Below are positions 1-64,000 of a stretch of DNA of 64,000 bases, in pieces. Origin of the DNA: Bacillota bacterium (lineage in GTDB: Bacteria > Bacillota > Limnochordia > DTU080); the NCBI GenBank assembly GCA_012840225.1, contig DULU01000085.1:1-64000 (forward strand). Direction: 5' to 3'. The position numbers and the translations under genes are program-made. Below the pieces are notes generated by a model. That model was not told the origin of the DNA. It saw nothing but the letters and a program-made list of their open reading frames with translations, and made no database searches. Within the stretch, counting starts at the first letter, position 1. Each line of letters opens with the position of its first letter.

Positions 1-195
1 ATTTGCAACGAAAGAAATATAATGCTTCTCATCTTCCGGCGGGAGGATTTGAGTATTGCCGGGATCACGGAAAAGATTAAGCAGGCTCTGCCCTGGGCAC
101 CGTTGCGGGACCTGACCGGCTACGATGCGCTGGTCAATTACCTGGAAAAGCAGATGGAGGAATATCGGCAGATAAAAGTGGAGATGCGCAACTAA
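1..195 (+). CDS. C-terminal fragment of an unidentified protein (5' truncated by window edge)
   Basis: Frame 1 is open from base 1 to TAA at 193-195 (…PLRDLTGYDALVNYLEKQMEEYRQIKVEMRN*); no family recognised. Confidence 0.5.
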   Translation: MCNERNIMLLIFRREDLSIAGITEKIKQALPWAPLRDLTGYDALVNYLEKQMEEYRQIKVEMRN

Positions 196-358
196 GCAAG
201 TAAATTAAGTGGATAATGAAATAATACTTTTATATACCAGCCGGGAGATGGTTCGCAGGGGACCGGCCGGCTGGCGATCCGGCGATGACCTGCGGCATGG
301 AGTGGCTCGCCCCTCTAGAGATGTATTTGTCCCCAACTGGCGGGACAACGGGAGATGG

Positions 359-1507
359 TCAGCTCTGGCTTTCCCGCCGCTCCCAGCCTTCACGGAAAAG
401 GGGGAGCCAGTTACCTGGTTGGTAAGGATGGCGGGCGATTTCCTCGACAACCAAAGAAGCGCCGATGCCGGGGCCTTCCGGTAACTGTACGTAACCGTCT
501 TTCACTACGGCTGTCTGCGTAAGGATTTTCTTCTCCCAGGGTTCATTAAAATCGTCGAAAATCTCGTGTAGGAAGAAATTGGGAGTGGCAGCGTTCAGAT
601 GAGCGCAGACGAGCGAGCAGAGCGGTCCCTGAGCGGAATGCGGGGCGGTTACGGCATGGTGGGCGTGGGCCATGGCGCATACCTGCTTAGCTGTGGCCAG
701 GCCTAAAAATTGCGGCTCCAGCTGGACGATATGAATAGCGTCGGCGGAGAGCAGTTGGGCAAATTCCTCCCTTGAGGAGTAATCCTCGCCGCAGGCAATA
801 GGTACAGGGCTGCGCCGGGCTACTTCGATGACGGCGCTGATCGGATGGGGCGGCACCGGTGTCTCAAACCAGGTCGGTTGGACAGGAGCCATGGCTTCAG
901 CTATGGTAAGCGCTGTATAAACGCTGAAACGATTATGGCCTTCTATGAGGATATCGACATCGGGACCGACCGCCTCCCGTACGGCCTTGATAATCTCCAA
1001 AGCCAGGTGCAGTTCTTTTCTCTCCATTGTCCGCCAGGCGGAACCGAAGGGATCGAATTTCAGGGCAGTGTAGCCCTTGGCGACCACTTCCTTCGCCTTC
1101 CGATAGAAGTGTTCCGGAGTGCGCGGCCCCCGGTACCAGCCATTGGCATAGGCTCTCATTTTATCCCGGCACTGCCCGCCCAGGAGGTTGTAAAGCGGCT
1201 GCCCCGCAGCTTTTCCCATTATATCCCAGCAGGCAAATTCCATCGCCGCCAGGGCAGCCCCCTGGATTTGGCCGCCCATGCTGTAATAATCCCGGGTCAG
1301 GCGCAGATTGATTTCCTCTACCTGGAAAGGATCGAGGCCGATGATCAGCGGTTTCATCTCATGTATGGCCGTCTCTACAGTTAAAGTAAAGCCATTTAGA
1401 GTACCCTCTCCCACTCCGGTCAGGCCTTCGTCAGTTTCCACCTGGGCAAAGAGCCAGTTTTTCCAGGGGTTACCGACAATAAATGTTTTCACATCGGTGA
1501 TACGCAT
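359..1507 (-). CDS. Mandelate racemase/muconate lactonizing (enolase superfamily) sugar-acid dehydratase-like protein
   Basis: 382 aa; MRITDVKTFIVGNPWKNWLFAQVETDEGLTGVGEGT N-terminus and KFDPFG / EGHNRFS / ACGED metal-ligand strands typical of the MR/MLE family. Confidence 0.88.
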   Translation of the reverse strand: MRITDVKTFIVGNPWKNWLFAQVETDEGLTGVGEGTLNGFTLTVETAIHEMKPLIIGLDPFQVEEINLRLTRDYYSMGGQIQGAALAAMEFACWDIMGKAAGQPLYNLLGGQCRDKMRAYANGWYRGPRTPEHFYRKAKEVVAKGYTALKFDPFGSAWRTMERKELHLALEIIKAVREAVGPDVDILIEGHNRFSVYTALTIAEAMAPVQPTWFETPVPPHPISAVIEVARRSPVPIACGEDYSSREEFAQLLSADAIHIVQLEPQFLGLATAKQVCAMAHAHHAVTAPHSAQGPLCSLVCAHLNAATPNFFLHEIFDDFNEPWEKKILTQTAVVKDGYVQLPEGPGIGASLVVEEIARHPYQPGNWLPLFREGWERRESQS

Positions 1508-1585
1508 CCGCCATCCGGCCTCCTATTCTTTTTCCATACTTTTTCTATTCCCCGATTTATTGCCCACTCTTTATTCATACCTGAA

Positions 1586-2791
1586 TTATACCTGCATCAC
1601 TTTAGACTGTTTTGCCTGTGCAAAGGCATCTCGCCATCTGATCAAAAGAAGGGCGGTCCCGGTGAGGAGAAAGCCGGCCAGGACAAATGCCGGTCCCATG
1701 CCGGCGGCTTGGGTAACGAAGCCGAAAAGCAAGGGATTGGTAACCTGCGCCAAGCGGTTGCCCGTCAGGCGTAGGCCCATGGCCAGCCCTTTCTCATGGT
1801 CACCGGCGGCATCGGCTACAGCTATCATGCTCAAAGGCTGGCAGAGGCCGATGCCCAGCCCGACCATCACCGAAGTGAGAAGCAAAGGCCAAAAGCCGGT
1901 AAAAAGGGGGATGGTGCCGATGCCGGCGGCACTGAGCAGGATGGAGCCTGAGAGCACTATATACCTGGCTCCGGCCAGCTTCACGATCACGGGTAAAAAG
2001 GGACGCACGACCACGGAAGCCAGAGCACGGGCCGAGGTGTGCATGCTGATGATGGTAGCCGAATAGCCCAAGCCGGACATATATAAAGGAAAGAAAGCGG
2101 TACGCACTCCCTGAGCAAATAACACCCCGAAGCTGGAAACGATGCCGGCCTGCACGCCTTGCTTTTTGATCAGATGGCGCAATTGCGCACCGTTATGAAA
2201 GATGGACCTGCTCCGGCCACTCCCGGCGTTCTCGAGCCGGGGCCTGGTTTTAGGCATAAACATGACAATGGCCAGCGGAGCCAAGCTGAAGAGGGAGGCG
2301 AGGCGAAAAGCGGCTTGATATCCCCAATGATCTGCGGTTATCCCGCCAATCACCGGGCCAAAGAGCTGCCCGGCGGAGGCAAAGGTGGTAAACCAGCCAA
2401 AATTGGTCTCCCTGTTCTCTGCCGAACCGATACGCCCGGTATAGGTTTGAGCAGCCACCACCACAGCCAGATGAGCCAATCCGGCCAGGCATTCGCCGGT
2501 GATGATGCTGATGTAACCGCCTCCCCACCCGACAATGGCCGAAGCGGCGGCCAAGCCCACGCTGCCCCAGGTGATGAGACAGCGTTCGCCGAAGCGATCG
2601 ACCAGCGATCCGGCAGGAACGGCCATAAGCAAGGGAAAGAAAGAATGGGAAGCCACCACCAGTCCCACAGCCACAGAACCGGCTCCGAATGATGCTGCAT
2701 ATAGGGCTACCAAGGGGCGGGTGATGGATATGGCAAAAAAGGCGGTGGCGGCGGAAAAACAGATGATGAGCAATTGTTGCCGGGAATTCAT
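1586..2791 (-). CDS. MFS transporter
   Basis: 401 aa, about 12 hydrophobic segments, GSLVDRFGER loop motif. Confidence 0.85.
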   Translation of the reverse strand: MNSRQQLLIICFSAATAFFAISITRPLVALYAASFGAGSVAVGLVVASHSFFPLLMAVPAGSLVDRFGERCLITWGSVGLAAASAIVGWGGGYISIITGECLAGLAHLAVVVAAQTYTGRIGSAENRETNFGWFTTFASAGQLFGPVIGGITADHWGYQAAFRLASLFSLAPLAIVMFMPKTRPRLENAGSGRSRSIFHNGAQLRHLIKKQGVQAGIVSSFGVLFAQGVRTAFFPLYMSGLGYSATIISMHTSARALASVVVRPFLPVIVKLAGARYIVLSGSILLSAAGIGTIPLFTGFWPLLLTSVMVGLGIGLCQPLSMIAVADAAGDHEKGLAMGLRLTGNRLAQVTNPLLFGFVTQAAGMGPAFVLAGFLLTGTALLLIRWRDAFAQAKQSKVMQV

Positions 2792-2975
2792 GAAGTGCTA
2801 GCTGCCTCCAGGAGATAACATTTGGCTCGTTTTTACATGCTCATTCTCCATCTCTATTTCTTTACGGCAGCGGCATCTGCCTCCGGCAAAATTGGTCTCT
2901 TGGATAGGTTTTTTCTTTTTATGGCGGAATCTATTTTTGAGACCGCAGCCAGGAAAGAAGCCTGACGCCTGGCAA

Positions 2976-3056
2976 TGATATGAACATGGACAAGGGCATA
3001 GACAAGGACACGGACATGGACACGGACATGGACATGGACAAGGAGATGGAGACAGA
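2976..3056. repeat. Degenerate hexanucleotide repeat (GGACAY-like) just upstream of the ROK gene
   Basis: …gacaaggacacggacatggacacggacatggacatggacaaggag…. Confidence 0.8.
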
Positions 3057-3059
3057 GCC

Positions 3060-4253
3060 TTGCAGACAGCAGATTCCGCTTTAGTCAAAAAGATGAACAA
3101 AGCCATCGTGCTCAATGTCATCAGGCAATCTTCGCCCATATCCAGGGCGGCCGTCTCCAGGATCACCGGTCTGAACAAAGCTACTGTGTCGGCCTTAACT
3201 GCCGAACTCATCGATGAAGGCCATATTATCGAAGTAGGGACAGGCCATTCCACCGGCGGCCGCCGCCCGCAGCTTCTCAGTTTCAATGCCGGCGCCGGTT
3301 TGGTGCTGGGTGTGGAACTGGGCGTTACTTTTATGCGCGCCCTGATATGCAATCTGTCCGGTGAATTGATCGAAAGCAGGGAGCTGGATTTGCCGGTCAA
3401 ACCTACTCCTGAAGAAGGGGTGCGTCTTCTTGTGGAGCTGTGCCACACCTTAATGGCGGTGGCGCCTCCCACGCAGTTGGGTGTGATAGGCGCCGGCATC
3501 GGGGTTCCGGGCAGCGTCGACCTGCAACTCGGCACCGTCTTGGTGGCTCCAAATCTATCCTGGCGGGGGGTTCGGTTGGAGCAGGCTTTGGAGAGGGCTC
3601 TTGGCCTACCGGTGATCATCGATAATGAAGCCAATGCTTCAGCCTTGGGTGAAAAGATGTTCGGCATCGGTACCAGGGCGGATAATCTGATTTATATCAG
3701 CCTGGGAGTAGGGCTGGGCGCCGGGGTGATCAATGATGGCCGGCTTTTGCGCGGCAGTCACGGCATTGCCGGCGAAGTGGGACACATGACCATCGAATCG
3801 GGCGGTCCTCTCTGCAGCTGCGGCAACAGAGGTTGCTGGGAGCTATATTGCTCGGAGAAAGCCTTGCGCAAACGGCTCCCCGCCTATAAGGAGATGAAGC
3901 TGAACGACATCATTGCCGCCGCCGAGAAAGGGGCGCCTGAGGTGATTGCCGCTTTACATGAAATCGGTATCTACCTCGGCATCGGTTTAACCAATCTGGT
4001 ACATGCCTTTGATCCCGAACTGGTGGTGGTGGGGGGACCGCTGGCCCAGGCGGGTAAATGGCTGCTCAATCCGGCGCAGAGGACTCTGCAATCCCGATTG
4101 ATGCCCGGCCCGGCCAGGCAGGTCCCCCTTCTGATCAGCAATTTAGGTCTCAACGCCTGCGCGCTGGGTGCAGCGGCACATCTTCTGGAGGAGCGTTACA
4201 AAACACCCGGCGTGAGCACGTACAAACCCTCGCCGTCCATACCGCGCGCCTGA
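3060..4253 (+). CDS. ROK family transcriptional regulator / sugar kinase (XylR/NagC-like)
   Basis: N-terminal winged HTH (SPISRAAVSRITGLNKATVSALTAELIDEG) plus ROK signature with CSCGNRGCWE zinc motif. Confidence 0.9.
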   Translation: MQTADSALVKKMNKAIVLNVIRQSSPISRAAVSRITGLNKATVSALTAELIDEGHIIEVGTGHSTGGRRPQLLSFNAGAGLVLGVELGVTFMRALICNLSGELIESRELDLPVKPTPEEGVRLLVELCHTLMAVAPPTQLGVIGAGIGVPGSVDLQLGTVLVAPNLSWRGVRLEQALERALGLPVIIDNEANASALGEKMFGIGTRADNLIYISLGVGLGAGVINDGRLLRGSHGIAGEVGHMTIESGGPLCSCGNRGCWELYCSEKALRKRLPAYKEMKLNDIIAAAEKGAPEVIAALHEIGIYLGIGLTNLVHAFDPELVVVGGPLAQAGKWLLNPAQRTLQSRLMPGPARQVPLLISNLGLNACALGAAAHLLEERYKTPGVSTYKPSPSIPRA

Positions 4254-4336
4254 TGCCCACATGGCTCACCCGCCTGCCTCGCCCGCCCGGCCGGCCCGGC
4301 GGCGGCTTGCTACCGGAGCTGCCGGGTACGTTTTGT

Positions 4337-5443
4337 CTAGTCATCCAGCACGCCCAGCGGCAGGCCGGTGGGGAATGGTGCGGGGCGCCGGCAGCTGCTG
4401 GTTAGGTAGACATGGCGTTCCGCCTCGGCGGCTTCGTGCAAGGCCACCATGATATCCAGCACATGATAGGTCAGCTCGCCGCTCGCCCGGTGCGGGCGGC
4501 CAGACTTGATGGCATGAGCCATATCCGCCACCCCGAGGCCGCGGCTGTTCTTGTCATAGTTGAAAGCCAGCGGTATATCCTGCCACTCACCTTGCCGCCC
4601 GGCAGGGCGCAGACGTACCGGACCGCCGAAGGTATTAGGATCCGGGACGCTCAAGGTTCCTTCCGTCCCATATACCTCGATCCTCGGCACATTGCCTCCC
4701 CACACGTCGAAACTGGTGACGATGGTGCCCACGGCGCCTGAGGCAAAATCCAGTATGCCGGCTACATGGGTCGGCACGTCGACCTTGATCACCTGACCGT
4801 ATTTCGGCTGACTGGTGATGGTGCGCTCCGGGAAAGTGATGCGGGTGGAGGCGGTCACCCGCCGTACCGGTCCCATAAGTGAGATCAGAGCGGTGAGGTA
4901 ATAGGGTCCCATGTCGAACATGGGACCGCCGCCCGGCTTATAATAAAACTCCGGATCCGGATGCCAGCTTTCATGGCCTCGGCAGAGCATGAAAGCCGTG
5001 GCGGCCACCGGCTCACCGATGGCACCCTCATCGATCAATTTGCGGCAGGTCTGCAAACCGGCTCCCAGAAAGGTATCGGGGGCGCCGCCCACCCGCAAGT
5101 TTTTGGCTGCCGCTGCCTCCAGCACCCGGCGCCCTTCTTCCCTGTTGATGCCGAGTGGTTTTTCCACATAAACGTGCTTACCGGCCTCAAGTGCCGCCAT
5201 ATTAACCTCGGCATGAGCCGCCGGAATGGTGAGATTCACGACGATTTGAATATCGGGATCAGCCAGCAACTCCTCCGGCCGGCAAGCCTTTGGAATGCCA
5301 TATTCCTCCGCCCTGGCCGCAGCACGCTCCTCGATCAAGTCCGCGCAGGCCGTGATGTTCAATATCTTGAACACTTTCTGGGACTGGAGATAGATACCGC
5401 TGATCTTCCCGCAGCCAATTACCCCAACATTGACCTTCTCCAA
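4337..5443 (-). CDS. Gfo/Idh/MocA family oxidoreductase
   Basis: [16 protein letters not shown] Rossmann start, VYVEKPLG motif. Confidence 0.92.
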
Positions 5444-5563
5444 AAGCCGGCCTCCCTAGCTAACTTGGATTAATTTGGATTTTGTACTTTTTATATATTT
5501 ATATTTTTATATATGTTTATATTTGGTCATAAGGCGAACTTTGCCCGTAGCCCGCCAGCAGTC

Positions 5564-5780
5564 CTGTAATCCGGCAGCAGTCCTGTAGTCCGGCAGCAGT
5601 CCTGTAGTCCGGCAGCAGTCCTGTAGTCCGGCAGGCCAACAGGCCGCAACGCCGCCTCCCGTCTGCCGCCTCCCGCCTGCCGCCTCCCGTCTGCCGCCTC
5701 CCGCCTGCCGCCTCCCGTCTGCCGCCTCCCGCCTGCCGCCTCCCGCCTCCCGCCTGCCGCCTCCCGTCTCCCGCCTGCCG
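5564..5780. repeat. Two adjacent tandem-repeat arrays (about 19-bp CCGGCAGCAGTCCTGTAGT units, then GCCTCCCGYCT-type units)
   Basis: Direct reading: 'ccggcagcagtcctgtagt' repeated, then '(ctgccgcctcccgtctgccgcctcccgc)n'; lies between thuA-like and Gfo/Idh genes. Confidence 0.9.
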
Positions 5781-5784
5781 CCGG

Positions 5785-6438
5785 TCAGCGGCTTGCCCAG
5801 AGCATGCCGCGCTGGACAATTGTCCGTGCTTCGGGCACATCGAAGTCTTTGGCCACATGACCCAGCGAGCAATAAAACACCCGACCTTGACCCCATCTTC
5901 TTTTCCAGACTACGGGCATCACGGTGCCTTCAATCCAGGGGCAATGCTCCCCGCCGAACCTGGTCACCGCCAGCACTTCGTTGGAGGGATCAACATGCAT
6001 GTAATATTGCTCCGAATGCATTTTGAAATCATCGAGGCCGGCTGTGATGGGATCGGTCTTGTTGGTGATATTGACTACATAATCTATCACCCCGCCGGGA
6101 TGGGCTACCCATTGCCCGCCCACCATAAACTGGTAGTCGGTGCTCTGGCGGAAAGAATCGCCCATACCGCCGTGCCAGCCGGCAATGCCCACCCCGCTCT
6201 CAATGGCTTTGAGCAAGCCTTTGCATTGCGCCTTGCTGATCTCGCCCATCGTCCACACCGGGACGATCAGATCCAGTGCCATCATTTTGTCTTCGTCGGT
6301 ATAGACATCGAGGCTTTCGCTGATCTCCACGTCATAGCCGACCGAACTGAGAAACGGGGCGAAAATATCCACGCACTGTTTCGGCTCGTGACCCGACCAG
6401 CCACCCCACACCATCAAGGCTTTCTTCAATGGACACAT
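5785..6438 (-). CDS. ThuA domain protein (trehalose-utilization-like)
   Basis: [30 protein letters not shown]…[14 protein letters not shown]…[20 protein letters not shown]; start moved to internal Met to avoid overlap with upstream gene. Confidence 0.88.
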
Positions 6439-6518
6439 CTCCTTGCACTTCTGTATTTCCGGTGTTATTTCCACCCCGGCTGTGCTGCGCTGGTGGCGCT
6501 TTACTGCACAGCGCCGTC

Positions 6519-7697
6519 TCAACCGTTCACCTGCTCCACAGGGATCCAGGTCTTCTCTTTGACCGATTGCTCTACCGCTTCCAGCACAGCCTGACACTTG
6601 ACGCCGTCGACGAAGCTGGGGGCTATGGCGGTATCGTTGGCGATAGCTTCCAAGAATTCATATACCTCATGGATGAAGCTATGCTCCCAGCCGATGATGT
6701 GGCCGGCCGGCCAGTAGGCACTGATATAGGGATGAGAGCCCTCGCCCACCAGCACGGTGCGCCAACCTTGCCGCCCCTGAGGATCATCTTTCAGATAGAG
6801 CTGGATCTCGTTCAGTCTCTCGATGTTCCACTTGATCGATCCTTTGCTGCCGTTGATCTCAATGGAGTGAGCGTTGCGATTCCCGGTGGCAAACCTGGTG
6901 GCTTCGAAAGTGCCGAGAACATCGTTGCTGAACTTGGCCAGGAAGGCGGCCGAATCTTCCACGGTCACCGGCCCTTTCTTCTCCGACGCACTGCCCGTGG
7001 CTCCCAGGCCCTCGTCAAAGGCCTGCGGCAGCGGCCGCTCGCTGATGAAGGTCTTCATCATGCCCACCACTTCGGCAATATCGCCTACCAGGTAGTGAGC
7101 GAGATCGATGGTATGCGCCGCCAGGTCGCCGAGAGGACCGGAACCGCACAACTCCTTCTGCAGGCGCCACACCAGCGGGAAATCGGGATCGATGATGAAA
7201 TCCTGCAGGTAGGTGCCGCGGAAAAGATATGGCTCGCCGATCAAACCTTCGTCGATCCACTGCTTGGCGAGGATAATGGCAGGAATTTTCCGGCAGTTGA
7301 AAGCTACCATATGTTTGACACCGGCCTTTTGCACCGCAGCCAGCATGGCTTTGGCGTCGGCCAGGTTGTTGGCCAAGGGCTTCTCGCAGATGATATGCTT
7401 TCCGGCTTCAGCAGCGGCTATGGCAATCTCTTTATGCGTGTTGCCGGGGGAGCCGATATCGATGATATCGATGTCATCCCGCTTGAGCAGGTTCCGCCAG
7501 TCGGTCTCGTAACTCTCCCAGCGCCATTTGGCAGCCGCAGCCTTCACCGCAGCCTCATCCCGGCCGCAGATGGCCCTCATGGCCACAGGACGTGTCAAAT
7601 TGAAAAAGAATCCCACATCATGGTAAGCCTGGCTGTGCGCTTTTCCCATAAAACGATATCCGATCATCCCCACGCCTATTGGCTTGCTCATCATCAC
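6519..7697 (-). CDS. Gfo/Idh/MocA family oxidoreductase
   Basis: [30 protein letters not shown] motif. Confidence 0.92.
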
Positions 7698-7742
7698 TAC
7701 CTCCCGCTGTCTTATTATTATTATTTTTATTTACATTTATAT

Positions 7743-9284
7743 TTATTGCCCTACACCCGCCACTGCCGTCCGCGCCCTGGCAAAGAGGGGTCGCAGCGCC
7801 GGGTACAGATCGCGGTAGATTTCATAGGTCCGGTCATATATGGCAGCCAGGCCGGCATCCGGTTCATAGCTGGTCCGGATCTTCACCGTCGCCTTCACTG
7901 CTTCGGTTATATCTTTATATATCCCGGCGGCTACGGCAGCGAGCAAACCGGCACCGAACGCCGGTCCTTCATCAATCCGGGGCACCTCCACTACGGCCTG
8001 CATGATATCGGCCTGCATCTGCAGCCACAGCGGGCTTTTCGCCCCGCCGCCGATGGCCCGCAGGCTCTTTATCGCCTGGCCGGCCTCCCGCATCAACACT
8101 ACAGAATCCCGCAGCCCGTAAGTGATACCTTCCATTACCGCCCGTATCAGGTGAGCCCGACGGTGGGCTGAGGAGATGCCGAAGAATACGCCCCTGGCAT
8201 TGGCGTCGGCATGCGGGGTGCGCTCACCGTTCAGATATGGTAGAAATATAACGCCCCCGGCGCCGGCCGGGACTGAAGCTGCCGCCTTGTCCATCAGCTG
8301 GTACGGGCTCCGCCCGCCGGCTTCGGCCTGCTGCACCTCCAGGTGCCCCAGTTCCCTGCGGAACCACTGGTAGCTCAAACCGGCGGCCAGCATGACCCCC
8401 ATCAGATACCAGCGGTCCGGTGCCGCGTGATTGAACAGATGCAGCTTGCCGTCTGGAGATACTGCCGGCGACGCCAGCGGAGCCAATATTACCCCGGAAG
8501 AGCCGATGCTCGACAACGCCTGGCCGGGCTCCACCACACCTGCCCCCACCGCCCCGCAAGCATTGTCAGCCCCGCCGCCGGCTACCGGTATGCCCGGCAA
8601 CAGTCCCGTCGCTGCCGCGGCCGCAGGGGTGATTTCCCCGATGGCCTCCCAGGAATGCTTCACCGGCGGGAGTATGTAGCTCGGCAGACCCAGTTTGTCC
8701 ACCACATCTTCCGCCCAGTCACCGGCGGCCACATTAAACAGCAGGCTGCCGGCGGCATCGGACATCTCCGTCACTATTTCCCCGGTGAGCCGGTAGTTGA
8801 TGTAATCCTTCGGCAGGAAGACCGTAGCCGCTTTCTCCAGGCTTTCCGGTTCGTTTTGCGCCAACCATACCAGTTTGGGCGCGGTGAAACCTTCCAGCGC
8901 CGGGTTGCCCGTCGCCTGCAATAGCTGCGTCACTCCTACCTTTTCCTCTATGTAGCGACAGGCCTCAGTGGTCCTGGTGTCGCACCACAATATGGGCGGC
9001 CTGACCACCTTGCCCTCCCGGTCGATAAGGACCGAGCCGTGCATCTGGCCTGAGAGGCCTACCCCTTTCACCTCTTCAGCCTTTATTCCCGCCGCCTGCC
9101 TGGCTTTTTGTATGGCTTGGCAGGTGGCCCGCCACCAGTCTTCCGCATCCTGCTCCGCCCACCCCGGCTGGGGATGGTGCAGCGGATACTCCACCGTCGC
9201 CTGCCCTACCAGCTCACCTTCCGCCGTTATGACTAGGGCTTTCGTTCCGCTGGTGCCGATATCCACCCCTATTACGTAGCTCAT
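7743..9284 (-). CDS. xylB: Xylulokinase (FGGY family)
   Basis: MSYVIGVDIGTSGTKAL…GLSGQMHGSVLID…GGGADNACGAVGAGVV…AIGGGAKSPLWLQMQADI. Confidence 0.93.
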   Translation of the reverse strand: MSYVIGVDIGTSGTKALVITAEGELVGQATVEYPLHHPQPGWAEQDAEDWWRATCQAIQKARQAAGIKAEEVKGVGLSGQMHGSVLIDREGKVVRPPILWCDTRTTEACRYIEEKVGVTQLLQATGNPALEGFTAPKLVWLAQNEPESLEKAATVFLPKDYINYRLTGEIVTEMSDAAGSLLFNVAAGDWAEDVVDKLGLPSYILPPVKHSWEAIGEITPAAAAATGLLPGIPVAGGGADNACGAVGAGVVEPGQALSSIGSSGVILAPLASPAVSPDGKLHLFNHAAPDRWYLMGVMLAAGLSYQWFRRELGHLEVQQAEAGGRSPYQLMDKAAASVPAGAGGVIFLPYLNGERTPHADANARGVFFGISSAHRRAHLIRAVMEGITYGLRDSVVLMREAGQAIKSLRAIGGGAKSPLWLQMQADIMQAVVEVPRIDEGPAFGAGLLAAVAAGIYKDITEAVKATVKIRTSYEPDAGLAAIYDRTYEIYRDLYPALRPLFARARTAVAGVGQ

Positions 9285-9478
9285 TACCCACCTCCAGTGC
9301 ATCCCGTCTTCCATCTTTGTTTAGCCGATAAACTTTGCACACTATATCAGTGTTTATACACAGCCAACCCTTTTCCTGCAAAGCGGTCGGCTTCAGGCAT
9401 TATAGTTGACAGGCTGCAGTTGATTGGCTGCATTCAGCTTGCCTGCAGTTTATTGGCTGCAGCCGCTCCACTTCAGCT

Positions 9479-11719
9479 TCAGCTGTTGATGTTGTTTCCG
9501 CCGGCCAGCACCCGGTAATCGCCTATGCGCCTGGTGAAGGCGATTTTGTCCAGATATTCCATGAGCGGTACGGCATATTTGCGGGTGGTGGAAAGCATAT
9601 CCCGGAGCATGGCGACATCGATCCGCCCTTCCTTTTTGATAGCTGCCGCCACCTTCTCTTTCAGCTCCGCGATCATTTCCGCCGTATATACAAGATCTTT
9701 GCTCACCCTGACCAATCGGCCCTGCTCGATGAGGACGGCTATCACCTCGGCCGGCGGCTCAAAGCGTTCTGCCTCCGGTGTATCACCTTGCTTATTTTCC
9801 GGTATATCATCCGCCTCCACCCTGACTGTCGCCTCCGCCCTGACTGTCGCCTCCGCCCTGACTGTCGCCTCTGCCCTGACTGTCGCCTCTGCCCTGACTG
9901 TCGCCTCTGCCCTGACTGTCATGGTGGTGTTGAGCAGCTCCTCTACGGTGGGAGGGCTGAAACGAGCGGCGGTAAGCTCCGCCACAAGGCGGGCGGCGAA
10001 CTTTTCCTCAGTCGGCGACAATTGCGGCGTAAACCCCGGAAGGTGAAGGTAGGCTCCACGGGCGGCGAGGCTCCCGGCGAGCACCATCCTCTCCACCACT
10101 TCATCGAAAAAGCGCGGCTCCCATTGCAAAGTGCTGCGCAAGGTCTCCCGCCCCAAACCGGGGCGCAGGGGATAGCGCCGGTGATACTCTCCGATTTCCC
10201 CACACAGGCGGGCGACCAGCCGGGCCCACACCTCAGCGGATATGGCGTAGTTCGGCAACAAGACAATCTGCTCTTTTCCGGCCAGCTCATCCAGGACCTG
10301 GCGCAAGCTGGAGAGGGGCAGCGGCACCTCCAGGACTAGGTCGGAGAGGGCCGCCCAGCCTCTTTCCGCCAGTATCAGGCCGGGCAAATCGGCCGGCGCC
10401 GCCGTCCGGCGGGCTCTCAGGTGATCCAGGTTCAGCCGCACCACCCGGGGGCGGGAAGGGGGGCCGGAGGGGGAGCTGGAAGGGAAGCTGGAGGGAGGGC
10501 CTGAGGGGGAGCTGGAGAGGGAACTGGAGGGGAGGTGGGGGCTGGAGCCAGATTGGAGAGACAGGGAACCTTCGCCGCCCTCCGTCCCGAGGAGCTGATG
10601 GACACCGGGGGCGCTTTGGGGCAAGCGCAGATCGGTGCCCCGCACTTTGTGGGCGTATGGATCAAGAACCCGCCCGCCGCCGATGGTAGCCTGTCTGGGA
10701 GCATCCCTCAGGACGAAGCGATCCCTGAAATCGGCGACCACTCCCTTATCCAGCACCAGCTGCACCAGGCCGGTCTCTCCCGGCCGGAGTTCCCGGCAGT
10801 CCAGCAGTCTGACAGAGGCTTCCCGTTCGGCAGAACCGATATGTAATTTCAGCTCCCTATCAGTATCCAAGACAAAAGGACAATCCGGCAGGAGCCGGAG
10901 CTCGGCGTTTATGATGGTGGTAGATACGTAGCGGTCGCCGTCAACCAGCACGTCGCCCCTTTGCACCTCTTCTTTTTCCACCCCGGCCAGGTTGACCGCC
11001 ACCCTGGTGCCGGGTGAGGTGGTGGTAACAAAGCGCTTATGCGTCTGTAAATTGCGCACCCTGGCCGGAAGGCCTGCCGGCAGCAGGCGGAGCGATTGCT
11101 CCACGGTCAAGGAGCCGTTTTCCAGGGTGCCGGTGACTACGGTGCCGGCGCCGCGGATAGTAAAAACCCGGTCGATCCAGAGCTTCGGGCGCCCTGTATC
11201 GGGGGCGGGCGGGATGACGGCCAACAAATCATCTATCTTTTGCAGCAAAAGAGGAAGACCCTCACCGGTAACGGTGGAGACCGGGATTATTTCCGCCTCA
11301 GCCAGGCTACTCCCGGCGATGTTGGCTTTGACATCCTCGACCACCAGCTCCAACCATTCCTCGTCCACCAGATCCGTTTTGGTGAGCACTATCAAGCCGG
11401 AGCGAATATCAAGAAGATTGATGATGTCCAGATGCTCTTTAGACTGAGGCATCCAGCCCTCATTGGCGGCCACGATGAAAAGAACGATGGAGATGCCGCC
11501 CACCCCGGCCAGCATGTTGGGGATGAAGCGATGATGCCCCGGTACATCGACAATGCCGGCCTCCCGCCCGGAAGGTAAAGTGATCCAGGCAAAGCCCAGG
11601 TCAATGGTCATACCCCGCATTTTTTCTTCCTGCAGGCGGTCGGGATCAATACCGGTCAAAGTGCGGATCAGTGTGCTTTTGCCGTGATCGATATGCCCGG
11701 CTGTACCTATGACATGCAT
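9479..11719 (-). CDS. selB: Selenocysteine-specific translation elongation factor SelB
   Basis: MHVIGTAGHIDHGKSTLIRTLTGIDPDRLQEEKMRGMTIDLGFAW GTPase, C-terminal winged helices; carries repeat insertions. Confidence 0.95.
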   Translation of the reverse strand: MHVIGTAGHIDHGKSTLIRTLTGIDPDRLQEEKMRGMTIDLGFAWITLPSGREAGIVDVPGHHRFIPNMLAGVGGISIVLFIVAANEGWMPQSKEHLDIINLLDIRSGLIVLTKTDLVDEEWLELVVEDVKANIAGSSLAEAEIIPVSTVTGEGLPLLLQKIDDLLAVIPPAPDTGRPKLWIDRVFTIRGAGTVVTGTLENGSLTVEQSLRLLPAGLPARVRNLQTHKRFVTTTSPGTRVAVNLAGVEKEEVQRGDVLVDGDRYVSTTIINAELRLLPDCPFVLDTDRELKLHIGSAEREASVRLLDCRELRPGETGLVQLVLDKGVVADFRDRFVLRDAPRQATIGGGRVLDPYAHKVRGTDLRLPQSAPGVHQLLGTEGGEGSLSLQSGSSPHLPSSSLSSSPSGPPSSFPSSSPSGPPSRPRVVRLNLDHLRARRTAAPADLPGLILAERGWAALSDLVLEVPLPLSSLRQVLDELAGKEQIVLLPNYAISAEVWARLVARLCGEIGEYHRRYPLRPGLGRETLRSTLQWEPRFFDEVVERMVLAGSLAARGAYLHLPGFTPQLSPTEEKFAARLVAELTAARFSPPTVEELLNTTMTVRAEATVRAEATVRAEATVRAEATVRAEATVRVEADDIPENKQGDTPEAERFEPPAEVIAVLIEQGRLVRVSKDLVYTAEMIAELKEKVAAAIKKEGRIDVAMLRDMLSTTRKYAVPLMEYLDKIAFTRRIGDYRVLAGGNNINS
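9813..9920. repeat. Six tandem 18-bp units inside selB (encode TVRAEA repeats)
   Basis: gcctcyrccctgactgtc x6 read directly; translation TVRAEATVRAEATVRAEATVRAEATVRAEATVRVEA. Confidence 0.95.
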
Positions 11720-11760
11720 CTGTATCCCCTTTCCCCTCCCCTGCCCTGCCCCTGCCCCTG

Positions 11761-13335
11761 CTAGATGAGGGACAGTGCCGCCGTCAGCGCCTCGGCCAAG
11801 AGCTTATCCTGCTCCGGCAAAACGGTGCGCAAATCGATGAGGAGCCGCCCCTCCTCCACCCGGGCCACCACCGGCGGCCGGCCGGTTCTCAGGACGGCGG
11901 CCAACTTGTCGGCTTTAAACCTGCCATGACCTCTATCGGATATAGATATCAAGGTGGTGGGCAAGGTCTCGCCCGGCAGGGATCCCCCACCCACCGGAGA
12001 GCGCCCTGCGATGGTCTCGATGCATAGGTGCGGAAGGAGGAGAGAGCAATGCCCAACCTGCCCCGCTGCTTGCCCAACTCTTTGCCCCGCCACCCCTTCA
12101 CCGAGGTACCGCATCACGGCTGCCGCCCGGACAGCAATCTCCTCGTTGTCCTGAGAGCACATTTTCCAGATCGGTATTTTTTCCTCGGCTTCGCCGCGCA
12201 GATAATGAAGGAGAGTGGCTTGCAAGGCCACCAGCGTCAGTTTGCCTACCCTGAGGGCGCGGGCCAAGGGGTGTTTCTTGCAGGCCTCAAGCAGTTCTTT
12301 GCGCCCGAGGATCAGCCCGCACTGGGGGCCGCCGAGAAGTTTGTCGCCGCTGCAGGTGACAATATCCGCCCCTTCAGCCAGCACCTCGCCGATGGCCGGC
12401 TCGTGGCACAGACCGTATTTTTCCGTCGGCAGGAGCACGCCGCTGCCCAAATCCTCAATAAACAGCAACCCGCGCTCCGCCGCCAGCGCCGCCAATTCAC
12501 GGCCCGCTACGGTGCTGGTAAAGCCGGTGATCTGGTAGTTACTGGTATGTACTTTCAGCAGGGCACCTGTATTTTCGTTTATCGCTCTCCGATAATCGTG
12601 CAGATGGGTCCGGTTGGTGGTGCCTACCTCCACCAAACGGCAGCCGCTCTGCGCCAGCACATCAGGAATGCGGAACGAACCGCCGATCTCGATCAACTGG
12701 CCTCTGGAGATGATCACTTCTTTTCCTGCCGCCAAAGCCGAGAGCACCAGCAAGATAGCCGCCGCCCCATTGTTCACCACCAGCGCCGCCTCAGCGCCGG
12801 TGAGGAGAGTGAGCAATTCCTGGCAGTGCCTGTGACGGGAGCCTCGCTCCCCGCTTTCCATATCCATCTCCAGGTTTATATATCCGCCGGCAGCTTGCGC
12901 TACAGCCTGGACAGCTTCCCGGCTGAGCGGGGCCCGCCCCAGGTTGGTATGCAGTACGACACCTGTGGCATTGATGACCGGACCGAGCAGTCCGACCGCC
13001 ACCCGACGGAACCTCATGTCCAGCAGCCGGTCCCAGGCGGCTTCATTTTCCGGCGGAGAAGCTCCTTCAGCCACCTCCCGGCGCACTTCAGCCACCAATT
13101 GCCGGACATGCTCCACCACCAGCGGGCGGGGCAAGATCTTTTCCCATTCCGCCGTCACCGGCCGCTCCAGCAATTTATGTACCGGGGGCAGACGGCGCCG
13201 GGCGCCGGCCCCTTGACCAGCCCCTTGACCGGCCCCTTGATCGGCATTGTTACCGGCCTCATGATCAGCCCTATGATCGGCCCCATTTCCGGAGCCACTT
13301 CCCTCATCCTGCGGCCTAGCTCTCTTCCGGCTCAC
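11761..13335 (-). CDS. selA: L-seryl-tRNA(Sec) selenium transferase SelA
   Basis: LPPVHKLLERP…VINATGVVLHTNLGRAPLS…CSGDKLLGGPQCGLILG. Confidence 0.95.
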   Translation of the reverse strand: MSRKRARPQDEGSGSGNGADHRADHEAGNNADQGAGQGAGQGAGARRRLPPVHKLLERPVTAEWEKILPRPLVVEHVRQLVAEVRREVAEGASPPENEAAWDRLLDMRFRRVAVGLLGPVINATGVVLHTNLGRAPLSREAVQAVAQAAGGYINLEMDMESGERGSRHRHCQELLTLLTGAEAALVVNNGAAAILLVLSALAAGKEVIISRGQLIEIGGSFRIPDVLAQSGCRLVEVGTTNRTHLHDYRRAINENTGALLKVHTSNYQITGFTSTVAGRELAALAAERGLLFIEDLGSGVLLPTEKYGLCHEPAIGEVLAEGADIVTCSGDKLLGGPQCGLILGRKELLEACKKHPLARALRVGKLTLVALQATLLHYLRGEAEEKIPIWKMCSQDNEEIAVRAAAVMRYLGEGVAGQRVGQAAGQVGHCSLLLPHLCIETIAGRSPVGGGSLPGETLPTTLISISDRGHGRFKADKLAAVLRTGRPPVVARVEEGRLLIDLRTVLPEQDKLLAEALTAALSLI

Positions 13336-13832
13336 GTCACACTCTCTCCCTCATGCGGCATCCGGGCAATAGCTCCGGTCACAGCCGCCGTCGCCCGGCA
13401 CAAATCCGTGGGCGAGAGAAAAATCTGCTGGCCCCGAGCCCCGGCGCTCACCGAGATCCAGGGAAAAGTCAGCGCCGTCTCATCGATAAATACCGGATAC
13501 GGCAGGCGGCAGCCGATTGGGGAAACGCCACCTTTAACATACCCGGTCAGCGGAAAGACCTCCGCCAGCGGCACCATCTCCGCCCGCTTGTTGCCGCTCA
13601 AGGCGGCCAGGGCCTTTAAATCCAGCTCGCCCGGAGCCGGCACGCAGGCTATCATCACCCCGGTACGGTCGCCTTTCACCACCAGGGTCTTAAACAGTTG
13701 TTTAGGTGATATGCCGAGCTTAATAGCGGCATCAACCGCACTGCGATGATTCTCGTCGACGCTATATTCATGCAGTTCATATGGTATCTGCAACTTTTCC
13801 AGGATACGCACGGCATTTGTCTTTTTCCCCAC
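13332..13832 (-). CDS. YbaK/EbsC-family Cys-tRNA(Pro) deacylase
   Basis: KKTNAVRILEKLQIPYELHEY…LFKTLVVKGDRTGVMIACVP…GYVKGGVSPIG. Confidence 0.9.
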   Translation of the reverse strand: MGKKTNAVRILEKLQIPYELHEYSVDENHRSAVDAAIKLGISPKQLFKTLVVKGDRTGVMIACVPAPGELDLKALAALSGNKRAEMVPLAEVFPLTGYVKGGVSPIGCRLPYPVFIDETALTFPWISVSAGARGQQIFLSPTDLCRATAAVTGAIARMPHEGESVT

Positions 13833-13914
13833 CAGCCGGCTCCTTCCCGTTAGAGCTCTTTGCTTGCTACATTTTTCCTTATTCCTTTAATCCCCCAAAC
13901 CCTTCTTTCCCGCC

Positions 13915-15665
13915 CTAAAATGCCCGGTACATGAACCGGCCGCCGATCAATGTGGCCGCCACAGGCACCTCCGGAATATCCTTAGGCGGTATCACCGTCA
14001 AATCCTCGGCAAATACGGTAATATCGGCCAGTTTCCCCGGGGTGAGCGAGCCTTTGATATCAGCTTCGCCGGCTGCTATGGCCGGACCCATGGTGTAGGC
14101 ATAAAGGGCTGCCACCACAGGCAGGCACTCATGCCCATACCAAGGCTGGCTGTCGGGTTCGTCGGCTCTCTGCCTGGTGACGGCGGCATGGATCCCCAGC
14201 CTGGGATCGGGATCTTCCACCGGGGCATCGGAACCAAAAGCCAGTACCGCCCCACCAGCCAGAAGTGAGGCAAAAGCATAGGCACCGCGGCACCTCCCGC
14301 CCCAATATTGGTCGGCCATATAGCGGTCGGAGGGGCAATGCAGCGGCTGCACTGAGGCCACCACTCCCAGCGCGCCGAAGCGAGGGATATCGGCGGGCTG
14401 TAATAACTGCGCATGCTCAAGGCGCGGGCGGAACTTCCGCCGCCGGCTCTCTGCCGCAGCGGCAGCCAATAGGTTTAATACCTCATGATTGGCTTTGTCC
14501 CCGATGGCATGCACGGCTACGGAAAAGCCGGCAGAAAGCGAGCGGTGGATGGCGTCGGCCAGCTCCTTCCCCCATACCACTCCTATGCCGTAATTGTCGG
14601 TTGAGCCTTCATATGGGGCAAACATCAGGGCGCTCTGGCTGCCTAAAGCCCCGTCGGCCAAGATCTTCACCGGCCCGATGCGCACCAGCTCGTTCCCGAC
14701 TCCGGTGCGCCAGCCGTGAGCCGCAGCTTCCGCCAATTCCGCCAGCGGGACCATGGCCAACACCCGGAGCCCCATCTCGCCAGCCTCAGCTAACTCCTGG
14801 TAGGCCTCTAGGTAACGCAGCGGGTCGGGCGCATGCACTCCGGTCAGTCCCAGGCGGTGCAATAGGGCACAACCACGCTGCACAGCATGTTTGACATCAT
14901 TAAGGTCCGGCTCCGGGATATACCTCTCCACCAGCTCTACCGCCCGCTCTCTCAGGATGCCGCTCGGTTCCCCGTCCGCCTGGCGCTCAATGCGACCGCC
15001 GGGAGGGTCGGGCGTGGCGGCAGTTATGCCGGCTATAGCCAGAGCAGCGGAATTTACCCAAGCTGTGTGCCCATCCTTACTGTAAAAAAGGCCGGGCGGC
15101 CGGCGGTTACCTTATCCAGATGTTCACGGGTAGGGATACCCCTGTCCTGCCAGGCATTTTTATTCCATCCGTAACCTCTGATCCAGGCCGAGCGCGGCCA
15201 CCCCTGCCGTCCGGAGGCGAAGGTGGAGGAGGCAGCCGTGGCGGTGGCAGCGATGGCTGGGACGCCGGCGGTGGCTGGGGCCTTGAAAGCGGGAGGAGTT
15301 TCGGCCGCAGCCTTAGCAATAAGGACTAGCGCTTCTTCCAGTGAGCCGGCACGGCTCAGATCCACTTCGTCCAACCCACTCGCCCAGGAAGCGAAGTGGA
15401 AGTGGGCATCTACCAGTCCCGGCACCACCATCCGCCCACCCAGGTCGATCGCTTCCACGTCTTTTCCCAGATAGGCCGCCACCACCTCTCCCGGCCCCAC
15501 TGCCAGAATTTTCCCGTCTCTGACGGCCAGACTATCCGCCCTGGGCCACCTCTGGTCCATGGTGTATACCTTTCCGTTATATAAGAAGAGATCCAAATAA
15601 CACCTCCAGCCGGCTCTTTCTTTCCTCATTATAGACATTATAGACGGCGGGCCGGCCAGGGCCAA
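13915..15665 (-). pseudogene. YtcJ-like amidohydrolase, interrupted by an apparent single-base frameshift
   Basis: 15054-15665 gives the N-terminal half (ADSLAVRDGKILAVG…VPGLVDAHFHFASWA); the other frame from about 15083 continues YSKDGHTAWVNSAALAIAGI…PPGGRIERQADGEPSGILRERAVELVERYIPEPDL; break at an A6 (T6 coding) run 15084-15089. Confidence 0.85.
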
Positions 15666-15765
15666 GCAGGCGGCGCCAAATGCTTGAGGCTCGAGCTTGA
15701 GCTTGAGTTTGTGTTTGTGTTTGCCATGCTATTAAAGGCTGTACGAAAAATACCAAAATCCACCC

Positions 15766-17232
15766 CTACGGCCGGGCTAGCTTAATAGCCAGACAATTGA
15801 TATATGGCGTCGGCAACTTTTCGGGGAGCCTCACGGTCAAGACGCCGAAAGACTGCTCGAATTGGCACTCTCCGGCGCCGAGCAGCTTCACCGCCACCAC
15901 CTTTTCCTCTTCGGTCAGGCTTTTGATCACCGCCACCCGGTTTTCGGGTGCCTGCATCATGAAGGCGTATATTGTATCTCCCTTGGCCGTAAAGCGGAAG
16001 TCCGAACTGGTCCAGGCCACCTTGTCCTCTTTAAACTGGTCAATGACCACCCGGCTCTCCCCTTCTCCCAAAACACGCCAGGGACGGGTGGCATAGATGG
16101 CCTTGCCGCATATGGCAAACCAGCCGGCCAACTCCTCCAGAATCCAGGCGGTCTCATCATCGATGGAGCCGTCGGGTCGCTGCAGGATGTTCAATAGCAG
16201 GCAACCGTTTTTCGCCACCACATCCACCAATATCTCGATAATATGCCCCGGTTTTTTATATGCCTGGCGCAGATCGTAAAACCAGCCGCCGATGCAGGTA
16301 TCGGTTTGCCACGGATCAGGAGAAATGTCGGGGAGTTGGCTTCTCTCAATATCGAGCACCCCTACCCGGTATATCTCGGACCGCTTGTCCTTTTGGGTGT
16401 AGACGGCCCGGTTTTCACCATGAAGGCGCACCGAGGTGTTGTAAAGGTAGGCCACAGCTTCCAGCCCGCAGGTAAACACGGGATCGCCCGGAAGCGACAC
16501 ATTTCTCTCCCCGAACGGCAGGCAGCCATCCGTATAGAGCAGGTCTGGCCGGAAGCAATCAATCAACTCCTTCATTACCGAAAGCCAGTATTCATGGAAC
16601 TTTTTGTTGGAGGTATACCAGATCAGGGCCCCCGGCCTGGCCGGCTTGTTTTCCATATGCTGGGAGTGGTCGAAATAAAAATCACGGTAGGCGGGATCGT
16701 TGCCGTCATAGGGAACCCCGGCATATGGACCGGCGGTATCGGCACCTTTGTTCACTTTCCACCAGGTATATGAGGCTCCCAGGTGTTCCGACAAGCCGAA
16801 AGGCAAGCCTTCCCGGTCGGCAGCCTCTTTCCACAGGCCGCAGATATCCTTCCCCGGCCCGACATTCACGGAGTTAAAGCGGTTATATTGCGACGGGTAG
16901 TTGAAGAAATGATCATGGTGCATGGCCTGGGCGACGAAAAACCTCGCCCCCGCTTTCTTGTATAAGCTCATTAACCCGGCCGGATCGAATTTCTCCGCCT
17001 GCCACAACCGGCAGATGTCTTTATAGCCGAACTTGGAGGGATGGCCGTATTGCCGCAGGTGATGACGATACTGGGTCGATCCTTCTATATACATATACCT
17101 GGCATACCAGTCGCCGCACATGGGCACGCTCTGGGGACCCCAATGGCTCCAAATGCCGAACTTGGCGTCCCGGTACCACTTCGGACACTCATATGCCGTC
17201 AACGATTCAAACGCCGGTTTATATAAGTTCAT
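15766..17232 (-). CDS. GH29 alpha-L-fucosidase-like glycoside hydrolase
   Basis: WYRDAKFGIWSHWGPQSVP…GARFFVAQAMHHDHFFNYPSQYNRFNSVNVGPGKD typical of GH29. Confidence 0.85.
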   Translation of the reverse strand: MNLYKPAFESLTAYECPKWYRDAKFGIWSHWGPQSVPMCGDWYARYMYIEGSTQYRHHLRQYGHPSKFGYKDICRLWQAEKFDPAGLMSLYKKAGARFFVAQAMHHDHFFNYPSQYNRFNSVNVGPGKDICGLWKEAADREGLPFGLSEHLGASYTWWKVNKGADTAGPYAGVPYDGNDPAYRDFYFDHSQHMENKPARPGALIWYTSNKKFHEYWLSVMKELIDCFRPDLLYTDGCLPFGERNVSLPGDPVFTCGLEAVAYLYNTSVRLHGENRAVYTQKDKRSEIYRVGVLDIERSQLPDISPDPWQTDTCIGGWFYDLRQAYKKPGHIIEILVDVVAKNGCLLLNILQRPDGSIDDETAWILEELAGWFAICGKAIYATRPWRVLGEGESRVVIDQFKEDKVAWTSSDFRFTAKGDTIYAFMMQAPENRVAVIKSLTEEEKVVAVKLLGAGECQFEQSFGVLTVRLPEKLPTPYINCLAIKLARP

Positions 17233-17383
17233 CTTCGCTTTCAACCCCTTGTGACCGCACCCCAGAATGGAATGCATTTCATTGCTGCCGATTTCTATGG
17301 ATCGGCATCCTTATCCTTTTCTCCCTTACAGTTCTCCGCCGGCATAAAGGTAAACCCGGCGCCGAGCCGAGTGTGCGTGCGCA

Positions 17384-17421
17384 AAAAAGCTGCCGGATGG
17401 CGTGGCTTCCGACAGCTTTTT
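17384..17421 (-). terminator. Stem-loop terminator (potentially bidirectional)
   Basis: aaaaagctgccgga-tggcgtggct-tccgacagcttttt; 14-bp stem (one G·U on minus strand), U tract; downstream of solute-binding protein gene. Confidence 0.8.
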
Positions 17422-17506
17422 GCAGCTTTAAACTTTGTATTCTTTTTATTTGATTAGGGATGAGGCTCCAGCCTGGAAAAGCAAGGACCGGCCATCCCCA
17501 CTCCGG

Positions 17507-18784
17507 CTACCTCATCTTTTCCGCCAATATGGCGTTCATCTGGCGCTCGGCTTCCTCCAGGGCGGTGTTTATACCGGTTTTGCCCATCAGCGCCGGCAGG
17601 ATCTGATCCCCGCCCTGATACCTGATGTCGGCCCAGTATTCATGCACCACCCCGTAGGTGTTCATCGGAGAATACATGATGTTGGCCATCTTCTGCGCCA
17701 GGGGATGCGTGACCAGATTTCTTATCTGCCCGAGCATAGATCTGCGCACCGGCAGATAGGATACCTGATGCTTGATGAACTGGGAATTGACTTCTCTTGT
17801 CATAAAATCGGCCAGCACCCGCCAGGCCAGATCCTGGTTCTTGCTGGTGGGGAGGATATAGAGAACGCCGCAGTTAAACCTGACCACATCCTGACCCTTT
17901 ACCGGACCGACCACCCGCATGGGCTCCAGCGGAGCGCTGTCTTCCATATTGACGTCCATGATAGTATAGGTGCCATAACCGCTGATGGCGGTTTTGCCGG
18001 AAATGCTGTTGCCGATGGCTTGCGCCCCCGTAGCTCCGTCGGGCATGCCGGTCATCCACAGCTCACGCAGATAATTGGCCGCCCTTATGCCGCGCTCGTT
18101 ATTCAGATCCACCTTGGTCTCACCCATATAGAGCATGCCCCGGCCCAGCTGCTCCATGGCCAAATGCAGGTTATAGATAGCCATCAGGCTGTTCTGACCG
18201 ACGGCATAGCCATACCTGGCTACTGTGGAGTCGGGGTTCACAATGGTCATCTTCCGGGCGGCGGCGATCAGCGAATCCCAATCATCAGGCGGCGCCACCC
18301 CGCTTTCCTGCAAGGCATTCATGTTGTATAGGTCGAAAATGCTCCACATGGCAAAAGGCATGCCGTGAATGCGCCCTTGCCCATCCTTGACCACGGCAAA
18401 TACATCCGGCAGGATGTCGCCGAAGTCGGTCCACCGCTCCAGATAAGGATCCAAAGCCAAGGTGAGGCCGCGGTTGATCTGCTCCGGCATCAGGTTGGCC
18501 GACATGTAAGATATATCCGGCCCGGCACCTGCCGCCACCGCCACCAGGAGGGTCTGCTGCCATGTTGTCCCGTCCACCGTCTCAAAATGCAGCTCTATAT
18601 CCGGGTTGGCGGCATTGAATTCCGCTTCGTAAGTTTTTGCCCACTCCACTACCGCCGGCGAAGCTCCGCCAAACCATAAGGTGATGGGCGTCTTTTTCGC
18701 CGCCGCCGCCATCGCCTCAGGTGCAAAGGCCGCCACTACCAACAACAACGACAGAACCACGATCTTCCAGGAAATGCTTTTCAT
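17507..18784 (-). CDS. ABC transporter extracellular sugar solute-binding protein
   Basis: N-terminal signal peptide, PITLWFGGASPAVVEWAKTYEAEFNAANPDIELHFETVDG. Confidence 0.9.
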   Translation of the reverse strand: MKSISWKIVVLSLLLVVAAFAPEAMAAAAKKTPITLWFGGASPAVVEWAKTYEAEFNAANPDIELHFETVDGTTWQQTLLVAVAAGAGPDISYMSANLMPEQINRGLTLALDPYLERWTDFGDILPDVFAVVKDGQGRIHGMPFAMWSIFDLYNMNALQESGVAPPDDWDSLIAAARKMTIVNPDSTVARYGYAVGQNSLMAIYNLHLAMEQLGRGMLYMGETKVDLNNERGIRAANYLRELWMTGMPDGATGAQAIGNSISGKTAISGYGTYTIMDVNMEDSAPLEPMRVVGPVKGQDVVRFNCGVLYILPTSKNQDLAWRVLADFMTREVNSQFIKHQVSYLPVRRSMLGQIRNLVTHPLAQKMANIMYSPMNTYGVVHEYWADIRYQGGDQILPALMGKTGINTALEEAERQMNAILAEKMR

Positions 18785-18951
18785 TTACTCAGCTCCTTTT
18801 TATAATTTTTATATTAATTATTCGGCAGGTTTCTGATCTCCTCTCAAACAAATCAGCTGCTTTCCCACCACTAAAGTTTATTTTAATCCATTGGCAAGGG
18901 TATATAGTTAATACTAAGTCGCAAGGAATTATTCCTGCGTCGCAGAATCAA

Positions 18952-19221
18952 TCACAAGAGAGCACTGGAGAAACATTCGGCAGTTATATAAAGCAAAGGC
19001 GCATAGAAAAAGCCAAGATGCTCCTCGAGGCTACCGAATTGCCGGTATATGAAATTGCCGCCACTGTCGGCATCAGCGAGACTTCCCGGTTCTGCCGGGT
19101 GTTTAAAGAGTTGACGGGTCTCACACCGGGAAATTACCGCCTGGAAGCGCGGTCCAAGGTTGGTGCGCAATACCGCTCACATGCTGAAACCACCATGCTG
19201 TCATCCGGAAAGGTAGGGTAA
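18952..19221 (+). pseudogene. Truncated AraC-family regulator (C-terminal HTH portion only)
   Basis: ETFGSYIKQRRIEKAKMLLEATELPVYEIAATVGISETSRFCRVFKELTGLTPGNYR; no sensor domain and no first HTH upstream; TAATG overlap with next gene. Confidence 0.65.
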
Positions 19222-20597
19222 TGTCTATGTCGTCCGCTTCAGGAATCACCAATGTCGAAGCCGGAAATCCGGATATCACCATAAAACCGCTGCGCTGCGA
19301 GGCGTGGGCTCCACGTCCCCAGATCGCTCCCCGCTTCAGCGGCTCTTGGGACAGCACTCTCCGCATTGAATCAGGTGGCAGTGCAGGCTGCTACGGCGGT
19401 TTTGAGCTGTTTTATCCACCCGGCAAAGGGGGGGAACACTTCCTTTTCAGCGTCGAAGTGCGCTGGAAGGGTCTCAAGTATGGTTTTGAATCCCTCTCGG
19501 CCGAAGCGAGTTGGGTGGGCACAGATACCTGGTCCCCGATTCTCGACAGGCAAAAGAACGACGACGGCTGGCTCACCCTTTCTCAGCGGCTGGCCGCACC
19601 TCGGCTGGCCGCTCCTCCGGGGGAAGCGACGGCTTTATCGGTCAAACTGCTGCTCCGCTGGTCGGCCACCGGTGTCGTGGAATGGCGCCGTCCCCGGCTT
19701 ATACCCATCCCGCCCCCGCCACCCCGGCGCCTGCGCCTGGGCGCCGCCAGCTCGCCGCTGCCGGTTTATCCACCTCCGACGTCGGTTCAGGATAACCTCG
19801 AACGCCTGCTCAAGGTGGGCCGGCGGGCGGCCGCCCAGGGCGTGCAGCTCCTTTGTCTGCCGGAGGTGATCCTCTCCTGGGGTCTACCGGACAGACAAAA
19901 CGAGGATCCCTATGCCTATGCCGTGACGGTGCCGGGGCCGGAAACAGATGCCTTCTGCCGCCTGGCTGCCGACTGCCGGATGGCCATCTGTCTGCCCGTG
20001 AAAGAAAGGGAAAAGGAACTGTTGCGCAACACGGCCGTCTTGATCGATGAAGACGGCAACATCGTCGCCAAATACCACAAAGTGCATCTCGCCCCACCCC
20101 TGGAGATGTGGTGGGGCATCACCCCCGGCGACCAGTATGTGGTGGCTCCGATAAAGACGGCCGGCGCCAGGGTGGGGATGAATATCTGCATGGATTCTTC
20201 CGTCGAGGAAGCCGCCCGCTGCACGGCCCGCCTGGGGGCGGAGATCTTGTGCCTGCCGATCATGGGCGATCACCGGGCCACCGCCAGGTGGGAGCCGGGA
20301 CCTCATAACTTCGATATCTGCCGCTGGATGATGATTCACCAGATGCGGGCCATGGACAATCAGATATACCTGGTGGTAGCCAGGAACAACGGCTTCGGTT
20401 CGGGGATCTTCGCTCCTGACGGCACCACGCTGGTCATGGACGGCGGCAACTTCCCTATAGTCCACGCCGATGTCGATCTGAACAACCTGAAGCGGCGCAA
20501 TGTGGCTTTCAAAGATGTGTGCTGGTATGAGCGGCGGGAAGCGACCTATGGTTGCCTGGCCGGCGACTTGTTGCCGGTGGTGGATGAAAACTGGTAG
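19221..20597 (+). CDS. Carbon-nitrogen (nitrilase superfamily) hydrolase with N-terminal beta-sandwich-like domain
   Basis: LCLPEV (Glu), KYHKVHL (Lys), VGMNICMDSS (Cys) triad context; about 150-aa N-terminal extension. Confidence 0.85.
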   Translation: MSMSSASGITNVEAGNPDITIKPLRCEAWAPRPQIAPRFSGSWDSTLRIESGGSAGCYGGFELFYPPGKGGEHFLFSVEVRWKGLKYGFESLSAEASWVGTDTWSPILDRQKNDDGWLTLSQRLAAPRLAAPPGEATALSVKLLLRWSATGVVEWRRPRLIPIPPPPPRRLRLGAASSPLPVYPPPTSVQDNLERLLKVGRRAAAQGVQLLCLPEVILSWGLPDRQNEDPYAYAVTVPGPETDAFCRLAADCRMAICLPVKEREKELLRNTAVLIDEDGNIVAKYHKVHLAPPLEMWWGITPGDQYVVAPIKTAGARVGMNICMDSSVEEAARCTARLGAEILCLPIMGDHRATARWEPGPHNFDICRWMMIHQMRAMDNQIYLVVARNNGFGSGIFAPDGTTLVMDGGNFPIVHADVDLNNLKRRNVAFKDVCWYERREATYGCLAGDLLPVVDENW

Positions 20598-20691
20598 TCA
20601 AAAGCGCCTCCACCCCGGGCTTCGCCCTTCATGCCGGACCACGCCTTTAACCCCGACCTCGCCCCCCACCCGGCTATCTGTTCTCCGCTCT

Positions 20692-21354
20692 CTATTCCGG
20701 CAGGTCGGCGGACAATATTCCTCTCTCTTCCAGGGCCACCGTGAGCCAGGCGGCGGCGATGGCTTTGACGGCATCAGGTATGATAAAAGGCAGGATGCCC
20801 AGCAAGGCGGCCTCCCTCCAGCCTATCTGCAACACGGCAGCCAGTCGCCAGGTACCCAAGAGGAAATATATAGAAGAGCCGGCCAAAGCCGCCAGCATAT
20901 AGAAAACCAACCGCAGGCGACGGGAGAAGGAGAGCTTCCTGATCAGCTGGGCGAGAAGGCCTATCACCCAGGCCGAGGCGATAAAACCGACGATAAAACC
21001 GCCGGTCGGACCAAGCAGGATGCCCAGGCCGGCTCCGCCTTTGGCGAAGACCGGCAAGCCCACCGCCCCCATCAAGACATAGATCAACTGACTGTAAGCC
21101 CCATAGCGGGCGCCGAGCACCAGGCCGGACATGATCATAAACATGACCTGCAGGGTAAACGGCACGGGACTCACGGGCAAGGGTAAAGTCAGCACTGCCC
21201 CCACGGCCGTCAGAGCAGCGAAGAAGGCCGAACGCACCATCAGGCGGGTGGAGTGCAGGATGGCGGCCGTCTCCCCGGACGAGGGGGACGAGGAGGGTAA
21301 GGAGGGCGAGGGAGAGATATCGGCGGCTTTTTTGTCTGTATCTATATCTGCCAT
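20692..21354 (-). CDS. bioY: Biotin transporter BioY
   Basis: FFAALTAVGAVLTLPLPVSPVPFTLQVMFMIMSGLVLGARYGAYSQLIYVLMGAVGLPVFAKGGAGLGILLGPTGGFIVGF. Confidence 0.95.
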   Translation of the reverse strand: MADIDTDKKAADISPSPSLPSSSPSSGETAAILHSTRLMVRSAFFAALTAVGAVLTLPLPVSPVPFTLQVMFMIMSGLVLGARYGAYSQLIYVLMGAVGLPVFAKGGAGLGILLGPTGGFIVGFIASAWVIGLLAQLIRKLSFSRRLRLVFYMLAALAGSSIYFLLGTWRLAAVLQIGWREAALLGILPFIIPDAVKAIAAAWLTVALEERGILSADLPE

Positions 21355-21390
21355 ATTTCACTTTCACCTATGACCTTCCATCACAGCCTT

Positions 21391-22461
21391 TTACCGTTCC
21401 GGCCGCACCGAAACATCGCCCGCATGAAACCATCTCACTTCACCGCTCGCGGCCTCTACTTTCAGCGAGCCGTCCGCTTCGATGGCCACCGCTTGGCCGG
21501 CAAAACCGGCTGGTGCGAGATCAGTCCCCCTGACCACCACTTCCCGGCCTAAGGTGCAGGAAAGCCTGCGGGCCAGATCCATCAGATCGGCATGCTTGCT
21601 CTCATCGGCAAACTGGTCGTAGCAGCGTTCCAGATTGACCAGCAAATTCTGCAACAGGGGCAGGCGGCAAACAGGCTGTTTCAGTTCCAGGCGGAGCGAG
21701 GTGGCGGTAGCCTCGATCTCGGGCGGGAGTTCCCCAGGCGCCATATTTACATTGACGCCGATGCCTATCACCAGATGGCGCCCGCCGCCGGCATCGGCTC
21801 TCATCTCCATCAGGATGCCGCACACTTTGCGTCCGCCGATCATCACGTCGTTAGGCCACTTGACCTCGGCATTCAACTGGTAAAGCTCTCTGATGGTAAG
21901 GGCGACGGCCCCGGCGGTATGCAAGGCCAGAGGCGGGATCTTCTCAGGCGGAAGAGCCGGGCGCAGGAGCAGAGAAAACCAGAGTCCCTGCTGCGCCGGA
22001 GACAGCCACTCCCGGCCGCGCCGCCCCCGCCCGGCGGTCTGGCGCTCAGCCACTACCACCAGGCCGGCCGGAGCTCCCTCTCTGGCCAGTTGGAGCACAA
22101 TTTCATTGGTTGAGGTGACTTCAGGGAAAAACATGGCCGTCCGGCCCAGCCAGCGGGTGGACAATCCGGCCGCCAACTCCCATGGGTAGGGGATATCCGG
22201 GGAACTGAGCAGCCTGAATCCCCGGCCGGCGTCTTCTTCAATCTCATAGCCCAAGCCCCTCAGGGAGGCTATAGCCTTATAGAGAGCCTCCGGGTCAAGA
22301 GAAAGAGAGCGGCAGATTTCCTTCGCCGGCAAGTACCGGTCACTCCCGCCCCCTCTGGCCCAGCCCGATACCTCCGCCGCCCGGCGCAAGAGGGAGAGCA
22401 CCTTTACGGCTTTCTTCCGGTCCCGGTCCCCGGGAACCATAGCAGCAGGGAGCAACTTCAC
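21391..22461 (-). CDS. birA: Bifunctional biotin ligase/repressor BirA
   Basis: HTH N-terminus; TSTNEIVLQLAREGAPAGLVVVAERQTAGRGRRGREWLSPAQQGLWFSLLLRP; KWPNDVMIGGRKVCGIL. Confidence 0.95.
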   Translation of the reverse strand: MKLLPAAMVPGDRDRKKAVKVLSLLRRAAEVSGWARGGGSDRYLPAKEICRSLSLDPEALYKAIASLRGLGYEIEEDAGRGFRLLSSPDIPYPWELAAGLSTRWLGRTAMFFPEVTSTNEIVLQLAREGAPAGLVVVAERQTAGRGRRGREWLSPAQQGLWFSLLLRPALPPEKIPPLALHTAGAVALTIRELYQLNAEVKWPNDVMIGGRKVCGILMEMRADAGGGRHLVIGIGVNVNMAPGELPPEIEATATSLRLELKQPVCRLPLLQNLLVNLERCYDQFADESKHADLMDLARRLSCTLGREVVVRGTDLAPAGFAGQAVAIEADGSLKVEAASGEVRWFHAGDVSVRPER

Positions 22462-22928
22462 ACTCCCCTATCCGCCCGGCCGGCCCTGCCCGCTTCGCCG
22501 AACCTACTCGCTTTGCCGGCGCTGCCCGCTTCGCTGGACCTGCCCGCCGCCGGGCCGGACCGCTCCCTGGTGACGGCGGCTTCCACGTAATTGAATATCC
22601 CGTTAAGCGGCGCATGTGGCTTCCGCACCCTGACGGTCACCTTTTCCAGCAAGGCAAAATCGTTCAGCAACCGCTGAGCCACAGCTTGAGCCAAAGCCTC
22701 AAGCAGCCGGTAGCGCCGCTCTCCGGTCACTGCCGCCTGCACCACCCGGTAGACGGCGCTGTAATCGATGGTGTCCTCCAACCTGTCTTGAGCGGCCGCG
22801 ACCGAGAGGTCGGCATACATATCCACATCGACCTCAAAGCGCTGGCCAAGCGCGGTTTCTTCCGCATGCACCCCATGGCGGGCGTAAAACATCATACCTG
22901 ATAAAGTCAAGCGATCCAGGCGATCCAT
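22458..22928 (-). CDS. folB: Dihydroneopterin aldolase
   Basis: DRLTLSGMMFYARHGVHAEETALGQRFEVDVDMYADL…VTVRVRKPHAPLNGIFNYVEAAVTRER. Confidence 0.93.
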   Translation of the reverse strand: MDRLDRLTLSGMMFYARHGVHAEETALGQRFEVDVDMYADLSVAAAQDRLEDTIDYSAVYRVVQAAVTGERRYRLLEALAQAVAQRLLNDFALLEKVTVRVRKPHAPLNGIFNYVEAAVTRERSGPAAGRSSEAGSAGKASRFGEAGRAGRADRGV

Positions 22929-22945
22929 TACTTTATCATCTATTC

Positions 22946-24925
22946 CTATTCATTCATGCCGGCGATAGCCGGTTTGGGTGCCTTGGGTTTATCCAACCCC
23001 AGGCTCTCGCGGGCCTTTTCCATCGTATTTTTCGTCTTGCTGTCCAAATCTTTGGCCGGAGCCTGGGCTTTCACCCCGTCGTCTCCTTTGACGGCATCGG
23101 CCAAAGCAGCCTTCCCTTCCCGCATGATCCGTTCAAAGGTCTCCCGGCCCACCGTCTCTTTCTCCATCAACACCGCGACCAGGGCTTCCACCCTGTCCCA
23201 GTGCGTGCGGAGGATTTCCACCGCCCGGTCATGGGCTTCCTGCACAATGCTCCTGACCTCTTCGTCGATGGCCGCCGCCACATCTTCGCTGTAGTTGCGC
23301 TGGCGGGCGATGTCCCGGCCGAGGAAGATCTGCTCTTCATGCTGCTGACCGTAGGTGACCGGACCGAGCTTCTCGCTCATCCCCCACTCGGTGACCATCT
23401 TGCGGGCGAGCTTGGTCACTCTTTCCAGATCGTTCTGCGCCCCGGTGGTCACCTCGGCGCCGGCGAACACGATCTCCTCCGCCGCCCGGCCGCCGAGCAT
23501 CATGGCCAGCATATCCTTCATTTCCGATCTGGTCTGCACCAGACGTTCCTCTTCGGGCAAGGTCAGGGTATAACCGCCGGCCCAGCCCCGGCCGACGATG
23601 GTCACCTTGTGCACCGGATCGGCATGCGGCAGGTAGTGAGCCACCACGGCATGCCCGGCTTCATGGTGCGCCAGCACTTCCTTATCTTTTTTCGTCATCC
23701 GCCGCCGCTTGCGCTCCGGTCCCATCAGCACCCGGTCGATGGCTTCTTCCAGTTCCGCATTGGTGATGAATTTCTTGTTGCGCCTGGCGGCCAGGATCGC
23801 CGCCTCATTCAAGAGGTTTTCCAGATCCGCTCCGGCGAAGCCCGGCGTCTGCTTGGCCAGCACCTCAAAGTCCACGTCATCAGCCAAAGGCTTGTTGCGG
23901 GCATGGACTTTCAGAATGGCTATGCGACCGTCCAAATCCGGGCGCTCCACGGTGATCTTGCGGTCGAAGCGGCCGGGACGCAAAAGGGCCGGATCCAGGA
24001 CATCGGGGCGGTTGGTGGCGGCCATGATGATGATACCGCTGTTGGCCTCAAAGCCGTCCATCTCCACCAGCAGTTGGTTCAGGGTCTGCTCTCTCTCGTC
24101 ATGTCCGCCGCCGAGCCCGGCGCCTCTCTGGCGGCCCACGGCGTCCAGCTCGTCGATGAAGATGATGCACGGGCTGTTCTTTTTGGCCGTATCAAACAGA
24201 TCCCGCACGCGGGACGCGCCCACGCCGACGAACATCTCCACAAAGTCGGAACCGGATATGCTGAAAAACGGCACACCGGCTTCGCCGGCCACCGCTTTGG
24301 CGAGCAGCGTCTTACCGGTGCCGGGAGGTCCCATGAGAAGCACACCTTTGGGTATTTTCGCTCCCAACTCGACGAATTTCTTCGGCTGCTTCAGGAACTC
24401 GACGATCTCCACCAATTCCTGCTTGGCCTCGTCGACGCCTTGCACGTCGTCAAAACGCACCTTGATCTTCTCTTCGTTGTGCATCTTGGCCCGACTTTTG
24501 CCGAAGGACATAGCCCGATTGTTGCCGCCTTGCATCTGATTGAGGATAAACAGCCATACCAGCACGAATATGGCCACCGTAATCAGATTGGGGATCAGCA
24601 TCAGCCACCACGGCTGAGTCGGCGGCAGTTCGGCTTCCACGGAGATCCCCTTGGCTTCCAGGCGGTCCACCAGGTTGGTGGTGCCCGGGGGCACTATGGT
24701 GTAATATCTGGCTTTGCTGTCTTCGACGGTTTGGATTTCAACGCGCTGCTCGTCGATCATGCGCACGCTGTGGATGCGCCCTTGATCGACCCAATGCAGA
24801 AACTGAGAGTAGCTGATCTCTTCAGGTTTACTGGCTCCTGGCGGCGCGGACATCTTGAGAACCATCAATACTGCGATGAGGGCTATCAGCACATATAAGC
24901 TCATGCCCCGCAGAAAACGGCTCAA
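22946..24925 (-). CDS. ftsH: ATP-dependent zinc metalloprotease FtsH
   Basis: [63 protein letters not shown]. Confidence 0.98.
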
Positions 24926-24985
24926 CAGGTGCCCTCCCTTCCAGCCTTGGTATATAAAATACCGGCCGACATTTCATGACACGTC

Positions 24986-24991
24986 ATTATA
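24986..24991 (-). promoter_or_regulatory. Candidate -10 element (TATAAT on minus strand) upstream of ftsH
   Basis: Minus-strand …catgtgtTATAATgacg…; -35 not convincing. Confidence 0.35.
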
Positions 24992-25057
24992 ACACATGAG
25001 TTCGTTTTGATATAGTCCAGCTTTTGTAAATAAAAATACAAAACCGTCCACTGCCCG

Positions 25058-26614
25058 TCATGGTTTATGGAGCACCTGCAGCCTTATTTCAAGCATGACC
25101 CGGGTAGCCGGCGTCACCTTCACCCGTTCGGCCCCCCGTACGCCTGCCATCCAAATAATACCGTCGTCGTCGGCGAGAACCGGCAAGCGATCCCGCCATC
25201 TTCTGGGAATGCCCAAGTCGACCAGGATATCCTGCACCTTTTTCCGGCCGGACATACCCATGGGTTGGTAGCAATCGCCAGGACGACGGTTTCTCAGCTT
25301 AATCAGACCGGCAATCGCCTCCCAGTCCAGATATTCGCACTTTTCCTCAGGCCGCCAAGGTACCGGCTCATGCTCCTCCAGCCGGGATCCAGGCTGCCCG
25401 GGTGGCCGGCGCCCGCTTCTCTGAATTTCGCTCAGGGCATCTTGCGTTCCTTCCACGAGCTTCAGTGAGAGTGTAAAAAGAGTGTAAGGTATGGCCATCT
25501 CGCCCGGTAAAGGCGGGGTCACTTCATAGTATTCGGTTGTGGTCGTTCTGCCGATCCAAAAGCCGCCTTTTTCCAGGCAGGCGGTAAGGCCGCCGGGCAG
25601 GTGGAGAGCGGCTCCGGTGCGCCCCGCAGAGAGCAGTTCCTCAAGCTTGACGATATGCTCATAGGTGGACTCGCTCTCGCCCATCCTGGCCCAAGGCCAC
25701 CAATCATCGTTACAGGCGTCTCCACCGTCTCCGCCGTCTCCGGCCGCCGCGATCAGCCACCTTAAGACCCGCCTTTTCAGGGCGGTGGGCAGGGCGGCGA
25801 AATCGCGGCTGCGACACCACCAGCCGCCATCTTCCCTCATGCCGATGCGGCCGGCTGCGTCCATGGTCAGCTGCTCCAGCCAAGCGTTTTCCACCTGGGC
25901 GGTTTCCGCCAGGCGGCAGAGGGCGGTCACATAGTTGGTATTGATCTCCGCCAACATGGGCATGAGCCGATGCCGGAGCCGGTTGCGCAGGTAATCATCT
26001 TTTAAATTGCTTTTGTCCAATACGGGGGAAAGCCGGGAGATACGGCAGTATGCCTCCGTCTCTTCCCGACGGGCGTCCAGAAGCGGCCGCCGGATCGGCC
26101 CGTTTATATATTTGATGGCTCCAAGGCCCTGAAATCCTGTGCCCCGCAGGATCCTCATCAGCACTGTTTCCGCCTGATCATCGGCAGTGTGCCCGGTGGC
26201 AATAAATTCCGCCCCGCATTCGCCGGCGATGGCCAAGAGCATCTTATAGCGTTCCCGGCGGGCCAAGGCTTGCAGGGAGTCGCCTTTCAGACTGTGCAGA
26301 TCGCCGGGCAGGCGGCGGGCTACCGCCGCTACCCCCAGTTCTGCCGCCGTCTGTCGTACATGCTCGCCTTCAGCCGCAGCTTCAGGCCGCAGGCCGTGGT
26401 CGATATAGGCGGCGGTCAGCGTCCAGGAAAACTGCGGGCGCAAGGCGGCCAGGACACCCAATAGCGCCATGGAATCGGGCCCGCCTGAGCAGGCGATCAA
26501 TACACTGCTCCCCTGAGGGAGCAAGCCGTGGCGGCGAATTGTGGCTTCCACCTTCGCTGGCAGGGAAGAACCCAAAACATTCACCTCAAGCGCAGAGCCT
26601 GCCGGTCTTGGCAT
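25058..26614 (-). CDS. tilS: tRNA(Ile)-lysidine synthase TilS
   Basis: SSVLIACSGGPDSMALLGVLAAL; ATGHTADDQAETVLMRILRGTG. Confidence 0.95.
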   Translation of the reverse strand: MPRPAGSALEVNVLGSSLPAKVEATIRRHGLLPQGSSVLIACSGGPDSMALLGVLAALRPQFSWTLTAAYIDHGLRPEAAAEGEHVRQTAAELGVAAVARRLPGDLHSLKGDSLQALARRERYKMLLAIAGECGAEFIATGHTADDQAETVLMRILRGTGFQGLGAIKYINGPIRRPLLDARREETEAYCRISRLSPVLDKSNLKDDYLRNRLRHRLMPMLAEINTNYVTALCRLAETAQVENAWLEQLTMDAAGRIGMREDGGWWCRSRDFAALPTALKRRVLRWLIAAAGDGGDGGDACNDDWWPWARMGESESTYEHIVKLEELLSAGRTGAALHLPGGLTACLEKGGFWIGRTTTTEYYEVTPPLPGEMAIPYTLFTLSLKLVEGTQDALSEIQRSGRRPPGQPGSRLEEHEPVPWRPEEKCEYLDWEAIAGLIKLRNRRPGDCYQPMGMSGRKKVQDILVDLGIPRRWRDRLPVLADDDGIIWMAGVRGAERVKVTPATRVMLEIRLQVLHKP

Positions 26615-26670
26615 TGGGCATTGATACTATTATACATAATTTCCCGCCCGGCCGTTTTTATTTTGTTTTG

Positions 26671-29088
26671 TCAATTGTAAGCCGAAATCCGACCGGTGGC
26701 GCCGGCTGTCAGGCGCACCGTGACAGCGGCCATATCATCGCCGCCGGCGAGCCCGCTGCGCTTTATATAGTCAAGAAGCTTTTCCGCCGGATTATATAGT
26801 CTAGGCAAATCCCGGTCAGGCCGGCTGTCCGGGGTGCCGTCGCCGTTCCGGGTGTCGTAGGCCTCCGGGGTGCCGTTGCCGTCCCGGTCCTCGCTCCCGC
26901 CCGCCCGGTAGATGGTGTGATGCAAGAGGCGGGCCAGCCATTCCTCCCCTCTCCGGCAGTTGAGCCCGCCGGCCAGTACACCGTCGGTCAAGAGTACCAA
27001 CATATCGCCTTCCTGCAACCGGTATCTTTTCACCGGCACATCCACCTGGCTCAGGATACCTACAGGCAACGAGGTGGAGTGCACTATCTCCACATCATGG
27101 CTCCGGCAGATAAAGCTCGTGGCCGAGCCGAATTTCCAGAGCTCCAGCTCCCCGCTGAACAAGTCGATGATGGCCAGGTCCAGGGTGGCATAGGTCTCCT
27201 CGGGAGAGCGCAAAAGCAGGATGGAATTCACCGTCTGTACGGCGAAATGATGCTCAAAACCGGCCTCGATCATCTTCTGCAGCATGGCCACGGCCGCCCG
27301 GCTTTCCCGGGCAGCTTTGGGGCCTGTGCCCATGCCGTCGCTCAGAATGACGGCCACTTTCCCTCCGGCCAGCTCCACCTGGGCACAAGTATCCCCGCTG
27401 ATCTCTTCTTCTCCCGCGGCGAGAGCCGCCGCCCGCACGGTCACGGCATAAGGCCGCTCGGGCAGGAGATTTACCCGGCAGCCGCCGCTTTTCCCCAGAC
27501 AGATCCCCTGCCATGGAGTGTATTTTTCCACCAGGGCGGCCGTGACCGCCGCCGCTCCCTGCAAGGCACAACGCCCCCGGCCGTCGCAAGGGTTCTCGGA
27601 TATATAGCTGATCTCCGGATGGTCGCTTTCCGGATGGCGGATTTCGAGACAGCGATAGACAATGCGCCGCCTGGAGAGCTCTTCGGCCACCCTGATTTCC
27701 ATCTCCTCCACCCGCCCGGTATTGAGACAGGTTTGGGCGGCTATGTCGCGAATCACTCCGGCCACCCCGGCTAGTTGCCTGGGCACGAGTTCTCTGTATT
27801 CCCGCCGCCACCTCTCTTCCCGGGAAGGAGGGGATGGTGGCGGTGGGGAGGATGGAGAGGATGGGGATGATGGAGGGGGTGAAGAGTATGGAGGGATGCT
27901 GCCGGAAGCGACTGAAAAGGCAGAAGCCGCCGCTATCTGCTCCCCGGCGAAGGCTTTGGACAACTCGCCGAATAGGTCGGCAATATGCTCCAGGCGCTCG
28001 GCAGCCAGGAGGCGCAGGCGGCTCCGGCGGGCGTCGGCCAGCTCTTCCGCCGCTTTGGTACCGGCCACGGTCCAAGCCAGGTGGCGGATGAGCTTATCCG
28101 GAAGGAGAAAGAGCAGGCCGGCGGCCAAAGCCGTATAAATAAAACCGGCGACAATTTCCGCGCTGCTCACGGCCTGGGCAGAAACGAGCAAATGGCCCAG
28201 GACAAAACCGCCCACCACACCTATCCGGCCGCGGCGCAGGCCGAACAACCCTCCCAGGAGACCGGAGATGCCCAGCAGACCGGCTTCATCGCCGGGCAGA
28301 CCGCCCGCAAAATTGCTCAGCAAACCGAGTGCTGTACCCAGCGCCGCCCCGATAGCCCCGCTCCCCAGCGTAGCTGCCGTCATCGTCGCCAGCCTGTTCC
28401 ACACCTCCACGAGCTGAAGCGGGCCGAGGCTCAGGCCGGAGAGGCCCATGCCGACCACCACCGCCGCCAAGCCGAGGGAAACCGACTCCTCCCTGTTGAG
28501 GAGGGTCGGCCAGCCGTTCCGGAGGATACCGGCCAAGGGGGCCAGGAGGATCACCGCCAGGATCACCAGCGCCCCTTCCAGCAATATGGTTTGCCAGGCG
28601 AGCGGGGTGATCCCCTCCCTGCCTGGCATAAACAAGATCATACCGAGGCGGATGAGCATGATAAAAATCGCCGGTAAAGCGGCATATGAGCGCACCCGGC
28701 CGCGGCGGCTGGGTCCGGTGCGGCTCACCAGCGCCCCTGCCGCCAGGAAGGCCATGGCGAAAGCTATGGTCTGCCTTGCTTCCATCAAGGTAGACAAGCT
28801 CAGCAAAATGATGCTCCCTGTGAGGGTGGTTGTCAGGGGCCGGCCGGAGCAAGCCACGATGCCGAAAAGCGCCGGACCGAAGGGGTAGACGCCGCCGGGG
28901 AATCCGGCTCGGGCCGCCAAGCCGGCGGCTGCATAAAGCAAAAGCGTCGCCGGAGAAAAAAGCCCCCGCCAGGGTTCATAGAATATATTTGCTTTCCCGG
29001 ATCTTTCTTTTGCCCGTGCACCCCGCCCCAGCAAACCTGCCGGGCGTTCTGTCTCCAGAACCGATTCTCCCGCCACGGCGCCCGCCAT
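26671..29088 (-). CDS. spoIIE: Stage II sporulation protein E (PP2C-type phosphatase)
   Basis: Multi-TM N-terminus; VAVILSDGMGTGPKAARESRAAVAMLQKMIEAGF; MLVLLTDGVLAGG; GGDDMAAVTVRL. Confidence 0.93.
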   Translation of the reverse strand: MAGAVAGESVLETERPAGLLGRGARAKERSGKANIFYEPWRGLFSPATLLLYAAAGLAARAGFPGGVYPFGPALFGIVACSGRPLTTTLTGSIILLSLSTLMEARQTIAFAMAFLAAGALVSRTGPSRRGRVRSYAALPAIFIMLIRLGMILFMPGREGITPLAWQTILLEGALVILAVILLAPLAGILRNGWPTLLNREESVSLGLAAVVVGMGLSGLSLGPLQLVEVWNRLATMTAATLGSGAIGAALGTALGLLSNFAGGLPGDEAGLLGISGLLGGLFGLRRGRIGVVGGFVLGHLLVSAQAVSSAEIVAGFIYTALAAGLLFLLPDKLIRHLAWTVAGTKAAEELADARRSRLRLLAAERLEHIADLFGELSKAFAGEQIAAASAFSVASGSIPPYSSPPPSSPSSPSSPPPPSPPSREERWRREYRELVPRQLAGVAGVIRDIAAQTCLNTGRVEEMEIRVAEELSRRRIVYRCLEIRHPESDHPEISYISENPCDGRGRCALQGAAAVTAALVEKYTPWQGICLGKSGGCRVNLLPERPYAVTVRAAALAAGEEEISGDTCAQVELAGGKVAVILSDGMGTGPKAARESRAAVAMLQKMIEAGFEHHFAVQTVNSILLLRSPEETYATLDLAIIDLFSGELELWKFGSATSFICRSHDVEIVHSTSLPVGILSQVDVPVKRYRLQEGDMLVLLTDGVLAGGLNCRRGEEWLARLLHHTIYRAGGSEDRDGNGTPEAYDTRNGDGTPDSRPDRDLPRLYNPAEKLLDYIKRSGLAGGDDMAAVTVRLTAGATGRISAYN

Positions 29089-29205
29089 CTTCCATCCTCA
29101 TCCTCTCCATCACCAGGATAAGGATCAATATATCAGGGACAAGCCGGCGGGGATGTCGAATCGCGGCAAAAGCCAATCGATATAAAAAGGTCGTATTCGA
29201 ACGTG

Positions 29206-30480
29206 TCACAGCGGCCGGCGGTAATCGCCGGGAATTCCTAGTATACTTTCTGCGGCCCGGCCCACCGCAGGTAATGCCTCCGGCGAGGTAAAGACCCACA
29301 ACCGCCACATGCTCTCATGTTGCTCGATGATGGAGCGGATGTCGGCCGGCACTTTGTCCTCCCTTCCGGGCACCGGCGGGTGGCCCAGGGGGTGCAGGCC
29401 GCGGCCGGTATAAGCCGGCATATCCACCTCTCTCATGGGAGAATGGCCGGTAAAACCGATGATCACCCGGTGCGGCGGGACACCGGCCAGGCGGGCGATG
29501 GCGCTCTCCGTGGCCCGCCTTTTCGGCGGCGGAAATACAAATTGCTCCACCAGCGCCTGTCTCTCGCCGGAGGAAAGATAGAGACCGCTCAAACCGTAGG
29601 CTCTTTTGTATAGCCGGCGCCTCAACACCCCGCCGGCCAGCTCCGCCCCTTCCGGAGAGCTATCGGCCAGCCAGGCCAATAGTCCGGCATCGCACCGCCA
29701 ACAGATGTCCCCGGCTTTGGCCCCCCGCTCCAAGGCCAGCTCCACAGCCTTACCCACCATGGCCCCCGCCGCCACTTTGGCATGGTGCAGGTAAACCCGC
29801 TCCATGAGAAAGCCGCGCATGCGCAGGAGATGTATGATTTCCGAGCGCGCCGCCGGCCTGTCGGTGCCGTCTTTAGCCAGATCGACGGCCAGGTGGCCTT
29901 CGGCGAGGCAGAAGTAGCTATATATCCGGTCGTCATAGTCCTGGGTTATGCCGGCGCAGCGGGCATCTCGGCGCAGGTAGTCCAACAGATCGGCATCGAT
30001 GCTGCCGGCCACCACCTCCGAGCGCCAGCCTTCCCGGCCGCAGAGGAGAGCCGTTATTTCCCGAGTCAGCCCTTCCCGGCGCAGGAGAGCACCCACCTCG
30101 CCTTCTTCCAGGAAGGGGCGCAGGCGCTCCATCTTGTCGTGACGGGGGAAGATGTGCAGTTCGTCCTCCAGGGTGTGGCCGAAAGGTATATGGGCCACAT
30201 CGTGCAGGAGGGCTGCCACCCCGATCAATTCCTCATCTTCCCGGCCGACGGCATAACCTTTTTGGCGCAGGGAATCGATGATCTGCCGCACGGTGGCCAG
30301 GGTACCCAAGCTATGCTCAAAGCGGGTATGCGTGCAGCCGGGATAAACCAAATAAGCCGCCCCGAGTTGCTTGATGCCCCGCAGGCGCTGCACCTCGGCG
30401 GTATCCAGCACCTCCGTCTGCAGCGCCGTCAGCCGCACATCGCCGTGAACGGCCTCCCTGATCACCGTCTCTTTAACCAT
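29206..30480 (-). CDS. HD superfamily phosphohydrolase (dGTPase-like)
   Basis: QRLRGIKQLGAAYLVYPGCTHTRFEHSLGT…LLHDVAHIPFGHTLED. Confidence 0.92.
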   Translation of the reverse strand: MVKETVIREAVHGDVRLTALQTEVLDTAEVQRLRGIKQLGAAYLVYPGCTHTRFEHSLGTLATVRQIIDSLRQKGYAVGREDEELIGVAALLHDVAHIPFGHTLEDELHIFPRHDKMERLRPFLEEGEVGALLRREGLTREITALLCGREGWRSEVVAGSIDADLLDYLRRDARCAGITQDYDDRIYSYFCLAEGHLAVDLAKDGTDRPAARSEIIHLLRMRGFLMERVYLHHAKVAAGAMVGKAVELALERGAKAGDICWRCDAGLLAWLADSSPEGAELAGGVLRRRLYKRAYGLSGLYLSSGERQALVEQFVFPPPKRRATESAIARLAGVPPHRVIIGFTGHSPMREVDMPAYTGRGLHPLGHPPVPGREDKVPADIRSIIEQHESMWRLWVFTSPEALPAVGRAAESILGIPGDYRRPL

Positions 30481-30623
30481 TTTCCGCCTCCCTTTGACCG
30501 GCTCGCTCCCTTTCCACTCTTTCTCTCTCTATATTCGACGATTCGGCGGGTCGGATCAATAAAGAACGGCAGAAAGCGACAAAGTACAGTCAAAGTATGT
30601 TAAGCTAAAGTTGTTCGCCCGGC

Positions 30624-30641
30624 CGGCTATATATAGCCGGG
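30624..30641. promoter_or_regulatory. Perfect 18-bp palindrome upstream of folE (candidate operator)
   Basis: ccggctata|tatagccgg. Confidence 0.5.
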
Positions 30642-30678
30642 GAAGCGGAGGCGGGTAGAGGTGTGGTGTATATAAATT

Positions 30679-31242
30679 ATGGATAAGGAAAAAATCGAGG
30701 CCGCCGTGGCCGAAATCATCAAAGCCATCGGGGAGGATCCGGCGCGGGAAGGCATAAAAGGCACGCCGCGCCGTGTCGCCGAGATGTATGCCGAGATATT
30801 CTCCGGCCTTTTGGAGGACCCCGGGGAACAGCTGGAAGTCACCTATCAGGAAGGATATGATGACCTGGTATTGGTGAAAGACATCACTTTTTATTCGATG
30901 TGCGAACACCATCTGCTGCCATTCTACGGTAAAGCCCATGTGGCCTACATTCCGGCAGGCGGGAGGGTCACCGGTTTGAGCAAACTCGCCCGCGTGGTGG
31001 ATATCCTCGCCAAGCGGCCGCAGATGCAGGAACGCCTGACCGAGCAGATCGCCGATATCCTCATGCAGCATCTGCGGCCCCGCGGCGCCTGCGTGGTGAT
31101 AGAAGCCGAGCACATGTGCATGACTATGCGGGGGATTAAAAAACCCGGCGCCATCGCCGTCACCTCGGCGGTGCGCGGCATATTCCGCTCCGATGAGCGC
31201 ACCCGCATGGAGATCTTCAATCTGATCGGCTTCGGCAAATAG
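30679..31242 (+). CDS. folE: GTP cyclohydrolase I
   Basis: [19 protein letters not shown]…[22 protein letters not shown]…[18 protein letters not shown]. Confidence 0.97.
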
Positions 31243-31302
31243 ACGCCAGCGGAGGAAGCGCCGGCAGAGGAAACGGGGCGAAGAAGGAGCAAAGAAGGAG
31301 AG

Positions 31303-31344
31303 GAGGAGGCGGAACAGAGGAGGCGGAGCAGAGGAGGCGGAGCA
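31303..31344. repeat. Three tandem 14-bp units (gaggaggcggarca) between folE and the HD gene
   Basis: gaggaggcggaaca gaggaggcggagca gaggaggcggagca. Confidence 0.85.
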
Positions 31345-31350
31345 GCCCCC

Positions 31351-31920
31351 TCACAACCCCAACTCGTCGGCGATACCGCTCATGGCGGCGATGACCAGCG
31401 CCACATGCTCGTCGAAAGGCACACCCAACTCAGCCGCCCCGGCCAGCATCTCTTCCCGGTTGCAGCCTTTGGCGAAGCTTTTGTCCTTCATCTTCTTTTT
31501 CACCGAACTTACCTGCACATCGGCCACCTTTTTCGACGGCCGCACCAAGGCCACTGCAGCGACAAATCCGGTCAGCTCATCGACGGCATATAAAGCCTTG
31601 GCCATCAGGGTGCGCCGCGGCACACCCAGGTGGTTGCCGTGGCTTAAGACGGCTTCCACAATATCCTCCGGATAATGCAAAGAGCGCAAGATCTCCGCCC
31701 CTACCTTGGGATGTTCCTCCAGGGTGGGATGCTGCTCATAGTCCATATCGTGCAGGAGGCCGGTCACCGCCCAGCGCTCGGCATCCTCGCCGTATTTGGC
31801 GGCATATGCCCTCATCGCCGCCTCCACGGCCAGCGCGTGCTTCAGCAGTTGTTCATCTTTGGTATATTGCCGCAATAATGCCCAGGCTTCCTGGCGATTC
31901 GGTGTCCACGCCTCTGCCAT
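31351..31920 (-). CDS. HD(IG) domain-containing hydrolase
   Basis: LKHALAVEAAMRAYAAKYGEDAERWAVTGLLHDMDYEQHP. Confidence 0.9.
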   Translation of the reverse strand: MAEAWTPNRQEAWALLRQYTKDEQLLKHALAVEAAMRAYAAKYGEDAERWAVTGLLHDMDYEQHPTLEEHPKVGAEILRSLHYPEDIVEAVLSHGNHLGVPRRTLMAKALYAVDELTGFVAAVALVRPSKKVADVQVSSVKKKMKDKSFAKGCNREEMLAGAAELGVPFDEHVALVIAAMSGIADELGL

Positions 31921-31948
31921 TGTCCATTCCTCCCGGTCGGTTGGCGGT

Positions 31949-32488
31949 TCATGTCCGGTCCGCCAATATTTTGCTCATCATTTCGTCCAGCGCTTTATAG
32001 TAATCTTCCAGGGTGCTCTCGTTGACCAGGACAAAATCCGCCGGAGCACCGTCCAGGTCGGTTTCCGTGGCATCGTGTTCATATTCGGCATGGTAGCCGG
32101 GGCGGGCGGCCCGCACTGCCCGGGCGGCCAAGATGCGCACGGCGATGCCTCCCCGCTCCTTAAAGAAGTGCCATTCATTGACGAAGCGGGCGTCGGAGAC
32201 GACCACCCGCAGCCCCTCCGGCAGCGGGTCCGTAATGCCCCCGGTCAGCCGGCGCCAAAGCGCCTTGGGAAAGACCAGAGGATCGATCTCCCTCATTTTC
32301 ACCCCGATCTGGATGAGGAGGCCGCGCTCCTTCTCCACCATGCCGAAAACATCGCGGGCGATGCCATAGACCGGCCCGGCGAGCGGCATCTTCACAAAAC
32401 CATAATGGGCGGAGAGATAATCGGCTGCCGTATCCTTACCGGCTCTCTGCCGACCCATAAGAAAAATGCATATGCCTTTGTTTTTCAC
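31949..32488 (-). CDS. Deoxynucleoside monophosphate kinase-like P-loop protein
   Basis: GICIFLMGRQRAGKDTAADYLS P-loop; VVVSDARFVNEWHFFKERGG resembles phage-type dNMP kinases. Confidence 0.65.
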   Translation of the reverse strand: MKNKGICIFLMGRQRAGKDTAADYLSAHYGFVKMPLAGPVYGIARDVFGMVEKERGLLIQIGVKMREIDPLVFPKALWRRLTGGITDPLPEGLRVVVSDARFVNEWHFFKERGGIAVRILAARAVRAARPGYHAEYEHDATETDLDGAPADFVLVNESTLEDYYKALDEMMSKILADRT

Positions 32489-32538
32489 CTGGTCTGCTTA
32501 TTCCTTTCCTTTTCTCCGCTCCGGGGCGCTGCCGCTCT

Positions 32539-33846
32539 TCAGTCCGTCGCTGCCGACGTTGCCGGCACAGACGCCTCGGCCTCTGCCGCGCCTCCTGCCG
32601 CAGCCTCTCCCTTTTTGCCCCGGCGTTCTTTGCTATGTTTATTGTAATTGTTATTGTTGCCGCCATGCCTTATTTTCCAAAGCCGCTCGAGGAAAGTGTT
32701 GAGCATCGGCACCATTTTATCGAATTCGATGAGAAAGCCGTCATGGCCGTATATGCTCTCTATTTCATCATAACGCACATCTTTTCCCTGCTCTTTGAGG
32801 ATGCGGGCGATCTCGATCTGCTGCTGCCTGGGATATAGGATGTCGGATGAGACGCCGATCACCTGCACCAGACACTTGATCTGCCCCAAAGCCGCGTCAT
32901 ATGACGGATAACCCAGGCTGATATCGAACAAGTCGATGGCCCGGGTGAGATAGAGATAAGTATTGGCATCAAAGCGTTCCACGAGCTTGCGGCCCTGGTA
33001 GTGCAGGTAGCTTTCCACCTGAAACTGGGTGCGGAAATCGAAGAGGTCGGCGAAAGTGGCGTTCATCACGTCCCGGCCGAATTTCATGGTCATGGACTCA
33101 TCGCTCTGATAGGTGATCATTCCCAGCATGCGGGCGGTGGCCAAACCATTGATCGGACCAGGGGTGCCGTAGTAATCCCCGCCGTTCCAGGCCGGATCGG
33201 TGACGATGGCCCGGCGCATCACTTCATTATAAGCTATGGATTGGGCGCTCGAGCGCCCGGGCATGGCGATGGCGATGATGCCGTCCATCATATCGGGATA
33301 CTCCACCGCCCAGGTGAGGGTCTGCGCCCCGCCCATCGAACCGCCGGTCACGCAATGCAGCCTCTTAATGCCGAGGTGGTCTATCAGCTGCTTTTGCGCT
33401 CTGACCATATCCCTGATGGTGATGACAGGGAAGCGCATGCCGTATGGCTTGCCGGTTTGCGGATCATAGCTCGCCGGGCCTGTGCTTCCCTGACAACCAC
33501 CGAGTACATTGCTGCAGATGACGAAGTAGCGGCGGGTGTCGAAGACCTTTCCGGGACCGACCAGGGGCTCCCACCAGCCCTTCTCGGGGTCGTCCTCTCC
33601 ATGGCTGGCACAGTGGGCATCTCCGGTGAGAGCATGAACGATGAGCACGGCATTGCTGCGCTCGCTGTTCAGCCGGCCGTAGGTTTCATAGGCCAAGGTG
33701 ATCGGCCCGAACAGACGCCCGCTGTCCAGTGGGAAGTCGCCGTCTTTGGCAAAGGTAAAATACTGCGTATATGGGCGCTTCTTTATCAGAGGGAAGGCGC
33801 TGCCCGTATAATAATCGATCCCGTCGTTCATCCTCAGACTGTCCAC
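32539..33846 (-). CDS. metX: Homoserine O-acetyltransferase
   Basis: PITLAYETYGRLNSERSNAVLIVHALTGDAHCA…VTGGSMGGAQTLTWAVEYPD…YGHDGFLIEFD. Confidence 0.95.
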   Translation of the reverse strand: MDSLRMNDGIDYYTGSAFPLIKKRPYTQYFTFAKDGDFPLDSGRLFGPITLAYETYGRLNSERSNAVLIVHALTGDAHCASHGEDDPEKGWWEPLVGPGKVFDTRRYFVICSNVLGGCQGSTGPASYDPQTGKPYGMRFPVITIRDMVRAQKQLIDHLGIKRLHCVTGGSMGGAQTLTWAVEYPDMMDGIIAIAMPGRSSAQSIAYNEVMRRAIVTDPAWNGGDYYGTPGPINGLATARMLGMITYQSDESMTMKFGRDVMNATFADLFDFRTQFQVESYLHYQGRKLVERFDANTYLYLTRAIDLFDISLGYPSYDAALGQIKCLVQVIGVSSDILYPRQQQIEIARILKEQGKDVRYDEIESIYGHDGFLIEFDKMVPMLNTFLERLWKIRHGGNNNNYNKHSKERRGKKGEAAAGGAAEAEASVPATSAATD

Positions 33847-33881
33847 CTTTCAGTTGGCTCTCCGTCAGTTGGCTCTCCTCA

Positions 33882-35198
<1,317 letters not shown>

Positions 35199-35225
35199 TT
35201 AAATATGTGGATTACGATGGGCATC

Positions 35226-35249
35226 AAAAAACCTCTCCGCAGGGAGAGG
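35226..35249 (-). terminator. Intrinsic terminator of the SAM riboswitch expression platform
   Basis: Minus strand CCTCTCCCTGCGGAGAGG TTTTTT. Confidence 0.9.
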
Positions 35250-35278
35250 CGACAATAAGTTCTTACTCTCGCCAACTC

Positions 35279-35413
35279 CCCTCATCTTTCAGGCACGGAT
35301 CTCTCCGTCCTGCAGGATTTAGCACCACGTCGCCATTGCTCGCTTACCTGTCAATGAGCAAGGCCGGCTGCCGGGCTTCATCGGGCCAGTCCCTCCGCCG
35401 CTCTCGATAAGAG
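35279..35413 (-). ncRNA. SAM-I (S-box) riboswitch aptamer upstream of metY-metX
   Basis: Minus strand CTCTTATCGAGAGCGGCGGAGGGACTGGCCCGATGAAGCCCGGCAGCCGG…GAAAGATGAGGGG; matches S-box core and P1. Confidence 0.97.
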
Positions 35414-35567
35414 TGTTGGTTATTCAGTTTTTCCTTGATTTTTGCTTGGCGCCGGTGAGCCTCCCGCTCACCTATTACTTGGCAGTATACATGCCCGCCC
35501 AAATCCTGTCAACTAAATTGTTGCCCCTGGCGTTTTGCCATTTTACATAGTGACCGGTATGAAAGGC

Positions 35568-35612
35568 CAGGGCAGGCTCACGGGTTACGCTACCCGGAAA
35601 GAGCCTGCCCTG
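35568..35612. other. Long perfect hairpin downstream of the ADP-dependent kinase gene
   Basis: cagggcaggctc…inner cgggt/acccg…gagcctgccctg (12-bp outer arm). Confidence 0.75.
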
Positions 35613-35668
35613 CATATTGGATCCGACGGCGTCAAGCGCCGGTGCTGGTCTAGCCTATCAGGCGGTCA

Positions 35669-37114
35669 TCAGTCGGCGGACACCGGACTCCCGGCGACGA
35701 AGGACGAAGCGGAGATCAGGTCGCCCAGGCCCACGGTCAGCACCGGTTTCGGCACCACTTTGGTGGGGAGGAAGATCACTTCATATTCTCCCCAGCGGCC
35801 AATGCCCTGAGAGGCAAAGCCGGCATCGCCCAGGAAAGCCCCGATTTCCACTCCCCGCTGCAAGCCCTTGTCGATGAAGGGGAACTGCAGACCTTCCTCA
35901 ATCTGAGCCCGCTCGCCGACCTGACCGGTGGCCGTGCGGCTGGCCGCCAGGGTAGCAGCCAGGACGAGTCCCGTGCGGGTGATCTCGGGAGCCGCGTAAC
36001 CGGGCTTGGTGAGGGTGAGGTAATAGCCTAGATCATGGAGCTGGATGCGGGCGAGACCGGTGTGCTTCATCAAGGCGGCCAGGCCGTTCATCACCGCGGC
36101 GACCCCTTCCTCTTTTTCCACCGCCTCGGCTTCCGCCATCGCCCCGACATTGCGCAGGATGGCGCCGAGTTCCACCTCATTCAGCCCTAAGCTGTGCACC
36201 CGCGGCAGAATATGCTCAATAATCCCTCCCCTGATGAGGGGGCTGGCGATGCTGGCAAATTCATAATGCAGCTTCAAGTGGGGATGCTTCTCCCGCAGCT
36301 GGGCGATAAACTCGCCGACGGGGATCAAATAGTCGGCATAGGTGGTGCCGTCAGGATATTTCTCCGACAGGATGTGGAAGCCGGAGATCACAAAGTGGCT
36401 GAACAACCCGGCTTTCTCCAGCATGTTCTTCTTCCAGGCCGGGTTGATCTGGAGCTTGTTGTTCACCGGATTCCAGGCGGCGATATAGCGGTTGGCCCGC
36501 GGGGCGGTGATCGTCTGGCCGCCGATGGTGATGCTGTCGCCGGTGGAGTATTCCACGATCAGGTGCAACGCTTTTATCCCTTCGCCCTTAGCCGCTTCCT
36601 TTGGCGCCCGCAGTTCCCCGTCGTCGGCCAGCACTTTCAGATTCGGCCGTTCCACAAAAAGCTCGGCCAACTCCTTGGTGAGCGGGTGGGCATAGACCAC
36701 CACGGGAAAGCCGAGGGGAGAGAGCGAATTGGCCATGTTGCCCGAGGTACCGCCCATGCGCAGGAAGTCGTAGCCCAGCTTGTTCATCACCCATCTGAAG
36801 GTTTCCTCATCCCTGATCATGAGCTGCAGGGCTTTGCCGCGCCGGAAAGAGCTGAAGAGGCCGATCATGAAGTCTTTCGGCGAGTTGATCTCCAGCGGCA
36901 CGGCGGCCTGCTCGTCCAGGACCGCCGCCAATAAAGCTTTATCTTCTGCTAAAGCTTTGGCCACTTTATCGGCATTGAAGCGGACCAAGCCGTCGATCAC
37001 CGAGTGAATGCCGACTACCACGCCCCGAGCCCGACCGATAGCCGCAAACCCTTCTGGCAAGAGGGTTTTGTAAATCTCATCCCAACTCATGCGGAGCTCT
37101 TCCAATTGTCCCAT
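35669..37114 (-). CDS. ADP-dependent phosphofructokinase/glucokinase family protein
   Basis: MGGTSGNMANSLSPLG, TAPRANRYIAAWNP, VHSLGLNEVELGAI, HDLGYYLTLTK, C-terminal VGLGDLISASSFV (GxGD); start moved to internal Met. Confidence 0.88.
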   Translation of the reverse strand: MGQLEELRMSWDEIYKTLLPEGFAAIGRARGVVVGIHSVIDGLVRFNADKVAKALAEDKALLAAVLDEQAAVPLEINSPKDFMIGLFSSFRRGKALQLMIRDEETFRWVMNKLGYDFLRMGGTSGNMANSLSPLGFPVVVYAHPLTKELAELFVERPNLKVLADDGELRAPKEAAKGEGIKALHLIVEYSTGDSITIGGQTITAPRANRYIAAWNPVNNKLQINPAWKKNMLEKAGLFSHFVISGFHILSEKYPDGTTYADYLIPVGEFIAQLREKHPHLKLHYEFASIASPLIRGGIIEHILPRVHSLGLNEVELGAILRNVGAMAEAEAVEKEEGVAAVMNGLAALMKHTGLARIQLHDLGYYLTLTKPGYAAPEITRTGLVLAATLAASRTATGQVGERAQIEEGLQFPFIDKGLQRGVEIGAFLGDAGFASQGIGRWGEYEVIFLPTKVVPKPVLTVGLGDLISASSFVAGSPVSAD

Positions 37115-37240
37115 TGCGAGCCTACCTCCCGATATTGAACACTTGCTGCCGCACCTGTCCATCTGAACCGGTGCCGCCTGATTGCTGTTCCACATCGGGA
37201 AAGCTTTCCCTGCAGGCGGTAGGCAATGCGATGGGTGGGT

Positions 37241-37350
37241 GGTGCGCATTTTTTCCCAAAGTGCGTTCGTCTCACTCTTGACCGGCGGGGCCAGAAAGAA
37301 AACGCTACTTTTCCCAATTTTGGACGCTGCTTCGGTAAAAAATGCGCACC
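37241..37350. repeat. 14-bp perfect inverted repeat GGTGCGCATTTTTT / AAAAAATGCGCACC upstream of the ADP-kinase gene
   Basis: Arms at 37241-37254 and 37337-37350, with imperfect G/C-rich extensions. Confidence 0.8.
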
Positions 37351-37377
37351 CTCCCCACCATGCCTTGTGACAGCGCA

Positions 37378-37752
37378 TCAGCTGCCGCCGTCATATTTGC
37401 CGGCACTGCTGTTGGACACCCGCTGCAGCTGCAGATTGCCTATGCGGAAGAGCACCGTATCACCGCTCTTCTCCGCCTCTTCTCCCTCTTCCTGGCCTTC
37501 AGTGTAGCTGTCCTCCTGCTCATAGCCCTGGTCATAGCTCCACATAGCCGTCTCCTGCATTTTGTTCTTTCTTCTTGCCATATATGCCGCCACAGGATCA
37601 TAGCGCATCAAGCCTTCCGCCAAAGCTCCTATGCCGTAGGTGAGGCCCAGCGCCCTCGCCAGGCGGCTTTTGCGGCGCAGCGCCCACAGCATAGCTATGG
37701 CGCCGGTGCTGATTCTCCAGAAAGCATCTCGCTCATCGATGTTTTTCTTCAC
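37378..37752 (-). CDS. Small DUF2892/YgaP-like protein with long charged C-terminus
   Basis: MKKNIDERDAFWRISTGAIAMLWALRRKSRLARALGLTYGIGALAEGLMRYDPVAAYM. Confidence 0.55.
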   Translation of the reverse strand: MKKNIDERDAFWRISTGAIAMLWALRRKSRLARALGLTYGIGALAEGLMRYDPVAAYMARRKNKMQETAMWSYDQGYEQEDSYTEGQEEGEEAEKSGDTVLFRIGNLQLQRVSNSSAGKYDGGS

Positions 37753-37931
37753 GGATTAATCCTCCCTATCCGGTTTTAGCCGTTTTAGCCGGTTTATTGG
37801 TCGGTGAGGTCCTATCGTCATATAGTGTGGCCATGTAAAAAGACGACATGACTCGAAAATCCAGGGGAAATGGATGTAAACTGCATGATATGGAAAGATA
37901 TGGAGAGCTTTCGCACCATGACCGCCTTCCC

Positions 37932-37978
37932 CAACTAAATATAGGGTTATATAATGTTATTGACACCATATATTGTGG
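37932..37978 (+). promoter_or_regulatory. Tandem NrdR boxes upstream of nrdR-nrdJ
   Basis: caactaaatatagggt (37932-37947) and acaccatatattgtgg (37963-37978), exactly 31 bp centre to centre, matching the ACACwATATATwGTGT-type box. Confidence 0.75.
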
Positions 37979-38104
37979 GTCAACTGGATGTAAAACACCA
38001 GCTAGGCAAGATATTCCAATCAATGCCCCTGCATAGCTGCCGTATAGACGCCAAGGACACCCAGGACATTCTGCGTCGGGCCCCTGCCGCGAGAGGAGAG
38101 AAAT

Positions 38105-38575
38105 ATGCGCTGCCCTCATTGCAACCACAGCGATACCAGAGTTTTGGATTCCCGGCCCACGGAAGAAGGCAATGCCATCCGCCGCCGCCGGGCCTGCTCG
38201 GCCTGCGACAGCCGGTTCACCACCTATGAGCGCATTGAGACCACCCCGCTCATGGTCATCAAAGCCGACGGGCGGCGGGAGGAATTCGACCGCAACAAGA
38301 TCCTGCGCGGCCTGGTCATCGCCTGCGGCAAGCGCAAGGTGCCCATGGCGGCCCTTGAGGCTTTGGTGGACAAGGTGGAATCCACCATCCGCAGCAGCAT
38401 GGAACAGGAGGTGCCCTCGCGGGTGATCGGCGAGCTGGTGATGGAAGGTCTGAAAGAGATCGACAAGGTGGCCTATATCCGTTTCGCCTCGGTATATCGC
38501 CAGTTCGGCGATGTGCAGAGGTTCATGAGCGAACTGCAAAACCTGATCGATCAGCAGAAGCTTATCGACAACTGA
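38105..38575 (+). CDS. nrdR: Transcriptional repressor NrdR
   Basis: MRCPHCNHSDTRVLDSRPTEEGNAIRRRRACSACDSRFTTYERIE, ATP-cone. Confidence 0.98.
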   Translation: MRCPHCNHSDTRVLDSRPTEEGNAIRRRRACSACDSRFTTYERIETTPLMVIKADGRREEFDRNKILRGLVIACGKRKVPMAALEALVDKVESTIRSSMEQEVPSRVIGELVMEGLKEIDKVAYIRFASVYRQFGDVQRFMSELQNLIDQQKLIDN

Positions 38576-38595
38576 TTTTTTTGGGAGGAATATTA

Positions 38596-41145
38596 TTGAA
38601 CAAAAGCGCAAGCCAAACAGCCGAAAAATATGCCGTCCTCGAAGGCATACATGAGCTGGTCTTCCTGGACCGTTATGCTTTGAAAGATCAGGAGAAGCGC
38701 CTGGCTCCAGGCGATGTCGTAGTTGTGCTGGTGAAAGACGATCCCCGCTTCCCGCAAAAGGAAGTGGGCACGGTGAAGGAAGTGAAAGGCGACACCGTCC
38801 AGGTGATCCTGAAATCCACCGGCGAGGTCTTCACCCAAAACCTGAAAAACATCGACAAGCCGCTGGAGACCACTCCCGCCGCCATGTGGGAGCGCATGGC
38901 CAAGGCGGCGGTGGTCAACGAAAAGCCTGAGAAGCAGGCGGAGCTCGTCAAGGAGTTTCGCTGGCTATTAGGGGACTTCCGCTTCAGTCCGGGCGGCCGC
39001 ATCAATGCCATGCTGGGGAGCGGTCAGAACCTGACCTGCTATAACTGCTATGTACTGCCCCTGCGGGCCAATGCCGAGGGCATCGGCATCGATTCCCGGC
39101 AAGCTATAGTGGACACTCTGGGCAACATGGTGGAAATCATGTCCCGCGGCGGCGGGGTAGGCATCAACCTGTCGCCTCTGCGGCCCCGCCTGGCCTATGT
39201 CAGCGGGGTCAACGGCCGCAGCTCGGGCTCGGTGAGCTGGGGCGGCCTCTTCAGCTTCGCCACCGGCCTGGTGGAGCAGGGCGGTTCCCGGCGCGGGGCC
39301 CTGATGCTCATTCTGGAAGACTGGCACCCGGATCTGCCGGAATTCATCAAAGCCAAGCGTGACATGCAGGCCATCAACAATGCCAATATCTCCGTGGCCA
39401 TCAGCCATGCCTTCATGAAGGCGGTGGAAGAGGACGGCGACTGGCAGCTCGTCTTTCCCGACACCACCGATCCCGACTATGACAAGCTCTGGGACGGGAA
39501 GATCACCCGCTGGCGGGATGAGCTGAAGAAACCGGTGGTGGTGCATGCCACCTATAAAGCCAGGGAGATCTGGCACACCATTATGGAATCGGCCTGGCTG
39601 AGCGCCGAACCGGGCATCGTCTTCCTGGAACGGATGAACGAATACTCCAACAGCTGGTATTTTGAAGACCTGATCGGCACCAACCCCTGCGGCGAACAAC
39701 CCCTGCCCGCCTGGGGAGTGTGCAATCTCGGCCACATCAATTTGAGCCGCTTTGCCAAGGGTCCCATCGGACAGGCCGAGGTGGACTGGGAGGCTTTGCG
39801 GCGCGCCGTGCACCTGGGGGTGCGCTTTCTGGACAACATCATCGACATCACCCCCTATTTCTTCGCCGAAAATGAAAGAGTGCAGAAAAATGAACGGCGC
39901 ATCGGCATGGGTACGATGGGGCTCGGTGAACTGCTGATCCGGGTGGGCATCCGCTACGGCTCCCCCGAAAGTCTGGCATTTATAGATAATTTATATAACT
40001 TCATCGCCACCGAATCATACCTGGCCAGCGCCGCCCTGGCGGCAGAGAAAGGAAGCTTCCCGGCCTTCGACCGGGATAAATACCTGCAGGGCAAATTTGT
40101 GGCCGGTCTTCCCGAAAAGGTGCATGAGGCCATCCGCCGCCAGGGTATGCGCAATGTGTGCGTGCTGACCCAGGCTCCCACCGGCTCCACCGGAACCATG
40201 ATCGGCACCAGCACCGGGATCGAGCCTTATTATTCGTGGACCTATTTCCGCAAAGGGCGCCTGGGGGTGCGGGAGGTGGAAGAGCGCATCGTCCAGGAAT
40301 GGTTTGCCGAAAATCCCGATGTGGAGCGCCAGCTGCGCAACCTGCCCGCCTTCTTCGTCACCGCCATGGATCTCTCTCCCCGGGAGCATATTCAGGTGCA
40401 GGCGACCATACAGCGCTGGACCGACTCGTCGATCTCCAAGACCGCCAACACCCCGAACCACTATACCGTGGAGCAGACGCGCGAACTTTATGAATTCGCT
40501 TATAAGAGCGGCTGCAAAGGGGTGACCATCTACAGGGACGGCTCACGGGATCAACAGGTGTTGACCAAAAAAGACGAGGAGAAGAAGGTGGAAGCCGTGT
40601 CCGCTATTCAAGAAGAACTGAAACCTGACAAGAAAACCAAGGTGGAACAGGAAAGCCTCCTGCACTGGCCCGGCCGGCCGCAAAAGTTGACCGGTGCCAC
40701 CTATGAGTGGCCGACGCCGCTGGGGAAAGCTTTCATCACCGTGAATGAATATAACGATGAGCCTATCGAGGTTTTCGTCAACATCGGCAAAGCCGGAAGC
40801 GACATCGCGGCTATGTCCGAGGCTTTGGGCCGCCTCACCACCATGTTTTTAAAGCATGCCGGTCTGAAGACGTGCGAGGAAAAGGTGGCCATGCTCATCA
40901 GGCACCTGTCGGATATCGGCGGCTCCACCTCGGTGGGCTTTGGCGCCAACCGCATCGCTTCCGTGCCCGATGCCATCGCCAAAACCCTGAAGCATCATAT
41001 GGAAGAGAAAGCCGGCCAAAACGGCAAGGACGTGACGTTTAAATCCGGCGGCGGGCTGGACTTGTGCCCCACTTGCGGGCAGGCGGCCCTCGCCAGGGAA
41101 GAAGGCTGTTTTGTGTGCAAAGCCTGCGGCTACAGCAAATGCTAA
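38596..41145 (+). CDS. nrdJ: Adenosylcobalamin-dependent (class II) ribonucleotide reductase
   Basis: NLTCYNCYVLP…EPGIVFLERMNEYSN…NPCGEQPLPAWGVCNLGHINL…TQAPTGSTGTMIGTSTGIEPYYSW; C-terminal zinc ribbon; TTG start after GGGAGG. Confidence 0.93.
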   Translation: MNKSASQTAEKYAVLEGIHELVFLDRYALKDQEKRLAPGDVVVVLVKDDPRFPQKEVGTVKEVKGDTVQVILKSTGEVFTQNLKNIDKPLETTPAAMWERMAKAAVVNEKPEKQAELVKEFRWLLGDFRFSPGGRINAMLGSGQNLTCYNCYVLPLRANAEGIGIDSRQAIVDTLGNMVEIMSRGGGVGINLSPLRPRLAYVSGVNGRSSGSVSWGGLFSFATGLVEQGGSRRGALMLILEDWHPDLPEFIKAKRDMQAINNANISVAISHAFMKAVEEDGDWQLVFPDTTDPDYDKLWDGKITRWRDELKKPVVVHATYKAREIWHTIMESAWLSAEPGIVFLERMNEYSNSWYFEDLIGTNPCGEQPLPAWGVCNLGHINLSRFAKGPIGQAEVDWEALRRAVHLGVRFLDNIIDITPYFFAENERVQKNERRIGMGTMGLGELLIRVGIRYGSPESLAFIDNLYNFIATESYLASAALAAEKGSFPAFDRDKYLQGKFVAGLPEKVHEAIRRQGMRNVCVLTQAPTGSTGTMIGTSTGIEPYYSWTYFRKGRLGVREVEERIVQEWFAENPDVERQLRNLPAFFVTAMDLSPREHIQVQATIQRWTDSSISKTANTPNHYTVEQTRELYEFAYKSGCKGVTIYRDGSRDQQVLTKKDEEKKVEAVSAIQEELKPDKKTKVEQESLLHWPGRPQKLTGATYEWPTPLGKAFITVNEYNDEPIEVFVNIGKAGSDIAAMSEALGRLTTMFLKHAGLKTCEEKVAMLIRHLSDIGGSTSVGFGANRIASVPDAIAKTLKHHMEEKAGQNGKDVTFKSGGGLDLCPTCGQAALAREEGCFVCKACGYSKC

Positions 41146-41180
41146 ACCGCTGCGGCCACGGCAGGTCAAGGTTCAACAGG

Positions 41181-41387
41181 TCAAGGCTCAAATAGATCAT
41201 CCACCAACCGCCGCACCCGCTCCCTGCGGCGGTTGGTCTCTTCCGCTTCCTGGCGCAGCTCCAGGGAGAGCACATCGCCTTCTTTGGCCTCCGGCGGGAG
41301 CAAAAAACGGGGCAGTTCGAATATAAGTCCGCCACATTCCACCACTGCCCACTCGGCTTCAAATCTGTCTATGGTCAGGTAATGCAC
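41181..41387 (-). CDS. DUF3006 domain protein
   Basis: (V)HYLTIDRFEAEWAVVECGGLIFELPRFLLPPEAKEGDVLSL; probable GTG start. Confidence 0.75.
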   Translation of the reverse strand: MHYLTIDRFEAEWAVVECGGLIFELPRFLLPPEAKEGDVLSLELRQEAEETNRRRERVRRLVDDLFEP

Positions 41388-41464
41388 GCCTGCCCTCCTC
41401 GTCTGCCGGCGCATGCTCTTTCGATAACATAATCTCTCGATAGCGCGCTCTCGCCGCGCACACC

Positions 41465-42382
41465 CTAATTTTTCTCGGCTTTCACCGTGACGGTCGCCCC
41501 GTCGCTGGTGGCCACAATGGTGCCATGCTGATCGGTGCGCCAGATCCTGACTCCTGCCTGCGCCAACCTCTGCAGTATCAGCTCGCTCGGATGGTTATAC
41601 CTGTTGCCTGCGCCTACGGAGATGACGGCGTGCCGCGGCCGCACTGCCTCCAGGAAGGATGGAGAGGTGGAGGAATTGCTGCCGTGGTGAGCTACTTTGA
41701 GCACATCGGCCTGAAGCGGCCGGCCGGAGGCCAACATCTCACTCTCGGAAGTGGTTTCCGCATCGCCGGTTAAAAGGAAGCGCACCTCGCCGTGGGTGAG
41801 CAACAAGACCGCACTGTAATCATTCAAACTTCGATAGTCTTCCCCGACCGGAGCCAAGAATTCTACCTCCAGCTCCGGATCGACTTCTATCACCAGGCCG
41901 GCGCGGGCCGGGGTGATGCGCAGATTCTTCTCCGCAATAGCCAGGAGCAGGTTTTCGTAGGTGGCGGTGGTATGCACCACCCGCGGCATATACACCTTGC
42001 CGATGGGAAAGGTTTCGACGACCCTTCTCAGGCCGCCGATATGATCCTCGTGGGGATGGGTGGCCACCAGGTGATCTATGCGCTCGACACCTAATTTCTT
42101 CAGGTAGTCGATGATATACTTGGCATCGCCGGCATTACCGCCATCCACCAGCATGGTCTGTCCCTCAGGTGTTTGGATAACTATGGCATCGGCCTGACCG
42201 ACATCGAGGAAATGCACCTGGAGCGTCCCGGTGATTTCCCCGGTGGTCGTCTGGACCAAAGCGATCCAGAGCAGCATTAAAAACCCCAGCAACACCAGGG
42301 CAGTGCCACTCAGGGCTGCTGCCGGACGGCGCCTGTTACGGGCCTTTTGGCTTGGATTGTTGCGGCGTAGAAAGCGGAACAT
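41465..42382 (-). CDS. ComEC/Rec2-like MBL-fold hydrolase
   Basis: TLQVHFLDVGQADAIVIQTPEGQTMLVDGG…THPHEDHIGGL…KVAHHGSNSSTSPSFLE. Confidence 0.92.
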   Translation of the reverse strand: MFRFLRRNNPSQKARNRRRPAAALSGTALVLLGFLMLLWIALVQTTTGEITGTLQVHFLDVGQADAIVIQTPEGQTMLVDGGNAGDAKYIIDYLKKLGVERIDHLVATHPHEDHIGGLRRVVETFPIGKVYMPRVVHTTATYENLLLAIAEKNLRITPARAGLVIEVDPELEVEFLAPVGEDYRSLNDYSAVLLLTHGEVRFLLTGDAETTSESEMLASGRPLQADVLKVAHHGSNSSTSPSFLEAVRPRHAVISVGAGNRYNHPSELILQRLAQAGVRIWRTDQHGTIVATSDGATVTVKAEKN

Positions 42383-42489
42383 GTGTTATCACCCGGTTTT
42401 CGCTATAGAATGAATGGCAGGGCCGGCATCACAGCATCAGTTTGGTTGATGACGGCTTATGGCAGCCGGCCTATCCGGCTTCGCACAGC

Positions 42490-42843
42490 TTATTCCTCAA
42501 GCAAGTCCTGCAGCACACCCTGCAAATAGGCTTTCCTGGCCGCTGTTTCCGCCGCCGGCCGCGGCGACAGATCCGGATTGAGGAGATCTCCCTCGTGCGG
42601 TGGCACCTCCCAGAAGGAAAGCGGCACAGCGAAAAATTTCTCTCCACATTCCACTATGGCAAAGCCGCCTTCAATACGTTCGACCACCACCAGCGGGCAG
42701 CCGGATAACTGAAAGGCGGGAGGCGGCCCCTCGCCGCCGCCCAAAAGAGCAGGGTCGCTCGAAACAACCGGCCTGCCGGCAAGCAAACACCAGCATAAAC
42801 ACAACCACCAAAACGCCCGGACAGAGTGACGCGGCTGGCGCAT
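42490..42843 (-). CDS. Secreted/membrane-anchored DUF3006 domain protein
   Basis: Hydrophobic N-terminus then VVVERIEGGFAIVECGEKFFAVPLSFWEVPPHEGDLL. Confidence 0.75.
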   Translation of the reverse strand: MRQPRHSVRAFWWLCLCWCLLAGRPVVSSDPALLGGGEGPPPAFQLSGCPLVVVERIEGGFAIVECGEKFFAVPLSFWEVPPHEGDLLNPDLSPRPAAETAARKAYLQGVLQDLLEE

Positions 42844-42888
42844 GGCTAGGTATCACCTCGCGCTCACGCTCACGGGCCGGCCGGTCAC

Positions 42889-43101
42889 TTAAATATTAAC
42901 TCCTTTTGCCACTACCTGCCACAGTTTTTCAAAAAAGGCGGTGATCATCACCGATGGTCTGGGCAGGGGGACATCCAGAAACAACAATCCCCCCCACACG
43001 GCGGCCACGAACCACATCCCCAGGAAAGCCGCCATCTCTCTCCGCTGCTTCTGCCGGATGAGGGGCGGGAGCTGCAACCCCAGCATGGCCAGCATGATCA
43101 T
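42889..43101 (-). CDS. Small two-TM protein, fourth gene of the gerA-type operon (candidate D-subunit-like)
   Basis: MIMLAMLGLQLPPLIRQKQRREMAAFLGMWFVAAVWGGLLFLDVP…; directly follows gerAC. Confidence 0.5.
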   Translation of the reverse strand: MIMLAMLGLQLPPLIRQKQRREMAAFLGMWFVAAVWGGLLFLDVPLPRPSVMITAFFEKLWQVVAKGVNI

Positions 43102-43139
43102 ACTGAAGAAAAACAGGGTCCATCATTCCTTTCCGCCAT

Positions 43140-44348
43140 TTACGGGATGGGAGTAAACATCAATCCGGGCCGGATGGCATGCACCTCCACCTCGTATTCC
43201 ACTTTGAGCTTTTTGAAGATCTCCGGCCAGTCATTTTCCAGCTCGGCCCAGACTTTTGGGAACTTGCGGTAGAAAGCGAAGCCGAAGCCGAAAATGTCCG
43301 TACCGAGTTCCTGGGCCCGCTCTACCGCCAGCACCAGGTCTTCCTTGATAGCCTCCGCCACCCTCTCCCGCATGGAAGTGGTCACATCCGGATCGGTAAG
43401 CAGGACGGGCACCTGCTCCATACTGCGGCCGACGATATCATGAATAGCCGCCCTGGCTTTGACGCTGATCCTGATCTGGAGTTCCCCGTCCTTTATCTCG
43501 GGTTTAAAGGAGCCGGCCATCTGCCTGATCTCCACGGTGAAGAAGTCTTCGGTGCCGGGCACGATCAGATTCTTGAAATAGACCCGCAGGTCGCCTTGGA
43601 TCAAGTGGTAGCCGGCCGCTTCCCGCGGGCTCAGCCAGCCCATCAGCTTGGTGCCGAGAAAAGCCCCGCCGCCGTTCAACATGGCGGTCGGCTGCAGCTG
43701 TGAAGCTTCCCCGCCGCCGTCTCCTTTGGCCCCGGACAACACCGTCACGCGGGTGATGGTCATCTCATGACCCGGCCGGGGCAATTTTACAAACTCGTCC
43801 AGTATCGGTCCGGCAAACAAGGCACCGCTGACATCCGCCCCCAGGTTCAGCAAGCGGTTGAGGCCCATAGCCGGCGAGCTCTCCATAGGTGTGGTGGAGG
43901 TGAGCAGGGTTTTGATATCCCCTTCCACAATCACCGAATTGATGCTTAAACGGATCTCCGGCTCTCTTTTCAGCAAATCGATGACCGGCGCCAATCCTTC
44001 CCGGGCCAGCCGGGTGGAAAAAAGGATCAGGCGCACATGGGCGAGGGAGATGTTGCGCGGTATGAAGAGAGCGGCATTGGTGATGGCCAGCATGGGAGTT
44101 TGGCCGACCGAGGTGATGGTGACGGTCGGCGGCTGATTTTCGGTGCTCCCGCCGGTCTCCGCCCCGCCGCCGGTGGCAGGGGAAACGGGATTGGGAAACA
44201 AGAGGTGCACGATATATTGTCCGTCGTCATCGATGTCGAAGCCGAGGGCAATGGCATGCACGATCTCCCCCGGCTCCCGGTAATCCCAGCAGCCGGTGTT
44301 TATCAGCATCAAGAGAGCCAGAATAACCGCAAAAGCAAAGCGCCGCAA
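43140..44348 (-). CDS. gerAC: Ger(x)C family spore germination lipoprotein
   Basis: ILALLMLINTGCWDYREPGEI lipobox and Ger(x)C fold. Confidence 0.9.
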   Translation of the reverse strand: MRRFAFAVILALLMLINTGCWDYREPGEIVHAIALGFDIDDDGQYIVHLLFPNPVSPATGGGAETGGSTENQPPTVTITSVGQTPMLAITNAALFIPRNISLAHVRLILFSTRLAREGLAPVIDLLKREPEIRLSINSVIVEGDIKTLLTSTTPMESSPAMGLNRLLNLGADVSGALFAGPILDEFVKLPRPGHEMTITRVTVLSGAKGDGGGEASQLQPTAMLNGGGAFLGTKLMGWLSPREAAGYHLIQGDLRVYFKNLIVPGTEDFFTVEIRQMAGSFKPEIKDGELQIRISVKARAAIHDIVGRSMEQVPVLLTDPDVTTSMRERVAEAIKEDLVLAVERAQELGTDIFGFGFAFYRKFPKVWAELENDWPEIFKKLKVEYEVEVHAIRPGLMFTPIP

Positions 44349-45479
44349 TCAGCTCCGCTCCTTTCCCTTTTTTGCCGGCACGGCAGGCAGAGTGCCTGTG
44401 AAGTACCTGACCAGGTATACCAGCCACAAGAGCAGGAAAGGCAGGTATAGAAAGGTGGTAACGTAAGGTAACAGGACATGCGGCTGAAAAAGGCGCAGCA
44501 CATCGAAGATGTCGTCATAGGAACTCACGGCCACAATCACCCAGATGACCGCCATCGGCCCAATCAGCGGCCGGTTGTCCCGCAGACCCATCAATTGGGA
44601 AAGCCCTATCGAGCCGCAGTAAAGATATACAGCCACATCGATAAAGAGGCCGAAGCCCCAGGCCAGCACGCTCAAGACGTCGAAGCGCTCGAAAAACTGT
44701 GTGGGCGACACCGTCTTGAGCATGGTGAAGAAGGGATAGCGCAGATATTTCCCATGCTGCGGGCCGAACACCCCAGGCACCAAAACGGCGGCCATGGTCA
44801 GGATGATGCCCGCCGCCAGCATAGCCTGCATGCCTACGGTCACGCCTTTTTCCGGTTTGTTCAGGGCAGGGATGAGCATGGTCAACGCGATCACATGGGC
44901 AGCAAAACCGATTGGTGAAGCAGTGCTGGAGAGGACCGGCCCCCAGCCTTGGGCCAGCACCGGCTGCAGGTTCTGAATATCAAAGCCGGTTAGCGAGACA
45001 CCCAGCGACAACAAAACAAACAGCAGAAACCAGGGGAACAAAGCATCAGCCGCCCGTCCGATGGTTTCAATACCCATATATACCGCCAAGGCGGAAAGGA
45101 CCACCATGACGGTGATGATAAAGGTGAAGGAGGTCTCCCGCAGGAACTGCCCGCCGATCAGATCGGCATATATGCGGGTGTCCGTAGCGGCAATATGCAA
45201 AAAAACCCACAGAAAACTGAAGGAGAAGAAAGCACCGGCATATTTGCCCAACAAGAGCGAGCTGTACTCAATCACCGTCAGGCCGGGGAACTTCAGGGAG
45301 AGTCCACCGATGTAGGCCGCAATGGCAACCATGCCAAAGGTAGACATGATGGCGGCTATCCAGGCATTTTGATCGGCATTCCCGGTGGTGAACACCGGCA
45401 GCGTGGAGAGGATGATGGTGCTCTGAATCATAAACAAGATGAAAAGCAGTTGGCGGTTACTGATTTTCTCCACTTTCAT
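44349..45479 (-). CDS. gerAB: GerAB-type spore germination permease
   Basis: KISNRQLLFILFMIQSTIILSTLP…NADQNAWIAAIMSTFGMVAIAAYIGGLSLKFPG. Confidence 0.92.
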   Translation of the reverse strand: MKVEKISNRQLLFILFMIQSTIILSTLPVFTTGNADQNAWIAAIMSTFGMVAIAAYIGGLSLKFPGLTVIEYSSLLLGKYAGAFFSFSFLWVFLHIAATDTRIYADLIGGQFLRETSFTFIITVMVVLSALAVYMGIETIGRAADALFPWFLLFVLLSLGVSLTGFDIQNLQPVLAQGWGPVLSSTASPIGFAAHVIALTMLIPALNKPEKGVTVGMQAMLAAGIILTMAAVLVPGVFGPQHGKYLRYPFFTMLKTVSPTQFFERFDVLSVLAWGFGLFIDVAVYLYCGSIGLSQLMGLRDNRPLIGPMAVIWVIVAVSSYDDIFDVLRLFQPHVLLPYVTTFLYLPFLLLWLVYLVRYFTGTLPAVPAKKGKERS

Positions 45480-47283
45480 GCGGCTTTCGTCCTCCTTTCC
45501 GTTTTGGCGGTGCGCCCGCTCCTTCCGTTTTTACCGACTTCTTTTTTAAATCCCACTTTTGCTCCTTGGCTTCTTTATCCAGCACCTGGCGCGGCTGTCT
45601 ACCAGGAGGAGTGCGCTCAGGCTCCCGGCTGCCCTCCAGCTTAGGCCGGGTAGTCATGGCCCAGACCGGGGCTTTGAACAAGGTGTCCTTCATGTCGCTC
45701 ACGATCAGGGGACCCAGTGGGGCAAAATAGGGGTAGCCGAAGGAGCGGTAGCTGCACAACAGGATCAGGAGGGAGAGAATGCCGAACTGAATGCCGAACA
45801 AACCGAAAATGGAACCCAATAGGATAAAAAAGAAGCGATAGAGCCTGGCGCCGATGCCGAAAGAAAAGGTGGGCACGGTAAAGGAAGAGATGGCGGTGAG
45901 AGCGACGATGATCACCACCGCCGGCGAGACCAGCCCGGCACGGATGGCCGCTTCTCCCAACACCAGGGCGCCGACAATGCTGATGGCCGGACCGATGGCT
46001 CTGGGCAGACGCACCCCGGCCTCCCGCAGGAGTTCGAAGACCATCTCCATCATCAACACTTCAAACCATACCGGGAAGGGCACGCTCTCCCGGTTGGCGA
46101 TGATGCGCACCAAGAGCTCGGCGGGCATCAACTCGTCGTGGAAAGTCAGGATAGCCACATAGACACCGGGTAGCAAGATCGACAGCAAGAAAGCGCCGGC
46201 CCGGAGCCATCTGAAGAAGATGCCTATCGGTACCTTCTCGTAATAATCATCAGGAGCCTGAAACAGCATGGGCAATGTGATGGGCAGGATCAAAGCAAAG
46301 GGCGTGTTGTCGGTCAGGATGGCCACCCGGCCCTCAAGCAAGGAGGAGGCTACCCGGTCCACCCGCTCGGTCCTGATCACCAAAGGTAAAATGGAATAGG
46401 CCTGGTCCTGGATCAGGTCCTCGATGTAGCCGCTCTCCAGGACGGCATCCACTTCGATGCGGTGTACCCTCTGGCGCACCTCCGCCAGCAACTCCTCATG
46501 GGCCAGCCCTTTAATATAAACAATGGCTACATCGGTGCGGCTCAGGTGACCGAGAGTCACTTTTTCCACCCAGAGGTTGGGCGTCTTGATCCGCTTGCGC
46601 AGCAAGGCGATATTGGTGGAAAGACTCTCTATAAAGCCCTCCCGGGGCCCGCGGATTAGGGTCTCCCCCTCCGGCTCCTTGAGGGAGCGAACGGGCACAT
46701 TTTCGGTGTTACAGATCAGAGCTTTGTCTACCCCGTCGAAAAGTACCGCCGAGTTGCCGTGCGCCAGGGCATTCCAGATGTCGATTGAGGTTTGTACTTC
46801 TTTTACTTCCGATGAAGTGAGCAGCCGGGTGCGAAACTGCTCGTAAAGGGCGGCGGCTCCCTTCTCCGGGATTGGCGCTTCCAGCATACCCCAACCCAGC
46901 ATGTGCTTGATATTCTCCACCAGCTGCTGGTCGGATAGGGCGCTGATGCGACAGAGCGCCACCGGCACCTCGCTCCGTCCCGCCTTCAGCTCGGTGATCA
47001 CCACATCCGGGGAAGGGCCGGCCATCAGCTTCAGCACTTCGAGGTCGTCTTTCAGCTTTCCGGTCAGTTTGAGCTGCCGCTCAATATTTTCCCGCTCGCT
47101 GATGTCCAGTTCGTCGTCCAGGAGAACCTCCGGGTCGGGAGATTTGGGCGGGTCGGGAGATTTGGGAGCTTTTTTCTTTTTAAAGAGTTGGGTCAGGCGG
47201 CGCCAAAAAGGCATAGAGCGACTACAGCTCCTCCGGCTCCAGTAAAGATAGATCGCTGAGGCCGGACCTGATCGGCCCGGCAT
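45457..47283 (-). CDS. gerAA: GerAA-type spore germination protein
   Basis: DVVITELKAGRSEVPVALCRI…LIRGPREGFIESLSTNIALLRKRIKTPNL…EVLMMEMVFELLREAGVRLPRAIGPAISIVGALVLGEAA. Confidence 0.95.
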   Translation of the reverse strand: MPGRSGPASAIYLYWSRRSCSRSMPFWRRLTQLFKKKKAPKSPDPPKSPDPEVLLDDELDISERENIERQLKLTGKLKDDLEVLKLMAGPSPDVVITELKAGRSEVPVALCRISALSDQQLVENIKHMLGWGMLEAPIPEKGAAALYEQFRTRLLTSSEVKEVQTSIDIWNALAHGNSAVLFDGVDKALICNTENVPVRSLKEPEGETLIRGPREGFIESLSTNIALLRKRIKTPNLWVEKVTLGHLSRTDVAIVYIKGLAHEELLAEVRQRVHRIEVDAVLESGYIEDLIQDQAYSILPLVIRTERVDRVASSLLEGRVAILTDNTPFALILPITLPMLFQAPDDYYEKVPIGIFFRWLRAGAFLLSILLPGVYVAILTFHDELMPAELLVRIIANRESVPFPVWFEVLMMEMVFELLREAGVRLPRAIGPAISIVGALVLGEAAIRAGLVSPAVVIIVALTAISSFTVPTFSFGIGARLYRFFFILLGSIFGLFGIQFGILSLLILLCSYRSFGYPYFAPLGPLIVSDMKDTLFKAPVWAMTTRPKLEGSREPERTPPGRQPRQVLDKEAKEQKWDLKKKSVKTEGAGAPPKRKGGRKPHESGENQ

Positions 47284-47339
47284 AGCCCATGATTAAGATT
47301 CACTTGTTTACCAGGAATTATGTGGGAAAGGAGGAAAAA

Positions 47340-49205
47340 TCAGCTGCCGCCGGACAATGTGGCTTCCGGCTGCCGGCGGAAGAGAATAGGCAGGCCGCCT
47401 TGGCGAGCGACACTATGGCGCCGCTGCTGCCACCGGGCTAAACAGTAGATGGCGGCAAAGAGGAGGCTCTCCATGGCCAAAACGGCGACGGCACCGATCC
47501 CGGCGGTGACCACCATATATAGCAGAGCACCGCGCCAGAGGATGGCCGCAGTCAAAGCCCTATGCCGGTATCGGCGCAGGCGGCGGTTGATGGCCACCAG
47601 CTGCGGGATATCCGCCACCTCTCCGAGCGGCATGAGCAGGCAGCTTTGCACCATCGCCTCTTCAGAAAGAGCTTCAGGACCGATGGCGATGCCTGCATCT
47701 GCCGCCAACAGCAGGTCGGAGGCGTCGGCCGCCCGGCCCACGACAGCGATTTTCACCTTAGGTTTGAGCATGGAGCGGATGGTGGCGAGCTCCTGACCGG
47801 CAATCAGCTCCACTTCCAAGCCGTTTTGCGGGTGGATCAGCGTGCGATGGCTCTCGCCGCTTTCTGTGCCGCGGCTCGTTACATCAAACAGGCGGATGCC
47901 TGCTCCGGAAAGGAAGCCGCCTTCCTGCTCCCAGCCCTTCAGCTCGATATAAGTGACTCCCAGCACGCCCAGGACGTATTGGGCGGCCGCCACATAGACG
48001 GGTTCGCCGCCCCAGTCCAGGATCCACTCCGTCAAGGGTTGGGCTGGAGAGAGGTCAAGACCCAGGCTTTCCATGAAGGCGGCGTTGCCCACATAGCACA
48101 GATGATCGTCAACTTGGGCCTGGACGCCCAGACCCGGTATTTCCAGGCCGTCTGTCGCCTTGACCTTATGCTTGACCCGCCTTACCCTGGAAGCCGCTTT
48201 GATCACCGCCTCAGCCAGCCAGTGATCGCTGCCGGCCGCCTTCTCCACCGCTCCGGCCAAGACCAGCAATTCCCTGGATGAACAGGCTTTGGGTTGTACG
48301 GGGAGCGCTTCCACCACCCGGCCGATCTTTTTTACCATCTGCCGGCCGTTCACCAGGACATAAGCTTTCATATGGGCACTTTTTTCCACGGTTTTTATAT
48401 CGGCAGCGAGCCAACCCCGGCTGAGGCAGATGCCGGCCAAAGCTAATCTGAAAGCTGTTACGGAGAAAGGCAGCGCGCCCGGAAGACCGGCAGCCACCAA
48501 GGCGAGGGAAAGCTCAAGAGCGGCGGCGCTGCTGGTACCGAGGGAAAGCGGCTGCCAGAGAGCGACGATGATCGCCGCCGCGGCGCAGAGGACGGCCGGG
48601 AGGTAGGTAAGAAGGGAAAGCCGATGGGAATACCCGGTGGCCGAGTTCAAAAGAAGGTGGCCCAAGTCGGCACCGGCAGTCATGTTGGCGCCGGCAGTCA
48701 TGTTGGCGCCCGCCGTCTCATGCTCCCCCGCCTCGCCTGTCTCCTTTGCCTCGCCTGTCTCCCCTGTCTCGCTTGGCTCCCCCGCCTTGCCCGTCAAGGG
48801 GACGGCGGCAGCTTGTACGGCAGTCATTTGTAGACAGGCACCGGCGCTCCAGAGGAGCAGTAGGAGAATCGTGTCGACCGGCCGGCGCAGGATAGTACTG
48901 CCGGCAGCGAGGAGCAGGCAGGCTACGGCCCCCACCCCCAGGGGATTCTCCCCCCACTTTAAAGAAAGGAGGGCCGGAATCCAGAGCACCAGGGCCAAAG
49001 CGGGAATGAGCAGCAGTTCGGGCGGGAAACCGTTCCTGAGAAGGCTGCCGGCGAAAGAGATACCGCGGCTCGATAACCAGTGGTATAGCAAAAGAATGAA
49101 TGCCGCTGTCGGCACGGAGAGGACTGCCGCCCGCTTAGCCCGGGGAGTCATGGCCATATATTGCGACAACACGTCCCCACTCCTCTCCATACTCCAACTC
49201 TCCAC
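47340..49205 (-). CDS. P-type (P1B-like) ATPase homolog lacking catalytic motifs (predicted pseudoenzyme)
   Basis: N-domain-like SSRELLVLAGAVEKAAGSDHWLAEAVIKAA…LEIPGLGVQAQV…CYVGNAAFM; P-domain-like KVKIAVVGRAADASDLLLAADAGIAIG; no DKTGT, no TGES, no CPx. Confidence 0.75.
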   Translation of the reverse strand: MESWSMERSGDVLSQYMAMTPRAKRAAVLSVPTAAFILLLYHWLSSRGISFAGSLLRNGFPPELLLIPALALVLWIPALLSLKWGENPLGVGAVACLLLAAGSTILRRPVDTILLLLLWSAGACLQMTAVQAAAVPLTGKAGEPSETGETGEAKETGEAGEHETAGANMTAGANMTAGADLGHLLLNSATGYSHRLSLLTYLPAVLCAAAAIIVALWQPLSLGTSSAAALELSLALVAAGLPGALPFSVTAFRLALAGICLSRGWLAADIKTVEKSAHMKAYVLVNGRQMVKKIGRVVEALPVQPKACSSRELLVLAGAVEKAAGSDHWLAEAVIKAASRVRRVKHKVKATDGLEIPGLGVQAQVDDHLCYVGNAAFMESLGLDLSPAQPLTEWILDWGGEPVYVAAAQYVLGVLGVTYIELKGWEQEGGFLSGAGIRLFDVTSRGTESGESHRTLIHPQNGLEVELIAGQELATIRSMLKPKVKIAVVGRAADASDLLLAADAGIAIGPEALSEEAMVQSCLLMPLGEVADIPQLVAINRRLRRYRHRALTAAILWRGALLYMVVTAGIGAVAVLAMESLLFAAIYCLARWQQRRHSVARQGGLPILFRRQPEATLSGGS

Positions 49206-49317
49206 CCGCCGCGGACCCCCGCACGGTGCCTCGCTCCAATGCCGGATAGATCATTAGATCAATGGTAAGGAAACCGGGTTATGCCGTCAATCTTTTTTCG
49301 TCGCTATCACCTGTCTA

Positions 49318-49482
49318 TTATGATGCCCGGCACTTTTTGCAAACCTTGACGGTCTTCCCATCCATGTTTCTCTCCCAGAGCACCTTCACGCGGGTCCGCT
49401 GGCACACCGGGCATGTCCCCCTGCCGTGGGCGACCAGATTCCAGAGCGTCTTTCCTCTATGCTGTTTGGGCAATGCTGTCAT
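49318..49482 (-). CDS. Small zinc-ribbon protein (54 aa; not in supplied ORF track)
   Basis: MTALPKQHRGKTLWNLVAHGRGTCPVCQRTRVKVLWERNMDGKTVKVCKKCRAS*; CPVC…CKKC. Confidence 0.75.
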   Translation of the reverse strand: MTALPKQHRGKTLWNLVAHGRGTCPVCQRTRVKVLWERNMDGKTVKVCKKCRAS

Positions 49483-49716
49483 CCTTCCACATCAACCGGC
49501 CCGCCGCCGTCCAAACCCATAACCCCTAGCAGTAGGCCGGGGGGCGGCCGGATAATTGATTCCGCCGATGTCGGCACTTTTTGATCATACAACAGTCGCG
49601 CCGCATGTTCAATCCCTGTGCCCGAAAGGCAGGAATACCTGATCCTTTCCCGAATTGGATTCACTTAACACCACAATGAGCCATTGATTGTGGAAGGCCG
49701 TGGGAGGAGATTTTGC

Positions 49717-50766
49717 ATGCTTAAGATTGCCGTTATTCCGGGCGACGGTACCGGTCCGGAGGTCATCAGGGAAGGGCTTAAGGTACTGCAGGCGGCGGCC
49801 GGGAAATACCAGTTTAAATTTGAAACGGTCACTTTTGATTTCGGCGGTGAGCGTTTCCTGCGCACCGGCGAGACCCTGCCGGACGGCGCCCTGGAGGAAC
49901 TGAAACAATTTGATGCCATCTACCTGGGAGCCATCGGGCATCCGCAGGTGAAGCCGGGCATTCTCGAAAAGGGTATTCTGCTCCGCCTGAGATTTGAGCT
50001 GGATCAATATATCAATCTGCGTCCCGTGAAGCTTTATCCGGGCGTTTACACCCCGATCAAGGAGAAAGGACCCGAGGATATCGACTTCGTGGTAGTGAGG
50101 GAGAACACCGAGGGGTTATATGCCGGCGCAGGCGGCTTCCTGCGGCGGGGCACGCCGGAGGAAGTGGCTGTTCAGGAATCGATAAACACCCGCTTCGGCG
50201 TGGAACGCTGCCTGCGGTATGCCTTTGAGCTTTGCCGCAAGCGGAACAAGAAGAATAAGCTGACCTTGGTCGGCAAGACCAACGTATTGACCTATGCTTT
50301 CGATCTCTGGGAGAGGGCGTTTCACGAGATCGGGGCGAAGGATTATCCCGACATCCAGCGCGATTATGCCCATGTGGACGCCACCGTGATGTGGATGGTG
50401 AAGAACCCCGAGTGGTTCGACGTCATCGTCACCGACAACCTCTTCGGCGACATCATCACCGACCTGGGCGCCATGATCCAGGGCGGGATGGGCATTGCCG
50501 CCGGGGGCAACATCAATCCGCAAGGAGTCTCCATGTTCGAGCCTATCGGCGGCTCCGCCCCCAAATATGCCGGGAAAAACCAGATCAACCCACTGGCGGC
50601 CATTGCCGCTTTGAGCATGATGCTGGATATTTTGGGACAGCCGGAGGCTGCACAGGGCATCGAAAGTTCTATAATGAAAGTGTGCACCATGCTGAAAAGC
50701 ATGTCCGCCGGTCAGATGGGCTACGGCACCGCCGAGGTCGGCGACCTGGTCTGTCAAAACCTCTAG
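49717..50766 (+). CDS. Isocitrate/isopropylmalate dehydrogenase family protein
   Basis: MLKIAVIPGDGTGPEVIREGLKVL…YINLRPVKLYPGV…VVVRENTEGLYAGAGG…DNLFGDIITDLGAMIQGGMGIAAGGNINP. Confidence 0.92.
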   Translation: MLKIAVIPGDGTGPEVIREGLKVLQAAAGKYQFKFETVTFDFGGERFLRTGETLPDGALEELKQFDAIYLGAIGHPQVKPGILEKGILLRLRFELDQYINLRPVKLYPGVYTPIKEKGPEDIDFVVVRENTEGLYAGAGGFLRRGTPEEVAVQESINTRFGVERCLRYAFELCRKRNKKNKLTLVGKTNVLTYAFDLWERAFHEIGAKDYPDIQRDYAHVDATVMWMVKNPEWFDVIVTDNLFGDIITDLGAMIQGGMGIAAGGNINPQGVSMFEPIGGSAPKYAGKNQINPLAAIAALSMMLDILGQPEAAQGIESSIMKVCTMLKSMSAGQMGYGTAEVGDLVCQNL

Positions 50767-50877
50767 CGCCGGGCGGTCGGGCGACCGGGCAGCCGGGCGG
50801 TCGGCTTTTGCTCCGGCCGGAGCTTATCCACTGCACCGCGATCATACCGATAATATACGATAGGATGACGACGGGCC

Positions 50878-52518
50878 ATGAATCAGCAAACTGTGGCAGA
50901 TTTTCTGGTTATCGGCAGCGGCATCGCCGGGTTGTTCACGGCCATCAGAGCTGCCAAGCACGGACGGGTACTGCTGGCGACCAAAGGGGAGTTATTGGAG
51001 AGCAATACCTGGTACGCGCAGGGTGGGGTGGCTGCCGCCCTGGGGCGGGAAGACAGCCCCCAGGTGCACTTCGTCGATACCCTCCAGGCCGGGGCGGGAT
51101 TGTGCCTGACCGACGCCGTCCAGGTTTTGGTCAACGATGGTCCGCAGCGCATATTGGATCTGATTGAGCTGGGCGCCCGCTTCGATCGGGATCAGGAGGG
51201 GCGCCTCATTTTGGGTAAGGAAGCGGCGCACAGCCGCAATCGCATCGTGCACGCCAGGGGGGACGCCACCGGGGCGGAGATCGCCGAACTATTGGCCGGC
51301 CACGCGCAAAAAACCGCCGGCCTGACCATCAACACCAACTGGCTGGCCCTGGAACTCCTGATGCAGGACGCTCACTGCACCGGCGCCATGTTCCTGGATA
51401 GGCAGAGCGGGGCCGTGATAACTTGCCGGGCCAAAGCCACGGTGCTGGCCACAGGTGGTTGCGGACAGGTTTACCGTTTTACCACCAACCCCTCGGTGGC
51501 CACAGGCGACGGCTTTGCCATGGCCTACCGCGCCGGTGCCCGCCTGATGGATATGGAGTTTATCCAGTTCCATCCCACCGCCCTGGCCTTTGAGGAGAAT
51601 CCCATGCCTTTGGTTTCCGAAGCGGTGCGCGGCGAGGGAGCGATCTTAGTCACCGCCTCGGGACGCCGCTTCATGACGGACATCCATCCGTGGGCCGAGC
51701 TGGCACCGAGAAACGTGGTGGCCAGAGCCATCTTTGACGTGATGCAGGAGGAACGGGTCTATCTCGACGCCACCTCTTTGGGCGACAAATTCCCGCAGCG
51801 CTTCCCCACCATTTTCCGCTTGTGCATGGAGCGGGGCGTCGACCCGCGCCGGGACCTGATACCTGTGGCTCCCGCCGCCCACTTCATCATGGGCGGGGTG
51901 TGGGCCGATACGGAAGGACGCACCAGCATCCCCGGCCTTTATGCATGCGGGGAGGTGTCATGCACCGGTGTGCATGGGGCCAATCGCCTGGCCAGCAACT
52001 CTCTCCTGGAAGGTCTGGTCTTTGCCGAGCGGGTAGCGCAGGCCTTACCGCATACCCCGGAAGTCGGGGACAGAGCGACCACACCCCAAACACCAAATAC
52101 GCCCCAGGCCGGCGAGCGTCCGGAAACAGCGGCCGTCGCCCATCCGGCCGGTGTGGGTTATAGACTGCCGGCCAATGCCGAAGAAGAAGCCTGGTGCCGG
52201 GAGGCGGCGGCGGAAATCGGCGATATTATGTGGCAATATGCCGGCATAGTGCGCTCGGCGGCCGGTTTGGAGACGGCTTTGTCGAGGCTCGCAGCCCTGC
52301 GCCGGAAGGAGGCGGCGGGCTTCCTGCCGATATGCAACATGCTCGATACCGCCATGCTGATCGCCACCTCTGCCTATGAGCGGCAGGAGAGCCGGGGCGG
52401 GCACTATCGCCGCGATTTCCCCGAGGAAGCGGCGGAATGGGCCAACCGCCATGTGGTGGTCACCAGGGAAGGCTGCCAGGTGGTGCAAAACGGTGCCGTG
52501 CCGCATCGTCCCTGGTGA
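50878..52518 (+). CDS. nadB: L-aspartate oxidase
   Basis: DFLVIGSGIAGLFTAIRAAKHGRVLLATK…NTWYAQGGVAAAL…AAHFIMGGVWADTEGRTSIPGLYACGEVSCTGVHGANRLASNSLLEGLVF. Confidence 0.96.
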   Translation: MNQQTVADFLVIGSGIAGLFTAIRAAKHGRVLLATKGELLESNTWYAQGGVAAALGREDSPQVHFVDTLQAGAGLCLTDAVQVLVNDGPQRILDLIELGARFDRDQEGRLILGKEAAHSRNRIVHARGDATGAEIAELLAGHAQKTAGLTINTNWLALELLMQDAHCTGAMFLDRQSGAVITCRAKATVLATGGCGQVYRFTTNPSVATGDGFAMAYRAGARLMDMEFIQFHPTALAFEENPMPLVSEAVRGEGAILVTASGRRFMTDIHPWAELAPRNVVARAIFDVMQEERVYLDATSLGDKFPQRFPTIFRLCMERGVDPRRDLIPVAPAAHFIMGGVWADTEGRTSIPGLYACGEVSCTGVHGANRLASNSLLEGLVFAERVAQALPHTPEVGDRATTPQTPNTPQAGERPETAAVAHPAGVGYRLPANAEEEAWCREAAAEIGDIMWQYAGIVRSAAGLETALSRLAALRRKEAAGFLPICNMLDTAMLIATSAYERQESRGGHYRRDFPEEAAEWANRHVVVTREGCQVVQNGAVPHRPW

Positions 52519-52574
52519 GCGGATCTATGGTGAGCGGGTCTATATGTATATGAGTGAGAGACGGAGGTATCTCT

Positions 52575-53501
52575 GTGAATCCTATCTGGCTGGCTGATAT
52601 AGTCAAAAGGGCTCTGGACGAGGATATCGGCTACGGCGACATCACCACCGAGGCCATCGTCTCCCCCGGCACGCAGGCCAAAGCGGTGATCAAGGCCAAG
52701 GAAGACGGCCGTCTTGCCGGGCTTGAGGTAGCTGCCACCGTCTTCCGCCTTTTGGACGAGACCATCCGCTTCCAGCCGGAAACGGCCGACGGCCGGGATG
52801 TGGCCGCCGGTGAGGTGCTGGTCAACCTGACCGGTCCGGCGGCCCCTCTGCTCCTGGGAGAGAGAGTGGCCCTGAACTTCCTGCAGCGGTTGTCGGGCAT
52901 AGCCACCATGACGGCCAAAGCTGTAAAAGAGGCCGCTCCATATGGGGCACGCATCGTCGACACCCGCAAAACCACCCCCACCCTGCGGGCTCTGGAGAAA
53001 TATGCCGTGCGCATGGGCGGCGGCTACAATCACCGCTTCGGCCTGGACGACGCCGTGCTGATCAAGGAGAATCACATCGCCGTGGCCGGCGGTATAAAGG
53101 AAGCTGTAGCTTTGGTGCGCCGGCGGGTGGGTCACATGGTGAAAGTGGAGGTGGAAGTGGAACACCTCCACCAGATCGATGAAGCGTTGGAGGCTGGGGT
53201 GGACGCCATCCTCCTCGACAACATGGACCCGGAGACCATGAAGAAGGCCGTGCAGATGGTGCACTCCCGGTTTGGCCGGGAGGGAGCACCGGGAGCACCA
53301 GAAGCATCAGGAGCACCAGGAGCACCAGGAGCTGCGGTAGCGGCAGGAACGGGAGGCCGCCCCTTGCTCGAAGCTTCGGGAGACGTCAGCATAAGCACGG
53401 TGGCGGCCGTAGCCGCCACCGGGGTGGACATCATCTCTATGGGTAAGCTCACCAGGTCGGCGCCCTCGCTTGACCTGAGCATGAGGCTTTATATGCTCTG
53501 A
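52575..53501 (+). CDS. nadC: Nicotinate-nucleotide diphosphorylase (carboxylating)
   Basis: ALDEDIGYGDITTEAIV…LNFLQRLSGIATMTAKAV…VDTRKTTPTLRALEKYAVRMGGGYNHRFGLDDAVLIKENHI; GTG start. Confidence 0.96.
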   Translation: MNPIWLADIVKRALDEDIGYGDITTEAIVSPGTQAKAVIKAKEDGRLAGLEVAATVFRLLDETIRFQPETADGRDVAAGEVLVNLTGPAAPLLLGERVALNFLQRLSGIATMTAKAVKEAAPYGARIVDTRKTTPTLRALEKYAVRMGGGYNHRFGLDDAVLIKENHIAVAGGIKEAVALVRRRVGHMVKVEVEVEHLHQIDEALEAGVDAILLDNMDPETMKKAVQMVHSRFGREGAPGAPEASGAPGAPGAAVAAGTGGRPLLEASGDVSISTVAAVAATGVDIISMGKLTRSAPSLDLSMRLYML

Positions 53502-53544
53502 TGCGCAGGGCGCCGTCTTAAGCCGGGGCATATACCGGACGCAC

Positions 53545-54414
53545 CTAAGCCTCCTTCATCACCCGCTCCACCAGGGCGTCGAAACCTTTTTGCAGGCGAC
53601 GGGTGATCGGTCCCGGCCGACCGTCGTTCACCGGCTTGCCGTCGAGCCGCGTGATGGGCATGATCTCGCTCGTGGTGCTGGTGATGAAGATCTCATCGGC
53701 CGCCATCAACTGAGAGACGAGAAAAGTGGCAAAATGCACCGGGATATTCTCTTTTTCGGCCAACCTCACCACCACCCGATGGGTGATGCCCGGCAGGACA
53801 TAATGATCCGATGGGTGAGTCCAAAGCGCCCCGTCCTTCACCATGAACAGGTTGCTCGAGCTGCCTTCGGTGACCACCCCGTCCCTGATAAAGATGGCTT
53901 CATAGGCACCGGCCTCCACGGCCTGCTGTTTGGCCAGCACATTAGGCAAAAGGCAGAGCGACTTGATATCGCAGCGATGCCAGCGAATGTCCGGCACGGT
54001 GATGGCCGCCGCTCCGTTTTCCAATAGCTCCCGCTCGGGCCGGGGCGCAGACCGGGCAATCATGAACACCGTAGGTTTGGCCTCCGCCGGGAAGGGATGC
54101 TTGCGGGGGGCCACACCGCGGGTGACCTGAATATAGAGATTTTGATGTATGGAGTCCGCCTCATTTTCCCTGTTCCTTCTGGCGGTCTCCAGCGCCGCAT
54201 CGATCAGGGAGGAAAGCGGCGGCAGCTCTAGCCTGATGGCGGCAGCGCTCTTCGCCAGCCTTTCAAAGTGGGAGTTCAGCTCCAGCGGCTTACCTCCGTA
54301 AAACCTGACCACTTCATAGATACCGTCGGCGTAGACGTTGCCCCTGTCTTCGATAGGAATCAAAGCTTTCTCATAGGGCACGAACTCGCCGTTCAGATAG
54401 ACAATCAAACCCAT
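53545..54414 (-). CDS. Class IV aminotransferase (D-amino-acid aminotransferase-like)
   Basis: MGLIVYLNGEFVPYEKALIPIEDRGNVYADGIYEVVRFYGGKPL…GVVTEGSSSNLFMVKDG…PGITHRVV. Confidence 0.9.
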   Translation of the reverse strand: MGLIVYLNGEFVPYEKALIPIEDRGNVYADGIYEVVRFYGGKPLELNSHFERLAKSAAAIRLELPPLSSLIDAALETARRNRENEADSIHQNLYIQVTRGVAPRKHPFPAEAKPTVFMIARSAPRPERELLENGAAAITVPDIRWHRCDIKSLCLLPNVLAKQQAVEAGAYEAIFIRDGVVTEGSSSNLFMVKDGALWTHPSDHYVLPGITHRVVVRLAEKENIPVHFATFLVSQLMAADEIFITSTTSEIMPITRLDGKPVNDGRPGPITRRLQKGFDALVERVMKEA

Positions 54415-54416
54415 TT

Positions 54417-55532
54417 TTATACCCCCTTGGAAGGTGACGGATCGATGTGCATGATGCGTCTGAAGCATTCACGATCGTTTATGGTTACAACTATCTGCCA
54501 TGTCCCGGGTTGGGCCAGCACGCCCGCCCGGTAGTAAACCAGGTCACGGTTACTGTCAGGTCGATAGGCTATCCCCCTGTCGACATAGGTATATGGTGCG
54601 CCTTCATTGTCGGCAGTCCTCACTTCCCAGGTCACGGTGTAGGTGACCGGCTCCCCCGAGAGCCGGCCCGGCGCCCAGCGCCAGAACACCGCCAGTCTCA
54701 CCCGCCGGCCCGGCAGGGGATGGAGCATCTCGGGTGCGGGAGCCCATTCGCCGTCGGTTTCATATGCCCACACCAGGGAAATGTTTTCCGCCCAGAGGGG
54801 CTCGCCATACTTGGCATAATGCCGGTCAAGCCAAGTCGCCGCCACTGGCCACCTGTTTTCCAGCCAAGCGGCCACCCGAGCCGGCTGCCAGGCCAAAAAG
54901 GTGAAAGATAGCAATAAAGCGGCGGCCACTGTCGCTTCCAGATACCGGCTCCGCTGCGGCCGGCGCTCCCCGCCGGGAAAAAGTGGGGTGAATTCCGGCT
55001 CAGGCATGCCGAGCACCGAAGCCAGGCAAAAGCCGCCGAAAAACCCACCCAGGTGAGCGGTCTGGTCGATGCGCGCCACCATGAAGCCCAGTATCAGGTT
55101 GATGCCGAGAATCTGCACAAACGCCCCGTCGATGGACATAAAGCGCCTGGGCAGGCGGCGCAGGCGATAATGCAGGGTGTAGCCCATCAGGCCGAAGAGG
55201 CTTGCCGAGGCGCCGATGGCCAAAGCCTCCGGCTGCCCCATCAAGCTCGCCAGATAACCCACGGCGCCGCTGAGGAGATAAACAAGGACGAACCTGATCT
55301 TCCCGGCCAGACCTTCCACCAGGGTGCCGAATAGATACAAAGCATACATGTTCAACAATAGGTGGAGCGGATCGGCATGCAAAAAAGTGGCGGTGAGCAG
55401 GCGATATCCTTCGCCTCCCCAGATGGCCGGGGATTTGGCGCCCCACTCGGTCAAAGCCCCGCCCGAGAGAAAATCAAGGATATATATCAGCACCGTCGCC
55501 AGTAAAATTATCCAGGTCAAGCCACCGCGCAT
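54417..55532 (-). CDS. Rhomboid intramembrane serine protease with C-terminal extra-membrane domain
   Basis: HADPLHLLLNMYALYLFG, IGASASLFGLMG (catalytic Ser), AHLGGFFGGF (His); about 190-aa C-terminal extension. Confidence 0.9.
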   Translation of the reverse strand: MRGGLTWIILLATVLIYILDFLSGGALTEWGAKSPAIWGGEGYRLLTATFLHADPLHLLLNMYALYLFGTLVEGLAGKIRFVLVYLLSGAVGYLASLMGQPEALAIGASASLFGLMGYTLHYRLRRLPRRFMSIDGAFVQILGINLILGFMVARIDQTAHLGGFFGGFCLASVLGMPEPEFTPLFPGGERRPQRSRYLEATVAAALLLSFTFLAWQPARVAAWLENRWPVAATWLDRHYAKYGEPLWAENISLVWAYETDGEWAPAPEMLHPLPGRRVRLAVFWRWAPGRLSGEPVTYTVTWEVRTADNEGAPYTYVDRGIAYRPDSNRDLVYYRAGVLAQPGTWQIVVTINDRECFRRIMHIDPSPSKGV

Positions 55533-55610
55533 ACCGGTCTCCTTTTTTTGTGGGCGGATCTGTTCATCAGAGCTCCCTCATCCTCCTGCCTTACCGTCCA
55601 GCCCTGCTTT

Positions 55611-57080
55611 CTATCCTACGGAATTCTCCATCTCCAGCTGGATGAGGCGGTTGAGCTCCACGGCATATTCCATCGGCAATTCCTTGGCGAAGGGTTCGAT
55701 GAACCCCGAGACGATCATCATGGTGGCTTGTTCCTCGGTCAGGCCGCGGCTCTTCAGATAAAAGAGCTGTTCTTCAGAGACCTTCGAAACTGTCGCCTCA
55801 TGCTCCATCACCATGCTCCTGTTCATTATGCGCATGGTGGGATAGGTGTCTGCTTCGCTGCCGTCGTCGAAAATCAGGGTGTCGCAGTTCACTTTGGAGC
55901 GGCAGTCTTCCGCCTCCGGAGCGACATGCACCAGGCCGCGGTAGGTGGTCCGGCCGCCGCCCAGGCTGATGGATTTGGAGATGATCTGGGAGGTGGTACG
56001 TGGCGCCAGGTGGATCACCTTGGCCCCGGCGTCCTGCACTTGTCCGGTGTTGGCCAGAGCAATGGAAAGGATATCGGCCTTGGCCCCCGGTCCCTTCATG
56101 ATCACCGCCGGGTATTTCATGTTTATCCCGCTGCCCAAATTACCGTCCACCCACTCCATCACGGCGTCGTCATAGGCGACGGCCCGCTTGGTGACCAGGT
56201 TCCACACGTTTTTCGACCAGTTCTGGATGGTGCTGTAGCGGCATCTGGCTCCCTTTTTCACGATCACCTCCACCACCGCGCTATGCAGTGAGCTGGAGCT
56301 ATAGATCGGCGCCGTGCATCCTTCCACATAATGGACGTAGCTTCCGGGCTCGCAGATGATCAACGTCCGCTCAAACTGGCCCATATTCTCGGTGTTGATG
56401 CGGAAATATGCCTGCAGGGGAATATCCACTTTGACCCCTTCCGGCACCCAGATAAAACTGCCGCCGCTCCACACCGCCGAGTTGAGGGCAGCGAATTTGT
56501 TGTCGCCGGGCGGGACGACGGTGGCAAAATGCTCCCTGAAGAGATCCGGATATTTCCTGAGGGCGGTGTCGGTGTCCACGAAAATGACGCCCCGCTTCTC
56601 CAGGTCGGTTTTTATATTGTGATAGACCACTTCGGACTCATATTGCGCCGTCACTCCGGCGAGAAATTTCCTTTCCGCCTCCGGAATGCCCAGCCGGTCG
56701 AAGGTGCTCTTGATGTTCTCGGGCACCTCTTCCCAGGAGCTGCCCCGGCGCTCGCTCGCCCGCACATAATAGCGGATATCCTGGAAATCGATGCCGGAGA
56801 GATCGGGACCCCAGTCGGGCAGGCTCATGCGCTCAAAAAGCTCAAAGGCCCGCAGCCGGAAGCGGCGCATCCAGTCCGGTTCCCCTTTTATCTGTGAGAT
56901 CTCCTCCACGACGGAGCGGTTAAGGCCCTTTTTGCCTTTGTATACATACGATTCCTCTGAATCGCGAAAGCCATATTTCTCGGCGTAATTTTGCTCAATG
57001 CGGAGATTCACTTTCAACCTCGTCCCTATAATTTTCGCCGCCTGCCAGGATTTTAGCAGAGGCATCTTCCCATCGTTCAT
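55611..57080 (-). CDS. sufB: Fe-S cluster assembly protein SufB
   Basis: [31 protein letters not shown]…[19 protein letters not shown]…[25 protein letters not shown]. Confidence 0.95.
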
Positions 57081-57107
57081 TCCCCATAATAATGCAAGAG
57101 GGAGCGC

Positions 57108-57725
57108 ATGTCTATGGCCCGACTGTTATTGGATATGGACGGGATCCTCTGCGACCTGGTAAAAAAGTGGTTTGCCGTCTACAACAAAGATTATGGCGAA
57201 GCCCTGCGCCCGGAAGAGATGAAGAGCTGGGGGCCGCACCGTTACGCCAAAAAGGGGCGGGTGATCTACCGCTATCTCAGCAAGCCCGGTTTCTTCCTCG
57301 ATCTGGAGCCGATACCCGGTGCGGTCGCCGGGGTGCGCCGGCTGATCCATTGGGGTCACGATGTGGTCATCGTGACTGCGGCCAGGCACGGCCATGCCGA
57401 TAAATTGGGCTGGCTGGCGCGGCACCTGCCCTTTCTCCACCCCCATCAGGTGATCTTTGCCCACCGGAAGGAACTGGTGCGGGGTGATGTCCTCTTCGAT
57501 GATTCCCCCCGAAACCTGGCAGCCTTTCTGCCCTGGGGCCTGCCGGTGGCTATGGATTATCCGTATAATCAGGAGGCGCCGGGGGAACGGGTGCACTCCT
57601 GGGAGGAATTCCTGGAGCTGATCGAGAGCAGGTTTCCCCGCCCCCGCCAAGGGACCATCTATCAAAACTCCACTCGCCGAGCTTCCCAAAACAGGAGAAA
57701 ATCGCCGAGCGGCGGCGAAAAATGA
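57108..57725 (+). CDS. 5'(3')-deoxyribonucleotidase-like HAD protein (NT5C family)
   Basis: [23 protein letters not shown]…[31 protein letters not shown]…[13 protein letters not shown]. Confidence 0.8.
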
Positions 57726-57848
57726 AGATCGCTCTGTAGGAGCAAGCGCCGCCGCCGCCTTTCTTCGGCTTTACCGGCTTTTGCGGCCGGAAGTGACGAT
57801 ATGAGATGATAAGATCGCCGGCCGTGACCCGGAGAGGATTAAGAGGGG

Positions 57849-58856
57849 ATGATGATCTTGTCCGGGGTTATCCCTGCTAAAGCACGGTGGGCGTTACTCG
57901 TCATTTTGGCTGCTTTCCTGGCAGCGGGCTGCGGCGCCGTCAATTCTCTTCCCCAGGCCGGTCAAGAACACTCCGGCTCCCTGCACATCTCCGCCGACAT
58001 GAGCGCCATCTCGGCTATGGAGCTCAGCGAGGCCGCAGTGGAATTGACCATACGCAAAAACAAAAGCGTCATCACCAGGGTATGCCCGGTAGTGGGCGGT
58101 TCGGCTTCATTTCACCTGGAAAACCTGTTGATCGGCACCTGGTCGATCACCATGGAACTGCGGGATGGAGACGGCGATGTCACATATGCGGCCTCGGGAG
58201 CGATCGACATCCTGCCCAACGAGACCACCTCCGTCTCGGTCACCCTGCAGCCCAAGAAAGGGGTGCTGGAAGTCAGGCTGGACCCGACGCAGCACGGCCA
58301 GCTGACCGCTACGGGAAAAGCCAGGCTGAATGTCAACCCGGGCGGTTATGCCACTTTGGCACCGGATGAGGACGGTATGCTGGTTGGTGAGAAAGAGCTG
58401 GCGCCGGGGGACTATGACTATAGCTTGTCTTTCTATGGCGAAAGCTTCCTGGTGGGTGAACTGATATACGAAACTCCCTGGCAGACCGTGGCCATCAGGC
58501 CCGGAAAACGCGTGGTCGTCTTCTGGGAGCCGGGAGCGGGCACGGCATTGATCGAAGGTTCGGTGGATAATCCGCCGCCTGCGCCCGAGGGTGTGGTCCT
58601 GCAGCTGACCGCAGAAGGGTTGCTCATCAGCTGGGATCCTGTGGCTGAGCCGGATGTCAGCCTCTACCGGGTCTATCTGCGCCAGAGCATCTTCGACAAA
58701 TTTGCGGAAGTGGCGGAGATCGAAGCCCAGGAGACTTCCTACCTCTATCCAGCCAATAAGTTGGAGTCCGGCAGCTCTGTTGAGGTGGTGGTGACGGCGG
58801 TCGATGCCGCCGGTCAGGAAAGCAAGCGCTCCGCGGTAGTGACCGAGCAGATCTAA
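57849..58856 (+). CDS. Lipoprotein with C-terminal fibronectin type III-like domain
   Basis: LLVILAAFLAAGCGA lipobox; PPPAPEGVVLQLTAEGLLISWDPVAEPDVSLYRVY…VVVTAVDAAGQES. Confidence 0.8.
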   Translation: MMILSGVIPAKARWALLVILAAFLAAGCGAVNSLPQAGQEHSGSLHISADMSAISAMELSEAAVELTIRKNKSVITRVCPVVGGSASFHLENLLIGTWSITMELRDGDGDVTYAASGAIDILPNETTSVSVTLQPKKGVLEVRLDPTQHGQLTATGKARLNVNPGGYATLAPDEDGMLVGEKELAPGDYDYSLSFYGESFLVGELIYETPWQTVAIRPGKRVVVFWEPGAGTALIEGSVDNPPPAPEGVVLQLTAEGLLISWDPVAEPDVSLYRVYLRQSIFDKFAEVAEIEAQETSYLYPANKLESGSSVEVVVTAVDAAGQESKRSAVVTEQI

Positions 58857-58890
58857 GCAAATAGAGCCTAAGCAAGAAACAAAGAGGCAA

Positions 58891-58992
58891 AAGAGGCAGG
58901 TCCGCAGCTGCCGGGCTCAGGACCCCCAGGCTTCCAGGGCCTCCAGGCAGACCGAACCGGCAGACCGGACCGGCAGACCGGACCTGCCTCTT
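58891..58992. other. Large stem-loop/inverted repeat between convergent genes, with internal accggcagaccgg repeats
   Basis: aagaggcaggtccg (58891-58904) and cggacctgcctctt (58979-58992), perfect 14-bp arms. Confidence 0.8.
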
Positions 58993-59082
58993 GATCTATC
59001 TCATGCTGCCGGCCAGGCCGGGCTGGGCGGCCCTTAGTTCACCTGGCCGGCCTGGCCGCCTCACCAGACCGAGCTGACCGCC

Positions 59083-59850
59083 TCACCAGACCGGATTGAC
59101 CGCCACGCCGTTTTCCTGCAGGTATTTTTTCAGGGCGGAGATGCGGATCTCGCCGAGGTGAAAGACCGAGGCGGCGAGGAGGATGTCGGCTCCGGCTCTT
59201 GCGGCCGCCAGAAAGTGTTCCGGTGCGCCGGCGCCGCCGGAGGCCACCACGGGCACACACACCTTGTCTTTCAGCATTTTTATCAGGGGGAGGTCATAGC
59301 CGTTCTTGGCACCGTCGCAGGCTTTGCTGGTGGGAAGGACGATGCCGGCTCCTCTCTTCACCGCCTCCACCGCCCACGCCACGGCGTCGGTGCCGGTGGG
59401 CGTGCGCCCGCCGTCGATATAAACTTCATACCCTGAAGGGGTGTTGGCCGAGCGATCCACGTCGATGGCGATCACCACTTTTTCCGGACCGAAAGCGGCC
59501 GCCAGGCGGTCGATTAGCTCCGGCGAGCGATAGGCTGCCGAGGCGACGGAGATGCGGTCGGCTCCCGCCGCCAGCACCGCTTGCGCATCCTCGACCGAAG
59601 CAATCCCTCCGCCCACGGTCAAGGGAAGCTTCGTGGCCCCGGCCACCTTTTTCACGGTTTCCAGGGTGGTCTTGCGCTTTTCCACTGTGGCGGTGATATC
59701 CAGAAAGGCCAGCTCATCAGCGCCGTCTTCCGTATAGGCCCGGGCTGCCGCCACCGGATCGCCGGCATCCTTCAGGTTGACAAAATGAACGCCCTTCACC
59801 ACCCGGCCGTCTTTGATATCCAGACAAGGCATGATTTTAACTGCTGTCAT
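59083..59850 (-). CDS. hisF: HisF-like imidazole glycerol phosphate synthase cyclase subunit (divergent, stand-alone)
   Basis: IMPCLDIKDGRVVKGVHFVNLKDAGDPV…FLDITATVEKR…LPLTVGGGI…VVASGGAGAPEHF. Confidence 0.85.
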   Translation of the reverse strand: MTAVKIMPCLDIKDGRVVKGVHFVNLKDAGDPVAAARAYTEDGADELAFLDITATVEKRKTTLETVKKVAGATKLPLTVGGGIASVEDAQAVLAAGADRISVASAAYRSPELIDRLAAAFGPEKVVIAIDVDRSANTPSGYEVYIDGGRTPTGTDAVAWAVEAVKRGAGIVLPTSKACDGAKNGYDLPLIKMLKDKVCVPVVASGGAGAPEHFLAAARAGADILLAASVFHLGEIRISALKKYLQENGVAVNPVW

Positions 59851-59887
59851 TTATGCACCTTCCATTATCAGACTGCGGAACAACCGC

Positions 59888-61366
59888 CTACTTTTCGCCC
59901 AGCCAGTGGCGGATGAGAGCTTCGTCTTCCTCGGTCCAGGCCGCCAGGTCGTCCAGGCGCACGGCGTCGAAGCCGCTATAGATGAGCGCCATATTCTTCT
60001 CATAGGTGCCTTCCGCCTTCTGCTTGAGGCGCCACAGACGAAATGATTCTTTATCATAAGCTTTAGCCCTGGCGTCCACCGCCTCGCAATCAACTATGGT
60101 GCTCATCAAGGCCTCGAGCTCCGCCACCACATCCGCCCGCTCCCCCGCCAGGTCCCGGATCTCCCAGGGATCATCGCTCAACCGGAAGAGATGCGGCCTG
60201 TAGCCGGCATATTTTATATACTTCCAGTCGCCTTTGCGCAGCATAAAGGTGCCGGTCAAACACCTGTCACCGTGGTATTCGGCAAAAGCCCAGCCTCTTC
60301 CGGGCCGGGCCGCGCCCTCCACCACCGGGAGGAGCGACTCCCCGTCCAGCTCGTGCGGTGCCTTGAGCCCGCACATATCCATCAGCGTCGGGTAGATGTC
60401 GATGAGCGAAACCGGTTCCTCGATCACCTGCCCCTTTTGCACTCCGGGTCCGGTGATGATCAAGGGCACATGGATAGCCGGCTCATACATGGTGCGCTTT
60501 AAGATCTGCCCATGTTCCATCGCCATGTCGCCATGGTCGCTCAAGAAGATCACATAGGTGGATTTCCCCAGCTCCATCCGCTCGATGGCGGCAAAAAGCC
60601 TCCCCAGCATGGCGTCGAGGTTGGCGATCATGGCCATATAGACATGCCGGACGGTGAGCACCAGATCGAGCGGCGCCCGCCGGCAGGCGTTTTTGGTTAT
60701 CCTTTGGTATTGGTCTACGGGATGATCCGTGTCGTCGGCCGGCGGTATGTCGATTTTGCCGGCATCGATCATCTTCAGGTACTGCTCCTCCACCTTATAT
60801 GGCGGGTGGACCAAGCTTGTGGATAAATAAAGCAGAAAAGGCCGGTGCGGCGGGCGTTTTTGTTCGAGCCAATCAATAGCTTGATGGACCTTCTCCCAGT
60901 CCCCGCGCCAGACATCTTCCCCATCCGGGAACACTTTCGGCAGCGGCGTCCTCACCAGAGGACGCTTGATGCCAGCCGCCCTGGTCCAAGAGCCTACCCG
61001 GTCCCGGATGGAATGGGCGCCATACCGGTAATCCAGCCCGCCGAAGGTCTGGATCACATAGCCGGCGGCTGCCAGAGTGCTTAGGAAAGTGGGCACTCCG
61101 GGCCGCAGCCCCTCATGGTTGTTCCAGCAGCCATAGTGGTGAGGATAGCGGCCGCTCAACATACTCGCCCTGGAGGGATTGCACACCGGGCAGGTGGAAT
61201 AGGCGTTGGTAAAAAGAGCCCCTTCCTCCGCCAACCTGTCGAGATGGAGCGTGGCCCGGGCCATGGCCGGGTGGTTCATACACCCCATCTTGCGGCCGTC
61301 CATGCTTTCGGCATGAAAAAGGATGATGTTCGGCTGTATATGCTGATCAGGCCTCGGGCTTCCCAC
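59888..61366 (-). CDS. Sulfatase (alkaline phosphatase superfamily, Cys-type formylglycine motif)
   Basis: NIILFHAESMDGRKMGCMNHPA…CPVCNPSRASMLSGRYPHHYGCWNN; GTG start inferred. Confidence 0.92.
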   Translation of the reverse strand: MGSPRPDQHIQPNIILFHAESMDGRKMGCMNHPAMARATLHLDRLAEEGALFTNAYSTCPVCNPSRASMLSGRYPHHYGCWNNHEGLRPGVPTFLSTLAAAGYVIQTFGGLDYRYGAHSIRDRVGSWTRAAGIKRPLVRTPLPKVFPDGEDVWRGDWEKVHQAIDWLEQKRPPHRPFLLYLSTSLVHPPYKVEEQYLKMIDAGKIDIPPADDTDHPVDQYQRITKNACRRAPLDLVLTVRHVYMAMIANLDAMLGRLFAAIERMELGKSTYVIFLSDHGDMAMEHGQILKRTMYEPAIHVPLIITGPGVQKGQVIEEPVSLIDIYPTLMDMCGLKAPHELDGESLLPVVEGAARPGRGWAFAEYHGDRCLTGTFMLRKGDWKYIKYAGYRPHLFRLSDDPWEIRDLAGERADVVAELEALMSTIVDCEAVDARAKAYDKESFRLWRLKQKAEGTYEKNMALIYSGFDAVRLDDLAAWTEEDEALIRHWLGEK

Positions 61367-62621
61367 TTCCCTGCATCCTTTCCTTTTTGGCTTTGTTCTC
61401 CTTGGTGACGCGCACCCGGCTGATGCGCCACCGTTCCATCTCATCGACGCGGAATTCCATATTATTATACCTGACCACATCGCCGACCTTGGGCAGGCGG
61501 CCCAGGGTGTGGAAGAGCCAGCCGCCGAGGGTGTTGGCATGCTCGTCGGGCAGATCTAGATCGAGGAGCTCGTTGGCCTCGGCGATGTTGAGGCTGCCGT
61601 GCAGGATGATGTCCCCGTCGGCGCCGGTGACGGCTCCTTCTTCCTCATAATGTTCGTCCTGCAATTCGCCGACAATGTCTTCCACCAGCTCATCCAGGGT
61701 GACCATGCCGGAAACCGTGCCGTACTCATCCACCACCAGGGCTGAAGAGATGCGCTCCTTGCGCATCTGCTCGAAGAGATCGCCCACCGGCTTGGTCTCG
61801 GGAACGACAAAAGCCGAGCGCATGATGGTGCGCACTTTCTCTTCCCCACCCTTCATGACGGCGGCCAGCACATCCTCGATGTGCACCACGCCGATGATGT
61901 TGGCCTTGTCTTCCTCAAAGACGGCGAGCCGCGATTCATTTTTCTCGACCATCAGCGAGGCTGCTTCCTTAACCGCCGCCTCCGCATCGACTAACGTCAG
62001 GTCCGGGCGGGGGATCATTATTTCCTGCACGATGGTGTCGGTGAATTCGAAGACATTGTGGATGATCTCCCCTTCGGCCGACTCCAGCACCCCTTCCTGA
62101 TGACCGAGGGAGACCATGGAGCGGATCTCCTCGGCGGTCACCAGCTTGGGTGGATCCTCGCTGCCGAAAAAGCGGAGCAAAACACCGCTGAGCCAGGTAA
62201 ATACCGCGATCAGCGGAGAGAGGAGTCGGCTCAGCTGGTAGATCGGCCCGGCGACTATCAAGGACGTTTTCTCGGCATAATAGGCGGCATATGTTTTGGG
62301 CAATATCTCACCGAATATTAAAACCAGGACGGTCATCACGGCTGCCGCCACTCCGGTGCCCTTGGGTCCGAGGAGGTCGATGGCAAAAGCGGTGGCAATG
62401 GAGGAAGCGGCGATGTTTACGATATTATTGCCGATCAGGATAGTGGTAAGCAGTCGGTTGGGATTCTCCAACAGGGTGAGCAAGGTGTTCGCTCTCTTCT
62501 CCCCTTGCTCCACCAGAAAGCGGGCCTTTAGCCGGCCTACCGACATCATCGAGGTTTCCGAACCGGAGAAAAAAGACGAACACAGGAGCAAGAACACCAA
62601 AACCAAGATGGTTAAAAACAT
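61347..62621 (-). CDS. Hemolysin/CorC family protein (DUF21-CBS-CorC_HlyC)
   Basis: FLTILVLVFLLLCSSFFSGSETSMMSVGRLKARFLVEQGEKRA…DTIVQEIMIPRPDLTLVDAEAAVKEAASLM. Confidence 0.93.
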   Translation of the reverse strand: MFLTILVLVFLLLCSSFFSGSETSMMSVGRLKARFLVEQGEKRANTLLTLLENPNRLLTTILIGNNIVNIAASSIATAFAIDLLGPKGTGVAAAVMTVLVLIFGEILPKTYAAYYAEKTSLIVAGPIYQLSRLLSPLIAVFTWLSGVLLRFFGSEDPPKLVTAEEIRSMVSLGHQEGVLESAEGEIIHNVFEFTDTIVQEIMIPRPDLTLVDAEAAVKEAASLMVEKNESRLAVFEEDKANIIGVVHIEDVLAAVMKGGEEKVRTIMRSAFVVPETKPVGDLFEQMRKERISSALVVDEYGTVSGMVTLDELVEDIVGELQDEHYEEEGAVTGADGDIILHGSLNIAEANELLDLDLPDEHANTLGGWLFHTLGRLPKVGDVVRYNNMEFRVDEMERWRISRVRVTKENKAKKERMQGSGKPEA

Positions 62622-62643
62622 GTGGCATCCCTTCGTCAGGCAC

Positions 62644-64000
62644 TCACCCCGAAAAGGGGAGCGCCCAATTTTCTGCTTCACCAGCGGCTGTCACATTAAC
62701 TTTATCTTTATCCAAGCCGTCACCTTCAAAAACATGGCCGGGTGGGGATAACAGCCCGTCGTCTTCCGCTTTTTTATGAAAGAGCTGCGCCCAGAGGCGA
62801 TACTGGTCATCCTTGAAGCAGAGCACGGTGGTCTCCACCGCCGGGCTGATCTCCTCCAGCTTGCTTTCCGGGGCGGCGATCAGCACCTGCAGCCCGAGTC
62901 TTTTCAGGAACCTGATCACGGCGGTAGTTCGCTCGGCATCCATCTTGTTGAACGCTTCATCCAGCACCACCAGCCGCAAAGTGTTGGGGTTGACGCCGGT
63001 TTGATATAGATGCAGAAATGAGGCGGCCATGGCCATATAAAAGGGGGTCTGCGTCTCCCCGCCGGACTGGCCGCGGCAGATCTTGTCCAGGCTGGCTTCG
63101 TGGCCATCGTTGTAAATTATTTTTATATCATATGTGAGATAGTGGCGGTAGTCGGTGATATCATCCACCCCGGCGGCAACGTCCAGCGGCATGCTGTCCT
63201 CCAGGCGGGAGAAGAGCTCGTCCAGGACCTCGCGGTGTTTCTCCTGATAGGCGGTGGTGAAGAGGGAATAGCCCTCAAAATTCTCCTCGTCCATGATGGC
63301 ATCGTAAAAGCGCTTATACTCAGGGTTAGGCTTGACGTCGAAGCGATAGCGCTCGCTGCCGAAGGTGATGTCCCGGCACACCTGGTTCAGATTGGCAAAA
63401 GTTTGCCTGGCGCTTTCGATGTGCTCCTTCAGGCGGTAGAGCACATGCTCTTTGAACTCCTGCTCGGCCTGGGCTTTGGCTTCCTGGATTTGCTGGGTAT
63501 ACCTGGGCAATTCGCTTTCCAGCAGGCGCTGATATTCCGCCCGGTATTCCCCGATGGCCGCCGGGTCGGAACCGCCCCCGAAATGATAGGTCTTGCTGTA
63601 TTCGTTCATCATGAGGATAAGAGGCTCCCGGTAGCGCCTGGCGCTGCCGACGAGGCTCGTCCGCCTGGCGGCGAGCTTCTCCCCGATCTCCGGATAATTT
63701 GGCTCCTCGCCCGGAGGCAGGCGGTCGATGAAGCGGAGATAGTGGTCGACGGCTTCCTGCCATATGGCTTTCCCCCATCTCCGCTCGGCTTCCCGGCCGC
63801 GCTCTTCCCAGGCAGCGGTGGCTTTGGCCAATTCCTCCCGCGCCTTGGCCAGATCGCTTTGATTGGTGGCGATGATCACCTCCAGCTGGGCGATCAGTCT
63901 CTCCTTTTCTTTCAGAGTCGAGGCGACGGCCTTATACTGCTCTTCGACTGCCGCCAGCTCCCGGTGCAGATCCTGCCATTCCTTCTGATCCAGCATGGTG
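62644..64000 (-). CDS. C-terminal half of a JetC-like (Wadjet) / MukB-type SMC-family ATPase, truncated by window edge
   Basis: Coiled coil followed by GQSGGETQTPFYMAMAASFLHLYQTGVNPNTLRLVVLDEAFNKMDAERTTAVIRFLKRLGLQVLIAAPESKLEEISP (signature and Walker B). Confidence 0.82.
   Translation of the reverse strand, partial: TMLDQKEWQDLHRELAAVEEQYKAVASTLKEKERLIAQLEVIIATNQSDLAKAREELAKATAAWEERGREAERRWGKAIWQEAVDHYLRFIDRLPPGEEPNYPEIGEKLAARRTSLVGSARRYREPLILMMNEYSKTYHFGGGSDPAAIGEYRAEYQRLLESELPRYTQQIQEAKAQAEQEFKEHVLYRLKEHIESARQTFANLNQVCRDITFGSERYRFDVKPNPEYKRFYDAIMDEENFEGYSLFTTAYQEKHREVLDELFSRLEDSMPLDVAAGVDDITDYRHYLTYDIKIIYNDGHEASLDKICRGQSGGETQTPFYMAMAASFLHLYQTGVNPNTLRLVVLDEAFNKMDAERTTAVIRFLKRLGLQVLIAAPESKLEEISPAVETTVLCFKDDQYRLWAQLFHKKAEDDGLLSPPGHVFEGDGLDKDKVNVTAAGEAENWALPFSG

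Follow-up and report, generated by a model that had tools for sequence, protein, structure and literature searches.

Pseudoenzymes are well known among kinases. For the P-type ATPases, no pseudoenzyme precedent was found in the open-access literature searched, an absence that is in itself no proof of novelty, and none shows up in the searched passages of a review from 2023 on the enigmas of P-type ATPases (PMC10654040). The protein reported here, encoded in a contig stretch of 64,000 nucleotides (referred to as the window), shares with pseudoenzymes such as the pseudokinases (PMC10211241, PMC12599244) a preserved fold, lost catalytic motifs and conservation within a lineage. The closest described enzymes are the P1B-2 ATPases (ZntA/CadA; NF008262, TIGR01525; pdb-code: 4umw), which the window protein and its five orthologues in the same bacterial order resemble in domain order, membrane layout and the fold of the nucleotide-binding (N) domain. 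They differ from these pumps in that DKTGT, TGD and GDGxND are present in none of the six, TGES is retained only in the orthologue of genome G003, the CPx metal site is altered in all six, the HMA metal-binding domain is detectable in two, and all scores fall below the curated family cut-off. The P1B-1 copper ATPases (CopA, ATP7B, HMA4) share the N-domain contact motifs (E, H, GxG and N), all of which occur in the window protein, but are set apart by the same catalytic losses; moreover, a canonical CopA-like pump (C42) is encoded separately in the window genome. That the protein is a pseudoenzyme derived from a pump and conserved throughout its order is well supported by the data described below.

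The gene is an intact open reading frame at 47340..49205 on the minus strand, where all features of the protein given below are also located, and codes for 621 amino acids from a GTG start, with an ATG at codon 6 as a possible better start. The product matches the NCBIfam model for heavy-metal P-type ATPases, TIGR01525, with E=3.6e-13 and 49 bits, a score below the curated cut-off of 346 bits, and in a phmmer search the plant Cu-ATPase HMA4 with E=1.3e-7; a Pfam search of the protein returned no P-type ATPase match. The homology exceeds chance, and the protein is a genuine but degenerate P1B ATPase. It is single-copy in its genome, which also encodes three canonical P1B pumps, complete or nearly so, that score 483–651 bits against TIGR01525. 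According to hydropathy and a weak structure model, its membrane segments are compatible with the eight helices of P1B pumps, namely N-terminal helices at the MA, MB, M1 and M2 positions (residues 26–134; 48804..49130), M3–M4 (residues 195–262; 48420..48623) and the C-terminal M5–M6 (residues 545–592; 47430..47573). No HMA metal-binding domain was found ahead of the N-terminal helices. Sigma-70-like sites upstream of the gene are weak and uninformative, and PADLOC gave no defence-system match.

Alignment with canonical pumps of the same class reveals how far the catalytic apparatus has been lost. The phosphorylation motif DKTGT is replaced by VNGRQ (48339..48353), which lacks the phosphorylatable Asp, TGD by TSR (47871..47879), and the GDGxND hinge by GRAADA (47721..47738), after which ADAGIAIG is retained. 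The intramembrane CPx metal site of M4 (CPCA) has become LPGA, within the stretch LPGALP (48468..48485), without the cysteines. No actuator domain is present, and alignment, model and repeat search place at its position a low-complexity linker (residues 135–178; 48672..48803) coded by a minisatellite of 18-bp tandem repeats (arrays at 48669–48710 and 48723–48795); the aligned ‘TGE’ is tandem repeat only and does not represent a TGE(S) loop. Because no phosphorylatable DKTGT, TGD or GDGxND is left, and the actuator domain and the CPx site have disappeared as well, the protein cannot, as judged from its sequence, pass through the phosphorylation cycle in the canonical way. The phosphorylation motif is not concealed by a frameshift, since DKTGT is absent in all six frames around the window locus, and a frameshift or sequencing error masking the motifs was rejected for the five orthologues too, none of which has DKTGT in any frame. 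The sequence-only reading of the window had placed the intact frame at exactly these coordinates and had described a catalytically dead P1B homolog with a replaced CPx site and an actuator apparently reduced to a repeat-rich linker, all of which was borne out. As a separate observation, the window genome carries a second in-frame minisatellite, a GAPGAP-type insert in nadC (53283–53332) which is absent from the nadC genes of G001 and G002.

The order was represented by its six available genomes, which belong to six genera and three families, the window's family contributing three. An order search combined with a comparison of nadB neighbourhoods detected one copy of the gene at one shared locus in every genome. 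There, it is divergent from an array composed of (an isocitrate/isopropylmalate-dehydrogenase-like gene) nadB–nadC, followed by an aminotransferase gene (dat), a rhomboid gene and sufB, and nrdJ lies on its other side wherever the contig or the retrieved stretch extends that far. The constant upstream neighbour nadB (50878..52518, plus strand) serves as a locus marker and is not part of the protein. Two of the orthologue contigs are public (LFTP01000116.1 of Clostridia bacterium DTU080, and DUQB01000028.1), and contig scans found only the same two relatives. The aligned DKTGT position reads differently in each of the six proteins (VNGRQ, VNVTS, AWDAT, DQSGA, EPGAV and SHS-L), and their TIGR01525 scores spread over 49, 110, 111, 312, 222 and 142 bits. 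Four of them have lost the CPx site and show no detectable HMA domain; G004 and G005 keep the PC of CPC and an HMA domain with CxxC, which in G004 stays below the Pfam cut-off. The best-preserved orthologue, that of G005, still has Asp at the site of phosphorylation (DQSGA) and matches the ZntA-type model NF008262 at 2.7e-93. This model is the best NCBIfam hit for both G005 and G004, and the canonical sequences nearest to these two in BLAST are ZntA/CadA-like pumps of other Bacillota with ca. 30% identity. The ancestor was probably of the ZntA/CadA-like P1B-2 type.

No homolog with DKTGT occupies the pseudo-pump locus in any of the six genomes, and recent decay was rejected as the loss of the motif is common to all of them. 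Outside the order, DKTGT is intact in the retrieved readable matches from the class and in the best 29 further matches of a 399-genome phylum sample. Spread by plasmids was likewise rejected; the matches listed comprised only ordinary heavy-metal ATPases, none of them covering more than 80% of the length. The dead-pump reading stands, neither a DKTGT-bearing homolog at the locus within the order nor a motif-restoring frameshift having come to light. In the phylogenetic tree a branch with supports of 93/94 has all six pseudo-pumps on the same side, and those of G001, G002, G004 and G005 stand alone on one side of another (96/91). Since the branches are long, this grouping calls for caution, and synteny is the stronger argument. 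The best explanation is an ancient pseudoenzyme which arose from a P1B-type heavy-metal pump, was inactivated by the time of the order's common ancestor and has been inherited vertically at one locus. Two outgroup genomes contain a canonical P1B pump tail to tail with nrdJ, G031 (L136 2011–4272, plus strand) and G043 (partial; L138 1–807, plus strand). The arrangement is the same as that of the pseudo-pump in G003 and G004 and may reflect coincidence or gene replacement. A canonical ancestor at the outgroup locus was rejected, as the DKTGT pump beside nrdJ in G031 falls into a different group of paralogues, which is not near the pseudo-pumps.

Third codon positions are saturated between the orthologues, and selection was therefore judged from codon positions 1 and 2, compared with partner sequences realigned after shuffling of their codons. 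Clear constraint was found for the pairs G001–G002 (p2 0.41 vs 0.52 in shuffles, sd 0.013) and G005–G004 (p2 0.38 vs 0.53, sd 0.022), and slight constraint for the pairs of the window gene within its family. In place of the dN/dS ratio named by the sequence-only reading, the codon positions thus indicate amino-acid constraint in the closest pairs, but between-family pairs showed no convincing constraint relative to the shuffles, so that for the order as a whole the claim is based on synteny, on the HMM scores and on the tree. Despite the saturated third positions, the frames are fully open over 621–795 amino acids in five of the six genomes. When 30% of the sites were redrawn in a simulation, an open frame survived in 0–1 of 400 cases per gene, and the mean number of stops was 6–14; open frames in five genomes are consequently not expected under drift. 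In the G002 orthologue (L032 8752–10908, minus strand), the two halves are separated by one in-frame TAG, for which an error of assembly, recent decay and readthrough are all conceivable. With an identity of 27–36% within the family, compared to 61–64% for nadB, the pseudo-pumps evolve much faster than their neighbours. The distribution of this divergence is uneven. Among the domains compared, the N domain ranks lowest in conservation in the working pumps from these genomes, and highest in within-family comparisons of the pseudo-pumps. Its identity amounts to 50% between G001 and G002 (44–48% in canonical pairs) and to 54% between G004 and G005 (50–70%), whereas the actuator, M3–M4 and M5–M6 of the same pairs reach 22–43% vs 52–92% in canonical pumps, i.e. 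about a third to a half. Between families, the N-domain identity drops to 24–30%.

In the window protein, the N domain (residues 293–420; 47946..48329) has retained its fold and is the most constrained part, as indicated by pLDDT, Foldseek and per-domain identity. The stretches SDHWLA, GLG and VGN are real N-domain motifs, and the nucleotide contacts of P1B pumps, E, H(P), GxG and N, are all present by motif as E321, H328 (HW instead of HP), G358xG360 and N374, with an E–H spacing two residues longer than in canonical pumps. An AlphaFold model built from a three-row alignment has an overall pLDDT of only 52.7, but the N domain is predicted confidently, values being mostly 75–90 over residues ca. 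300–420 and 66–90 in most 10-residue blocks. The top Foldseek match of the model is 4umw, a P1B ATPase that transports zinc (E=2.3e-11); superposition of the N domain alone on that of HMA6 gives a TM of 0.83 and an rmsd of 2.6. For the N domain, noticed from the sequence as an N-domain-like stretch, the fold can be taken as firm, and for the remainder the claim stays suggestive, because the TM of the whole model is just 0.33. Two further elements of the domain are invariant throughout the window's family of three genomes, Cys308 of a PKACS motif at its start (48282..48284) and His368-x-Cys370 (48096..48104). Given 8–10 cysteines per protein, ca. 0.002 shared cysteines would be expected by chance, an estimate that ignores shared ancestry and hence demonstrates conservation, not function. 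The nucleotide-contact residues erode across the lineages: H328 is found in two of the three members of the window's family, and G004 and G005 have lost both H and N.

On the basis of these data, the protein is very probably a conserved pseudo-pump and not an ATP-driven transporter. We infer that it has been retained as an N-domain-centred scaffold or regulator, a mechanism which we advance tentatively as one possibility; the two propositions taken jointly, with the weight on the pseudo-pump part, appear fairly probable. Inactivated by the time of the order's ancestor, the pump has kept its layout as a membrane protein and the fold of its N domain, and in this scenario it would stay membrane-bound in a non-catalytic role, as scaffold or regulator, with the N domain as its working part. 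In the window's family, this domain combines pump-level conservation, part or all of the nucleotide contacts and the invariant C308 and H368-x-C370, and it may bind a partner (e.g. a canonical P1B pump of the same cell), nucleotide or metal. A more far-reaching proposal would be an undescribed class of P-type ATPase pseudoenzymes fixed across the order, in which a pump was turned into a membrane-anchored sensor or regulator, the constraint shifted to the N domain, away from the membrane and phosphorylation domains, and the invariant Cys/His-x-Cys set of one family may bind metal or form a redox switch; as a whole we regard it as unlikely. The order-wide syntenic case with its graded loss, G005 being nearest to a pump and the window protein lowest, offers a natural series for asking what use a pump has without pumping and whether N domains serve as independent sensing or docking modules.

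The main rival is a slowly decaying relic, a pump that became inactive in the ancestor of the order and on which selection is by now weak and fading, any real function being absent. The fast divergence, the loss of the window actuator domain to a minisatellite, the in-frame TAG in G002 and the steady fall of the HMM score between lineages all fit such a course. Yet a relic would hardly have survived order-wide at a single locus, its frame still open in five of the six genomes, as neutral drift would have introduced several stops, and the amino-acid constraint in close pairs, the pump-level conservation of the N domain within families and the invariant cysteines in the window's family also argue against it, so that we consider slow decay somewhat improbable. 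A transporter still working by another mechanism, for instance by letting metal pass through the former pump helices passively or coupled to protons, could draw on the remaining membrane helices, on the CxxC-bearing HMA domain and the residual PC of the CPC motif in G004 and G005, and on the Asp of G005. It is nevertheless highly unlikely in view of the missing CPx site and the undetected HMA domain in four of the six proteins, and of the membrane segments being among the least conserved parts, which is the opposite of what a transporter needs.

A link to spore membranes or germination had been suggested by the sequence-only reading from the neighbouring genes. The pseudo-pump gene lies on the same strand and 56 bp upstream of a gerA-type operon (43140..47283, minus strand) consisting of GerA (45457–47283), a spore permease (44349–45479) and GerAC (43140–44348), and might accordingly encode a spore-membrane or germination protein acting with the adjacent GerA receptor. 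In the five other genomes, however, no gerA occurs within the compared stretches around the orthologue, although each has 2–4 gerA copies elsewhere. As all six genomes possess gerA and only the window genome has it beside the pseudo-pump, the adjacency is lineage-specific, and a function in germination is hardly to be expected. Of the earlier proposal to check whether the DKTGT loss is shared and syntenic with gerA, the shared, syntenic and old loss in all six genomes held, and the association with gerA did not extend beyond the window genome. Near the locus, the gene of the B12-dependent ribonucleotide reductase, nrdJ, was read in five genomes and in three of them contains an in-frame insert resembling an intein (1224–1254 vs 854–873 amino acids), the gene being located at 38581–41145 in the window and at L032 3020–6784, L074 2428–6147 and L075 858–4532.
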